A stretch of 64,000 nucleotides of DNA from Gammaproteobacteria bacterium (GTDB taxonomy: Bacteria > Pseudomonadota > Gammaproteobacteria > Steroidobacterales > Steroidobacteraceae). Positions 1 through 64,000 of the stretch are shown in pieces (the first letter of the stretch is position 1; the number at the start of each line of letters is the position of its first letter). The position numbers and the translations under genes were made by a program. The notes beneath the pieces were generated by a model, which saw only the letters and a list, made by a program, of their open reading frames with translations, was not told where the DNA came from and did not search any database. The DNA lies in assembly GCA_027459765.1 (NCBI GenBank), contig DAIDHD010000006.1, positions 1 through 64,000 of the forward strand, given 5' to 3'.

Positions 1-132
1 CGTCTGAATCCGCGACAAGAACGGCAACGCTTCACGCTTCAGCCCGGCGATGAGTTCTGGTATTAGATTGGGAACATCTGTATTCCAACTATCAGAACCG
101 CCAGAACCGTCGCGAAGACGCCAGCCGACATT
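1..132 (-). CDS. Possible partial coding fragment entering from the left edge (reads NVGWRLRDGSGGSDSWNTDVPNLIPELIAGLKREALPFLSRIQT)
   Basis: Stop-free protein-like frame on the minus strand from about 132 to 1, running off the window; it abuts the tandem array and its start is not identifiable. Confidence 0.35.
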
Positions 133-362
133 GTGTGTCGATTGTGTGTCGATTGTGTGTCGATTGTGGGTTGAATGTGTGTCGATTGTGTGTTGATTGT
201 GTGTCGATTGTTGGTTGATTGTTTGTCGATTGTGTGTCAATTGTGTTTCGCTTCCCTGTCGATTGCGTGTCAGCTGTCTATCGATTGTGTATCGATTTTG
301 TGTCGATTGTGTGTCGATTGTGTGTCGATTGTGGGTCGACTGAGTTTGTGGATTATGTGTCG
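130..362. repeat. 11-bp tandem repeat array, consensus ATTGTGTGTCG, about 21 units, degenerate in the centre and right end
   Basis: Read directly: units at 130-140, 141-151, 152-162, 163-173 and so on to 338 keep an exact 11-bp period with substitutions only; the last units before 362 are degenerate. Confidence 0.95.
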
Positions 363-364
363 AT

Positions 365-1777
365 ATGCCGACTGTGTTCCTGTTCGACCGGCTGCGGGCG
401 GGCTTCGCGCTGCCGGAAGTGCAGGAGCCGGCGATCGATCAACAACTCGCCTGGTTCCAGCACAACCCGGAATACCTCGACCGGGTCTTCCAGCGCGCCC
501 AGCGCTACCTCTATCACGTGGTGTGCGAGGTCGAGGCACGCGGCATGCCGACCGAGTTCGCGCTCCTCCCCGTGGTGGAGAGCGCCTACGAGCCGTTCGC
601 CTACTCCGTGAGCCGTGCGGCCGGCCTGTGGCAGTTCATCCCGGGGACCGGGGTGCGCTTCGGCCTCAAGCAGGACTGGTGGTACGACGGCCGCCGTGAC
701 GTGATCGAATCCACCCGCGCGGCGCTCGACTACCTGCAGGCGCTGCACGACCAGTTCGACGGCGACTGGCTGCTCGCCATCGCCGCCTACAACGTCGGCG
801 AGGCCAACGTGCAGCGCCAGGCCGACTTCAACCGCGCTCACGGCCGGCCGGTGGATTTCTGGCACCTGACGCTGCCCGCCGAGACCCGTGCCTACGTGCC
901 GAAGCTGCTCGCCATGAAGCGCCTGATGGCCGAGCCCGAGCGCTATGGCCTCAACTTCGCGCCGATCCCCAACCAGCCCTACTTCGCCGTGGTCGACGTG
1001 GGCTCGCAGATCGACCTGAAGGTGGCGGCGCAGCTCGCCAACACCCCCTACGATGAACTGGTGGCCCTCAATCCGGGCTTCAACCGCTGGGCCACCGACC
1101 CGACCGGCCCGAACCGGCTCCTGGTACCGATCGACGCGGCGGACGCGATCGAGGCGGGACTGAAGAATCTCACGCCGGATGAACGGGTGCCGTACGTCAC
1201 GGTGGAGGTCCGCCGGCGCGAGACGCTCGCGAGCGTCGCACGGCGTACCGGGGTGCCGGCGCCGGTGATCGCGCGCTTGAACGATCTGCACGGCTCGCGC
1301 CTCGCGGCGGGCACGGTGCTCAAATTGCCGCAGACTCAAGGGGAACTGCCCGCCAAGGTGCTCACCGCCGCGGCCCGGGTGGACAAGCCGCAGGCCGACG
1401 CGGGCACGCGCGCGCAGCGCCCCATCGTCTATCGCGTGCGCGCCGGCGAGACGCTCTATAGCATTGCCCGCCGCCACGGCACCACGGTGAGCGCGCTCGC
1501 CAAGCTCAACAACCTGGACGCCACCGACACCCTGTCGCAGGGCCAGCGCCTGGTGATCCGCCGCGCGGGCGTGCGCAGCTACCGCGACGAGCGCGTCGGC
1601 GGCGGGCGGCGCGTGCTCTACACCGTGCGCGCCGGCGACACGGTGTACAGCATCTCGCACAAGTTCCAGGTCACGGAGGCGCAACTGAAGACCTGGAACG
1701 GCCTCAACCGCCGCCACCAGATCCGCATCGGCCAGCGGCTCGTGATGTACGTGGAAGCGAACCGCGAGCAGGGCTGA
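365..1777 (+). CDS. mltD: Membrane-bound lytic murein transglycosylase D-like (SLT domain plus LysM repeats), apparently 5'-truncated
   Basis: [41 protein letters not shown] lytic transglycosylase motif; three LysM-like repeats ([48 protein letters not shown]); no signal peptide, in-frame TGA at 341. Confidence 0.85.
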
Positions 1778-1832
1778 CCGGCGGCGCCGACCGCGGCGCC
1801 GCGCATTCAACGACAACACCTTGAGGACCAGC

Positions 1833-2630
1833 ATGGGATTCTTGAAGGGCAAGCGGGCCTTGATCGTCGGATTGGCCACCGACCGCTCCATCGCCTACGG
1901 CATCGCCGAGGCCATGCACCGTGAAGGCGCGGAACTCGCCTTCTCCTACATCGAGCGCATGGCCGACCGGGTGGTGCCGCTCGCCAGAGAGTTCGGATCG
2001 GAGATCACCTTTCCGATGGACGTGGGCTCGGACGAGGACATCGAGCGCGGCTTCGCGACCCTCAAAGGGCATTGGCCGGCGTTCGACATCCTGGTGCACG
2101 CGGTGGCGTTCGCGCCGCGCGAGGCGCTCGCCGGGCGCTTCGTCGACGTCACCACCCGTGAGGGCTTTCGCGTCGCGCACGACATCTCGAGCTACAGCCT
2201 GACCGCGCTCGCGCGCGCCGCCCGCCCCTTCATGCAGGGCCGCGCCGGCGCCATCGTCACCTTGAGCTATCTCGGCGCGATGCGCTCGCTGCCGAGCTAC
2301 AACGTCATGGGCCTCGCCAAGGCGAGCCTGGAGGCCAACGTGCGCTTCCTCGCCGCCGATTTGGGGCCCGAGGGCATCCGGGTCAACGGCGTCTCCGCCG
2401 GGCCCATCAAGACCCTGTCGGCGGCGGGCATCTCGGGACTGCGCCGCATGCTGCAGCACGTCGCCGCGGTCTCCCCGATCCGCCGCAACGTCACCATCGA
2501 GGACGTGGGCAACACCTGTGCATTCCTCTGCTCCGACCTCGCTGCGGGCATTACGGGGGAGATCACCTACGTCGACGGGGGCTACAATTCGGTGGGCATG
2601 GCCTTCCCGGAGGAGCCTGAGGGCGCCTGA
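1833..2630 (+). CDS. fabI: Enoyl-[acyl-carrier-protein] reductase (NADH)
   Basis: [52 protein letters not shown] active site; [43 protein letters not shown]. Confidence 0.95.
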
Positions 2631-2804
2631 GCGCCTTGCGCAGCGCGGGCAGCCGGAACCGGCAGGCAGGGTCTGCCGTCCAACTGGCGGGCGTGCCACG
2701 GCGACGGCTCAGCGCGTCTGTCCTCCGGCGTTGGGGAGCGTGCGTTGTTGCGTGTAGGGGCGGTCCCGCAGGGCCGCCTGAACGTTCGAAACGAGGCAAG
2801 GAAT

Positions 2805-3407
2805 ATGTCAAATCGAGGGCTTGTTCGATTGATCGCCACCGCCGGGCTGACGAGCGCGCTCGCCGCCTGCGCCAATCTTCCCGTCACCGTCGACGTGAAC
2901 CCCAACCTCTCCGCCAGCATGTGCCACAACTACGCCTTCGCGCCCACGCACGTGCCGAGCGGCGGCCAAGGCGCGTTCGGCAACCCGATCAACGCCGAGC
3001 GGCTGCGCGTCGCGGTGGAGAATCACCTCGCCGCCCGCGGGCTCGCCAAGGTGGACCTGAAGGACGCCGACTGCGTGGTGGGCTACGCCATGGGCTCTCG
3101 CCAGGTCATGGACCAGTACTACGGCGGCTTGGGCGCCATGTGGGGCTTCGGCTGGGGCTGGTACGGCGGCTACGGCTACTGGGGCGGGCCGTGGGGCTAC
3201 GACGGCACCTACGTCTACGACGAGACCCGCATCACCGTGGATCTTTTCGAGGCCAAGACCCACAAGCCGATCTGGCACGCCTATGTGACCGAGAGCGTGT
3301 CGGACTTGAAGGGCCCGCGTGCCGACGAGCACATCAACGTCGGCGTGGACGCGATCTTCGGCAAGTTCCCGATCCCGGCGCCGGCCGCGGCGGCGCCGGC
3401 GCATTAG
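2805..3407 (+). CDS. DUF4136-like lipoprotein
   Basis: Lipoprotein-like signal (LIATAGLTSALAACANLP); DUF4136-like pattern YAFAPTHVP...AVENHLAARGLAKVDLKDADCVVGYAMG and Gly/Tyr/Trp-rich middle. Confidence 0.75.
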   Translation: MSNRGLVRLIATAGLTSALAACANLPVTVDVNPNLSASMCHNYAFAPTHVPSGGQGAFGNPINAERLRVAVENHLAARGLAKVDLKDADCVVGYAMGSRQVMDQYYGGLGAMWGFGWGWYGGYGYWGGPWGYDGTYVYDETRITVDLFEAKTHKPIWHAYVTESVSDLKGPRADEHINVGVDAIFGKFPIPAPAAAAPAH

Positions 3408-3426
3408 GGACTGCGCTCGCGGTCAG

Positions 3427-4725
3427 TCAGGGTTGGCGCGCTTCGGCGCTCGCCAGTGCGCGCGCCTGACGCGCCGACTCGTGCTCGAACGCGGGCTCGA
3501 GATCAGCGACGTCGCGCGCGCTCAGGCCGATGTCTGGAGCGGCCGCGAGGGTACGCCATTGCGCGAGTTTCGTCGCAACGGTACCGGCAACCCGCTCGGC
3601 TTCGGACCTTTGCATGTCGAAGTACTCGGCCTCGGAGCATAGTTGCTCCAGGGACGTGATTGGACCCGAGGCTTCGCTCAACCAGGTCTTCGACTCTTTT
3701 TCCTTGTCAGGGAAGGGGTTCACGTCGAAGGCCGGCGCAAGGCGCCACCGCCCTTCCCCGGCGTAGAGAAACCCGACGTTCCAAAGGTGGTCATCGACGT
3801 TCGTGACGAGCAGATTGATGAGCAAGCGCCGCCAGAGCTCGCGGAGGTCAGCCGACGGCACCGCGCTCACGCGTCGAATCGCATCGGCGAGTTCCGTATA
3901 CGCGCGATCCTCCTCTCGACGAGCCTGCAACAGCGAGCCTCCCGAGAGGTAGGGGATGCGAGCTCCGTCGGCCGTACGATCAAAGCGGCGCACGACGGCA
4001 ATATCCGTGTTTTCGACCCGAATCACCCGCGCCGCGGCGGCCTGACAACCCGCATGTGCGACCAGACGCAGGGCAAGGACCTCGCTGCGCACGATCGAGC
4101 GCTCGTCGCTCAGGCTCGGGAACTTGCCGATCGCAAGCGAGCCATCCTCGTCGATGACCGTGCATTTCGGGCGCAAGCCGCCGAGGGACGTGGCTTTCCC
4201 CTGCAGGTAGTCGAGATCAGCGTCGTCTTCCGAGCCTTCTTCCACCCTGCGCGCGGCCGCCGATACGCGGCCGAGATCGACAAGTTGCGGTGTTCTGAAT
4301 GGGTCGCCGGATCCCAGGAAGCGGCCATTTTCGTCGGCGAGGCGTAACGCGCCGATTCGACTGAAGTCATCGACCGCCGCCAAGTAGTCCATGGCGGTCA
4401 GCGAGCGAAGATCGGGGTCATTTGCGCGCCGTTTGGCGTGTGCCCGACTGATGACGCGCCTCCCCCAGGCATCGGGCGCCGTATCGGCGATGGCGCCGGG
4501 AAACGGCGAGTCCAAGGCACTGAGCGCACGCCGTGTGCTGAACTCGGCCTGCAGCGGCAGATCGGGAGAGACTTCGAATCTTTCGGGCGAGCGCAGCCAC
4601 TGCGTCGAATACCCGAAGCTCGAGTACTCACGATGACCGTCGCGTACGAATGAAAGGCGACCCACTGGAACCGCCTGGGCACCCAGGTCAACTCGTACGG
4701 TTCGCCGGTACGCCTGCGCCTTCAC
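3427..4725 (-). CDS. hipA: Type II toxin-antitoxin HipA family serine/threonine kinase toxin
   Basis: HipA motifs: FPGAIADTAPDAWGRRV, SLGGLRPKC, NLLVTNVDDHLWNVGFLY, LAPAFDVNPFP; 4-bp overlap with upstream HTH gene. Confidence 0.9.
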   Translation of the reverse strand: MKAQAYRRTVRVDLGAQAVPVGRLSFVRDGHREYSSFGYSTQWLRSPERFEVSPDLPLQAEFSTRRALSALDSPFPGAIADTAPDAWGRRVISRAHAKRRANDPDLRSLTAMDYLAAVDDFSRIGALRLADENGRFLGSGDPFRTPQLVDLGRVSAAARRVEEGSEDDADLDYLQGKATSLGGLRPKCTVIDEDGSLAIGKFPSLSDERSIVRSEVLALRLVAHAGCQAAAARVIRVENTDIAVVRRFDRTADGARIPYLSGGSLLQARREEDRAYTELADAIRRVSAVPSADLRELWRRLLINLLVTNVDDHLWNVGFLYAGEGRWRLAPAFDVNPFPDKEKESKTWLSEASGPITSLEQLCSEAEYFDMQRSEAERVAGTVATKLAQWRTLAAAPDIGLSARDVADLEPAFEHESARQARALASAEARQP

Positions 4726-5048
4726 ATCGCGGCCTTCGGCTGACGCTTCTTGCGGATACGCTTGGGCAACTCTTCGTTCATCAACAAGAGCCCCAGTTCG
4801 TCGGCGCCGGTATCCAAAAGCTGTTCCAGGCGCTGCACTTCACCGAGGACACAGAGAATTCGCGCCAGATGCGCGAGAGATCCGCTTGGTTCACCCTTTT
4901 CCAGTCGCTTGAGCGTGTTGAGCCCGATGCCGCTCCTCTCTGCCAGCGACGCCTGGGAGTACTTGCGGCGACGTCGCAGCAGCGCCAGATCCTGGCCCAG
5001 TTTCAGGAGCGCTCGGGAGGCCGGCAAAGGCAGAGGATACCGTTTCAT
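4722..5048 (-). CDS. hipB: HipB-like XRE family antitoxin/repressor
   Basis: HTH_3 region LGQDLALLRRRRKYSQASLAERSGIGLNTLKRLEKGEPSGSLAHLARIL directly upstream of hipA. Confidence 0.88.
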   Translation of the reverse strand: MKRYPLPLPASRALLKLGQDLALLRRRRKYSQASLAERSGIGLNTLKRLEKGEPSGSLAHLARILCVLGEVQRLEQLLDTGADELGLLLMNEELPKRIRKKRQPKAAM

Positions 5049-5104
5049 TATAGCTCCAATATGAGCTTCTAACGAATTTAAGAGCCCACAAGAGAGCTAT
5101 TATA
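5049..5104 (-). promoter_or_regulatory. Candidate hipBA promoter/operator: TATAAT -10 (5099-5104) and inverted repeat ATAGCTC (5050-5056) / GAGCTAT (5094-5100)
   Basis: Read directly from sequence; the right arm overlaps the -10, as in autorepressed TA operons. Confidence 0.5.
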
Positions 5105-5130
5105 CCCTGTGCGCCAGATATGCTCGCAAC

Positions 5131-5754
5131 TCACCGACGACGCATCGCCGGCCGGTGCACGAAGGCGTAGTACAGCGCCGCGAGCACCGCGCCGGCGAGC
5201 ACGACCAGCAGCGCGAAGCGGCGTAGCGACCCGGCGATCAGCGCCGGGTGGTCGCCGGCGGTCTTGCCGAGCCAGGCGAGCACCGAACACCACACCAACG
5301 ACCCCATGAGCGTGGCGGCGGCGTAGCCGCGGTAGTCGAGCCGCAGGATCCCCGCCGGTATGCCGATGAGGTGGCGGATGATGGGCAATAGCCGCGCGAA
5401 GAACACGCCCGCCCAGCCGTAGTGCGCGCTGAAGCCTTCGGCGAGCGTGATCTGGCGCGCGCTCAAGGCGAAGTAGGGTCCGAACCGCAGTACGAGCGGC
5501 CGGCCGAGCGCGCGCGCGGCGAGGTACATGAGCGTGGCGCCGAGCCAGGATCCGGCGGTGCCGGCGAGCACCACCCCGGTGATCGACAGGTGACCCTGGG
5601 TGTGGGCCACGTAGGCCGCCGGTGGGATGACGAGTTCGCTCGGCACCGGCACCAGCGTGCTCTCGAGCGCCATCAGCCCCGCGATCAGCCAGTAACCGCC
5701 CTGGTCGAGCCCGGCGAGATACCGGTCGATGACGTGCGCGAGGAGCGCGTGCAC
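5131..5754 (-). CDS. DedA family membrane protein (SNARE-associated/VTT domain)
   Basis: ALESTLVPVPSELVIPPAAYVA, GSWLGATLMYLAARALGRPLVLRFG, FFARLLPIIRHLIGIPAGILRLDYRGY. Confidence 0.9.
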   Translation of the reverse strand: MHALLAHVIDRYLAGLDQGGYWLIAGLMALESTLVPVPSELVIPPAAYVAHTQGHLSITGVVLAGTAGSWLGATLMYLAARALGRPLVLRFGPYFALSARQITLAEGFSAHYGWAGVFFARLLPIIRHLIGIPAGILRLDYRGYAAATLMGSLVWCSVLAWLGKTAGDHPALIAGSLRRFALLVVLAGAVLAALYYAFVHRPAMRRR

Positions 5755-5771
5755 GGCAATCCCCGGCCGCG

Positions 5772-7670
5772 CTACTCGATCGCCTGGGGATTGAGCACGA
5801 CCTTGGCGTCGTCACGGGCCGCCGCCGCGTAGGTCTGCGCCTCGAGCGCCGCCTCGCGTGCCGCGAACTGGCGCTTCAGGGCGATCGCCTCCGTGGCCGC
5901 GTCACTGGACGGATCGACACGCGCGCCGCTCACGTCGAGCACCGCCGCGTCGCCGTCCTTCAAGGCCACCTCGGCGAACACCGGCGCCTTGTCGGGCTTC
6001 GGCCCCGCGAAGGCGCGCTCGCGAATCTCCTGCGGCACGCTCGCATCGCTGCGCCCGATGTACTTGGGCGCGTTCGCGGTGACGCCGAGGCCCTTGGCCA
6101 CGGCCTCCAGCGACTCGCCCGCCTTGAGCTTGTCGATGGCCGCCTGGGCGGCCGCCGTGGCAAGTTCCACGCCGCGTGCCTTCTGCCAGGCCGCGAGCAC
6201 CGCGTCGTGCACCTCGGCGAGCGGCTTCTGCTGCGGCACCTGGTGGTTGGTCGCGCGCAGCACCACGCCGCGGCCCTGGTCCATCTCGACGATGGGGCTC
6301 AAGTGACCGTCGAGCACGTCCTGGCTGAAGGCGGCCTCGATGACCTTGGGATTGGCGCCGAGGGCGCCGCCGCCGCTCGCGCGGCTGAAGCCGGTCACGC
6401 TCTGCACCGTCAGGCCCGCCTTCTTGGCCACCGCCGCGAGGTCGGTGCCGTTCTGCAGCGCCGCGTCGGCGAGCTGATCCTGGGCGGCATTGAAGAGCCG
6501 CTCCGCCTCGCTGCGACGGTATTCCGATTCCAGATCGGCCTTGGCCTGTTCGAACGTCTTGGTGCTCGCCGGCTGGATACCCTCGAGCTTCAGGACGTGA
6601 TAGCCGAACTGGGTCTTCACGGGGCCGCGGATCTCGCCCTCCTTCATGGAGAACGCGGCGTCGGCGAACGGCGCCACGAAGGCCTTACGCTCCGACCAGC
6701 CGAGATCGCCGCCCTGCGGGGCGGAACCCGGATCCTGAGAGAGCTCCTTGGCGAGCTTGGCGAAGTCCTCGCCCGCTTGCGCGCGCTTCAGCGCCACCTC
6801 TGCCTTGGCCTTGGCGGCGGCGTCGTCCTTCGGGTCGTTGACGGCGATGAGGATGTGCCGCACCCGCCGCTGCTCCGCTTGCGTGAAGCGCTCCGGCGTC
6901 TTCTGCTTCTGTTCCTCGAAATAGGCCTTGAGCTGATCGTCGGTGACTTGGACCTTGGCGGCGAGGTCGGCGAGCGAGAGCTCGACGTACTGCAGGTCGA
7001 CCGTCTCCGGGGTCATGTAGTCGGACTTGTGCGCCTCGTAATAGGCCTTCACCGCGGCCTCGTCCGGCGTCACGCTCTTGGCGTAGGCGGCCGCGGAGAG
7101 CGTGAAGTAGCCCACCTCGCGCTGTTCGCGGGTGAGGGCCCGCACGCGCGCCACTTCCGAGGGCGTCGCGAAGCTGGAGGCCGACAGATCGCTCGCCAGC
7201 TGGCGCGCCTTCAAGTCACGCCGGAACAGCGTCTCGATCTCCGCCACCGAACGGCCCTGCGCGCGCAGCACCGCCACCGCGTGCGCGAGGTCGAACTTGC
7301 CGTCCACCTGGAACGCCGGGATGCGCGCCATCTCCGCGAGCAGCGCCGCGTCGCTGACGCGATAACCCAGATCGTCGGTGCGGGTCACGAGCGCGGCGTT
7401 GTCTACGTATTCGTCGAGCACGCGCTTCTTGATCTCGTTGCGGCGCGCCTCGTCGAGGGCGCCGTTCGCCTGGCGCTCGGCCTGGGCGAGTTCGCTCTGG
7501 TAGGCCTGGCGCACGTCGTTGGCGCCGATCTCCAGGCCGTTGACCTTGGCCGCGTAGGTCGGAGCACCCAGCGTCCAGTTGATTCCCCAGAGCACGAACA
7601 CGAGCGCGATTGCGCCCAAAACGACATAGGCCACCCAGCCGGTGAGCTTGTCGTGAATGGTCTGCAGCAC
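5772..7670 (-). CDS. ppiD: Peptidylprolyl isomerase PpiD-like (SurA N-terminal plus PpiC/parvulin domain)
   Basis: N-terminal TM anchor [30 protein letters not shown]; parvulin domain [13 protein letters not shown]...[26 protein letters not shown]...[17 protein letters not shown]. Confidence 0.93.
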
Positions 7671-7774
7671 CTTTGAAGCCCTCTTTCGCGACCGACCCGC
7701 ACCGTCCGCACGCGCTCATCGCGCGGCGCGGCCTTCTGTCCAAGGCCGCGCGGGACGCTCACTTTTAAAGGAAA

Positions 7775-7851
7775 TGGCGGAGTGGACGGGACTCGAACCC
7801 GCGACCCCCGGCGTGACAGGCCGGTATTCTAACCAGCTGAACTACCACTCC
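7775..7851 (-). tRNA. tRNA-Asp(GTC)
   Basis: Reverse complement GGAGTGGTAGTTCAGCTGGTTAGAATACCGGCCTGTCACGCCGGGGGTCGCGGGTTCGAGTCCCGTCCACTCCGCCA; encoded CCA. Confidence 0.97.
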
Positions 7852-7857
7852 GCGTGC

Positions 7858-7933
7858 TGGTGGGTGCTGAGGGGATCGAACCCCCGACCCTCGCCGTGTA
7901 AAAGCGATGCTCTACCAGCTGAGCTAAGCACCC
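7858..7933 (-). tRNA. tRNA-Val(TAC)
   Basis: Reverse complement GGGTGCTTAGCTCAGCTGGTAGAGCATCGCTTTTACACGGCGAGGGTCGGGGGTTCGATCCCCTCAGCACCCACCA. Confidence 0.97.
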
Positions 7934-8002
7934 TCGTGAAGGCGAACCCTCCTGGAAGAGGCGCGAGAGTGTACGCGACCCTCGCGCCCTTGGGCAAGCC
8001 TT

Positions 8003-10456
<2,454 letters not shown>

Positions 10457-10486
10457 GTAAGATTCGCTCGCCTTAAAGGTAGTTGC

Positions 10487-10509
10487 GCCGCGCGGACGTT
10501 CCGCGCGGC
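10487..10509. other. Perfect 10-bp GC-rich stem-loop GCCGCGCGGA-CGT-TCCGCGCGGC between clpX and lon
   Basis: Direct inverted-repeat reading; no U-tract follows, so not a convincing intrinsic terminator. Confidence 0.6.
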
Positions 10510-10547
10510 ACCCAAGGAGATGCGGCCGCCGACCGCGAGTTTCAAGA

Positions 10548-11873
<1,326 letters not shown>

Positions 11874-12126
11874 GCTGTCCTCAAGTTACCCGCCGCGGGC
11901 CCGAAGGATCGAGGCTCGCAGCGGCTTGCGAATCACTATATAGCACCGGGGCGACCGCGCGCAAAGCGGCCCCCGGCAGGGGTGTGAAGTTCATCAGATC
12001 GCCTGCGGCGGCGGCGCGGCGGGAGACGCGTCACGCGAAGGACCGCACCAATTGCGGCTTTCCCCGCACCGCCCGGCGCGTGCACCGCGCCATCGAGGAG
12101 GCGCGTCCGGCCAACGGTCGTGCCGC

Positions 12127-12801
12127 TCAGGTCTTCGCGCCGCCCTTAGGTGCCGCGTCGCCCTTCGCCGCCGCGTCGCTCTTGGCGGGCATCTCGCCGC
12201 GCTTCTCGAGGATGCCGTCGATCAGGCCGTAGCCGCGCGCGGTGTCCGGATTCATGAAGTTGTCGCGGTCGCTGTCCTGCTTGATCCGCTCCACCGTCTG
12301 GCCGGTGTGCTTGGCGAGAATGGTGTTCAAGCGGTGCTTGGTCTCGAGCACCTCGCGCGCATGGATGTCGATGTCCGAGGCCTGACCCTGGAAGCCCGCA
12401 GAGGGCTGGTGGATCATGATCTTGGAGTTCGGCAGCGAATAGCGCTTGCCGGCGGCGCCGCCGGCGAGCAGCACCGCGCCCATCGAGGCCGCGAGGCCGA
12501 CGCAGATGGTGCTCACGTCCGGCTTGATGAACTGCATGGTGTCGTAGATCGCGAGCCCCGCGCTCACCGAGCCGCCCGGGGAGTTGATGTACAGCGCGAT
12601 GTCCTTGTCCGGGTTCTCCGATTCCAGGAACAGGAGCTGCGCCACGATCAGGTTCGCCATGTAGTCCTCGACCGGACCCACGACGAACACGACCCGCTCC
12701 TTGAGCAGGCGCGAGTAGATGTCGTAGGCGCGCTCGCCGCGCGCGGTCTGTTCGACCACCATCGGAACCAGATTCAGGGCACGAGTCGTCATCGCATTCA
12801 C
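12127..12801 (-). CDS. clpP: ATP-dependent Clp protease proteolytic subunit ClpP (MTTRALN at 12792 is an alternative start with better SD spacing)
   Basis: [47 protein letters not shown]. Confidence 0.97.
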
Positions 12802-12835
12802 CTTTCAGTAACCCTCGCGAGCATTGGAGTGCTCC

Positions 12836-14134
12836 TCACGGAGCGAAGTTCATCACGTCCTTGAACGAGGAGGGTACCTCACGCACCTTGGCGTGGGCGA
12901 GCACCCAATCCACGGCCTGGTCCTCGAGCGCCAGGCTCTCGATCTGGCGCATCGCGTCCGCGTTGGCGCGATAGGCGCGCTTCAGCGTCTCCGGATCGCC
13001 ACCGTAGCCGCCCACCGCCTCCTCCAGCCGCGCCTCGACGCGCGCCGGGTCGGCGGTCAGGTTCTCGCGACGGATGAGCTCGTTGAGCAGCAGGCCGAGC
13101 GCCACCCTGCGGCGCGCCGGCTCGAGCAGCGGTTCGCGCGGCGGCGCCTGGGTGACGTCCTTCGAGCCCATGCGACGCAGCGCCTCGACCTGCATGTCGC
13201 GCACCTGGGCCTCGATCAGCGCATTCGGCAGCTCGAGCGGGTTGGCCTGGTAGAGGCGCTCGAGCACCTGGCTCTTGTGCCGGCTGCGCAGCGCCTGGTC
13301 GAGCTCGCGGCGCATGTTGGCGAGCACGTCCTCACGCAGCTTCGCAATGCCGCCCTCGGCGACGCCGAACAGCTTGCAGAACTCTTCGTCGAGTTCCGGC
13401 AGCCGCGGCTCGGCCACCTCCTTCACGGTGATCGCGAAGCTCGCCGCCTTGCCGGCGAGTTCCGTGGCGCGGTAGTCGGCGGGGAAGTCCACGGCGACGT
13501 TCTTCGGCTCGCCCGCCGTCACGCCTTCGAGGCCCGCCTCGAGCTGCGCCAGCATGCGGCCCTCGCCCACCACGATCGGCACGCCCTCGCCCTTGCCGCC
13601 GGCGAACGCCACGCCGTCGATCGAGCCCTCGAAATCCACCGTCACGCGATCACCGCGCTGCGAGGCGCGCGTCACCGGCTCGTAGCGGACTTGCTGTTTG
13701 CGCAGCCGCTCGAGCATGGCGTCCACGTCCGCGTCGCCGACCTCGGCGGTGGTGCGTTCGAGTTCCAGATCGGCGACCGGCGCCAGCGTGACCTCCGGGA
13801 ACACCTCGAAGGTCGCCACGTAGGTGAGGTCCTCGCCCTCGCCGATCGACTTCGGCTCGATGCTCGGATTGCCGGCCGGCGCGAGCTGCTCGCGGGTCAC
13901 GGCCTCCGAGAAGCTCGACTGCATCAGTTCGCCGATCACCTCACGGTGCACCTGCGCGCCGAACTGCTGCCGGATCACCTTGAGCGGCGCCTTGCCCGGG
14001 CGAAAGCCCTTCAGCCGCGCGGTGCGGCTCAACTGCTTCAGGCGTGCCGCGATCTCCTCGGTGACCCGTTCGGCCGGCACTTGCACTTGCATCCGGCGCG
14101 AAAGCTTGCCGGTGCTCTCCACGGAAACCTGCAT
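12836..14134 (-). CDS. tig: Trigger factor
   Basis: MQVSVESTGKLSRRMQVQVPAERV...LKGFRPGKAPLKVIRQQFG; FKBP-type domain GDRVTVDFEGSIDGVAFAGGKGEGVPIVVGEG. Confidence 0.96.
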   Translation of the reverse strand: MQVSVESTGKLSRRMQVQVPAERVTEEIAARLKQLSRTARLKGFRPGKAPLKVIRQQFGAQVHREVIGELMQSSFSEAVTREQLAPAGNPSIEPKSIGEGEDLTYVATFEVFPEVTLAPVADLELERTTAEVGDADVDAMLERLRKQQVRYEPVTRASQRGDRVTVDFEGSIDGVAFAGGKGEGVPIVVGEGRMLAQLEAGLEGVTAGEPKNVAVDFPADYRATELAGKAASFAITVKEVAEPRLPELDEEFCKLFGVAEGGIAKLREDVLANMRRELDQALRSRHKSQVLERLYQANPLELPNALIEAQVRDMQVEALRRMGSKDVTQAPPREPLLEPARRRVALGLLLNELIRRENLTADPARVEARLEEAVGGYGGDPETLKRAYRANADAMRQIESLALEDQAVDWVLAHAKVREVPSSFKDVMNFAP

Positions 14135-14181
14135 GTCGATCCTCTCGTCGTTGATTGTTCAAAGCCCGCGCCGCGACGCGC

Positions 14182-14266
14182 TGGTGCGAACGGCGAGACT
14201 CGAACTCGCACGGGTTGCCCCACCAGATCCTAAGTCTGGCGCGTCTACCAGTTCCGCCACATTCGC
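14182..14266 (-). tRNA. tRNA-Leu(TAG)
   Basis: Reverse complement GCGAATGTGGCGGAACTGGTAGACGCGCCAGACTTAGGATCTGGTGGGGCAACCCGTGCGAGTTCGAGTCTCGCCGTTCGCACCA, class II variable arm. Confidence 0.97.
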
Positions 14267-14352
14267 GCCAAAAGGGCCGCCCAGGCTCCGCCCGGAACGG
14301 CCGCCCAGTATAGCGCGTCCGAGGGCCGGCTTCGGGGTTCGTGCGCCTTCTT

Positions 14353-14799
14353 TCAAGGCGCGGTGCGCTCCCGCACCAGCAGCCGCGCCACCTCGCGCAT
14401 CCCTGAAAGACCCCGCTCCAGCATGTAATAGAGCGGACTGTCGCCGTCGAAGGGGGGCCGTGCGCGCGGCGCGTGGATCCAGGCCCAGGCCCGGTCCGGC
14501 TGCTCGGGCGCGTGCAGCGCCTGTTGGATGGTCGCGAGCAGCGCGGCACGCTCGTGCTGCGTTGCAGACAGCCGCGGCGCCTGCCCCAGGCGGTAGCGCG
14601 CCAGCACCTGCGGAGAAGGAATCTTCAGCAACCGGCACTGCTGCAGCGGCGACAACTCCCAGGCGTCGGCGATGGCGAAGAAGCGCGCCAGCACGCCGGC
14701 ACTCGTGTGCCGCGCGCTGCGCCGACTCGGCGGCTGCAGCACCAGGCGCGGACCATTGCGCGACCGCGCACCACGCCGGACTTTGCTCGACACGTCCAT
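14353..14799 (-). CDS. MbcA/ParS/Xre-type (DUF2384-like) antitoxin-family protein, no partner toxin adjacent
   Basis: ARFFAIADAWELSPLQQCRLLKIPSPQVLARYRLGQAPRLSATQHERAALLATIQQALH and AWAWIHAPRARPPFDGDSPLYYMLERGLSGMREVARLL resemble the Xre-like and toxin-binding regions of this family. Confidence 0.6.
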   Translation of the reverse strand: MDVSSKVRRGARSRNGPRLVLQPPSRRSARHTSAGVLARFFAIADAWELSPLQQCRLLKIPSPQVLARYRLGQAPRLSATQHERAALLATIQQALHAPEQPDRAWAWIHAPRARPPFDGDSPLYYMLERGLSGMREVARLLVRERTAP

Positions 14800-14840
14800 T
14801 CTCGTTCGAAAAGGAGACTAGGATACTCCGCGCCGCTATC

Positions 14841-15740
14841 ATGCGCGCCGTGAGCCACGCCTCCCCCGACGCCGATTCCCGCGCCCCGGCCCGAGCCGCC
14901 GCGGTGCCCGTGTTCGCTGACCGACTGGCGGCCGCCATCGCTGCGAGCCGCGGGCTGTTGTGCGTGGGCCTGGACCCGGACCCGGCCAGACTCCCGCGCG
15001 ACGTAGCCGGCGAGCGCGAGCCCGTGCTCGCCTTCAACCGCCGCGTCATCGACGCCACGGCCGACCTCGCCGCCGCCTACAAGCCGCAGATCGCCTTCTA
15101 CAGCGCGCTCGGCGCCGAGGCCGAGCTCGAGGCGAGCATCGCCTACGTGCGCGCGCGCGCGCCGCACGCGCTCGTGATCCTCGACGCCAAGCGCAACGAC
15201 ATCGGCAACACCGCCGAGGCCTACGCCCGCGAAGCCTTCGATCGCTACCGCGCCGACGCCGTGACGGTGAGCCCGTACATGGGTGGGGATTCGGTGCGGC
15301 CGTTCCTCGCCCGCCCCGACCGCGGCGCCGTGCTCCTGTGCCGGACCTCGAACCCGGGCGCGCGCGACTTCCAGGACCTGCTCGTCGACGGCGAGCCGCT
15401 GTACCGCGTGGTCGCACGCCGGGCCGCCGGCGAGTGGAACGTGCACGGCAATCTCATGTTGGTGGTGGGCGCCACCTACCCCGAGGAAATGGCACAGCTG
15501 CGTCGCGCGCACCCGCGCCTCCCCTTCCTCGTCCCCGGCATCGGTGCCCAGGGGGGTGACCTCGAGGCGACGCTCGCGGCCGGGCTGGACGTGCAGGCGG
15601 GCGGCGTACTGATCAATTCCGCGCGCGGCATCATCTACGCGGGCGACGCCTCCGGCGCCGCCATCCGCGCCGCCGCCGCCGAACTGCACGCGAGCATCGC
15701 CGCCGCGCGCGCGCGCCTGCGCCCATCCGCGGGCGCCTGA
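14841..15740 (+). CDS. pyrF: Orotidine-5'-phosphate decarboxylase (type 2)
   Basis: LLCVGLDPDPARLP, LVILDAKRNDIGNTAEAYAREAF, SPYMGGDSVRPFL, LVPGIGAQGGD. Confidence 0.92.
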   Translation: MRAVSHASPDADSRAPARAAAVPVFADRLAAAIAASRGLLCVGLDPDPARLPRDVAGEREPVLAFNRRVIDATADLAAAYKPQIAFYSALGAEAELEASIAYVRARAPHALVILDAKRNDIGNTAEAYAREAFDRYRADAVTVSPYMGGDSVRPFLARPDRGAVLLCRTSNPGARDFQDLLVDGEPLYRVVARRAAGEWNVHGNLMLVVGATYPEEMAQLRRAHPRLPFLVPGIGAQGGDLEATLAAGLDVQAGGVLINSARGIIYAGDASGAAIRAAAAELHASIAAARARLRPSAGA

Positions 15741-15762
15741 TCCGGCACGCAACGACGGGGCG

Positions 15763-17034
15763 TCAGCCCGCGAGCGCGAGCAGCGCGTGGAGGAGCACGT
15801 CCGCGCCGGCGGCGAGGTGCTCGGGGCGCGCGTCCTCGGCCTCGTTGTGGCTCAAGCCGCCCGCACAGGGCACGAAGATCATCGCCGTCGGCACCACCGC
15901 CGCGACGTTGCAGGAGTCGTGCCCCGCGCCGCTCACCATCTCGAGCGCGGGGAGCCCCAGCACGCGCACCGCGGAGCGCACCGCCTCGACGCAACGCGCG
16001 TCGAACCGCACCCCCGGCGCTTCCCACACGCAGCGCATCGATCCGTCGAGGCCGCTCGACGCGAGCGCGGACTCGACCACGGCATACGCATCGGCGATGA
16101 GCGCGCGATACGCCGCCTCCTCCGGGTGACGCAGATCCACGGTGAAGCGCACCCGGCCCGGCACCGTGTTCGGCGACCCGGGCGTGGTTTCGATGATGCC
16201 GACGGTCAGGCGTGCCTGCGGTCCGTGCTTCGCCGTCGCCGCGTACAGCGCCGGTAGCGCCGCGGCCAGCACCCGCACCGGATCCCTGCGCATGTCCATG
16301 GGCGTGGGGCCCGCGTGCGCCTCCTGGCCGAATACCAGCACCTCGTGCCGGCTCATGTGCTGCACGCCGGTGACGATGCCGATGGGCAGGGCGCGCTGCT
16401 CGAGCACGGGCCCCTGCTCGATGTGCACTTCCAGCGCCGCGGCCACCGGCTGGCGCACGAGCGGCGCCTCGACGTCGACGCCGAGACGGACCAGTTCCGC
16501 GCGCACGCTGCGCCCGCCCCGATCCGCGAGCGCATGCGCGCTCGCGAGCGGCAGGCGTCCGGACCACACCGCCGAGCCCATCATCGCCATCGGGAAGCGG
16601 CAACCCTCCTCGTTCGACCAGACGCAGACCTCGAGCGGATGGCGCGTGACCACGCCGCGCTCGTTCAGCGTCTCGATGACCTCGAGCCCGGCGAGCACCC
16701 CGTAGACGCCGTCGAACTTGCCGCCGGTCGGCTGGGTATCGAGGTGGCTGCCGGTCATCACCACCGGCAGGCCGTCGTCGCGTCCGGCACGGCGCACGAA
16801 CAGGTTGCCGACCGCATCCACGCGCACCGTGCAGCCGGCGGCGCGCGCCCAGCCGAGGAAGAGCTCGCGTCCGGCGCGGTCTTCGTCGCTGAGCGCCTGC
16901 CGATTGCAGCCGCCGTTTGCGGTGGCGCCGACGGCGGCCATCGCCATGAGGCGCGACCAGAGCCGCTGGCCGTCCACGCGCGGCGCGTCTGCGCGCGACA
17001 CGTCTGCGTGCGGAGCGAGGATCGATTCGGACAT
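15763..17034 (-). CDS. Zn-dependent hydantoinase/carbamoylase-family amidase (M20-like)
   Basis: [68 protein letters not shown]. Confidence 0.92.
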
Positions 17035-17121
17035 GGACGCACTCACGGGTGGCCGGAAAGATGCCGTATCATCCCCGCGGCGTGCGAGTGCCGCAATCGA
17101 CCCTTTGAGGAAGTGAGCACG

Positions 17122-17649
17122 ATGCCGGGCCTTTACTTCGATGAACTTCACGTCGGCCAGCGCTTCGATCACCCGATCCGGCGCACCATCACCGAAGCCG
17201 ACAACGTCTGGTTCTCCTGCCTGACCCACAACCCCGCCTACCTGCATCTCGACGAAGAGTGGTGCCGGGAGCACACCGAATTCGGCCGGCGCGTGGTCAA
17301 CAGCTGCCTCACCCTCGGCCTGATGGTCGGCATCTCGGTGGCCGAGACCACGCTCGGCACCGCGGTCGCCAACCTGGGCTGGGACGAGGTGCGCTTTCCG
17401 AAGCCGCTCTTTCACGGCGACACCCTGCGGGTGGAGACCGAAGTGCTCGCGCTGCGCGAGAGCCGCTCGCGGCCCACCGCGGGCATCGTCACCTTCCACC
17501 ACCGCGCCTACAACCAGCACGGCGAACTGGTGGCCGAGTGCAAGCGCAGCGGCCTGCAATTGAAGCGGCCCGCCACGCCGGCCGCTGCGTCCACCGCGGC
17601 GCCGACCGGCACCGCCGCCACGTCGGCCGCACCGCGGAGCGCCTCATGA
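17122..17649 (+). CDS. MaoC-family hot-dog dehydratase
   Basis: [69 protein letters not shown]. Confidence 0.88.
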
Positions 17650-18506
17650 TGCGCTCGCTGCTGTTCGCGCCCGCCGACCACGAGCGCAAGCTCGCCAAGG
17701 TGCTCGCGGCCTGTGCCGACGCCGTGGTGCTGGACTTGGAGGATGCGGTGCTGCCCGCGCGCAAGCCGGCCGCGCGCGCGCTGCTCGCCGAGTGGCGCCG
17801 CTCGCATGCCGCCTACGCGCACCTCTGGGTACGGGTCAATGCGCTCGCCTCGGGCGAGCTTCTCGCCGACCTCGCCGCGGTGGTGCCGCTCGCACCCGCG
17901 GGGATCCTGCTGCCGAAGGTCACCGGGCCCGAGGACATCGCCACCGTCGCGCATTATCTCGATGCGCTGGAGGCCGCGAGCGGCGTCGCGCCCGGCTCGG
18001 TGCGCATCTTCGCGCTGGTCACCGAGACGCCACTCGGCCTGTTGCGCCTGGGCGAGATCGCGCGCGCGCGCCATCCGCGCGTGAGCCACGTCAGCTGGGG
18101 CGCGGAGGACTTGAGCACGGCGCTCGGCGCCGGCGACCCGCGCACGCCGGAAGGCGACTGGCGGCCCACCTACGTGCAGGCCCGCTCGCAGTGCCTGCTC
18201 ACCGCGCACGCCATGGGCGCCGAGGCGCTGGATACCGTGTACGTGCGCTACCAGGACCTCGACGGCTTGCGTGCCTCGAGCCTCGCCGCGCGCTACGACG
18301 GCTTCACCGGCCGCATGGCCATCCACCCCGACCAGGTGCCGGTCATCAACGAAGCCTTCACACCCACCGTCGCCGAGCGCGAACTCGCGCAACGCATCGT
18401 GGACGCGTTCGCGGGCGGCGCCGGCGCCGTGGCCATCGACGGCAAGATGTACGACGTGCCGCACCTGCGCGCGGCACGGCGCGTGCTCGGCTTGAGTTCG
18501 GGCTAG
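17646..18506 (+). CDS. HpcH/HpaI aldolase / citrate lyase beta-type CoA-ester lyase
   Basis: [48 protein letters not shown]-like [33 protein letters not shown]; 4-bp ATGA overlap with maoC. Confidence 0.9.
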
Positions 18507-19090
18507 GGTGCGGCGCCGCTGCGCACCCGGGTCAGCGTAACGCGCACCCGCTGCGCGATTTCGCCGCTCAGTTGCAGCACGAACCGGCCCGGCTGGGTCA
18601 ACTCGTACACCAGGATCTTGTGCGGCGGATCGCAGGCGTTCTGGCCCTCGTAGTCGGCGGCGCGGATGAGCTGATTGTCGATGGCGAGGTCGATCCACAG
18701 CGGCAAGTCCACCGCGATGCGATAGGTGCCCGGCGCCGGGATGGTCACGGTCGCGAGGCCGGCGTAGACGTTTTCCCCGTAGGTGCTCTTGCCCGGCGGC
18801 GCAGCGAAGGCCACGCGGTTCTGCGGCAGAAGCTTGAGTTCATACAGCCGATCGAAGGCGAGCGGTGGCGCGGCCGCCGAATCGCGCCCAGCCGCGAGCG
18901 GCGTCGGGCTGCCGGCGAACAGCCGCCGCTCCCGCGCGACGTCCCACTTGAAGTCGACGCACGGCGGTGCGGCAGCCGCGGGGGCCGGGTTCGCGACCGG
19001 AGCGCCGGTCGCGGCGCTCTGCCCGGCCAGGGCGGCTTGCGCAGTCAGCGCCACGGCGCAGAGAAGGAGGAACGGGTAGCGGCCAGGCAT
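18503..19090 (-). CDS. Uncharacterised secreted protein
   Basis: N-terminal signal peptide MPGRYPFLLLCAVALTAQAALA; beta-rich remainder (TYRIAVDLPLWIDLAIDNQ, GRFVLQLSGEIAQRVRVTLTRV). Confidence 0.7.
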   Translation of the reverse strand: MPGRYPFLLLCAVALTAQAALAGQSAATGAPVANPAPAAAAPPCVDFKWDVARERRLFAGSPTPLAAGRDSAAAPPLAFDRLYELKLLPQNRVAFAAPPGKSTYGENVYAGLATVTIPAPGTYRIAVDLPLWIDLAIDNQLIRAADYEGQNACDPPHKILVYELTQPGRFVLQLSGEIAQRVRVTLTRVRSGAAP

Positions 19091-19195
19091 GCGGGTCTCC
19101 GAACGATCGATGACGACCCGCAAATGATCGGGCAGGCGTCTGCGAACCGCAAACGCCTGCCCGTGACGACCATCCTTTGGCGAACGACGGCTCGG

Positions 19196-22100
19196 TTAGA
19201 ACTCCGCCCAGTCCGCGTCGGCGCCGTTCGCCACCTTGGCCGGTGCGGCGGCACGCGGCTCCTTGCCGCCGGCCTTGTTCCACGGCCGACTCGGCGCGCG
19301 ACGGTCCGAGCGGGCCGGAGCGCTCGCCGCGGCCGGCGGAGCCTTCGCCGGCGGCTTGGCTTCCTGGCTGGCCTGCATCGCGGCCACCGCGGCCTCGGCG
19401 GCCGCCTTGGAGATGCGGTAGCGCGCCATCATGGTGCTGAGCGCGGTCGCCTGCCCGGCCACCGACTGGCTGGCGGCCGACGCCTCTTCGACGAGCCCCG
19501 CATTCTGCTGCGTCATCTCGTCAAGCTGCATCACCGCCTTGTTGACCTGCTCGATCCCCGAAGACTGTTCCTGGCTGGCCGCGGCGATCTCGCCGATGAT
19601 GTCGCTCACCTTCTTGACGGCGGCGACGATCTGCTCGAGCGTCTCGCCCGACTGAGTCACGAGCTGTGAACCCTCATCGACCTTCTTGACGCTGTCCTGG
19701 ATCAACCGCTTGATCTCCTTGGCGGCCGTTGCGCTGCGGCCGGCGAGGTTGCGTACCTCGCTCGCCACCACCGCGAAGCCCCGGCCCTGCTCGCCGGCGC
19801 GCGCCGCCTCGACGGCCGCGTTGAGCGCGAGGAGGTTGGTCTGGAAGGCGATCTCGTCGATGACGCTGATGATGTCGACGATCTTGCGCGACGACTCGTT
19901 GATTTCGGTCATCGCGCGCATCGCCTGCGACACCACCACGCCGCCCTGGTCGGCCTGATCGCGGGCCGCGGTCGCGAGCTGGCTCGCCTTGCTCGAGTTG
20001 TCCGCGTTCTGCTTGACGGTGGAGGTCATCTCCTCCATCGACGAGGCGGTCTCCTCGAGGCTCGACGCCTGCTCCTCGGTGCGCTGGCTCAAGTCGGTGT
20101 TGCCCTGCGAGATCTCCTCGGCGCCGCGCGAGACCTCCTGGGCCGCGGCCTGCACCCAGCCGACGATCTGCGTCATGTTGTCGGCCATCTTGTTGATGCC
20201 CGCGGCGAGCATCTGGAAGAAGCCGGTCTTGCCCTCGAGCGGGATGCGCTCCTCGAAATTGCCGTCGGCGACCGCAGTGACGATCCGCTCCACCTCGCGT
20301 TCCACGGCGAGTTCGACCGTCCGGTCGTTCCACTCCACCACCGTGCCGAGACGCTTGCCGCTCGGATCCAGCATGGGGTTGGCGATGATGCGCAGCGTCC
20401 GTCCGCCCACCACGAACTGGCCGGTGTGGGTCTTGCTGAGCGACGCGAGCATGCTGCGCTGGTGCGACGGGTTCTTGTGGAACACGTCGATGCTCGCACC
20501 GATGAGCCGCGAGGCGTCGAAGTTCGGCAGATCCTTGCGCAGGTCGGACTGCGCGTTGGTCATCATGTCGTGCATCGAGCGGTTGGTGTAGATGATGTTG
20601 AGGTCGTTGTCGGCCACCATCACGTTGGAGGTGAGGTTCTCGAGTGCGCCCTTGAAGGCGGCGTTCATCTCGGCCTCCAGGCGCTGCTGCGTGACGTCGG
20701 TGGCGTACTTGACCACCTTGAAGGGCCGGCCGTTCATGTCCAGGATCGGGTTGTAGCTCGCCTGGATCCAGACTTCCCTGCCACCCTTGCCGATGCGCTT
20801 GTACTGGCCGGCGTCGTATTCGCCGCGGTTGAGCTTCTCCCAGAAGGCGCGGTACTCGCCGGTGTCGCGATGCGCCGGATCAACGAACATGCGGTGGTGC
20901 TGGCCGCGGATCTCCTCGAGGGTGTAGCCCAGCGTCTTGAGGAAGTTCTCGTTGGCGGTGATGACGGTGCCGTCGAGCTTGAATTCGATCACCGCCTGCG
21001 CCTTGCTCACCGCGGCGAGCTGGCCCTCGAAGTCGGCCGCGCGCAGCTTCTGCTCGGTGATTTCGGTGGCGTACTTGACGACCTTGAACGGCTTGCCGTT
21101 CATGTCCATGATTGGATTGTAGCTCGCCTGGATCCAGACTTCCTTGCCACCCTTGCCGATGCGCTTGTACTGCCGCGCGTCGTACTCGCCGCGGGCGAGC
21201 TTCTCCCAGAACGCCCGATAGTCGGCGCTGTCGCGATACGCCGGCTCCACGAACATGCTGTGGTGCTTGCCGCGGATCTCCTCGAGGGTGTAGCCCAGTG
21301 TCTTGAGGAAATTTTCGTTGGCGGTGATGACGGTGCCGTCGAGTTTGAACTCGATCACCGCCTGCGCCTTGCTCACCGCCGCGAGCTGGCCCTCGAAGTC
21401 GGCCGCACGCAATTTCTGATCAGTGATATCCGTGGCGAACTTGGTGACCTTGAAGGGCTTGCCGGTGGAGTCGAGGATCGGGTTGTAGTTCGCCTGCAGC
21501 CACACCTCGCGGCCGTCGCGCGCGATGCGCCGATACTGGCCGGACTGGTGCTCGCCGCGACGCAGCTTGTCCCAGAAATCGCGGTACTCGGGCGAATTGC
21601 GTTCGGCGGCGTCGACGAACACGCTGTGGTGCTTGCCGACGATCTCCTCCGCCGTGTAACCCATGAGCTTGAGGAAGTTCTCGTTGGCGCGCAGCACGTT
21701 GCCGTTCATGTCGAAGTGGATCGCGGCGCGCGAGCGGTTGACGCCGGCGAGCTGACCTTCCGCGTCGATGGTGCGAAGCTTGGATTCGGTGATATCGATG
21801 GCGCAGTTGAGCACCTTATGCGGCACGCCCTTGGCGTCGAGCACCGGAGTGTAGGTGGCACGCATCCAGATTTCCCGCCCGTCCTTGGAGACGTACTTGT
21901 GGTGCGCGCAGTCGGTCTCGCCGCGGCCGAGTTTGTCCCAGAAGGCGCGGTACTCGGGCGTGTCGCGGCGTTCCGGCGCGACCAGCATGCGGTGGTGCTG
22001 GCCGCGAATCTCCTCGAGCGTGTAGCCGAGGACCTTGAGAAAGATCGGGTTCGCATCGACGATCGTGCCGGAGAGCTCCAGCTCGATCATCGCCTGCGAG

Positions 22101-22210
22101 TGTTCCATGGCGCGAAACAGTGCCGCCACGTCCCTGGCCGGGGACTTGCGGGAGGACTTGGCGCTCGCGGACCGGGCGGACGAGGACGATTTGCTGGCGG
22201 ACTTGGACAT
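19196..22210 (-). CDS. Cytoplasmic methyl-accepting chemotaxis protein with about five tandem PAS domains and C-terminal pentapeptide DWAEF
   Basis: MA-domain hairpin [50 protein letters not shown]; four PAS/PAC repeats of about 122 aa plus a fifth divergent PAS; no TM segment; terminal residues ADWAEF. Confidence 0.95.
20690..21420 (-). repeat. Nearly identical in-gene tandem duplication of a PAS module (about 366-bp unit)
   Basis: Both units encode [47 protein letters not shown]; long DNA identities such as gagctggccctcgaagtcggccgc and gcggatctcctcgagggtgtagccca. Confidence 0.85.
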
Positions 22211-22263
22211 TGCGGTTTCCTCTGAAGCGGTTTTTCCTGCGCGCTCTCGCGGGCTAAAGGCCC

Positions 22264-23553
22264 TCAGGCGCGCGCCAGTCGATTCTCGGCCCCGGGTATC
22301 GGGCCCATGCGGCACGCGACGGGACTTGCCTCGTCGATCACCCGCTGTATCGTCGACCGCGGCGCGGACTTGAGCGACTTGCGTCGCAGTTCGATCGCCC
22401 CGGCTCGCGGCGCCGACGGCTCCGCCGGGCGGTAACGGTCGGGCAGCTGTGACGGCTCGATGCAGCCCTGCGGATGGAGGATGGCGAGCCGCTCGAGGAG
22501 GTTCTGCAACTCGCGCACGTTGCCGCGCCAGTCGTGCCGGGCGAGCGTCGCGACGGTGGCGCGCGCGAGCTGCGGCGCACGTCCACCCTCGGCACGGCGC
22601 CGCGCGCCGAGCTGCTCGATCAGTGCCGGCAAGTCCTCGATGCGCTCGCGCAGCGCCGGCACCCGCAGCGGGAAGACGTTCAGGCGGTAGTAGAGGTCCT
22701 CGCGAAACGTGCCGGCGCCGATGGCGGCATCGAGGTCCCGATGCGTGGCGGCGACGATGCGCACGTCACAGCGGATGCTGCGATTGCCGCCGACGCGCTC
22801 GAAACAGCGTTCCTGCAGCACGCGCAACAGCTTGACCTGCATGGGCGCCGGCATATCGCCGATCTCGTCCAGGAACAGCGTGCCGCCGGCGGCGTACTCG
22901 AAGCGCCCCACGCGCGCGGTGAGCGCACCGGTGAAGGCGCCCTTTTCGTGACCGAAGAGTTCGCTCTCCAGGAGCTCGGGGGGAATGGCGCCGCAGTTGA
23001 CCGGCACGAACGGACCCGCGGCGCGCGCCGACAGCTCGTGCAGGTGGCGCGCCACCAATTCCTTGCCGGTGCCGGACTCGCCGAGCACCAGCACGGTGGC
23101 CTCGGTGGGTGCGACGCGCTCGATCAGCGCGCGCAACTCGCGCATGGCGGCGGAATCCCCGCAGGGACGGAAGTGAACCTCGCCGGCGCGTTGGGTGTGG
23201 CCGCGGCGCTCCGCCTGCGCCACCGCATCGGCGAGCGCGCGGTGCTTCACCGGCGCAGTCAGTGCGATCAGGTCAAGGTCGGTCTGCCGCACGAGCCCCG
23301 AGGGCGCGCCGATGCAGATCACGGGCACCGGCCACGACGCCTGCGCCAGGGTGGCAAACAGTTCGGCACGGCAGTCCTGGAGCGTTTCGACCCGCAACAG
23401 CACCGCCGTCCAAGGACTGACCGAACCGTCGAGTGCCGGCCACTCGCTCGGTGCGCCGATCCGCACCGTCGGCAAGTCGATGAATTCAAGCAGCCGTTCG
23501 AGGGCGGCGGCTTGCGAGGCGTCAGGCTCGATGAGCAGGATCTTCGCGGCCAT
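22264..23553 (-). CDS. Sigma54-dependent activator (FleQ-like N-terminus plus AAA+ domain), C-terminal HTH not recognisable
   Basis: [31 protein letters not shown] ([10 protein letters not shown]), [26 protein letters not shown]; ends [34 protein letters not shown]. Confidence 0.88.
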
Positions 23554-23601
23554 GGTCGGTCTCCGTCCGTGCCGATGTTGCGAAGCGATTGTATCGTTAA
23601 T

Positions 23602-23809
23602 AGCGATTATGGCGATCGTAAAGATTGCGAACTCGGGCACAGTTCGGCGTATTCGCATGCCAGGGTCGGGCATTGAACCTGGCACGGCCTTAATCAGACT
23701 AAACGCGCGTGCAGGACCGACATCACAGCCCGGACGGACGCCGTTGAATGCCACGCACAACGGGGCTAGCATGGCGGTTATATCTTTAAGAGCGATTATG
23801 TCGATTGTC
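23602..23809. promoter_or_regulatory. Divergent intergenic region with paired direct motif AGCGATTATGGCGATCGTA (23602-23620) / AGCGATTATGTCGATTGTC (23791-23809)
   Basis: Motif copies lie about 50 bp upstream of the sigma54 activator and about 75 bp upstream of the 23884 histidine kinase; region has lower GC than its flanks; inverted repeat TGCCAGG/CCTGGCA at 23658-23684. Confidence 0.45.
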
Positions 23810-23883
23810 GCGACGACGCGGATCAATCAAGGCCGCTGGCGCGTGCGTGCACGCGTGGTGAGGCCGTTGAGCGGAGAGTTGGC

Positions 23884-25434
23884 GTGAGCGTCGACCAGGA
23901 ACGGCTGCGCATGCTCGGCGCCGCCGTGGAGCGCCTGAACGACATGCTGATCATCACCGAGGCCGATCCGATCGATCCGCCCGGACCGCGCATCGTCTAC
24001 GTCAATGAGGCCTTCGAACGCGCCACGGGCTATCGGCGCGAGGAAATCATCGGCCGCTCCCCACGGGTCCTGCAGGGACCGGAAACCGACCGCAGTGAAC
24101 TCGCGCGCATCCGCGATCACCTCGCCGCCGGCCGATCCATCTCCACCAGGCTCGTCAATTACTCGAAATCCGGCCGGCGCTATCCGGTGGAGTTGACCAT
24201 CTCGCCGGTACTGGGTGCCGATGGGCGCGTCACCCACTTCGTGGCGGTGGAACGAGATCTGACCGAACGCCTCGCGATGGAAGCACGCCAACGCCAGGTA
24301 CAGCACCTCGAAGCCGTCGCTCAGCTCACCGGCGGCGTCGCGCACGACTTCAACAACCTGCTCACGGTCATCCTCGGCAACGCCGACCTGCTCGCCGAGG
24401 CGCTGGATACCGACGGCACGCACCGCGGCCTCGCCAACGCCATCGTCGAGGCCGCGCAGCGCGGCTCGGAGCTCACCCATCGACTGCTCGCCTTCGCCGG
24501 CCGGCAGGCGCTCGAGCCGCGTGCCGTGGACGTGGACCGGCTGCTGACGGGGATGACCGACGTGCTCGGTCGCACACTGGGATCGGACATCGAATTGCGG
24601 CTGGATACGGCCGACGACACCTGGCACGCACACGTCGATCCCGCACAGCTCGAGGCCGCGATCCTCGACATGATCGTGAATGCTCGCGAGGCCATGCCGG
24701 CGGGTGGACGCCTGACGATCACGACCCGTAACGTGCGCCTCGACGACGCCGACGCCGCCCGCGGTCCGCCGGCACGGGCCGGCGAATACGTCGAACTACG
24801 CATTGCCGACACGGGCGCGGGAATCACGGCCGAGCATCGGCCGCGCATCTTTCAGCCCTTCTTCACCACCAAGGCGCGCGGGAGCGGTACCGGTCTCGGT
24901 CTCGCCACCGTGTACGGCTTCGTGCGCCAATCCGGCGGCCACGTGGAGGTACGCTCGGAGGCCGGCCGCGGCACCGCATTCTCGCTGTTCCTGCCCCGCA
25001 GCGCCGCGCCGGCCGATGCGCCGCGCGCCGCGCAGGCGCCGGCCACACCGCGCGGAGGATGCGAGCGCGTGCTGCTGGTGGAGGACGATCTGGCGCTGCG
25101 CGAGTACGCCCGCTACGAACTCGAATTCCTGGGCTACCGGGTGCGCGCCGCGGGCAATGCGCACGAGGCGTTGCACGTGCTGCGCGGCGAAGAGCCGTTC
25201 GACCTGTTGTTCACCGACGTGATCATGCCCGGCGGCCTGAACGGCGCCGAGCTCGCGCACGAGGCGCGCGCCCTGCGCCCGTCCTTGCGCGTGTTGTTCA
25301 CCTCGGGCTACTCCCACGATGCCTTGATCGACGAGGGCCGACTGCAGGCCGGGGTACGGCTGCTGCGCAAGCCGTACCGGCGCGCCGACCTCGCCGCCAA
25401 GCTGCGCGACGCGCTGGAGGCGCCGGCCGCATGA
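23884..25434 (+). CDS. PAS hybrid histidine kinase with C-terminal receiver
   Basis: PAS ITEADPIDPPGPRIVYVNEAFERATGYRREEIIGRSPRVLQGPETD; GGVAHDFNNLLTVILGNADLL H-box; GSGTGLGLATVYGFVRQSGG; receiver VLLVEDDLALREYARYELEFLGY. Confidence 0.93.
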   Translation: MSVDQERLRMLGAAVERLNDMLIITEADPIDPPGPRIVYVNEAFERATGYRREEIIGRSPRVLQGPETDRSELARIRDHLAAGRSISTRLVNYSKSGRRYPVELTISPVLGADGRVTHFVAVERDLTERLAMEARQRQVQHLEAVAQLTGGVAHDFNNLLTVILGNADLLAEALDTDGTHRGLANAIVEAAQRGSELTHRLLAFAGRQALEPRAVDVDRLLTGMTDVLGRTLGSDIELRLDTADDTWHAHVDPAQLEAAILDMIVNAREAMPAGGRLTITTRNVRLDDADAARGPPARAGEYVELRIADTGAGITAEHRPRIFQPFFTTKARGSGTGLGLATVYGFVRQSGGHVEVRSEAGRGTAFSLFLPRSAAPADAPRAAQAPATPRGGCERVLLVEDDLALREYARYELEFLGYRVRAAGNAHEALHVLRGEEPFDLLFTDVIMPGGLNGAELAHEARALRPSLRVLFTSGYSHDALIDEGRLQAGVRLLRKPYRRADLAAKLRDALEAPAA

Positions 25435-26765
25435 ACACGCCGCCGCCGCTCGGCGCCCCGGTGGAGGAACAGCTGCGCCGCCTGAACCGGGTGCACACGG
25501 CGCTGACGCTCATCAACCAGACCATCGTGCGCACGCCGACGCGCGAGGAACTCCTGCACCGAATCTGCCGCATCTTCGTCGAGCAGGCCGGATTTCGCAT
25601 GGCCTGGATCGGCTGGCACGATCCGGCCAGCCAGCGCATCCTGCCGGTCGCCTCCCGTGGCGACCGCGACGGCTACCTCGACAGCATCCAGATCTACGGC
25701 GATGACCGACCCGAGGGGCGCGGCCCGACCGGCATCGCCTTCCGCCTCGGCCGGCCGTACATCTGCAACGACATCGTCGGCGATCCGGCGCTGGGGCCCT
25801 GGCGTCCGCAAATCGACCGTCGCGGCTTTCGCTCCTCGGCCGCCTTCCCGATCCGCGTGCGCGATGAGGTGCGCGGCGTGCTGACCGTCTACGCCCCGGA
25901 ACCCGAATTCTTCCAGGACAAGGAGATGGCACTTCTCGAACAGGTGTCGGCGGACACCACCTTCGCGCTCGAGAACATGCTGCTCGCCGCCGAGCACCGC
26001 GCGGCCGTGGAGGAGATTCGGCAAATGAACGCCGAACTCGAGCGGCGCGTCGGCGAGCGCACGGCGCAGTTGGAGGCCGCCAACCGCGAGCTGGAGGCCT
26101 TCAGCTATTCGGTGTCGCACGACCTGCGCGCGCCGCTGCGCGCGATCAACGGTTTCGCCGGCATCCTCGTCGAGGACTTCGCCACCGAGCTGCCGCCGGA
26201 GGCGCGCGCCTACCTCGACCGCATACGCCAGGGCGGGCAGCGCATGGGTGAGTTGATCGACGACCTGCTCGCCTTCTCGCGGGTCACCAAGCAGGTCATG
26301 CGCCACGAGCAAGTGGACATGACCGCGCTCGTGCAACAAGTCATCGACGTGCTCAAGTACCAGGACGAGGGGCACTGTATCGAGGTGCACGTCGATCCCC
26401 TCCCGCCCGCCGACGGCGACCCGGCCCTGATCAAACAGGTGTGGCAGAACCTGCTGTCGAACGCCTTCAAGTACACCCGCCATCGCGATCCGGCGGTGAT
26501 CGACGTCCGGTCGCAGGGCGGCGACGACGGCGAAACCGTGTACCTCGTGCGCGACAACGGCGTGGGTTTCGACATGCATTATGCTCACAAGCTGTTCGGG
26601 GTCTTCCAGCGGCTGCACCGCGACGAGGAGTTCGAGGGCACCGGGGTGGGGCTCGCGATCGTGCAGCGGATCATCACGCGCCACGGCGGGCGCATCTGGG
26701 TCGATGCAGCGCCGGGTCGCGGCGCGACCTTTTTCTTCACCTTGGGTCGGGGCACACGAGCGTGA
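25431..26765 (+). CDS. GAF-domain sensor histidine kinase
   Basis: Coiled coil then AFSYSVSHDLRAPLRAINGFAGILVEDF H-box; NLLSNAFKYTRHRDPA; FEGTGVGLAIVQRIITRHGG; ATGA overlap with upstream gene. Confidence 0.92.
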   Translation: MNTPPPLGAPVEEQLRRLNRVHTALTLINQTIVRTPTREELLHRICRIFVEQAGFRMAWIGWHDPASQRILPVASRGDRDGYLDSIQIYGDDRPEGRGPTGIAFRLGRPYICNDIVGDPALGPWRPQIDRRGFRSSAAFPIRVRDEVRGVLTVYAPEPEFFQDKEMALLEQVSADTTFALENMLLAAEHRAAVEEIRQMNAELERRVGERTAQLEAANRELEAFSYSVSHDLRAPLRAINGFAGILVEDFATELPPEARAYLDRIRQGGQRMGELIDDLLAFSRVTKQVMRHEQVDMTALVQQVIDVLKYQDEGHCIEVHVDPLPPADGDPALIKQVWQNLLSNAFKYTRHRDPAVIDVRSQGGDDGETVYLVRDNGVGFDMHYAHKLFGVFQRLHRDEEFEGTGVGLAIVQRIITRHGGRIWVDAAPGRGATFFFTLGRGTRA

Positions 26766-27199
26766 GCGAGGCAATCGAGATTCTGGTGGTCGAGGACAAC
26801 GCCGACGACCTCGACATGACGATCCGAGCGCTGCGCAAGGCGCACATCGCCAACCACGTCCAGGTGGCGCGCGACGGCGTCGAGGCGCTCGACTTCCTCT
26901 TCTGCACCGGCGCGCATGCGGACCGGCGCATCGAGGACGCGCCGCGGGTGGTGCTACTCGATCTGAAGCTTCCGCGCGTCGACGGCTTCGAGGTGCTGCA
27001 GCGGGTCAAGGGCGACGCGCGCACCCGGCACATTCCGGTGGTCGTGCTCACCTCCTCCACCGAGCAGCGCGACGTGGTCGAGACCTACGGCCTCGGGGTG
27101 AACAGCTACATCGTCAAACCGGTGGATTTCGAACAGTTCGGCCGCGCGGTCGGCGAGCTCGGCATGTACTGGCTGCTCTACAACCGGCCGCCCACCTGA
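26762..27199 (+). CDS. Response regulator, single receiver domain (Rcp1-like)
   Basis: IEILVVEDNADDLDMTIRALRKAHIANHVQVARDGVEALDFLF...VVLLDLKLPRVDGFEVLQRVKGDARTRHIPVVVLTSST; GTG start overlaps upstream TGA. Confidence 0.92.
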   Translation: MSEAIEILVVEDNADDLDMTIRALRKAHIANHVQVARDGVEALDFLFCTGAHADRRIEDAPRVVLLDLKLPRVDGFEVLQRVKGDARTRHIPVVVLTSSTEQRDVVETYGLGVNSYIVKPVDFEQFGRAVGELGMYWLLYNRPPT

Positions 27200-27212
27200 A
27201 GCGAGCGACGTC

Positions 27213-27779
27213 ATGCCAACCTTGCGCGTGCTGATCGTCGAGGACAACGCCGCCGATGCGGAGCTCATCCTCCGCCAGCTCGCGCGCGCGGGCTACGAGG
27301 TCGAGTCCACGCGCGTCGATGAGCGTGCGACCTTCCTCGAGGCCCTGGCACGCCAGCCCGACATCATTCTCTCGGATTACTCCATGCCGCAGTTCAGCGG
27401 CCTCGAGGCACTCAGGCTGCTGCGCGAGAGCGGCCTGCAGATCCCGCTGATCCTCATTTCCGGAACCGTCGGCGAGGAGGTCGCGGTGGAGGCCATGCGT
27501 GTCGGCGCCACCGATTACCTTCTCAAGGACCGCATCGCCCGGCTGCCCAGCGCGGTGGAACGCGCTCTGCGGGAGAAGGCGTGGCGGGCCGAGCGCCAGC
27601 GCGTCGAGCAGACCCTGCAGAGCAAGCTTCGCGAACTGCAACGCTGGCAGGCCGTCACCCTGGACCGCGAGGACCGGGTGCGCGCGCTCAAGCGCGAAGT
27701 CAATGAACTCCTCGAGGCCGCCGGCAAGCCACCGCGCTACCCGAGCGCCGAGGGCGGATCCGTGCCGCAGACTCCATGA
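27213..27779 (+). CDS. Response regulator with C-terminal coiled coil (KREVNELLEAAGKPPRYPS tail)
   Basis: LRVLIVEDNAADAELILRQLARAGYEVESTRVD; PDIILSDYSMPQFSG; RELQRWQAVTLDREDRVRALKREVNELLEAAGKPPRYPS. Confidence 0.9.
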   Translation: MPTLRVLIVEDNAADAELILRQLARAGYEVESTRVDERATFLEALARQPDIILSDYSMPQFSGLEALRLLRESGLQIPLILISGTVGEEVAVEAMRVGATDYLLKDRIARLPSAVERALREKAWRAERQRVEQTLQSKLRELQRWQAVTLDREDRVRALKREVNELLEAAGKPPRYPSAEGGSVPQTP

Positions 27780-30700
27780 GCGAAAACGACTCCCTTCTGG
27801 AATCCGAGCGCCTCGCCACGCTGCGTCAGTACGGCGTACTCGACACGCCGCCGGAAAAGGACTTCGACGATCTGGTGGCGCTGATCGCCCACATCTGCGA
27901 CACGCCCATCGCGCTCATCTCGCTGGTCGACCGCGATCGACTCTGGTTCAAGGCGAAGTTCGGCATCACCGCCACCGAAACGCCGCGCCGGCAGACCTTC
28001 TGCGACCACGCCATCGCCGCACAGGATCTGTTCGTGGTGCCGGATACCGCGTGTGACGGGCGCTACGTGTCCTATCCCGTGGTGTCGGGTCCGCAAAAGA
28101 TCCGCTTCTACGCCGGCGCCCAACTGATCTCGCCCGAGGGGCACGCGCTCGGCAATCTGTGCGTGCTCGACGTACGGCCGCGACGACTGAGCGAGCAGCA
28201 GAGCCAGGCGCTCGCGGTGCTGGGCAGGCACGTCATGACCCAGCTCGAATTACGGCGCAAGACTCTGGAGGCCGCCCGCGTCAACCAGGCGCTGCTCGGC
28301 ATCCTCGAGGACACTCGCGCGGCCGAGGCTGCGCTGCGGGCGAGCGAGGAGCTCACGCACGACGTGCTCGACTCGATGCAGTCGCACATCGCGGTCCTGA
28401 GCGCGGATGGACGCATCGTCGCCGTCAACGAGGCCTGGCGCCGGTTCGCGCAAGACAATCCGGATGCGCGGCGCGAATTGCTGCCGCGCGCCGAGGTTGG
28501 CGCCAATTACCTGCAGCGCGCACTGGACGTGCGTCCGGGACTGGAGCACCAGGCGAGTATCGCGCGCGATGGCCTGCACGAGGTGCTCGACCGACGACGC
28601 AAGCGTTTTACCTTCGAATACGCCATGCAATCGCAGGGCACCACGCGCTGGTTCATCCTCAGCGCCGCACCCTTGCGTTCCGGACAGGGCGCCGTGATCT
28701 CGCAACTGGAGATCACCGAGCGAAAGCAGGCCGAGGAACAGACCCGCCTCAGCAACGAGCGCCTGCAGTTGGTCGCGCGCGCCACCAACGATGCCCTGTG
28801 GGACTGGGACGTCCGCTTCGACCTCGCCTGGGGCAACGCCACGTTCTGCGAAATGCTCGGCCATCCGCCGAGCGTGATCTCCGCCGCCGAGCAGACCTGG
28901 ATCGAACGGGTGCACCCCGACGACCGCGAGCGGGTCGGAGACAGCATGCGCGCGGCCATGGCGGGCGATGCGGAATATTGGAGCGACGAGTATCGCATCG
29001 TCACCCGCAAGGGCGAGGTTCTGGACGTCCTCGACCGCGCCATCATCGTGCGCAACGGAGCGGGCGCACCGGTGCGCGTGATCGGCGCGATGATGGACAT
29101 CACGGCGCGCAAGCAGGCCGAAATCCGCATCAATCACCTGAACCGCGTCTACACGGTGCTGAGCGAGATCAATCAGAACATCGTGCGCGAAAAGGACCGG
29201 CAGGCCATGCTCGAGGCGAGCTGCCGGATCTCCGTCGACAAGGGCGGCTTCGGCCTCGCCTGGATCGGGATGCGCGAGTCGTCGCCCGGCCAGCCGATCA
29301 GGATTGCCGCCTTCGCCACCAACGGACCGATGACCCGTCAGGCGCTGGATGCGATCGCCAATGCGCCGCCCGGGCAACGCTGCGCCTTCACGAACCTGGC
29401 GCTCGCGGAGGGCCGGCACGGCATCTGTTACGACATCGCCACGGATCCCTTGAGCGCGGGCTGGCGCGAGCACGCGCTCGAGCTCGGCTACCGCTCCATG
29501 GCGTCCTTTCCGCTGCGCGAGGGCGACACCGTGGTGGGCGTGTTCAATCTCTACGCCACCGAGACCGACTTCTTCGACGACGAGGAGGTTCGCCTGCTCG
29601 ACGAACTCGCCACCGACATCTCCTTCGCGCTCACCGTCGACGCCAAGGAACGGCAGCGTAGACGCATGGAACTCGACCTGCGCACGAGCGAGGAGCGTTT
29701 TCGCGAGGTAGTGGAGAACATCCACGAGGTTTTTTGGGTCTTCAATCCGGCTGGCGGCGAGCTCCTGTATGTCAGCCCCGCATTTGCGACGGTCTGGGGC
29801 ATCCCACTCGAAACGCTGCGTGCCAACCCGAAGGCCTGGCTGCAGGCCGTGCATCCGGACGACCAACCGCGCATCCGCAGCGCGCTTGCCGTGAAGCAGA
29901 CGCGCGGCGATTACGACGAGGTGTACCGCATCCGCCGGCCCGACGGCACCGAGCGCTGGATCCGCGACCGCGCCTTTCCGGTACGCGACGCCGCCGGCGT
30001 CGTGCAACGGGTGGTCGGCACGGCCGAGGACATCACCGCGCAGCGCCAACTCGAACAGGAGCTGCGCCAGTCGCAGAAAATGGAGGCCATCGGCCTGCTC
30101 GCCGGCGGCGTCGCGCACGACTTCAACAACATCCTCGCCGCCATCATGATGCAGGCCGAGATCGCCGGCGCCATCGAAGCGGTGCCGCAGGAGGCGGGCG
30201 CCCTGCTCGAGGAGATCAAGACGGCTGCCTCCCGCGCCGCGAGCCTGACGCGCCAGCTTCTCGCCTTCGGACGGCGCCAGGTCATGCAGCCGCGCAACAT
30301 CGACCTCAACGAGGTGGTGGACAACCTCTCGAGCATGCTGCAGCGACTGCTCGGCGAGGGCGTGCGCCTCAAGATCGATCTCGACCCGGCGCCGCTCATC
30401 ACCTTCGCGGACGCCGGCATGCTCGGCCAACTGCTGATGAACCTCGTCATCAATTCCCGCGACGCCATGCCGTCGGGCGGCGAACTCCACATCCAGACGA
30501 GCTCGCGGCAGCTGGGACGCACCGAGTCGCGGCTGATTCCCGACACCGTGCCCGGGGAGTACGTATCGCTGCGGGTGACGGACACGGGCGTCGGAATACC
30601 ACCGGACATTCAGTCGCGCATCTTCGAGCCGTTCTTCAGCACCAAAGAGCCGGGCAAGGGCACCGGACTCGGTCTCGCCACGGTGTTCGGTATCGTCAAG

Positions 30701-31207
30701 CAGCACGGCGGCGCCATCCGCGTGCAGAGCGAGGTGGGGCGCGGCACGACCTTCGAGGTCCTGCTGCGCACGGCCGAGCCAGCGGACGACGCGGCGAATG
30801 CGGAGCCCGCCTCCAAGGCTGGCGAGGCGCGCCGCGGCACCGAGACCGTGCTCGTGGTGGAGGACGAGCAGAGCGTGCGATTGCTCACCCGCATGGTGCT
30901 CGAGCGCCAGGGCTACCGGGTGCTGGAGGCCGCCAACGGACGCGAGGCGCTCGAGGTCTGGCAACGGCACGTCGGGCGCATCGACCTGCTGTTCACCGAC
31001 ATCGTCATGCCCGAGGGCATGAGCGGCCGAGATCTCGCCGATCGTCTGCGCGAGCGTCGCCCGGACCTCAAGGTGATCTTCACCAGCGGCTACAGCGCCG
31101 ACATCGCGGGTCGCGAGTTCTCGCTCGAGCCGGGACAGAATTTCCTGCAGAAACCGACCCGGCCCCAGGCCATCGTCGAGGCGGTGCGGCGTTGCCTGGA
31201 CGGTTGA
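27776..31207 (+). CDS. Large hybrid histidine kinase (GAF-PAS-PAS-GAF-PAS-HisKA-HATPase-REC)
   Basis: N-terminal GAF LRQYGVLDTPPEKDFDDLVALIAHICDTPIALISLVDRDRLWFKAKFG; GGVAHDFNNILAAIMMQAEIAGAI; GKGTGLGLATVFGIVKQHGG; receiver VLVVEDEQSVRLLTRMVLERQGY. Confidence 0.93.
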   Translation: MSENDSLLESERLATLRQYGVLDTPPEKDFDDLVALIAHICDTPIALISLVDRDRLWFKAKFGITATETPRRQTFCDHAIAAQDLFVVPDTACDGRYVSYPVVSGPQKIRFYAGAQLISPEGHALGNLCVLDVRPRRLSEQQSQALAVLGRHVMTQLELRRKTLEAARVNQALLGILEDTRAAEAALRASEELTHDVLDSMQSHIAVLSADGRIVAVNEAWRRFAQDNPDARRELLPRAEVGANYLQRALDVRPGLEHQASIARDGLHEVLDRRRKRFTFEYAMQSQGTTRWFILSAAPLRSGQGAVISQLEITERKQAEEQTRLSNERLQLVARATNDALWDWDVRFDLAWGNATFCEMLGHPPSVISAAEQTWIERVHPDDRERVGDSMRAAMAGDAEYWSDEYRIVTRKGEVLDVLDRAIIVRNGAGAPVRVIGAMMDITARKQAEIRINHLNRVYTVLSEINQNIVREKDRQAMLEASCRISVDKGGFGLAWIGMRESSPGQPIRIAAFATNGPMTRQALDAIANAPPGQRCAFTNLALAEGRHGICYDIATDPLSAGWREHALELGYRSMASFPLREGDTVVGVFNLYATETDFFDDEEVRLLDELATDISFALTVDAKERQRRRMELDLRTSEERFREVVENIHEVFWVFNPAGGELLYVSPAFATVWGIPLETLRANPKAWLQAVHPDDQPRIRSALAVKQTRGDYDEVYRIRRPDGTERWIRDRAFPVRDAAGVVQRVVGTAEDITAQRQLEQELRQSQKMEAIGLLAGGVAHDFNNILAAIMMQAEIAGAIEAVPQEAGALLEEIKTAASRAASLTRQLLAFGRRQVMQPRNIDLNEVVDNLSSMLQRLLGEGVRLKIDLDPAPLITFADAGMLGQLLMNLVINSRDAMPSGGELHIQTSSRQLGRTESRLIPDTVPGEYVSLRVTDTGVGIPPDIQSRIFEPFFSTKEPGKGTGLGLATVFGIVKQHGGAIRVQSEVGRGTTFEVLLRTAEPADDAANAEPASKAGEARRGTETVLVVEDEQSVRLLTRMVLERQGYRVLEAANGREALEVWQRHVGRIDLLFTDIVMPEGMSGRDLADRLRERRPDLKVIFTSGYSADIAGREFSLEPGQNFLQKPTRPQAIVEAVRRCLDG

Positions 31208-31257
31208 AGCGCGGGGCTACCGCGCTTTCGGTAACACGCGCGGCGCGACGGGAAGAT

Positions 31258-31333
<76 letters not shown>

Positions 31334-31416
31334 AAACCTAAAAACTCGCCCCTACTCTATGGGGCACCCTCGGCGTCGAGGGCTCAACCACACTTCCCGC
31401 CACCTCGCCTTCGAGG

Positions 31417-31492
31417 TGGGGTGGACGACGGGATTCGAACCCGCGACGGCCGGAATCACAATCCGGGGCTCTACCAGCTGAGCTACGTCCAC
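31417..31492 (-). tRNA. tRNA-His(GTG)
   Basis: Reverse complement GTGGACGTAGCTCAGCTGGTAGAGCCCCGGATTGTGATTCCGGCCGTCGCGGGTTCGAATCCCGTCGTCCACCCCA. Confidence 0.96.
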
Positions 31493-31517
31493 CATCGTCC
31501 GCAACCGAACGTCTAGG

Positions 31518-31594
31518 TGGCGCGCCCGGCAGGAATCGAACCTGCAACCGCCGGCTTAGAAGGCCGGTGCTCTATCCGGTTGAGCTACGGGCGC
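31518..31594 (-). tRNA. tRNA-Arg(TCT)
   Basis: Reverse complement GCGCCCGTAGCTCAACCGGATAGAGCACCGGCCTTCTAAGCCGGCGGTTGCAGGTTCGATTCCTGCCGGGCGCGCCA. Confidence 0.97.
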
Positions 31595-32138
31595 TTTGGT
31601 CGGGGCAGAGGGATTCGAACCCCCGACCCTCTGCTCCCAAAGCAGATGCGCTACCAGACTGCGCCATGCCCCGTGCCGGCCCGCCGCCATCACGATCGGG
31701 CCGCAATCCTACCAGTTCGGCCGGCGCATGCAACCGCCACATGCGGCCTTGCGGCATCCCGGCCGATCCCCCGTGCCGCCAAAGCGCCAGCACCATCGCC
31801 AAGGCAACGCCCAGCGCGGTCGCGGCCGCGACCAGTACCGCGGCCGCGGCGCAGTCCTTGACCACGCGAATCGCCGGGTGTTCGTCCGGGTGCAGGCGAT
31901 CCGCCAGCGCCTCCACGGCCGTATTGAAGAGCTCGGCGGCGACCACCGCGCCGCACGCGATCAGCACGAGCGCCCACCACACCGGCGCCGGGCGCAGTAT
32001 CGCGAGCCCCGCCAATGCGAGCGCGGCGCACACCGCCTGGGTGCGAAAACTGCGCTCGTTGCGCCAGGCCGTAACCAGGCCCGCGAGCGCGAAGCCGAGC
32101 CGTGCGGCGAAGGGTCGATTCTTGCGCGGGCTCACCAT
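31572..32138 (-). CDS. dgkA: Diacylglycerol kinase (DgkA); reading frame runs on into the downstream tRNA genes
   Basis: AWRNERSFRTQAVCAAL...VVAAELFNTAVEALADRLHPDEHPAIRVVKDCAAAAVLVAA; conserved core ends about 31779 but first in-frame stop (TAG) is at 31572, inside tRNA-Arg. Confidence 0.88.
   Translation of the reverse strand: MVSPRKNRPFAARLGFALAGLVTAWRNERSFRTQAVCAALALAGLAILRPAPVWWALVLIACGAVVAAELFNTAVEALADRLHPDEHPAIRVVKDCAAAAVLVAAATALGVALAMVLALWRHGGSAGMPQGRMWRLHAPAELVGLRPDRDGGGPARGMAQSGSASALGAEGRGFESLCPDQSARSSTG
31597..31673 (-). tRNA. tRNA-Pro(TGG)
   Basis: Reverse complement CGGGGCATGGCGCAGTCTGGTAGCGCATCTGCTTTGGGAGCAGAGGGTCGGGGGTTCGAATCCCTCTGCCCCGACCA. Confidence 0.97.
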
Positions 32139-32149
32139 CGCGCCGTACG

Positions 32150-32998
32150 TCAGTGCAAAGGCACCGTGTAGGCGACCTGCACGCCGCCGCCCGCCGTGGG
32201 CTCGACCGACAGCCCGCTCGATGGCGAGACGCCGTTCTCGCGATTGACCACGAACACCCCGGTGGCGGCGCCCAGAGCGCTGCCGGCAACCACGTCCGAG
32301 AGCCAGTGCGCGTTGTGCCGCAGCCGCAGATAATCCGTTCCCGCCGCCATGCCGTAACCCACGATGCGGCGGATCCAGCGATATTCGTCATTGCCGGACT
32401 CGGCGAACACCGTGCCGATGGCGGTCGCCGCCGAGGCGTGCACCGACGGGAACGACGCGCCGCCCTTCTGCCAGGCGTTCGAGTTGGTGGTCTGGTTGGG
32501 CCGCTCGCGGCCGGCGGCGAACTTGGTCACGAAACCCGTGCCGGCGGCGAGTCCGCCCGCCTCCAGCATCGCCCAGGTCTCGGTGTAGCCGCCCGGATCG
32601 TCGATCACCAACGCGTACAGGAAGGTGCCACCGACGATGGCGAGCGCCGGTTCGGCGTCTTTGCTGCTGTACTTGTCCTTGCCGTCCAGGGTGCAGCAAC
32701 GGCCTTCCGTGAAGTGCCGCCGGACGCGGCCGTCGAACGGATGCGCGGCCTCGACCAGCGCCAGCGAGCCGCCGAACAACACCCAGTCCTGAAGATCCCA
32801 GCGCAGCGGGCTGGTGACGTACTGGCCGATGTCGCGCAACGCGGTACGCGGACCGTAGCCCACCGGTTCGCCGGCGTCCGTCGCCGACGAGTCGGGGCCG
32901 GCCGAATCCGGCCCATCGGCGGCGAGGACCGGGGCAGCAAGCGGTACGGCCAGCAGCGCGGCCAGGGCGAACGGTTTCAGGAATCGATGCGCGAACAC
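32150..32998 (-). CDS. PAP2 superfamily phosphatase, signal peptide-bearing (GTG start proposed; ORF open to 33076)
   Basis: KFAAGRERPN, SFPSVHASAATAIGTVFAE, RLRHNAHWLSDVVAGSALGAATG phosphatase motifs. Confidence 0.88.
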   Translation of the reverse strand: MFAHRFLKPFALAALLAVPLAAPVLAADGPDSAGPDSSATDAGEPVGYGPRTALRDIGQYVTSPLRWDLQDWVLFGGSLALVEAAHPFDGRVRRHFTEGRCCTLDGKDKYSSKDAEPALAIVGGTFLYALVIDDPGGYTETWAMLEAGGLAAGTGFVTKFAAGRERPNQTTNSNAWQKGGASFPSVHASAATAIGTVFAESGNDEYRWIRRIVGYGMAAGTDYLRLRHNAHWLSDVVAGSALGAATGVFVVNRENGVSPSSGLSVEPTAGGGVQVAYTVPLH

Positions 32999-33089
32999 GG
33001 GCGGCCTCCTCGCGAAGTCGCCGCACTCTACCGGTTGGGACCGCCGATTGCCACGTGCCCGGCGCCCTGTCCCCACCGCCGGGCGGCCG

Positions 33090-33581
33090 TCAATAGATCC
33101 CGAAAGCGAGCCCGCTCGCGAGCGTGGCGCCGAGCGCCGTGCACTCGGCGAGCGCCGCCGCCGCGACCTGCTTCGGCGCCTGAATCGCCGTGGGCGTCTG
33201 GGCGTGCGTGGGCACGATCAGCGCCGGCGCTATCGGCTTCAGCCGCCAGCCGGTCGCGATCCGCTCCACCTGCTGCACGGCGCCGCGGCCGTCGCTGCCC
33301 GCGCACACCAGGGTCGCGTACGGACGCCCGTTGACCCGGTCGAGCGCCGCGTAATAGGTGCGGTCGAAAAAGTCCTTCATGAGGCCCGCCATCGAGCCGA
33401 GGTTTTCCGGCGTCGCGAACAAGTAGCCGCTCGCCGCCAGCACGTGCTCGGGGCCGGCGATCGAGGCATGCAGCAGCACCGCGCGCACCTCGGACTCGCC
33501 GCGCGCGCCGGACAGCGCCGCCTGCGCCACCGCAAGCGTCGCGCCCGTCATGGAGTGGTACACGATCAGCACCGTCTTCAT
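33090..33581 (-). CDS. Flavodoxin-like NAD(P)H-dependent FMN protein
   Basis: MKTVLIVYHSMTGATLAVAQAALSGA; GYLFATPENLGSMAGLMKDFFDRTYY. Confidence 0.85.
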   Translation of the reverse strand: MKTVLIVYHSMTGATLAVAQAALSGARGESEVRAVLLHASIAGPEHVLAASGYLFATPENLGSMAGLMKDFFDRTYYAALDRVNGRPYATLVCAGSDGRGAVQQVERIATGWRLKPIAPALIVPTHAQTPTAIQAPKQVAAAALAECTALGATLASGLAFGIY

Positions 33582-33634
33582 GGCGTTCGAGGGTAGCAAA
33601 CCGGGGCGGGGTCCAGGTGGCTTACACTGCGCGG

Positions 33635-34780
33635 ATGCAAAATGCCGACGTGTTGGTCATCGGTGCCGGGATCGCGGGCGCATCCGTGGCAGCCGAACTC
33701 GCTCGCGATCGCAGCGTCATCGTCGTCGAGGCGGAAGCCCGCCCCGGCTACCACTCCACGGGCCGCTCGGCGGCGTTGTACTCGGCCAACTACGGCAACG
33801 TGACCATCCGCGCGCTCACCCGCGCGAGCCGCGGCTTTTTCTCGGCACCCCACTCAGGCTTCACCGACGGCCCGTTGCTGCGTCCGCGCGGCTCGCTGTT
33901 CATTGCGAACGCCGCCCAGGCGGCGGCCCTGGCCGCCTTCGCGGCGCTGCCGGACGTGGCGGCCGACACCCGTCTGCTGGATGCGGCCGCCGCGCGCACC
34001 CTCTGTCCGGTGCTGCGGGAGGATTACGTGCACGGCGCGCTGCTGGAAGCCGACTCGGCCGACGTCGACGTGGCGGCGCTTCACCAGGGATACTTGCGTC
34101 AACTGCGACGCGGCGGCGGCCGCCTGCTCACCAACGCACCGGTGCACGCGCTCGAGATGCGCGGCGGCGTGTGGCAGGTACGGGCCGGCGCCGAGACCTG
34201 CACCGCAGCCGTGGTGGTGAACGCCGCCGGCGCCTGGGCCGATCCGGTCGCGCGGCTCGCCGGCCTTGCGCCGCTCGGTCTGCAGCCACTGCGCCGCTCG
34301 GCCGCGCTGATCGACGTGCCAGCGCACTCGCCGCCCGATCGCTGGCCGATGGTGATCGACGTCGACGAGCGCTTCTACTTCAAGCCCGACGCCGGGCGGT
34401 TGCTGATCTCGCCGGCGGACGAAACGCCGGTCGCGGCCGGCGACGCACAGCCGGAGGACGAGGATCTGGCCGCCGCCGTCGAGCGCATCGAGACCGCCAC
34501 CACGCTCGGCATAGAGCGCCTTCGGCATCGCTGGGCGGGCCTGCGCACCTTCGCGCCGGACCGCACGCCGGTGGTGGGATTCGACGACCGCGCCAGCGGC
34601 TTCTTCTGGCTCGCGGGCCAGGGGGGTTACGGCATCCAGACCGCGCCGGCGCTCGCACGCAGCGCCGCGGCCCTCGCGCGCGGCGAGTCATTGCCGGCGG
34701 ACGTGGCCGATCTCGGCGCGAGCGCCGCGGACCTGTCACCGTCGCGGTTCGCCGCGCGCGCTACGTCAAAGGGAGAGTAG
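33635..34780 (+). CDS. FAD-dependent oxidoreductase (DAO family)
   Basis: ADVLVIGAGIAGASVAAELARDRSVIVVEAEARPGYHSTGRSAALYS; C-terminal GFFWLAGQGGYGIQTAPALAR. Confidence 0.9.
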   Translation: MQNADVLVIGAGIAGASVAAELARDRSVIVVEAEARPGYHSTGRSAALYSANYGNVTIRALTRASRGFFSAPHSGFTDGPLLRPRGSLFIANAAQAAALAAFAALPDVAADTRLLDAAAARTLCPVLREDYVHGALLEADSADVDVAALHQGYLRQLRRGGGRLLTNAPVHALEMRGGVWQVRAGAETCTAAVVVNAAGAWADPVARLAGLAPLGLQPLRRSAALIDVPAHSPPDRWPMVIDVDERFYFKPDAGRLLISPADETPVAAGDAQPEDEDLAAAVERIETATTLGIERLRHRWAGLRTFAPDRTPVVGFDDRASGFFWLAGQGGYGIQTAPALARSAAALARGESLPADVADLGASAADLSPSRFAARATSKGE

Positions 34781-35239
34781 CGCGATTTGCCCGTTGCCGT
34801 ACTTGGCCATGGTGAGTGCGAAGTCCACGCGACCCTTCGCGCCACCGAGGATGTCCTTCGCCGCCGGCGGCAGCGCCGCAACCGGGTACACCTTGTCGAG
34901 CTTCAGATGCGGCGAGGTGTCGGTGATCAGCAGCCGGGTACCGATGTTCATGATCTCGGCGAGATTGGCGAGCATCACGTCGGTGAGTTCCTTGGTCTTG
35001 ATCGAGTCCTTGGCGATGCCCGGCGGAAGCATGGACAGCGCCGCGCCGCCGTTGGCTGCGAACGGCAGGTCGCACGCGCACAGCGCCACCGGCTTGCCGT
35101 CGTCGGCGATGAACACGGCCGCGTAGGCGGTCGCCGCGGCATCGAGTTTTGGCCCGGGCTTGACCTCCAAACCGTCGAACAGGATCCCGAACATCGTCTT
35201 GACGCGCATGACGTCGGGCAGTGGATACAGCGTGCTCAC
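34766..35239 (-). CDS. Uncharacterised che-cluster protein, possible CheC/CheX-like
   Basis: ELTDVMLANLAEIMNIGTRLLITDTSPHLKLDKVYP resembles the ExxN helix plus downstream Pro of the CheC/CheX/FliY phosphatase family; overlaps the DAO gene 3' end tail to tail by 15 bp. Confidence 0.45.
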   Translation of the reverse strand: MSTLYPLPDVMRVKTMFGILFDGLEVKPGPKLDAAATAYAAVFIADDGKPVALCACDLPFAANGGAALSMLPPGIAKDSIKTKELTDVMLANLAEIMNIGTRLLITDTSPHLKLDKVYPVAALPPAAKDILGGAKGRVDFALTMAKYGNGQIALLSL

Positions 35240-35253
35240 GGCCGCGCGTCCCG

Positions 35254-35616
35254 TCAGCCGATGTGCGGCCCGAGGATCTCCTTGAAGGACTCGGGCGTGA
35301 AGGGTTTCGAGATGAGGAAGCGCGCGCCGGCGCTGGTGGCGCGCTCGCGCATGTCGGGCGTGGCCTCGGTGGTGACGAACCCGAACTTCAGCTTGATGCC
35401 TTCCTTGCCGAGGGACTCGAGGAGTTCGAGCCCCGTCATGTTGGGCATGTTCCAGTCCGAGAGCACGAGGTCGGGCGCCGCCGCCTTGATGGCGGCGAGC
35501 GCCTTGGCACCGTCCTCGGCCTCGACCACGTCATGACCCTCGAAGCCGGCGAGTCGCAAGGTCTTCTTGACGATCATCCGCATGGCGCTCGAGTCGTCGA
35601 CGATCATGATCTTCAT
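35254..35616 (-). CDS. cheY: CheY-like response regulator
   Basis: MKIMIVDDSSAMRMIVKKTLRLAGF; PDLVLSDWNMPNMTGLELL; FVTTEAT; SKPFTPE. Confidence 0.92.
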   Translation of the reverse strand: MKIMIVDDSSAMRMIVKKTLRLAGFEGHDVVEAEDGAKALAAIKAAAPDLVLSDWNMPNMTGLELLESLGKEGIKLKFGFVTTEATPDMRERATSAGARFLISKPFTPESFKEILGPHIG

Positions 35617-35712
35617 TACAGGGTGTCTCCGCGGTAGTGGCACCGTTGCCGGTCTGCAGATGTCATCGGCGCATTTAGCGGTTTCTTGACGGATGAGCCG
35701 CCCGGGCGGCCG

Positions 35713-36585
35713 TCATTGCAGGAGTCCCCTAACCTCGGCCAGGCCGTCTCGGGCGGCGACCACCACCTCGGCTGCGCAGGCCGGGTCCACGCCGACCATG
35801 CGCCACTCGGCGTCCGGTATCGGCGTCACGTCGCCGAGGTCCGTGCTCTCGATCTGCGCCAGGGTGGCCAGCCGGTCGGCCACGGCGACCTGTGCCGCCG
35901 CCGCCTGGTACGCACCGGCTCTTGCAGGCTCGCCGTAGAACTCGATGCAGGCCGCCAGGCTCGACGGCAGGTTCCAGCGCTGCGCGAGCACCGCGCCGAC
36001 CTCGCAGTGCGTGAATCCCAACACCCGCCGCTCGTGCTCGAGCAACGGCGCATCGTCGGGGTCGTCGGCCCAGGCGAGCAGCGCCGTGCGCGCCTGCTCC
36101 GGCCGGGCGCGGAACAGCAGGAGTTGCCCGACGGCGTGCATGAGCCCCTCGACGAAGGCCGATTCGGCCTGCACGCGGCGACCGGCGCGCAGCGCGAGTT
36201 CGCGCGCGGCCAGGCCCGACAGCATGCTGTGGGTCCAGAAGTCCTGCATGGTCATCAGGCTGGAAGGAATGCGATCGAAGCTGTGCACGGCGGCGACGCC
36301 GAGCGCAAGGTCGCGCACCGCCCGCATGCCGAGCACGGTGACCGCGCGCGACACCGTGCCCACCTTGTGCGAAAGACCGATGGCCGGACTGTTGGCGAGC
36401 TTCAGCAGGCGCGCGGTCAGCGCCACGTCGGTGAGCACCACCGACTCGAACATGGCGATGGTCGCCGCCGGATCGTCGGCGAGCGCGCACACCCGCGCGG
36501 CCGCGGCCGGCAGACTGACCATGGCGCCGACCTCGTCGACCACCGCGGCCGGACCGCCGTCCGCGATCGCGCCCGCCGCGCTCAT
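35713..36585 (-). CDS. HDOD domain protein
   Basis: [72 protein letters not shown]. Confidence 0.88.
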
Positions 36586-37727
36586 CCGGCGGCTTCCGAG
36601 GGGATGCGCGAGCCGACGCGCGGCGTGCGCGCCGCCTCGATGACGCGCGCAGCGATTGCCTCGAGCGGCAGCATCTCGTGCGCGGCGCCGAGCTCCCAGG
36701 CCGCCCGCGGCATGCCCCAGACCACGCTGGTGGCCTCGTCCTGCACGAAGTTCAGCGCGCCCGCCTCGCGCATTTCCTGCATGCCGGCGGCGCCGTCGCG
36801 GCCCATGCCAGTGAGCATCACGCCGATGGCGCTCGCGCCCACGTTCTGCGCCACCGAACGGAACAGCACGTCCACCGACGGCCGGTGGCGGTTCACCGGC
36901 GGCCCGTCATTGAGCTCGCAGCGAAAGCCCGCGCCGTCCGGCACCACCAGCAGGTGCTGGTCGCCGGGCGCGATGTACACGTGCCCAGGCTCGATCGGCT
37001 GCCCGTCCTGCGCCTCATGCACCGTGAGGTCGCAGTGGGCGTTCATGCGGCGCGCGAACGGCCCGCTGAAGGCCTGCGGTATGTGCTGGGTGATCACCAC
37101 CGCCGGCGAGTCCGGCGGCATGTCCATCAGCACCTCCTTGATCGCCTCGGTGCCGCCGGTGGAGGCGCCGATCGCGATCAGACGCTGCATCGAACGCCGC
37201 TGGGCGCTGAGGGCGCGCCGCGGCAGGATGATGCTGGCGTCGTACTTCTCGGGAACCACCAGCGCCGTTTGCTCGGGCGCAGGACGCCGCTCGGACGCTG
37301 TGCGCTCCGGCGCCGTGCGAACGTGCGCGAGCGCCGCCGCCTTGACCTTGGCGGTGATCTCCTCGGTGGCGGCGCGCAACTCCCCAAGATTCTCCACCGA
37401 TGGTTTGGCGATGAAGTCCACCGCGCCGAGTTCGAGCGCCTCGAGCGTGGTGGTGGCGCCGGCCTGCGTCAGGGTCGAGCACATCACCACCGGCATGGGC
37501 CTCAGGCGCATGAGGTTGCGCAGGAACGCAAGCCCATCCATGCGCGGCATCTCGACGTCGAGCGTCAACACGTCCGGGTCGAGCGCCTTGATCTTGTCGC
37601 GTGCCACGTACGGGTCCGGCGCGCTACCGACCACCTCGATCTGCGGATCCGAGGAAAGAATCTGCGTGAGCAGCCGGCGGATCGTCGCCGAGTCGTCCAC
37701 CACCAGCACCTTGACCTTTTCTTCCAT
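36582..37727 (-). CDS. cheB: Chemotaxis response regulator protein-glutamate methylesterase CheB
   Basis: [81 protein letters not shown]. Confidence 0.96.
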
Positions 37728-37739
37728 GCGGCCCGCTCC

Positions 37740-38390
37740 CTAGAACAGTTCCACCGAACCGGCGGCCTGCGGCGCCGGCAGCGAGACCTGCCGCTCGCGC
37801 TCGAACACCGCCAGATTCGCGGTCGGATTCAGTCGCTTGACGCGCACCTTGCCGGAGCGCGGATCGTAGAAGAGCTTGCGCGCGAACCGGTCGCCGAGGT
37901 CGGCCGCCGCGATCGGAAAGCCCTCGGTGCGCAGGTACTCGCGCACGAACGCGGCATTGCGCCCGCCGACGTCCATCTCCATGTTGAGTACCTTGCCGCC
38001 GCCCACCACCTTGAATTCGAGATTGGCGCGCTGGCAGCCGAGCTTCATCAGATCGTTGATGAGGTATTCCATGGCGACGTTGCCGTAGCGGGTCGCGGCG
38101 GACAGATCCACCGACGCCCAGGAACTGGCTCCGCCCGAACCGTCGAGCGGCAGCATGAAGTGGTTCATACCGCCGATGCCGAGCCGCGTGTCGCGCACGC
38201 ACGCCGAGACACAGGAACCGAGCACCGTGTAGAGGAGTTCGGGGTGCCGGGTCACGTAGTACTCCCCGGGCAGCAGTCGCGCCACCACGCTCTGCTGGGC
38301 GTCGTCCCAGGCGCGTTTGATGTGCGCGAACTGCGGCAGGGGCGGCATGTCCGCGGGCGCGGGCGAGCGTCGGGCCACATCGGAGAGCAC
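37740..38390 (-). CDS. cheD: Chemoreceptor glutamine deamidase CheD
   Basis: LLYTVLGSCVSACVRDTRLGIGGMNHFMLP; NLEFKVVGGGKVLNMEMDVGGRNAAFVREYL; C-terminus GSVELF. Confidence 0.95.
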   Translation of the reverse strand: MLSDVARRSPAPADMPPLPQFAHIKRAWDDAQQSVVARLLPGEYYVTRHPELLYTVLGSCVSACVRDTRLGIGGMNHFMLPLDGSGGASSWASVDLSAATRYGNVAMEYLINDLMKLGCQRANLEFKVVGGGKVLNMEMDVGGRNAAFVREYLRTEGFPIAAADLGDRFARKLFYDPRSGKVRVKRLNPTANLAVFERERQVSLPAPQAAGSVELF

Positions 38391-39236
38391 CTAAACCCTC
38401 CGGTAGGCCGTGCGCCCCACCAGCCGATAGCGCTGGGAGACGTTGAAGAGGTTCTCGGAGTGCCCGATGAACAGCCAGGCTCCCGGCTCCTGCAGATCGG
38501 CCATGCGGTCGAACAACTTGCGCTGGGTCGGCTTGTCGAAGTAGATCACCACGTTGCGGCAGAAGATCACGTCGAATGGACCGCGCATGGGCCAGTCGTG
38601 CAGGAGGTTCAGCTGTTTGAAGCTGATCAGGCTCTTGAGGTCGGAACTTGCGCGGAACGCGCCGCCCTCGGTGCGCTCGAACCAGCGCTCCCGTCGCGCC
38701 GCCGCCATCTTGCCGATCGCGTCCGCCGAGTACTCGCCGCGCGCTCCCTTGGCGAGCACCGCCGAGTCGATGTCGGTGGCGAGGATGCGCGCGTTCCAGC
38801 TCTCGAGCCCCGTGAATGCCTCGCGCAGCGTCATCGCGATGGAATAAGGCTCCTCGCCGGTGGAACACCCCGCCGACCAGATGCGCAGGCGCCGGCCGGC
38901 GGCGCGCTTCTGCCGCACCTCCGGCAGGACCTGCTCCGCGAGCTGGCGGAAGTGATGGTCCTCGCGGAAGAACGAGGTCAAGTTGGTGGTGATGGCGTTG
39001 GTGAGCGCCTCGATCTCCTCCGGGTGCCCCTCCTCAACGAGGTCGCAGTAGTCCGCGAAGGTCTCCAATCCGAGTGCGCGCAGCCGCTTGGCGAGACGTC
39101 CGTACACGAGCTCGCGCTTGGCGTCCGACAACGCGATGCCGGTGGAGTGGTGCACCAGCGTGCGCAGCCGCTCGAACTCAGCGTCCGTGAGCACGAACTC
39201 GCGCAATTCCGCCGACATCCCCGACATTGTCGTCAC
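38391..39236 (-). CDS. cheR: Chemotaxis protein methyltransferase CheR
   Basis: TSFFREDHHFRQLAEQVLPE, RIWSAGCSTGEEPYSIAMTL, FDVIFCRNVVIYFDKPTQRKLFDRM, LFIGHSENL. Confidence 0.96.
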   Translation of the reverse strand: MTTMSGMSAELREFVLTDAEFERLRTLVHHSTGIALSDAKRELVYGRLAKRLRALGLETFADYCDLVEEGHPEEIEALTNAITTNLTSFFREDHHFRQLAEQVLPEVRQKRAAGRRLRIWSAGCSTGEEPYSIAMTLREAFTGLESWNARILATDIDSAVLAKGARGEYSADAIGKMAAARRERWFERTEGGAFRASSDLKSLISFKQLNLLHDWPMRGPFDVIFCRNVVIYFDKPTQRKLFDRMADLQEPGAWLFIGHSENLFNVSQRYRLVGRTAYRRV

Positions 39237-39239
39237 TCC

Positions 39240-39785
39240 TCAGAACAGCTCGATCGCCCCTGCCACCGCCGCACTCTCGGCGCCATGTGCCACCCCCGTC
39301 GCCGCGGCGACATCTTCCCGCGGCGTCGCCGCCGCACCCTCGCGACAGGGTTCCGGGACCATCGCGGCGAACAACGTGCGCTCCTCGTTCATCGTGAACG
39401 CGGCCAGCTGGCGCCGCCGCAGCTCGCTCAATCGCTGCGCCGTCGCCGGCACTGCCGCGGGCTGCGCGAGCGCGCGCAGCGCCTCCGCAACGTGCGTCAA
39501 CTGCTGCACCAGCCGGTCGTGCACCTGGACCGCCGTCACCACCCGCGCGAAGGCACCTCGGCGGGTCGCGGTCTCGGCGGCGTCCGACGCCGCCGAACCC
39601 TCGATCAGATCGCCGAGCGCCGCCAGCACCTCGCCCGTGGCGTCGCGATCGAGCGCGAGCGAGGCCTCGATCTGCGTCGCCGCCCACTCGAGCCAGTGCC
39701 GCTGCCAGTCGGCGTCGACGGCGGCGGTCGCTTCGCGCTCGACCCGGGCCATGAATTCACGCCTGCGCGCGCGCCGCGCCCGCAA
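39240..39785 (-). CDS. Uncharacterised helical che-cluster protein, possible CheZ-like (start may be MARVER at 39752)
   Basis: Between the STAS and cheR genes; VVTAVQVHDRLVQQLTHVAEALRAL contains a D-x3-Q helix like the CheZ active site; C-terminus AGAIELF. Confidence 0.4.
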   Translation of the reverse strand: MRARRARRREFMARVEREATAAVDADWQRHWLEWAATQIEASLALDRDATGEVLAALGDLIEGSAASDAAETATRRGAFARVVTAVQVHDRLVQQLTHVAEALRALAQPAAVPATAQRLSELRRRQLAAFTMNEERTLFAAMVPEPCREGAAATPREDVAAATGVAHGAESAAVAGAIELF

Positions 39786-40026
39786 GGCCGAGCGCGGTCT
39801 CGACGCCGATCAGGCGCGCGGCTTCCCGCAGGGCGTCCGACGCCCCCTGCCAATCGAGCGGCCCGCGGCTGCGCGCCGCGGCGACCAGCACCTGCAGCCC
39901 GGCGGTGTCGATCTCCAGCACGCGCGCAGCGTCGATGCGCAGCGGGCCGCCGCCCGCGTCGGCCGCGAGTCTTTGCCGAAAGGCGGCCACTTCGGCGATG
40001 GTCAGACGTTCGGGCAGCTCGATCAT
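39757..40026 (-). CDS. STAS domain protein (MlaB/anti-anti-sigma-like)
   Basis: LTIAEVAAFRQRLAADAGGGPLRIDAARVLEIDTAGLQVLVAAARS; 4-bp overlap with cheW. Confidence 0.8.
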   Translation of the reverse strand: MIELPERLTIAEVAAFRQRLAADAGGGPLRIDAARVLEIDTAGLQVLVAAARSRGPLDWQGASDALREAARLIGVETALGLAGAARAQA

Positions 40027-40559
40027 GCCGCTGCCACCTCGAGCACCGCGTCGGCGGCGACGGCGTCGTCGGCCACCAGAAGGTCCACGTCGAGCAGAAT
40101 GACCATCTTCTTCTCTACGGTGGCGAGCGCCTTGACGAAGCGCGACCCCAGGGTGTGGCACTCATCCGGAGGCGCCAGAAGATTGGCCTCGTCGATGTTG
40201 TAGACCTCGGAGACCGCATCCACCACGATCCCGACGGTGCGTTCCCCGCGGCTGCCGTTGGCGCGCAGCACGATCACCACGGTGGTCGGGCCGAAGTCCA
40301 CCGTATCGAGGCCAAAGCGCTGCCGCAGGCCGAGAACCGGCACCACCGCGCCGCGCAGATTGATCACCCCGAGCACGTAGCTCGGCGTGCGCGGGATGCG
40401 CGTGGCGGTATCCCAGCCCTTGATCTCCTGCACCCGCAGGATGTCGACGCCGTACTCCTCGCCCGCGAGCATGAAGGTCAGGTATTGCTTGGCGTCGCCC
40501 GCCTGCGCCTTGCCGCCCTTCTGCGCCATCGCGGTCAAGGCCGAATTCTCGTCGCTCAT
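40023..40559 (-). CDS. cheW: Chemotaxis coupling protein CheW
   Basis: QYLTFMLAGEEYGVDILRVQEIKGWDTATRIPRTPSYVLGVINLRGAVVPVLGLRQRFGL. Confidence 0.96.
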   Translation of the reverse strand: MSDENSALTAMAQKGGKAQAGDAKQYLTFMLAGEEYGVDILRVQEIKGWDTATRIPRTPSYVLGVINLRGAVVPVLGLRQRFGLDTVDFGPTTVVIVLRANGSRGERTVGIVVDAVSEVYNIDEANLLAPPDECHTLGSRFVKALATVEKKMVILLDVDLLVADDAVAADAVLEVAAA

Positions 40560-40607
40560 GTGCTCATCTCCTCGTGCTGACCCCTGTCCCCGTCGCCGCG
40601 CCGACCG

Positions 40608-42845
40608 TCAGGCCGCGCGTACCGCGCGCCGCTCGCTGCGGGCCGCGCGCGCGGCCCCCGCCCGAAGCTCGTCGGCCGAATTACGGTCGATGAGTCCGGG
40701 CACGTCGATGATCAAAGCCACCGTGCCGTCGCCGAGGATGGTGGCCCCGGCGAGGCCGCGCACCTGGCGGAAGTTCTTCTCCAGACTCTTCACCACCACC
40801 TGCTGCTGCGCGAGCAGGTCGTTGACCAGCAGGCCGACGCGTTTGCCGTCGGCCTCGACCACCACCAGCAGCCCGTCCTCGGTGGCCTGGCGCCCGCCGG
40901 AGACGTCGAACATCTCGTGCAGCTTGATGACCGGGATGTATTCCTCGCGCAGCCGGAAGAGCTCGGTGCGGCCCGCGATGGTCGACAGCTGGTCCTTGCG
41001 GACCTGGATGGTCTCGACGATGGCGAGGAGAGAGATCACGTAGGTCTCGCTGCCGACGCGCACGAGCTGTCCGTCGAGGATGGCGAGCGTGAGTGGCAGA
41101 CGGATGCGGATGACGCTCCCGTGGCCCTCGCGCGAGGTGATCTGCACCTGACCGCCGAGGTCGTTGATGTTGCGGCGGACGACGTCCATGCCGACACCAC
41201 GGCCGGAGACGTCGCTGATCTGGTCGGCGGTGGAGAACCCCGGCATGAAGATCAGATTGTGGATCTGGTCCTCGCCGAGCTCCTGGTTCGGATCGACGAG
41301 ACCGCGGTCGCGCGCCTTGGCGAGAATCTTGGCCTTGTTGAGCCCGCCGCCGTCGTCGCGCACCTCGATGATGATGTTGCCGCCCTCGTGGAAGGCGGCG
41401 AGTTCCAGCAATCCGCTCTCGGGTTTGCCGACCGCGAGCCGCCGCTCCGGCGTCTCGATGCCGTGGTCGAGCGAGTTTCGTACGAGGTGCACCAGCGGAT
41501 CGCTGATCTTCTCGAGCACGGTCTTGTCGAGTTCGGTGCCCTCGCCGGTGAGCCGAAGGTCGACCTTCTTGCCGAGTTTGCGCGACAGGTCGTGAACCAG
41601 GCGCGGGAAGCGGTTGAAGGCGAAGCTGATCGGCATCATGCGCACCTGCATGACGCTCTCCTGCAGGTCGCGGGTGTTGCGCGCGAGCTGCGCGAGCCCC
41701 TGGCGCAGGCGCTCGAGATCCTCCGGCTCCACGCCGTCGGCGAAACGGTTCAGCATCGACTGCGTGATCACGAGCTCGCCGACCAGATTGATCATGTGGT
41801 CGACCTTCTCGGTGGCGACCCGTATCGAACCCGCCTCGGCGGACGCCTTGGCCGCCGCCGGCGCCGCGGCCGCGGCAGGCGCGGAAACCGCGACCGGCGC
41901 TGGCGTAACGACCGGCGCTCGCGCGGCGATCTGCGCTGGCGCAGCGACCGGCGCTGGCGCCGCCGGGACGGGCCTGGGCGCAGGCGTCGCCGCGGCCACA
42001 GGTGCGGCAGCCGGCGCCGCAATGGCGGCAGGCGGCGGCGCGGCTACGGCCGGCGCTGCGTCCTGCGGTCCGAACGGCATGAAAGTCAGACGGCACGCCG
42101 GGTCGACCCAGTCGAAGATCTCGTCGAGCGCGGACTTCGACACTTCGCCGCGCAGTTCCAGGTCCCAGGCGAGATAACAGGACTCGGGGTCGATGTCCGC
42201 CAGCGCCGGCACGGCGCCGAGGTCGGCACGCACGGTGAGCTCGCCGAGACGCGCGAGCTCGGCGAACATTCGCGTCGGTTCGTTGCGCAGCTTGAGAAGT
42301 GCGGGAACGGGTTCGAAGCGGATGCGCCAGCCCGCGCCCACGCCCGCGCTGGCAGGCGCAGCCGCTTGGGCACCCGCCGCCGCGCGCTCATCCGCCGCCG
42401 GGCCCGCGGTCGACGGCGGTTCGGACGCCGCGGCCGCCGCGGCGTGCACGCCCGGGGCGGCGAGGATCTCGCCGATCTCGCGATTGAGGGCTTCGATGCG
42501 CGCCTGGTCGAGGGCACGGCCCTCCTCGGTCGCCGCCATCATCTCGCGCAGGCAGTCACAACCCTGCAGCAGGACCTGCGTGCCCTCGGGCGTGATGGCG
42601 CGCTTGCCGTTGCGCATCTCGTCGAGCAGGGTCTCGACGCCGTGGGTAAAATTGGCCACCTCCGCGAAGCCGAAGGTGGCGGCGCCGCCCTTGATCGAGT
42701 GGGCCGCGCGGAAGATCGTGTTGATGGTCTCGCGGTCGGCGCTCGCGTCGAGGTTGAGTAGCCCCGACTCCATCACGTCGAGACCCTCCTTGCACTCCTC
42801 GAAGAAGACCTTGGCGATCTCCATCATTTCCGGATCAAGATTCAT
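40608..42845 (-). CDS. cheA: Chemotaxis sensor histidine kinase CheA
   Basis: Hpt FRAAHSIKGGAATFGFAEV; dimerisation and catalytic LVHLVRNSLDHGIETPERR, GRGVGMDVVRRNI; C-terminal CheW-like domain; Ala/Pro-rich linker. Confidence 0.97.
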   Translation of the reverse strand: MNLDPEMMEIAKVFFEECKEGLDVMESGLLNLDASADRETINTIFRAAHSIKGGAATFGFAEVANFTHGVETLLDEMRNGKRAITPEGTQVLLQGCDCLREMMAATEEGRALDQARIEALNREIGEILAAPGVHAAAAAASEPPSTAGPAADERAAAGAQAAAPASAGVGAGWRIRFEPVPALLKLRNEPTRMFAELARLGELTVRADLGAVPALADIDPESCYLAWDLELRGEVSKSALDEIFDWVDPACRLTFMPFGPQDAAPAVAAPPPAAIAAPAAAPVAAATPAPRPVPAAPAPVAAPAQIAARAPVVTPAPVAVSAPAAAAAPAAAKASAEAGSIRVATEKVDHMINLVGELVITQSMLNRFADGVEPEDLERLRQGLAQLARNTRDLQESVMQVRMMPISFAFNRFPRLVHDLSRKLGKKVDLRLTGEGTELDKTVLEKISDPLVHLVRNSLDHGIETPERRLAVGKPESGLLELAAFHEGGNIIIEVRDDGGGLNKAKILAKARDRGLVDPNQELGEDQIHNLIFMPGFSTADQISDVSGRGVGMDVVRRNINDLGGQVQITSREGHGSVIRIRLPLTLAILDGQLVRVGSETYVISLLAIVETIQVRKDQLSTIAGRTELFRLREEYIPVIKLHEMFDVSGGRQATEDGLLVVVEADGKRVGLLVNDLLAQQQVVVKSLEKNFRQVRGLAGATILGDGTVALIIDVPGLIDRNSADELRAGAARAARSERRAVRAA

Positions 42846-42889
42846 TTCATAATCCTCGCAAGCATCGGTGCCGCGGCCGTGCGGACCCT

Positions 42890-43252
42890 TCAGATCACCT
42901 TGGCGATGGTCGACAGCAGCTGCTCGGGATTGAACGGCTTGACGATCCATCCCGTGGCGCCGGCGCGCTTGCCGTCGACCTTCTTCTCCTGGCTCGATTC
43001 GGTGGTGAGGATGAGCATGGGCACGAACTTGTAGTCCGGCAGCGCCCGCAGCTCGCGCACCAGGTTGATGCCGTCCATGCGCGGCATGTGCACGTCGGTG
43101 AGCACCAGATCGGCGCGCGACTCCTTGGCGAGTTCCAGGGCCTCGACCCCGTCACAGGCTTGCACGACCGTGTATCCCGCCCCCTGCAGGGTGTAGCGGA
43201 CCATTTGGCGCATGGAAACCGAGTCGTCCACCGCGAGAATTGTCTTGGCCAC
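42890..43252 (-). CDS. cheY: CheY-like response regulator
   Basis: MAKTILAVDDSVSMRQMVRYTLQGAGYTVVQACDGVEALELAK; ADLVLTDVHMPRMDGINLVRELR; VKPFNPEQLL. Confidence 0.94.
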   Translation of the reverse strand: MAKTILAVDDSVSMRQMVRYTLQGAGYTVVQACDGVEALELAKESRADLVLTDVHMPRMDGINLVRELRALPDYKFVPMLILTTESSQEKKVDGKRAGATGWIVKPFNPEQLLSTIAKVI

Positions 43253-43374
43253 TCCGACGCTCCCGATCGCCCGATGGGCGGGCCCATCCGGTTATCGTCG
43301 CGTGCGGCCGGGTCTTGAAGCGAAATGAGCGGATTTCGCCGCTCGGTGTGACGCGGCGCACAGAGCCCGCCGAC

Positions 43375-43391
43375 GGCGGGCCGTGAGGGAT
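43375..43391. other. GC-rich hairpin GCCCGCC-GAC-GGCGGGC between cysS and cheY
   Basis: Perfect 7-bp stem; no U-tract on the minus-strand transcript. Confidence 0.4.
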
Positions 43392-43401
43392 TCCCCGAGC
43401 G

Positions 43402-44787
43402 TCAGGCGCGACGCCAGGCCGTGCTGCCGTCGGGCTTGTCCTCGAGAATCACGCCGGCCGCCGCGAGTTCGTCACGGATCCGGTCGGCGTCCTTGAAGCG
43501 GCGCGCGGTGCGCGCGGCGCGCCGCTCCGCGGCCAGCCGCTCGATGTCGGCATCGGCGAGGCCGGCGCCCACGCCGCGCTTCAGGTACTCGGCCGGGTCC
43601 GCCTGCAGCAGACCGAGCACCCGGCCCATGGCGCGCAAGGTGGCCGCCCGCGCCGCCGCCGACGCGCCATCGCCCGTCGCCTTTGCGGCGTTCAAGGCCC
43701 TGGCCTCGGCCTGCAGTACCGCGAACGCCTCGGGCGTGTTGAAGTCGTCGTCCATGGCGGCGGTGAGCGGCTCCATCGCCACAGGATCGGCCGTACCGCC
43801 GCCCGGAGTGTCCGCAAGCGCACGGTACAGCCCGAGGAGCGTCTCGTCGGCCTGAGCGAGCTGGGCGGCGGAATAGTTGATCGGCCCGCGGTAGTGGCTC
43901 GAGAGCAGGAAAAAACGCAGCACCTCGGGGTCGCGCAGGGTCGAGAGCACGTCGCGCACCGTGAAGAAGTTGCCGAGCGACTTCGACATCTTCTCGTCAT
44001 CGACGCGCACGAAACCATTGTGCATCCACACGTTCACGAACGGCGTGCCGCAGGCGGCGCAGCTCTGCGCGATCTCGTTTTCGTGGTGCGGGAACTTGAG
44101 GTCCATGCCGCCGCCGTGCAGATCGAAGTGGTCGCCGAGCAGGCTCACCGACATGGCCGAGCACTCGATGTGCCAGCCCGGCCGGCCCGGCCCCCACGGC
44201 GAGGGCCAGGAGGGCTCACCGGGCTTGGCGTGCTTCCACAGCACGAAATCGAGTGGATCGCGCTTGCCCTCGTCCACCTCGACCCGCGCGCCGGCGCGCA
44301 GGTCCTCCAGGCGCTTCCCCGAGAGCCTTCCGTAGTCGGCGAACTTGCGCACGGCATACAGCACGTCCCCGTCCTCGGCGACGTAGGCGTAGCCCTTGTC
44401 GATGAGCGTGCGCGTCATCGCCACGATGGCCGGTATGTAGGCGGTCGCGCGCGGCTCGTGGTCCGGCGGCGCGAGGCCCAGTCGGGCGCAGTCCTCGTGC
44501 ATCGAATCGGTGAAGCGGCGCGCGAGCGCCGCCCAGTCCTCGCCATTCTGCGCGGCGCGCTGGATGATCTTGTCGTCGATGTCGGTGACGTTGCGCACGT
44601 AGGTCACGTCGAAGCCGCGCGCACGAAGGTAGCGCTGCACCAGGTCGAACACCGTCAGCATGCGCGCGTGGCCCAGGTGTATATGGTCGTACACCGTCAT
44701 GCCGCAGACGTACATGCGGACCTGGTTGTCGCGCATAGGCTTGAAGGGCTCCTTGCGGCCGGTGAGCGAATTGTGGATGCACAGCAT
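43402..44787 (-). CDS. cysS: Cysteinyl-tRNA synthetase
   Basis: [68 protein letters not shown]. Confidence 0.97.
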
Positions 44788-44805
44788 GGCGGAGTCTTCG
44801 CAGGT

Positions 44806-46185
44806 TCAGGCGTAACGGGCGAGCCGGCGCCGCACCGACTCGGACGTCAGCAGTTTCAGGAGCGGACCGAGCTCCGGACCGTGGGTGCGTCCGGTGAGCG
44901 CAGCGCGCAGCGGCATGTACAGAGCGGCGCCCTTGCGCCCGCTGCGCTGAGCGAGCGCGCGTGCGAGCGCCTTCAGGTCGGCGCCGGCCTCCTCGTAGGC
45001 GGCCGCGGCCGCGGCGAAGAACGGCGCGCCGGCGTCCGCCACGACCTGCGCGGCCTCCACGTCCAACGCCGGCGGCTCGGCGGCCAGCACCGCGCGCCAC
45101 GGCGCGGCATCGGCGGGCAGCACGACGTTGTGGCGCACCAGTTCGATGAACTCCGGCGAGGCGTCGCCGCCGAGCCAGCGACCGAAAGCCTCCGCGGGCA
45201 GCCGCGCGAGCGCCTCCTTTTGCCAGTGCACGAGCTGGCTCTCCTCGAAGCGCGCCGAGGCGCGGCCCAAGTGCTCCGGGCGGAAGTGCGCTGGCATCTG
45301 GTCGCGCTCCAGCCAGCCGATCTCGGCGTCGGCGGCGTGGCCGAGCCGGAACAGGTGGTTGAGCAGCGCCGCGCCTAGATAGCCGTGCTCGCGGAACTCG
45401 CGCACGCTGGCGCTGCCGTGGCGCTTGGAGAGCGGCGCGCCATCGGCGCCGACCAGCAGCCCCACGTGCCCGTAGGCGGGCGCCCGCAGGCCGAGCGCGG
45501 CGAGCAGCAGGAGCTGCCGCGGCGTGTTCGTGAGGTGGTCGTCGCCGCGCAGCACGTGCGTCACGCCCATCAGCGAATCGTCGACGGCATTACAGAAGAA
45601 GAACGCCGCCGTGCCGTCCTCCCGGCGCACGATGAAGTCGCCGATGTCGGCGGCTACGAATCGCTGCGGGCCGTGCACCAGATCCACGAACTCCACCTGC
45701 GCGTCCGCCGGCACGGCGAAACGCAGCGTCGGGCGTCGGCCGGCGCGCTCGCGCTGCGCGCGTTCGGCGGACCCGAGCGCACGGCAGGTGCCGGCGTAGC
45801 GCGGCGGCTGTCCCGCCATGCGCGAAAGTCGTCGCGACAGCTCGAGTTCCTCGGCCGTGCAGTAGCAAGGATAGGCGGCCCCGGCGCGCTCCAGCCGGGC
45901 GTAGAGCTCGGCGTAGACCGCGCCGCGCTCGGACTGCGCGTAGGGAGCGGCGGGTCCGCCCACGTCCGGCCCCTCGTCCCAGTCGAGGCCCAGCCAGCGC
46001 AGGTCGTCGAGCAGCGCCGCGCGGTGCTCGTCGCGGCTGCGCTCGGCGTCGGTGTCCTCGATGCGCAGGATGAAGCGGCCGCCGCTGCGGCGAGCCCACA
46101 ACCAGCTGAAGAAAGCGGTACGCGCATTGCCGAGATGCAGCGATCCGGTGGGGCTCGGCGCGAAGCGCGTGACGACGGCGGACAT
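44806..46185 (-). CDS. gltX: Glutamyl-tRNA synthetase
   Basis: VTRFAPSPTGSLHLGNARTAFFSWLWAR; DDHLTNTPRQLLLLAALG; LSKRHGSASVREF. Confidence 0.96.
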   Translation of the reverse strand: MSAVVTRFAPSPTGSLHLGNARTAFFSWLWARRSGGRFILRIEDTDAERSRDEHRAALLDDLRWLGLDWDEGPDVGGPAAPYAQSERGAVYAELYARLERAGAAYPCYCTAEELELSRRLSRMAGQPPRYAGTCRALGSAERAQRERAGRRPTLRFAVPADAQVEFVDLVHGPQRFVAADIGDFIVRREDGTAAFFFCNAVDDSLMGVTHVLRGDDHLTNTPRQLLLLAALGLRAPAYGHVGLLVGADGAPLSKRHGSASVREFREHGYLGAALLNHLFRLGHAADAEIGWLERDQMPAHFRPEHLGRASARFEESQLVHWQKEALARLPAEAFGRWLGGDASPEFIELVRHNVVLPADAAPWRAVLAAEPPALDVEAAQVVADAGAPFFAAAAAAYEEAGADLKALARALAQRSGRKGAALYMPLRAALTGRTHGPELGPLLKLLTSESVRRRLARYA

Positions 46186-46223
46186 ATCCCGCCATTGTAC
46201 TCATTCGAGTAGAATCCCGTTCC

Positions 46224-46856
46224 ATGAAAGCCCGATCGCTCGCAATCGCATTGCTCGCCGTGGCCGCCGCCGCCACGTCCCTCCTGCCCCGCCTGGCCTC
46301 GGCCGCCGATGCCGCGCCGGCCAAGCCCGACACGACGGCCGCGAAGCCGGCCGCTCCGGCACGCGTACAGGTGACCACCAGCATGGGATCGTTCGTGATC
46401 CAACTGGACGCCGAGCGCGCGCCGCTGACCGTGGCGCACTTCTTGAAGTACGTCGATCAGGGCTTCTATTCCGGCACGATCTTCCACCGCGTGATTCCCG
46501 GCTTCGTCATCCAAGGCGGCGGATTCGACACCAACTACAAGTTGAAGGGCCCGGTGACCCGCATCGTCAACGAGTCCGGCAACGGACTCGTCAATGCGCG
46601 CGGCACGGTCGGCCTCGCCCGGCCCGGCACCCCGCACGACGGGGACGTGCAGTTCTACGTGAACCTCGCCGACAATTCGGCGCTCGACCCGAACCCCGCC
46701 CGCTGGGGCTACGCCGTATTCGGCCGCGTGGTGCAGGGCATGGAGGTGGTCGACCGCATCGGCAACGTCGCCACCGGCGCGAAGGGCCCCTTCAAGGAGG
46801 ACGCTCCGCTCGATTCGGTGATCATCGAGCGCATCGAGCGCGTCACCAGCCCCTGA
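46224..46856 (+). CDS. Periplasmic cyclophilin-type peptidylprolyl isomerase
   Basis: Signal peptide; FYSGTIFHRVIPGFVIQGGGFDTNYKLK, NARGTVGLARPGTPHDGDVQFYVNLADNSALDPNP. Confidence 0.93.
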   Translation: MKARSLAIALLAVAAAATSLLPRLASAADAAPAKPDTTAAKPAAPARVQVTTSMGSFVIQLDAERAPLTVAHFLKYVDQGFYSGTIFHRVIPGFVIQGGGFDTNYKLKGPVTRIVNESGNGLVNARGTVGLARPGTPHDGDVQFYVNLADNSALDPNPARWGYAVFGRVVQGMEVVDRIGNVATGAKGPFKEDAPLDSVIIERIERVTSP

Positions 46857-46863
46857 CGGCCGC

Positions 46864-47586
46864 GTGGCCGCGCTGTTCGTCTCCGACCTGCACCTCGACG
46901 CGATCCGCCCGCGGGTCGACGAACAGTTCCTGAAGTTCCTCGCCGGCGAGGCCCGCGACGCCGATGCCTTGTACGTTCTCGGCGACCTTTTCGAGTCGTG
47001 GGTCGGTGACGACTGCCCGGCGGGCTCCCAGGACGCCATCGTCGCGGGACTCGCGGCGCTCACCGCGGCGGGAGTGCCCTGCTTCGTCATGCACGGCAAT
47101 CGCGATTTCCTGCTGGGCGATGACTTCTGCGCCCGCACCGGCGCGCGACTGCTGCCCGATCCGACCCTGCTGACCCTGTACGGCGAACGGGTGCTCGTGA
47201 TGCACGGCGACGCGCTCTGCAGCGACGACGCCGCCTATCAGCGGCTTCGCGCCACCGTGCGCGACCGGGAATGGCAGCGCCGCTTCCTCGCCCTGCCGCG
47301 CGCGGCGCGCGAGACGCTGGCGGGGGCCGCACGCCACGGCAGCCGCGCACACACCGCGACGCTCGGCGAGGTCATCAGCGACGTGAGTCCGGCGAGCGTT
47401 GCGCTCGCACTGCGCGGCGCCGGCTGTTCGGTGCTCCTGCACGGCCACACGCACCGACCCGCGATCCACACCTTCGAGGTGGACGGCCGGCCGTGCACGC
47501 GCATCGTGCTCGGCGACTGGTTCACGCAGGGCAGCGTGCTGCGCTGGGACGCGAGCGGCCCGGAGCTCAAGTTTCTGCCGCGCTAG
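46864..47586 (+). CDS. lpxH: UDP-2,3-diacylglucosamine diphosphatase (GTG start)
   Basis: LFVSDLHLDAIRP, YVLGDLFESWVGDD, VMHGNRDFLLGDDF, LLHGHTHRPAIH. Confidence 0.95.
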   Translation: MAALFVSDLHLDAIRPRVDEQFLKFLAGEARDADALYVLGDLFESWVGDDCPAGSQDAIVAGLAALTAAGVPCFVMHGNRDFLLGDDFCARTGARLLPDPTLLTLYGERVLVMHGDALCSDDAAYQRLRATVRDREWQRRFLALPRAARETLAGAARHGSRAHTATLGEVISDVSPASVALALRGAGCSVLLHGHTHRPAIHTFEVDGRPCTRIVLGDWFTQGSVLRWDASGPELKFLPR

Positions 47587-48199
47587 GCGCCGGCGGCCCC
47601 GAGTGGAAGCGGAACACCGGGTCGTCCTCCCCAATCAGCTCCGCCTCGCGCCGGGCGAATGCCTCGATCCGCGGCCGCAGGTCGACTCCCGCGCGCCGCG
47701 CCGCCCGCTGCGCCAGGTCGAGGTACAGCTCGTAGTGCCGCTCCTCGGCGGCGTGCAGCCCCGCGAAGAATCCCGCGAGCGGCTCGCCGATGTGCGGGGC
47801 CAGCGCCGCAAAGCGCTCGCAGGAGCGCGCCTCGATGAACGCGCCGCAAATCATCAGGTCCACCTCGCGCTGCGGTTCGGCGCGTGCCACCAGCCGGCGC
47901 AGGCCCTCGGCGTAGCGTCCGGGAGCGAGCCGCTGCGGTTCGACCCGCAGCGTGCGCATGAGCTTCGCCACCTGTTCGTAGTGGCGCAGCTCCTCGCGGG
48001 CCAGCCGCGACAGCCGCTGGGTGAGGTCGAGATCCTCCGCGTAGGCGAACATCAGCGCGAGCGCGGTGGACGCCGCCTTCTTCTCACAGTTGGCGTGGTC
48101 GACGAGCAGCACGTCGCGCCGGCGGCAGGCCGCCTCGATCCAGCGCTGCGGAGTGGGGAGGCACAGCAACGGGTGCGCCGGCCGCGGGTTCGCGTTCAC
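47567..48199 (-). CDS. miaE: tRNA-(ms2io6A)-hydroxylase MiaE-like diiron protein
   Basis: VDHANCEKKAASTALALMFAY, LAREELRHYEQVAKLM, GAFIEARSCERFAALAPH, EERHYELYLDLA. Confidence 0.9.
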   Translation of the reverse strand: MNANPRPAHPLLCLPTPQRWIEAACRRRDVLLVDHANCEKKAASTALALMFAYAEDLDLTQRLSRLAREELRHYEQVAKLMRTLRVEPQRLAPGRYAEGLRRLVARAEPQREVDLMICGAFIEARSCERFAALAPHIGEPLAGFFAGLHAAEERHYELYLDLAQRAARRAGVDLRPRIEAFARREAELIGEDDPVFRFHSGPPAPSAAET

Positions 48200-49425
48200 G
48201 CCGGCACCGGCAGCGACCCCAGGGCTGCGAGCAGTTCACGCGCCGACTGGTAGCGATCCTGTGGCGCCTTGGCGAGGAGCCGCGCCACCACCGGCGCGAA
48301 CGGCGCGGCGCGCGCCGGCAGCGGCGGCGGCTCGGCGCGCTTGTGTTTATAGATCACTTCCATCGCCGTCGACCCCGTGAACGGCTTACGCCCGGCGAGC
48401 ATCTCGTAGAACACCACCCCGAGGCTGTACAGGTCGCTGCGCGCGTCGATGTCCTCGGCGTGCCCCTGCTCGGGGCTCATGTAATAGGGCGTGCCGAAGA
48501 TCTCGCGCGTGCCGGTGAGCTCGGCGTCGAGCTCGCTCGCCTTGGCGAGCCCGAAATCGATCAGGCACAGCGAGCCATCCGTGCGCAGCATGACGTTGGC
48601 CGGCTTCAAGTCCCGGTGCAGCACGCCCACCGAGTGGATGGCGTCGAGCGCGCCGGCGATCTGGCGCAGGTAGTCGACGGCGGCGGCCACCGACACCGGC
48701 GCCTTCATGCGCTGGCGCAGGTCGCCGGCCGGAAAGTGCTCCATGGCGATGTAGGCGTGGTCGTCGGCGACGCCGAGATCGTAGATCTGCACGATGTTGC
48801 GGTGGTGCAGCTGCGCGACGATCTCGTACTCCTGCAGGAAGCGGTCGAAGTTGACCAGCCGCTCCGACACGTCCGGGACCTGGCTGAACACCTTGAGCAC
48901 CACCAGCGTGCCGGCGCGCTCGCTCTCGGCGAGGAAGATCTTGCACATGCCGCCGCTGCCGATCTGGCGGATGCAGCGGTGGCCGCGAATCATCACCGTG
49001 CCGAAGCGGTAGCGGCGCTCGTAGTCTGGGCGGCTGCGGTTCATGGCGAGCCGCGCACGCTGCTCGCGGGCGGCGTCCTCCAGCATGCGCACGAAACGCT
49101 CGCGGTCCAGGCGGCGGCCGTAGAGCCGCGCCAGGCCCGGCACGGCCGGGTGCTCCGGCGCCGGGGCATCGTCCAGCATCACCAGCAGCACCGGCGCGAA
49201 GTCCGGCCGCGAGGCGAAATTGACGGCGAGCGACTCGAGCGCGGGCGAGCGCGCCTCGCCTATCAGCACGACCGCGTCGAAGCCGGCCGCGCTGTACTCG
49301 GAATCGAGCACCGGATCGGCGCCGAGATCGTGCTCGACCACCAACGCCTCCGGCCACTCGATCTCGGCATGCTTGCGGATCAGCAGGCGGCAGTCGGCAC
49401 GGTCGCCGATGGCGAGAATGCGCAC
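48196..49425 (-). CDS. Serine/threonine protein kinase with degenerate N-terminal receiver-like domain
   Basis: IRQIGSGGMCKIFLAE, GVLHRDLKPANVMLRTDGSLCLIDFGLAK, GTPYYMSPEQ, DARSDLYSLGVVFYEMLAGRKPF; N-terminus MRILAIGDRADCRLLIRKH...FDAVVLIGEARSP. Confidence 0.92.
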   Translation of the reverse strand: MRILAIGDRADCRLLIRKHAEIEWPEALVVEHDLGADPVLDSEYSAAGFDAVVLIGEARSPALESLAVNFASRPDFAPVLLVMLDDAPAPEHPAVPGLARLYGRRLDRERFVRMLEDAAREQRARLAMNRSRPDYERRYRFGTVMIRGHRCIRQIGSGGMCKIFLAESERAGTLVVLKVFSQVPDVSERLVNFDRFLQEYEIVAQLHHRNIVQIYDLGVADDHAYIAMEHFPAGDLRQRMKAPVSVAAAVDYLRQIAGALDAIHSVGVLHRDLKPANVMLRTDGSLCLIDFGLAKASELDAELTGTREIFGTPYYMSPEQGHAEDIDARSDLYSLGVVFYEMLAGRKPFTGSTAMEVIYKHKRAEPPPLPARAAPFAPVVARLLAKAPQDRYQSARELLAALGSLPVPA

Positions 49426-49444
49426 CCGGTGCGACCCCGTGGGG

Positions 49445-50956
49445 CTACAAGACGCGTACCGACTTCAGCGACCTTCCGCCACCGTCGCGGCGGCGCTGTT
49501 TCGCCTCGTCGGAACGCTCCGCCTGCAGGCGCGCCAGGTATTCCGCGGTCACGTCGCCGGTGACGTACTCGCCGGAGAAGCAGGAGGTGTCGAAGTCCTC
49601 GATCTTGGCGTTGTCGTGGCGCACGGCGTGCACCAGATCCTCGAGGTCCTGGTAGATGAGCCAGTCGGCGCCGATCATGGCCTGCACCTCCTCGATCGAA
49701 CGGTCGGCGGCGACCAGTTCGGAGGCGTTCGGCATGTCGATGCCGTAGACGTTCGGATAGCGCACCGGCGGCGCGGCCGAGGCGAAGTAGACCCGCTTGG
49801 CGCCGGCCTCGCGCGCCATGTCGATGATCTGCGCGGAGGTCGTGCCGCGCACGATCGAGTCGTCCACCAGCAGCACGTTCTTGCCGCGGAACTCGAGGTC
49901 GATCGCGTTCAACTTGCTGCGCACCGACTTGGAGCGCTGTTCCTGGCCGGGCATGATGAAGGTGCGGCCAATGTAGCGGTTCTTGATGAACCCTTCGCGG
50001 TACTTCACGCCGAGAAGCTGCGCCACCTGCACCGCGCAGGTGCGGCTCGTGTCCGGGATCGGGATCACCACGTCTATGTCCTGGTCCGGCCGCTCGCGCT
50101 TGATCTTCTCGGCGAGGTGCTCGCCCATGCGAAGCCGCGCCTTGTACACCGAGATGTTGTCGATGATCGAGTCCGGCCGCGCGAAGTAGACGTACTCGAA
50201 GATGCAGGGCGTGTGCCGCACCATGGCCACGCACTGCTGCGCGTAGAAGCGGCCCTGCTCGTCGATGAACACCGCCTCGCCGGGCGCCACGTCGCGCACC
50301 ATCTTGAAACCCAGCATGTCGAGCGCCACGCTCTCGGAGGCGAGCATCCACTCGCTGCCCTTCTTGGTGTCGCGCTTGCCGATCACCAGCGGCCGAATGC
50401 CGTTCGGGTCGCGAAAGCCGAGCACGCCGTGGCCGATGACCATCGCCACCACCGCGTAGCCGCCGCGGCAGCGGCGGTACACCGCATTGACCGCCGCGAA
50501 CACGTCCGCAGGCGTGACACGCGGCGTGCCCACACGCTGCAATTCGGAGGCGAGCACGTTGAGCAGCACCTCCGAGTCGCTGCTGGTGTTGAGGTGGCGC
50601 CGTTCCTCACGCACCAGCACTTCGGTGAGCTCGCGGGCGTTGGTGAGATTGCCGTTGTGGCCGAGACAGATGCCGTAGGGCGCATTGACGTAGAACGGCT
50701 GCGCCTCGTTGGCCCCGTCGGCGCCGGCGGTGGGATAGCGGACGTGGCCGATCCCGACGTTGCCCTTGAGCTTGACCATGTGCTTTTGCTGGAACACGTC
50801 GCGCACCAGCCCCGCGTCCTTGCGCATGTACAGTGCGCCATCCTCGGCCGTCATGATGCCGGCGGCGTCCTGGCCGCGGTGTTGCAGCACCGTGAGCGCG
50901 TCGTAGATGCGCTGGTTGACCGCTTCGACTCCGACCATGCCGACGATTCCGCACAT
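49445..50956 (-). CDS. purF: Amidophosphoribosyltransferase
   Basis: [84 protein letters not shown]. Confidence 0.97.
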
Positions 50957-50997
50957 GAGGACCTCCGATGCCGGGCCACCCCCGACGGGGCGCGCCG

Positions 50998-51519
50998 CTA
51001 GCGCAACCGACCCTTCAATCCGCTCAACCGCTCGAGCTTCGACCAAGGCTCGCCGTGTTCGCCCACCATGGCCCGCAGCCAGTCGCCCATGGCCTCGCCA
51101 TAGGGCATGAGCTTGGCCCGTCCCCACCACGCCTCGTGGTTGAGGTGGAGCAGCTCACCGCCGATCACCAGCAGCCCCACCAGCACCGCGCCCCGCACCA
51201 GGCCGAACAGGAGGCCCATGCCGCGGTCGAGCGCGCCGAGGCCGGCGCTGTTCATGAAGTGCCCGAGCAGCAGGCCGACCAGCCAGCCCGTCAGCAGCAC
51301 CGCCACCAGCACCGCGAGACGCGCCACCCAGGGAGCCACCGGCGGCTCGGCGAGCACGCCGCCGAGGTGCGGCTGTACCAGCGGACCGAACTGCCACGCC
51401 GCCCACACGCCGCCGACCCAGAAAGCCACCGAAACGGCCTCGCGTACGAAGCCCCGCAAGATCCCGACCAGGGTGGAACCCGCCACCACGAGCACTATTC
51501 CGACGTCGACCCCGGTCAA
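50998..51519 (-). CDS. cvpA: CvpA family membrane protein
   Basis: [40 protein letters not shown]; position between purF and SPOR gene. Confidence 0.9.
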
Positions 51520-51624
51520 TCAACCCCCTGCGGATGGGCGCGCCGTCGCGCCTGAACTGTGGCGCGAATTCTACAGGACCCGAGGCACGGCCGGCCGTGA
51601 ATCCCTAGACACATTGACGAAGAG

Positions 51625-52317
51625 TCAGGGCGGTACGACGGTCGCGGCGTGGCCCTTGGCCTTGAGCCTCGCCGCCAGCCGTTCGGCGGCAGACCGATCC
51701 GGAAGCGGCGCCGCGCGCACCCGATAGCGCGCCGCGCTGCCGCTGCCGACCGCGGACACCGACACCGCCACGCCCTGGCTGCGCACCTGGCGCGCCAGGC
51801 GCTCGGCGTTGGCACGGCTCGCAAAGCTGCCGAGCTGGACGATCCAGTGGCCGTGGGCGGCCGCCGTGGGCACCCCTCGGGCCTCTACATGAGGGGGTGC
51901 GGGCCGGCTTTCAACCGCCACGGGCGCCGCGTGCGGGGCTACGGTGGGCATCGCGGGCACCGGCACGGGATCGGCCGGCGCGGCGGCGGTGGCGGCTGAC
52001 GCTGCCGTCGTCGTCGGCGCCATCGCGGGCGCTGCGACCGTCGACGCTGCAACAGCCGACGCTGCGACCGCCGACGCTGCGACCGTCGACGCTGCGACCG
52101 CCGACGCCGCGTCGGCCTCCGCCGGGGCGCTCGCGGTCGCGCCGGTGGCGACATCGACGGTCACGGTGCGCATGGGCTCGACCGCCACCACGGAGGCGCT
52201 CGCCGCCGGTGCCGGTGGCGAGCGGGGCGGCCCGGACAGCAGCGCCGGCGCGACCACGACCACCAGCACCACGAGAATCGTGGCGCCGATCAGGCGCTCC
52301 TTGAGGCGGCGATCCAT
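51625..52317 (-). CDS. SPOR domain membrane protein (DedD-like)
   Basis: N-terminal TM RLKERLIGATILVVLVVVVAPALLSGP; C-terminal SPOR WIVQLGSFASRANAERLARQVRSQGVAVSVSAV...LAARLKAKGHAATVVPP. Confidence 0.9.
   Translation of the reverse strand: MDRRLKERLIGATILVVLVVVVAPALLSGPPRSPPAPAASASVVAVEPMRTVTVDVATGATASAPAEADAASAVAASTVAASAVAASAVAASTVAAPAMAPTTTAASAATAAAPADPVPVPAMPTVAPHAAPVAVESRPAPPHVEARGVPTAAAHGHWIVQLGSFASRANAERLARQVRSQGVAVSVSAVGSGSAARYRVRAAPLPDRSAAERLAARLKAKGHAATVVPP
52031..52105. repeat. Five 15-bp tandem repeats (GCTGCGACCGYCGAC) in the SPOR gene linker
   Basis: 52031-52045, 52046-52060, 52061-52075, 52076-52090, 52091-52105 read directly; encode VAAS(T/A)-type units. Confidence 0.9.
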
Positions 52318-52359
52318 GAATGCGGGTTCTCGAGCGGGGTGAGCAGCGGGGGTCGGCGC

Positions 52360-53667
52360 TCAAGTATATGCGGGCAGCGATCCCGGCGGCAGCAGACCAC
52401 GCTCCTCGAGCCAGTCGAGCGCAGGCCCGACGCTGTGGAAGGAGCCGAACACCACGATCCGGTCGGCGGGCGTGGCGGCCGCCAGGGCCGCCGCGCACGC
52501 CGCCGCGATGCCGGCCGCGGCGTGCGTCGGCACGCCGCGGATTCCCATGCGGGCCGCGAGCTGCGCCGCGCTCGTGCCGCGGGCGCCGTCGGTGTCCGCC
52601 AGCCACCAGGCGTCGATACGATCGGCCAGGGCGCTGGCGATGCCCGCGGCATCCTTGTCGGCGAGGATGCCGCACACCGCGAGCGTGCGTCCGCGCGCGG
52701 GCAAGGCGCCCAGGTTCTCGGCCAGCACCTGCGCGGCCGCCGGGTTGTGCGCGACGTCGAGGATCCAGGTGGGCGCGGTCTCATCGGCGGGCGGAATCAC
52801 CTGGAAGCGGCCGGGCAGCCGCACCTCGATGAGGCCGCGCGCGATGGCGGACGCAGGCAGCGGCCGCGGCAGCGCCGGCAACTCCTCGAGCGCGGCGATG
52901 GCGGCGGCCGCGTTGGCGATCTGGGTCGCGCCGTAGAGCGCCGGCCGCGGCAGCGCCTCGAGGTGCCAGCGCGGGCCGTCGTAGCGCCAGGTATCGCCGC
53001 TTCGGGTCGCCACGAAATCGGCGCCGGCGCGCTTGAGCCGGGCCCCGACCGCGCTCGCCACCTGCGCGGCGGCTCCGGGGATCGCGGGATCGCCGAGCAC
53101 TGCTGCGCGTCCGGCGCGAAAGATGCCGGCCTTCTCACGCGCGATGTGCTCGAGCGTGGGGCCCAGGTACTCCTGGTGGTCGAGGCCGATGCTCACCACC
53201 ACCGCCACCGTGGGATCCACCGCGTTGACGGCGTCGAGGCGGCCGCCGAGGCCGATTTCGAGCACCCAGGCGTCGAGCCGAGCCTCCTCGAGCACCAGAA
53301 AGGCGGCGATGGCGTTGTATTCGAAGAAGGTGAGCGGAATGGAGCCGCGCGCCGCCTCGATGCGCTCGAACGCCGCGCACAGCTGTGCCGCGCTCACGAA
53401 GCGGTCGCGCAGGCGGATGCGCTCGCGGTAATCGCGCAGGTGCGGCGAGGTGAACGTGCCCACGGCGAGACCGGCCGCCGCCAGCATCGACGCGGCGTAG
53501 GCGGTCACCGAGCCCTTGCCGTTAGTGCCCGCGACGGTGATCACCGGGGTCGAGGGCTGCCGCCAGCCGAGCCGCGCGAGCACGGCACGCAGGCGGTCGA
53601 GACCCAGATCGATGGGGTCGGGATGCACCCGTGATTGGTGCTCCAACCACTCCTCGAGCGTGCGCAT
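52360..53667 (-). CDS. folC: Folylpolyglutamate synthase / dihydrofolate synthase
   Basis: PVITVAGTNGKGSVTAYAASMLAAAGLAVGTFTSPHLRDYRERI; VLEIGLGGRLDAVNAVDP; ILDVAHNPAAAQVL. Confidence 0.96.
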   Translation of the reverse strand: MRTLEEWLEHQSRVHPDPIDLGLDRLRAVLARLGWRQPSTPVITVAGTNGKGSVTAYAASMLAAAGLAVGTFTSPHLRDYRERIRLRDRFVSAAQLCAAFERIEAARGSIPLTFFEYNAIAAFLVLEEARLDAWVLEIGLGGRLDAVNAVDPTVAVVVSIGLDHQEYLGPTLEHIAREKAGIFRAGRAAVLGDPAIPGAAAQVASAVGARLKRAGADFVATRSGDTWRYDGPRWHLEALPRPALYGATQIANAAAAIAALEELPALPRPLPASAIARGLIEVRLPGRFQVIPPADETAPTWILDVAHNPAAAQVLAENLGALPARGRTLAVCGILADKDAAGIASALADRIDAWWLADTDGARGTSAAQLAARMGIRGVPTHAAAGIAAACAAALAAATPADRIVVFGSFHSVGPALDWLEERGLLPPGSLPAYT

Positions 53668-53684
53668 GCGACGGTGCGCCGGCG

Positions 53685-54548
53685 TCAGGCCGAGGCGGGC
53701 TCCTTGCCCATGAGCAAGCGCAGCATCGCGCCGATGCGGTCGCGCATCTCGCGGCGGTCCACGATCATGTCGATGGCGCCGTGCTCGACCAGGAATTCGC
53801 TGCGCTGGAACCCCTCCGGCAGGGTCTCGCGCACGGTCTGCTGGATGACGCGCGGACCGGCGAATCCGATCAGCGCCTTTGGTTCGGCGATGTTGACGTC
53901 GCCGAGCATCGCCAGGCTCGCCGACACGCCGCCGGTGGTGGGGTCGGTCAGCACCGAGATGTAGGGCAGGCGCGCCTCCGACAGGCGCTTGAGCATCGCA
54001 CTGGTCTTCGCCATCTGCAGCAGCGAGTACAACGCCTCCTGCATGCGCGCGCCGCCGCTCGCGGCGAAGCACACCAGCGGCGTACGGTGCTCCATGCAGT
54101 GCTCCACCGCACGCGCGAACTTCTCGCCCACCACCGAGCCCATGGAGCCGCCGAGGAAGCGGAACTCGAACGCGCACGCCGTCACGTCCAGTCCGTCGAG
54201 CTTGCCCGTCATGACCACCAGCGCATCCCGCTCGCCCGTCTGCTTCTGCGACTGGACGATGCGGTCCTTGTAGCGCTTGGAGTCCTTGAACTTGAGCGGA
54301 TCCTCCGCCTGGACCTTGGCGGCGAGCTCGCGGGTCGTCCCCGGGTCGAAGAACTTGAGCAGCCGCTCGCGCCCGTGGATGCGCATGTGGTGGCTGCACT
54401 TCGGGCAGACGTTGAGATTGCGCTCGATCTCGGCGCGATACAGGACGGCATCGCAGGCCGGACACTTGGTCCACAGGCCTTCGGGAACCGAGCGGGTGCG
54501 CCGCTCGGTCTTGATGCGCGAGGGCACGATGCGTTCGAACCAGGACAT
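53685..54548 (-). CDS. accD: Acetyl-CoA carboxylase carboxyltransferase subunit beta
   Basis: Zn-finger [77 protein letters not shown]. Confidence 0.97.
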
Positions 54549-54558
54549 CCGCACGATG

Positions 54559-55335
54559 TTACCAAAAGCCGCCGCGGGGCGCTGGAATCGCGAATTGCGG
54601 CGGGTAGTCCACGCGCAGCAGACAGAGCCCGGCCGCCGGCGCCGTCGCACCGGCGTGTCGGCGATCGCGTCCCGCGAGCACGCGAGTCACCGCGGCGACG
54701 GGATCCGCCGCGGCCTGCGCCTCGAGGAGCGTGCCGACGATGTTGCGCACCATGTGGTGCAGGAAGGCGTTCGCCTCGACGTCGAGCCAGACGAGATCGC
54801 CCTCGCGCCATACCGCGATGCGCTCGACGCGGCGCCGGGTGGTCTTCGACTGGCACTCGACGGCGCGGAACGCCGCGAAATCGTGCTCGCCGAGCAGCGC
54901 CTGCGCGGCGGCGTGCATGGCCGCGGCGTCGAGCGGACGGTGGATCCAGGCGCAGCGCCCGTGACGCAGCGCCGAGCGGGTGCTCGCGTTGAGGATGCAG
55001 TAGCGGTAGGCACGGCGCAGTGCCGAGTAGCGGGCGTGAAACCCCGGCGCCGGTTCGCCCGCCCAGGCGATCGACACCGAGTCGGGCAGGCGCGAGTTGG
55101 CGCCGAGCACCCAGGCGCGCGGGCTGCGCGCCGCGCCGGTGTCGAAGTGCACCACCTGGCCGAGCGCGTGCACACCGCGATCGGTGCGCCCGGCGCAGGT
55201 CACGGCCACCGCTTCGCCGGCGACGAAGGACAGCGCCTCCTCGACGCAGTGCTGCACCGAGGGCGCGTGTGCCTGCGCTTGCCAACCGGAATACGACGTA
55301 CCGTCGTACTCGACGATGGCGGCGACGCGCGGCAC
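54559..55335 (-). CDS. truA: tRNA pseudouridine(38-40) synthase
   Basis: [68 protein letters not shown]. Confidence 0.96.
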
Positions 55336-55341
55336 CGGCGC

Positions 55342-58300
55342 CTAGCCGGGCAGCGACTCGATCAGACGCGCGGCTTCCTGTTTCTGGCTCGCCGAGCCTT
55401 CCTGCACGACTTCCTCGAGGATGCTGCGGGCGCCTTCCGGATCGCCCATGTCCATGTAGGCGCGGGCGAGGTCGAGCTTGGTGCCCACTTCGCTCATGGT
55501 GACCGGCTCGAGCTCGGCAACCTCGCCCTCCAGCGCCTTCAGGCGGCTGGTCTCGGCCGAGGCTTCGATGCGCATGGTCTGGTGATCGGCGCCGTTGCCC
55601 GCCTCGACGGCATCGCCGAGGTCGAGATCGACGCGACGGTTGCGCTGGCTGGCCTCGAACACCTCGCTCGAGAACATGTCCTCGTCCGAGCGCGCCTGCT
55701 GCACCGTATCGCCGCCGCCGAAGGCGCTGGCGAGCCGGTCGAGGTCCAGATCGATGCTGTCGCCGCTCAGCGCCTTCACGTTGGCCGTGGAGGCCACGCC
55801 GAGCTCGGGTTCATGGACGTCGGAAAGCTCCACCGCATCGTGCCGCGCGGCCAAATCGTGCGGCTCGGCCATATCGTGCCGCTCGGCCGCCGCGTGCCCG
55901 GCGCCGTCGCGCGGCATGAGCACCGTGGGCGCGGACTCCGGTCCCAGCACCGCGGTCTTGACGTCGTCGTGGTGCGGGTCGAGTTCGGCGATGAACGACG
56001 CCTCGAGCTCGCGCTCGAGCTCGGTCAGGTCGCGTTCGTCGCCGCTGTGGCTGGCGGCACTCGCGCCGAGCCCGCCGGCGGCCAGCGCCGCCTGGGCCAT
56101 GAGCCGCTGCGAGCGCTCGTCGAGGCCGGCGACCATGGTCGGTGCGTCGGCGGGGTGATCGGTCTCCTCGAGATGCGAACCGCTGTCGACCAGGTGCGAT
56201 CCCGTGGCGGCGAGGTGCGAGTTGCTCGCGCCCACCGAGCCGGTGCGCTCGAGCTGGTCCAGGTCGAGCCCCAGGTCGTCGATCGACAGCTCCGCGGTCT
56301 GTTCCGCCTTGCCGGCTTCCAGTCGGCTGGCGAGCAGATCGCGGGGCGCGCCGGGCTTGAGCACCGGCGACTCCTGGGTCGGCGCGTCGGCGAACTGCAT
56401 CATCTCGGACTCGACGGTGGGCTCGTCGCGCGCAGGCATCTCGCGCGTGGGCGACTCGTCGGCACCACGCTCCGGCGCGTCGAGCATGAAATCGAGGCCC
56501 GTGCCGGTGCGCAGCAGCGGCGACTCGCCGGTGGCCGCGGTGTCCTCCGGCTCCGAGGCGAGCGTGTGCTCGAGCGGACTACGCTCCCCGCTCGGCTCGC
56601 CGTAAAGATCGATGTCGACGTGATTCTCGCCGCCTTCGAGGTTCAAGTCGACCAGCGCGCCGGCACCGCGGCCGCCGCCGCTCGCCGCCGCGAACAGCGG
56701 CTCCTCCGGGCAGATCTGCTTGCCCATGATCACGATCTTGTCCCACTCGCCCGCCGGCGCTCGGTCGCGCGTCTCGGCGAGACTCTTCGCCGTCTGCAGG
56801 AACGCGTCCTTGTTGCCCCAGACGAAGTAGATCTCGAGGAGCTTCAGGCGCAAATCGCGCCGGTCGGGCTCACGCTCGAGCGCGATCCGCACCAGATCGG
56901 CGGCCTGGTCGTACAGACCGTAGGCCATGTGGAAGTCGGCTTCCGCGAGCGGGTCGCCCTGATCGAGGTTGACCGCGCTCTCAGAAGACATCGTGTCGTC
57001 CGGCGAGCGCACCTCGGCGGTGTCCTCGGTCAGCCGCTGCGCGGCGGCGGCGAAGCCCGGCATCGGGTGCTCGCCGGACTCCTCCACCACGAACGAATCC
57101 GCGGCGCTCTTGCGCCCGCCCGACGCCTTGACAGGCGCCTCCGGGAAGCCGGCCACGTCGGTGTCCTCGAGCCGTGCGCCGAAGTCCTGGTCCTCGCCCG
57201 CCTTGCGCCGGCGCATGGCGGCGAACGCGAGCGCGCCGACACCGAGCACCACTACGCCGCCCGGGGCCCACCAGTTGTCGCTCAACCAATCGATCAGCGA
57301 CCCGCTCGCCGGGGCCGGCGCCGCCGGCTTCGCCTTCGGCTTCTGCACCGGCTTGGCCGGCGCAGGCTTCGGCGTCGCCGCCGGCGTGGCGGCGGCGGGC
57401 GAACTCGCGGCCTCGGTGGCGGCCGGCGTCTTGGTGGCCGCAGCCGGGGATGCAGCGGCGGGCGGAGCGGCGGCGGGCGGCGCGGCGACGGCCGCCTTGG
57501 ACGCCGGCGGCGCGGTCACGGGCTTGCCGAGCTTGCGCTGCAGTTCAGCGAGTTCGTTGTTGCGCAGTTCGAGGAGGCGCTTCGATTCGGCGAGCTCGCC
57601 CTCCAGCTGCTTGATCCGGTCGCGCAGACCCGCGCCACCGCCCTCGCCGGCGCTCCCAGCGGGGGCGGTTGCACCGCCGCCGGCACCCGGCGTCACCAAG
57701 CGCAGGTGCCCGGAGGCCGCGGCCTCGCCGCCGCGCCAGGCCTGCATCTGCCGCTCGACCTCCGCGGTCGCCTGCTTCTGGTTCAGCGCCGCGATCGCGT
57801 CGGCGTCGGGCACGCGCAGCACCGCGCCACGCTTGAGCACGTTGATGTTGCCGCCGAACGCATCCGGATTGGTGCGATACAGCGCGATCATGGTCTGATC
57901 CACGGCCGCCGGCGCCGCCCCGGCGCTCATGGCGCGGGCAATCTTCGACAGCGTGTCGCCGGGTGAGACCCGATACACGCCGCCGCGGGCCGCGGCCGAC
58001 TTGGGCTCAGTCGGCGCCGGCGCAACCGCCGCCGCCGAGGACTTGGGCGCAGCCGGCGCCGCGGTAGCAGCGGCCGGCGCGGCGGCACGCGCCGGCGCAG
58101 CCGACGCGGCCATCACCGGCGCCGCCGAACTCGCCGATTCGCCCGGCGTATACACCGGCGGATCGAGCAGCACCGTGTACTCGCGCATCAAGTGCCCGTG
58201 CGACCAGTTGACGTCCACCAGGAAGGTGACGAACGGCTCGGGAATCGCGTCGTTCGAGTGCACCTGCAGCACGTCGTGACCGTCCTTGCTCTTGCCCACC

Positions 58301-58560
58301 TTGAAGGTGAAGGACGACAGGAACGGCGGCCGGTCGATGCCGTAACGCGTGAACGCTTCGCGGTTGGCGAGCGAGGCCCGCAGCCCGGTGATTTCGTCCG
58401 GGGTGGCGGAGATCAGGTCGATCTGCGCGTCCAGGGGCTCGTTCAGCGCCGAATGCAGGTGAATGTCGCCGAGTCCCAGCGAGTAGGACAGCGACGGCGC
58501 GAGCACGGTCGCGCACAACGAGCACGCCCATTTCAGCGAGCGAGGCAGCGTCACGGACAT
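55342..58560 (-). CDS. fimV: FimV/HubP-like polar protein
   Basis: LGLGDIHLHSALNEPLDAQIDLISATPDEI; LysM GVYRVSPGDTLSKIARAM; Ala/Pro-rich; TM; C-terminal GTKLDLARAYMDMGDPEGARSILEEVVQEGSASQKQEA. Confidence 0.93.
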   Translation of the reverse strand: MSVTLPRSLKWACSLCATVLAPSLSYSLGLGDIHLHSALNEPLDAQIDLISATPDEITGLRASLANREAFTRYGIDRPPFLSSFTFKVGKSKDGHDVLQVHSNDAIPEPFVTFLVDVNWSHGHLMREYTVLLDPPVYTPGESASSAAPVMAASAAPARAAAPAAATAAPAAPKSSAAAVAPAPTEPKSAAARGGVYRVSPGDTLSKIARAMSAGAAPAAVDQTMIALYRTNPDAFGGNINVLKRGAVLRVPDADAIAALNQKQATAEVERQMQAWRGGEAAASGHLRLVTPGAGGGATAPAGSAGEGGGAGLRDRIKQLEGELAESKRLLELRNNELAELQRKLGKPVTAPPASKAAVAAPPAAAPPAAASPAAATKTPAATEAASSPAAATPAATPKPAPAKPVQKPKAKPAAPAPASGSLIDWLSDNWWAPGGVVVLGVGALAFAAMRRRKAGEDQDFGARLEDTDVAGFPEAPVKASGGRKSAADSFVVEESGEHPMPGFAAAAQRLTEDTAEVRSPDDTMSSESAVNLDQGDPLAEADFHMAYGLYDQAADLVRIALEREPDRRDLRLKLLEIYFVWGNKDAFLQTAKSLAETRDRAPAGEWDKIVIMGKQICPEEPLFAAASGGGRGAGALVDLNLEGGENHVDIDLYGEPSGERSPLEHTLASEPEDTAATGESPLLRTGTGLDFMLDAPERGADESPTREMPARDEPTVESEMMQFADAPTQESPVLKPGAPRDLLASRLEAGKAEQTAELSIDDLGLDLDQLERTGSVGASNSHLAATGSHLVDSGSHLEETDHPADAPTMVAGLDERSQRLMAQAALAAGGLGASAASHSGDERDLTELERELEASFIAELDPHHDDVKTAVLGPESAPTVLMPRDGAGHAAAERHDMAEPHDLAARHDAVELSDVHEPELGVASTANVKALSGDSIDLDLDRLASAFGGGDTVQQARSDEDMFSSEVFEASQRNRRVDLDLGDAVEAGNGADHQTMRIEASAETSRLKALEGEVAELEPVTMSEVGTKLDLARAYMDMGDPEGARSILEEVVQEGSASQKQEAARLIESLPG

Positions 58561-58665
58561 TTTTTCTCCCGAAAACCTGGCGGGCAAGCGCATGAAGTCC
58601 ATTGTCGTAGAAGAGCTTGTGATCGACTTTTCACTTGCCTTTTACATAATTGGGCAAACTATATC

Positions 58666-59700
58666 TCAGCGCCGTTTATTTACCAAAATCTGGCCCGCCA
58701 AAACTGCGTTATGCGCCGCACATTTACGAACGTTGTCGGCCACGATCCAAAAATTTAGAGATCGGTCACGCAGCGCACCGGCACGCAACCGGCCGACGTA
58801 GACCCGGTCCGGTGCATTGGCCGTGCTCGCCGGCGTCGGGTACTCCTGCCGCGACTCCGGGTCGGCCAGTGCCACGCCCGCGCTGCCGCGCAACAGCGCG
58901 GCCGCCTCATCGACCGCGAGCGACCCGCGCAGGGCGACGTGAACCGCGAAGCCGTGGCCGAAGAACACCGGCACACGCACCGCGGTGACGTTCATCGGCA
59001 GATCCGGCCGCTCGAGCACGCGCCGCGTCTCGGCGCAGATGCGCGCCTCCTCGCGCGTCGAGCCGTCGGCGAGCAGCGCATCCACCGCCGGAATCACGTT
59101 GAAGGCGATCGGCTGCCCGAAGGCACGGCCGCGCGCCGCCTTGCCGCTCAGCATCGCCACGGTCTCGGCGGCGAGCTCGTCGACGGCGCCCCGCCCCGCC
59201 CCGGACACGGCGTGGTAGGTGGCCACCTCCACGCGCTCCAGGCCTGCGCGCCGCTCGAGCGGCGCGAGCACGGTGGCGAGCGCCGCGGCCGCGCTGCCCG
59301 GCAGCGCCACCAGGCCGTGAGTGCCCACGTGCTCGAGCACCCCGGCGTTGACGTCGGCGACCACCAACGGCACGTCGGCGCGCTCCCGATGCGCCGCCGA
59401 GCCATCGATGGCCCATGCGCGTGCCGCCACCGCGTCCGCATAGCGCGCGGCGAGCGCCTCGCGGCCGCAGAAGAAGACCAGGTCCGCGCGTGCGAAGTCG
59501 AACGACTCCACCGCGCTCACCGCGAGCGCGCGCTCACCCGCGGCGGCGCCGTCGATCTCCCCCAGGCGGCGCGGCTCGTCCAGCGCGTGCAACTCGGCGC
59601 AGCGTATGCGTCGCGCCGCCAGTTCCTCGAGAAGCGCGTCGCCGACGAGGCTCGACGCGCCGACCACCGCGACCCGGGGCCAGGCGAGTTCCGTCATCAT
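58666..59700 (-). CDS. Aspartate-semialdehyde dehydrogenase-like protein (Usg-like, catalytic Cys absent)
   Basis: [91 protein letters not shown] where active enzymes have NPNCSTI. Confidence 0.85.
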
Positions 59701-60800
59701 TCCTCCTGCCGCCGCGTGATCACCGGCGTCGCGCTGACGACGTCGGCACACTGCGCGCGCGTGCGCAGATAGTGGTCCATCAACACCAGTGCGACCATCG
59801 CCTCGGCGATCGGCGTGGCGCGCAGGCCCACGCACGGATCGTGGCGCCCGGTGGTGACGATCTCGGCCGGCCGACCGGCCACGTCGATGGTCTCGCCCGG
59901 CACCGTGATGCTCGAAGTGGGCTTGAGCGCGATGCTCGCGACGATGTCCTGCCCGGAGGAGATCCCGCCCAACACGCCGCCGGCGTGGTTGCTCTTGAAA
60001 CCCCGGGGCGTGAGCTCGTCGCGGTGCTCGGAGCCGCGCTGCCCGACGCAGCCAAACCCGGCGCCGATCTCCACGCCCTTGACCGCATTGATGCCCATCA
60101 GCGCGCCGGCGAGGTCCGCGTCGAGGCGGTCGAACACCGGCTCGCCGAGTCCCGGCGGCACTCCGGTGGCGAGCACCGTGACGCGCGCGCCGATCGAATC
60201 GCCCGCCTCGCGCAGCTGCCAGATGAATGCCTCCAGCTCGGGCACGCGCGCCGGATCGGGACAGAAGAACGGGTTGTCGTCGACGGCGTCGAGGTTCACC
60301 GGCTGGATCGAGATCGGCCCCATCTGGGCGAGGTAGCCGCGGATGCGCACCCCGAGCCTTTCGCGCAGGTACTTGCGCGCGATCGCGCCGGCCGCGACCC
60401 GCATCACCGTCTCGCGCGCCGAGGAGCGGCCGCCGCCGCGATAATCGCGCAGCCCGTATTTCTGCTGATAGGTGTAGTCGGCGTGGCCGGGACGGAACCG
60501 ATCCTTGATCTTCTCGTAGTCGCGTGAGCGCTGGTCCTGGTTCTCGACCAACAGGCCGATCGGCGTGCCCGTGGTACGGCCCTCGAACACGCCGGAGAGA
60601 ATGCGCACCGAGTCCGGCTCGCGCCGCTGGCTGGTGAAGTGCGAGGTCCCCGAGCGGCGCCGCTCGACGTCGGTCTGCAGGTCCGCCTCGCACAGTTCCA
60701 GGCCGGGCGGACAGCCGTCGACCACGCAGCCGAGCGCCGGACCGTGGCTCTCGCCGAAGCTCGTGACGGTGAAGAGCTTGCCGAAGGTGTTGCCTGACAT
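59697..60800 (-). CDS. aroC: Chorismate synthase
   Basis: [79 protein letters not shown]. Confidence 0.98.
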
Positions 60801-60803
60801 GGT

Positions 60804-61739
60804 CTAGCGCTCTCGCAGGTTCGCCGCATCGAGATCCGACGCGCGCAGTACGAACACCCCGCCGCCGCCCATCGCGATGTGCGGCCACACGAACGGCAAG
60901 CGCGGGAACGCACGCTCGACGGCGCGCTCGCCGTTGCCCACCTCGACCACCAGGATGCCGCCGGGGCGCAGGTGGCGGCGCGCGCCGGCGAGGATCACGC
61001 GCACCGAGTCGAGGCCATCGCGGCCCGCCGCCAGGCCGAGCGCCGGCTCGTGCCGGTATTCGCGGGGGAGCCGGCGCATCTCGGCGGCGGTCACGTAGGG
61101 CGGGTTGCTCACGATGATATCGTAGCGGTCGGCGAGTCCCTCGAAGTGATTCGCGCGCACCGGCGTGACTCGCCGCTCGAAGCCGAGCCTGCGCACGTTG
61201 CGGCGGCACACGGCGAGCGCGGCGCTCGACACGTCCGCCGCGTCCACCCGCGCGCGCGGGAAGGCGGCCGCGCACGCCAGCGCGATCGCGCCGGAGCCGG
61301 TGCCGATGTCGAGGATCCGCCCCACCCGGCGCGGCGCCCAGGGCGCAAACCGCTGCAGGGCGAGCTCGGCGATGGGCGAACGCGGCACCAGCACGCGCTC
61401 GTCGACGTACAGTTCCATGCCCGCGAAGAAAGCCCGGTGCGTCAGGTACGCGAGCGGCACACGCTCGGCGACGCGTCGCTCGAGCACGCGCTGCACCCGA
61501 GCCGCCGCGCGCGCCGCGAGCGGACGGGGATAGGCATCCGCGCCGAGCTCGTGCGGCAGCCCGGCGGCCCAAAAGACGAGTTCCGCGGCCTCGTCGCGCG
61601 CGTTGTCCGTGCCGTGACCGAAATGCACGCGCGCGCGCGTGAGCGCGCGCGCGCAGCGCTCGATCGCCTCGCCGACCGTCTCTCGCGGCGGGACGCCGCG
61701 CGGCGCGGCGCGCGCCCGCCTGTGGGATAATGGCGCCAT
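60804..61739 (-). CDS. prmB: 50S ribosomal protein L3 glutamine methyltransferase PrmB-like
   Basis: VLVPRSPIAELAL, ILDIGTGSGAIALACAAAFP, IIVSNPPYVTAAEM; adjacent to aroC. Confidence 0.92.
   Translation of the reverse strand: MAPLSHRRARAAPRGVPPRETVGEAIERCARALTRARVHFGHGTDNARDEAAELVFWAAGLPHELGADAYPRPLAARAAARVQRVLERRVAERVPLAYLTHRAFFAGMELYVDERVLVPRSPIAELALQRFAPWAPRRVGRILDIGTGSGAIALACAAAFPRARVDAADVSSAALAVCRRNVRRLGFERRVTPVRANHFEGLADRYDIIVSNPPYVTAAEMRRLPREYRHEPALGLAAGRDGLDSVRVILAGARRHLRPGGILVVEVGNGERAVERAFPRLPFVWPHIAMGGGGVFVLRASDLDAANLRER
61726..61731 (+). promoter_or_regulatory. Candidate -10 element GATAAT positioned for a leaderless SCO transcript
   Basis: GATAAT ends 6 nt before the proposed ATG at 61738. 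Confidence 0.35.
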
Positions 61740-62370
61740 GAATTCTGGATCGAACCTCTTGAAAGCGGCGTTCATCGGCGTCGCCGCGGTGGCGGGCGTC
61801 GCGGCCGCGCTCATCTGGCACCGCCCGGACGCGCCGGTGGAGCTCTCGGAAGGGGTCTATATTACGCCGAGTCGCGAGCTGCCCGCACTCGACCTGATCG
61901 ACCACCGCGGCCAGCCGTTCACCACCGCCGACTTCCGCGGCCACTGGTCGATGCTGTTCTTCGGCTACACCAACTGTCCGGACTTCTGCCCGACCACGCT
62001 CACGACGCTCGCGGCGATGGAGAAGCGTCTGCGCGCCGCCGGGGCGGCCGTGCGTCCGCGGGTGGTGTTCATGTCGGTGGACCCGCGCCGCGACACCCCG
62101 GCGCAGCTCGCGCGCTACGTGCCCTACTTCGATCCGGAGTTCCTGGGCGTGACAGCGCGGGACCAGGCCGCGGTGCAGGCCGTGGCGCAACGGCTCGGCG
62201 TGAACGTGACCATCCACGAGGAGCACGACGGGTCCTACACCGTCGATCACTCCGGCGCGATCTTCGTCATCGATCCGAACGCGCGCGTGGCGGCCATCCT
62301 CACCGGCCCCTACAGCGCGGCCGCCCTGGTCGGCGATTTCCAGCACCTGGTCGCCGCGGCGCGCTCATGA
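61738..62370 (+). CDS. SCO1/SenC family copper chaperone/thioredoxin-like protein
   Basis: FRGHWSMLFFGYTNCPDFCPTTLTTLAAMEKRL; VVFMSVDPRRDTPAQLARYVPYFDPEFLGVT; YTVDHSGAIFVIDP. Confidence 0.93.
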   Translation: MNSGSNLLKAAFIGVAAVAGVAAALIWHRPDAPVELSEGVYITPSRELPALDLIDHRGQPFTTADFRGHWSMLFFGYTNCPDFCPTTLTTLAAMEKRLRAAGAAVRPRVVFMSVDPRRDTPAQLARYVPYFDPEFLGVTARDQAAVQAVAQRLGVNVTIHEEHDGSYTVDHSGAIFVIDPNARVAAILTGPYSAAALVGDFQHLVAAARS

Positions 62371-63260
62371 GCGGCGCTGCGCAGCCGCCGGCACCCGCGC
62401 CCGGCGAGGCGGCGTTCGTCGCCCTGCAGTATCTTCTGCCGCAGCACGCGCTGTCGCGGTTGCTGCACGCAGTCGCGCGCGCCCGTGCGCCGTGGCTCAA
62501 GAACGCGCTGGTGCGCACCTTCCTGCGCCTCTACCGCATCGACATGAGCGAAGCGGCGCAGCCCGACCCGTTCGCCTACGGGAGCTTCAACGAATTCTTC
62601 ACCCGCGCCCTGCGCTCCGACGCGCGCCGCATCGACGCCGCCCCGGACAGCATCGTCTCGCCGGTGGACGGCGCGATCAGCGAGTGCGGGGCCATCGAAG
62701 GGGACACGCTGCTGCAGGCCAAGGGCCGCCGCTACCGGCTCGACGAGCTGCTCGCCGGCCAGCCGTGGGCGGCGGCGTTCACGGGCGGCGTGTTCGCGAC
62801 CATTTACCTCGCGCCCTACGACTACCACCGCATCCACATGCCGCTCGACGGCCGCCTGGAGGCGTGCGTGTACGTGCCGGGACGGCTGTTCAGCGTCAAT
62901 GCCGCGACCGCGCGCCGCGTACCGCGGCTGTTCGCCCGCAACGAGCGCATCCTCACCCTGTTCGACACCGCCGTCGGCCGGGTGGCGCTGGTCATGGTCG
63001 GCGCCCTGAACGTGGGCAGCATGGCGACGGTGTGGGCGGGCGACGTGACGCCGGCGCCGCGGCGCGCGTTGAGCGTGCTGCCGGTGCCGCAGCTGACGCT
63101 CGCCAAGGGCGCCGAGGTCGGCCGCTTCAACTTGGGTTCGACGGTGATCCTGCTGTTCGAACCCGGACGCGCCACACTGCGGCCACGGCTGGCCGCGGGT
63201 GCCAAGCTCAAGCTGGGCGAGTCGATTGCGCTCGCCGCGCCGCCCGGCGGGCGGCCGTGA
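62367..63260 (+). CDS. psd: Phosphatidylserine decarboxylase proenzyme
   Basis: FNEFFTRALRSDARRIDAAPDSIVSPVDGAISE; LAPYDYHRIHMPLDGRL; FNLGSTVILLFEPG (LGST cleavage motif). Confidence 0.96.
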   Translation: MSGAAQPPAPAPGEAAFVALQYLLPQHALSRLLHAVARARAPWLKNALVRTFLRLYRIDMSEAAQPDPFAYGSFNEFFTRALRSDARRIDAAPDSIVSPVDGAISECGAIEGDTLLQAKGRRYRLDELLAGQPWAAAFTGGVFATIYLAPYDYHRIHMPLDGRLEACVYVPGRLFSVNAATARRVPRLFARNERILTLFDTAVGRVALVMVGALNVGSMATVWAGDVTPAPRRALSVLPVPQLTLAKGAEVGRFNLGSTVILLFEPGRATLRPRLAAGAKLKLGESIALAAPPGGRP

Positions 63261-64000
63261 ACGGCGAGCCGAGCGATCTGCCGGCGCGGGAATGGCGCCC
63301 GACCGCGAACCTCGCCGCGCTGCGCCGGCGCGCGTCCATGCTCGCCGCTGCACGCGCGTTCTTCGCCGAGCGCGGCGTGCTCGAAGTGGAGACCCCGAGC
63401 TTGAGCGCCGCCACGGTGACCGACCCGCAGATCGAATCGCTGTCGACCCGGGTCGCGGGCCTCGCGGGCCCGCGCCACCTGGTCACCTCGCCGGAATTCC
63501 ACATGAAGCGCCTGCTCGCCGCCGGCAGCGGCGACATCTACCAGATCGGCAAGGTGTTCCGGGACGGCGAGTACGGCCGCTGGCACAACCCCGAATTCAC
63601 CATGATCGAGTGGTACCGGCTCGGCATGGACGACGCCGCCTTGATGGACGAGGTGGAAGCGCTGGTGGCACGGCTCCTCGCGCCGCAGCGCGTGCTGCCG
63701 GCCTCGGAACGGCTCACCTACGCCGAGGCCCTGCGCCGCCACGCCGGCGTCGATCCCCATGCCGCCACCGAGGCGGCGCTCGACGCCGCCGCGCGACGCC
63801 ACGGCGTGGCCTGCGACGCCGAACTAGACCGCGACGGCAAGCTCGATCTGCTCATGGGACTCGTGGCGGGGCCACGGCTGGGCCGCGGCCGTCCCTGCTT
63901 CGTCTGCGACTACCCCGCCTCGCAGGCGGCGCTGGCGCGCCTGAAGCCGGGCGAACCGCCGGTGGCGGCCCGGTTCGAGCTCTACGTCGAGGGCATCGAG
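63257..64000 (+). CDS. epmA: EF-P lysine lysyltransferase EpmA (GenX/PoxA)-like, partial at right edge (GTG start)
   Basis: Own translation: RRRASMLAAARAFFAERGVLEVETPSLSAATVTDPQIESL...LVTSPEFHMKRLLAAGSGDIYQIGKVFRDGEYGRWHNPEFTMIEWYRLG; class II synthetase fold without N-terminal anticodon-binding domain. Confidence 0.92.
   Translation, partial: MNGEPSDLPAREWRPTANLAALRRRASMLAAARAFFAERGVLEVETPSLSAATVTDPQIESLSTRVAGLAGPRHLVTSPEFHMKRLLAAGSGDIYQIGKVFRDGEYGRWHNPEFTMIEWYRLGMDDAALMDEVEALVARLLAPQRVLPASERLTYAEALRRHAGVDPHAATEAALDAAARRHGVACDAELDRDGKLDLLMGLVAGPRLGRGRPCFVCDYPASQAALARLKPGEPPVAARFELYVEGIE

Follow-up and report, generated by a model that had tools for sequence, protein, structure and literature searches.

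The Locus

The subject here is a tandem repeat that is found at the very start of a bacterial contig, along with what lies to either side of that repeat. By 'window' I mean the whole stretch of DNA that was analysed, i.e., 64,000 nucleotides, the first base of which is also the first base of contig C19 (137,714 bp). That contig is from a 3.34-Mb draft genome consisting of 83 contigs and which is 95% complete. From left to right, the features are as follows:

1 to 129, no strand: end piece of C19 to the left of the array, 55% GC, without known relative (contig start; single occurrence in the genome)
130 to 364, plus strand: 11-bp tandem array, consensus ATTGTGTGTCG, about 21 copies, 43% GC (TRF, unit table, shuffles)
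365 to 379, plus strand: degenerate bases resembling the array and reaching right up to the mltD break (in an alignment of 11 relatives, similarity from 380)
380 to 1777, plus strand: MltD-type lytic transglycosylase (SLT and LysM domains) without its 5' part (Pfam; relatives extend upstream)
1833 to 2630, plus strand: FabI-type enoyl-ACP reductase (a short-chain dehydrogenase), the native downstream neighbour (Pfam; beside mltD in relatives)

Beyond the array and toward the contig end, that is, there are only 129 bp. In the other direction the FabI-type gene is found in its expected place downstream of mltD.

The Tandem Array

As reported by TRF, the array spans 130-364 (period 11, 21.2 copies, 77% matches, 1% indels, score 263), and 19 consecutive units (130-338) are in register, i.e., without indels, each with 0 to 4 mismatches to the consensus. 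A preliminary description of this DNA, made from its letters, had claimed an 11-bp array of about 20 units lacking indels until the right end, and to that extent was correct. Six units are perfect, with three of these at the left edge of the array, one mid-array, and two near the right. The edges themselves are unlike: the left ends abruptly in perfect units, whereas the right is decayed, consisting of a 2-base register slip after 339 and then decay of units. Identity of the array with itself at a lag of 11 is 0.76 versus 0.46 as the highest value seen in 2000 shuffles at any lag from 5 to 44. Consisting of head-to-tail units within the range of about 10 to 60 bp, and doing so beyond chance, the array has the form of a minisatellite.

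Units at 163, 185, and 207 have in common a GTTG ending, which gives rise to a local 22-bp periodicity of variants, a spacing that hints at duplicated two-unit blocks. Given that periodicity and the varied units, the satellite-like expansion that had been suggested early on fits the array. The longest exact repeat inside of the array is 38 bp and, because the units also vary, the array is unlikely to be a loop made by the assembler but instead is real DNA from the sample. Its GC content, 43% versus 69% for the window, is below that of every other sampled 235-bp stretch of the window, bearing out the earlier claim of low GC. As a single strand the array is predicted to fold at -15.4 versus -8.4 kcal/mol in shuffles (z -3.3), via short stems of 4-6 bp, and this better-than-shuffled folding is taken here to follow from the periodicity of the unit. 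There is no Rfam match to a structured RNA within 1-3000.

The consensus had been described as free of stop codons in all six frames, with the suggestion that the repeat therefore could be tolerated within a gene without ending translation. The claim holds for the 33-nt consensus cycle but not for the actual array, for which five of six frames have stops (1, 2, and 1 in the plus-strand frames; 2, 0, and 2 in the minus-strand frames). Furthermore, since 11 is not divisible by 3, the three frames of either strand run through one and the same 33-nt cycle. A stop-free consensus therefore amounts to only two tests, one per strand, and a shuffled unit succeeds in both 36% of the time. The stop-free argument, that is, carries no weight. 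Nor does tolerance within a gene describe this locus, with mltD broken at the array and with a TGA, at 341-343, in the mltD frame.

No further period-11 arrays are reported by TRF in the 64 kb. Repeats of other types are seen in the window, however. At 20697-21689 a unit of 366 bp is imperfectly repeated in tandem (2.7 copies, 83% matches) and, as read by eye, its minus strand appears to encode a signalling protein in which PAS-like sensor domains recur. At 7657-7900, near where a SurA/PpiD-type isomerase gene ends (minus strand, 5772-7670), the ORF text suggests a tRNA-like cluster or instead repeated boilerplate sequence.

Distribution of the Repeat

Searching with two units and allowing up to 3 mismatches, there is no second array in this genome, none in 60 relatives, and none in 399 genomes of the phylum other than its own. 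The lone match in a relative (genome G021, locus L009) is a single one with 3 mismatches, at a locus without tandem repeat, and is attributed to chance. Three exact units are absent from the scanned GTDB species genomes, the window's own left out. Absence elsewhere in the genome and in relatives is what the preliminary description had itself named as counting against its claim, and finding this absence weakens the array as a feature of the organism.

A period near one helical turn raises a different issue, that of proteins bound along a single face of the helix at every turn, as with plasmid iterons or ParR-type centromeres, in this case on an integrated or misjoined plasmid or phage. The parC of R1 has 11-bp repeats. 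The RepB protein of pMV158 binds to direct repeats of 11 bp (PMC9943647). Most unit positions in the array vary freely, however, no replication or partition gene is visible beside it, and among 72,556 plasmids and 50,697 phages there is nothing similar to the array in terms of DNA, only short, weak matches. As to an iteron-type neighbour gene, the 129-bp left side is short and has no family match, while to the right are mltD and fabI. I hold this protein-binding explanation to be very improbable, and have found no support for the protein-binding or DNA-bending function that had been proposed. More improbable still is a more specific version, in which an undescribed low-GC plasmid or phage has integrated into mltD and the array is its binding or centromere array, phased to the helix.

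A Broken mltD and Its Missing Neighbourhood

The open reading frame running from an ATG at 365 through to 1777 has homology to intact MltD-type relatives from residue 6 only, and in alignment with 11 relatives DNA similarity sets in sharply at 380. The relatives examined extend upstream of this point, first as linker and then, where flank permits, as lipoprotein signal, with GAYTAYGACGAY the sequence by which relatives continue at the 380 break. What is missing from this mltD consequently is its signal peptide, lipobox, and linker. As homology starts at 380 and the prior 15 bases look like decayed array, the array abuts a break inside of mltD.

It might be argued instead that the array expanded natively, upstream of an mltD that has been shortened, and that it modulates the expression of that gene, as the array is directly 5' of the remaining ORF and its ATG. 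That ORF is without export signal, however, so its expression would not yield an exported enzyme. The array also is in none of the relatives, and the native upstream genes are missing. This explanation thus strikes me as very unlikely.

Among relatives of the same genus there are 17 loci for which the flank is long enough, and at all 17 gloB is directly upstream of mltD, in the order gloB-mltD-fabI. Upstream of gloB is a methyltransferase (3 of 3 loci), along with rnhA and dnaQ at one of those loci, and then farther upstream, past rnhA and dnaQ, are an epimerase and pgi (3 of 3 loci). On no contig of the present assembly was a match found for gloB, the mltD N-terminus, the methyltransferase next to gloB, rnhA, or the syntenic dnaQ, though rnhA, dnaQ, and epimerase were searched for as one concatenated query without positive control, making the absence of rnhA less certain than that of gloB. 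Such matches to the missing neighbour genes as are listed are distant or due to chance.

Joint loss of dnaQ and rnhA is not credible for such a cell, and therefore there is an assembly gap of several kb just outside of the contig end. Deletion between gloB and mltD, as sole cause, is unlikely given that rnhA and the syntenic dnaQ are absent too, which points toward such a gap. The contig, in short, runs into an assembly gap, and what is found at bases 1 to 379 is something other than the native neighbourhood. What one looks for with a misjoin, i.e., synteny lost at a sharp breakpoint near a contig end, is also what is found here, with the breakpoint at 380, the contig start at 1, and gloB lost.

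The 129-bp Left Flank

The left flank, at 55% GC versus 69%, has on its minus strand an open frame with a GC3 of 0.53 versus 0.92 in neighbouring genes. It occurs once in the genome and has no credible homologue in any collection reached. There are weak matches to phage DnaB helicases, to an RND-transporter locus, and to a subunit of glycine dehydrogenase, but each stands alone and the genes involved are unrelated. A vaguely similar W...LP motif had suggested that the flank might be the end of a DUF4304 protein. There is no Pfam (PF14137) match, however, nor meaningful BLAST alignment to DUF4304 loci, and a small profile built from two DUF4304 loci also fails to support that relation.

Taken as one piece, the first 379 bp are 48% GC, which is under all of the 39 other contig starts that were compared (mean 68%, with none below 60%), and at none of those starts is there a comparable array. 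Short, GC-rich tandem repeats of 18 bp and 12 bp are seen at L065:3-43 (start of C20) and L094:527-580 (start of C34), but these are of a coding-repeat type, unlike the low-GC array of C19. The array had been placed initially where a GC-rich core region begins. The compositional contrast in that statement stands, but the contig start at base 1 and the gene break to the right were overlooked.

Origin of the End Piece

Probably, then, this is an ordinary minisatellite on an end piece of about 379 bp that is foreign to its position and was most likely misjoined to mltD at 380. A short unit would have been multiplied by replication slippage or unequal recombination, as its form suggests, and then aged by substitutions. 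The low-GC piece carrying it, which by composition seems to be of foreign origin and not to belong to this chromosomal position, would have become attached to mltD most likely by way of a chimeric read or assembly join. That join would sit where a metagenomic-style contig terminates, the native gloB-mltD start having remained within the assembly gap, and at this locus the array presumably would be without function. An assembly junction had been among the options raised initially, and it fits the position, i.e., a contig end, a truncated mltD, and a missing neighbourhood. That assemblies have problems with tandem repeats at the edges of contigs is known (PMC6868369).

Certain observations count against a misjoin. 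As exact repeats inside of the array are no longer than 38 bp, an assembler using longer k-mers could cross it. No long shared word, such as might explain a graph error, is visible at the join, so that either a chimeric read or a true insertion is needed. The left flank, moreover, could be the start of a real insertion. The latter would be the in vivo insertion into mltD of a low-GC, horizontally acquired or mobile segment bearing the minisatellite, cutting off the gene's signal peptide and lipobox, with the assembly then broken beyond the segment. Consistent with this are the sharp break at 380, the foreign composition of 1-364, and the real variation between array units. Within the remaining 129 bp, however, one sees neither a transposase or integrase nor an inverted repeat or target duplication, and it is a gap rather than an insertion that explains the missing housekeeping block. 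A true insertion I consider to be unlikely, with a wrong join the more likely by about a factor of two. Membership of the array in this chromosome is doubtful.

Were the junction true in vivo, then a foreign minisatellite would have disrupted the gene of a lytic transglycosylase, which is of local interest only. The main lesson is a cautionary one: with draft genomes, any repeat array or truncated gene found at a contig end should be checked against synteny prior to a biological reading.

Comparison with Known Systems

With plasmid iterons and ParR centromere repeats, e.g., those of pMV158, the array shares an 11-bp period, direct orientation, and low GC, but it is without visible replication or partition gene and no sequence relation was found. 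There is similarity to bacterial minisatellites, or VNTRs, as seen in the head-to-tail units of fixed length that differ by substitutions, the signs of two-unit duplication, and the compositional contrast. The array differs from these in being absent from relatives and in having a chromosomal location that is not secure. In comparison with repeat-associated or chimeric contig ends (PMC6868369), what is unlike is that the array was assembled through, with 129 bp more beyond it. What is alike, by contrast, is the repeat at the edge, the broken gene, the loss of synteny, and the missing neighbours.
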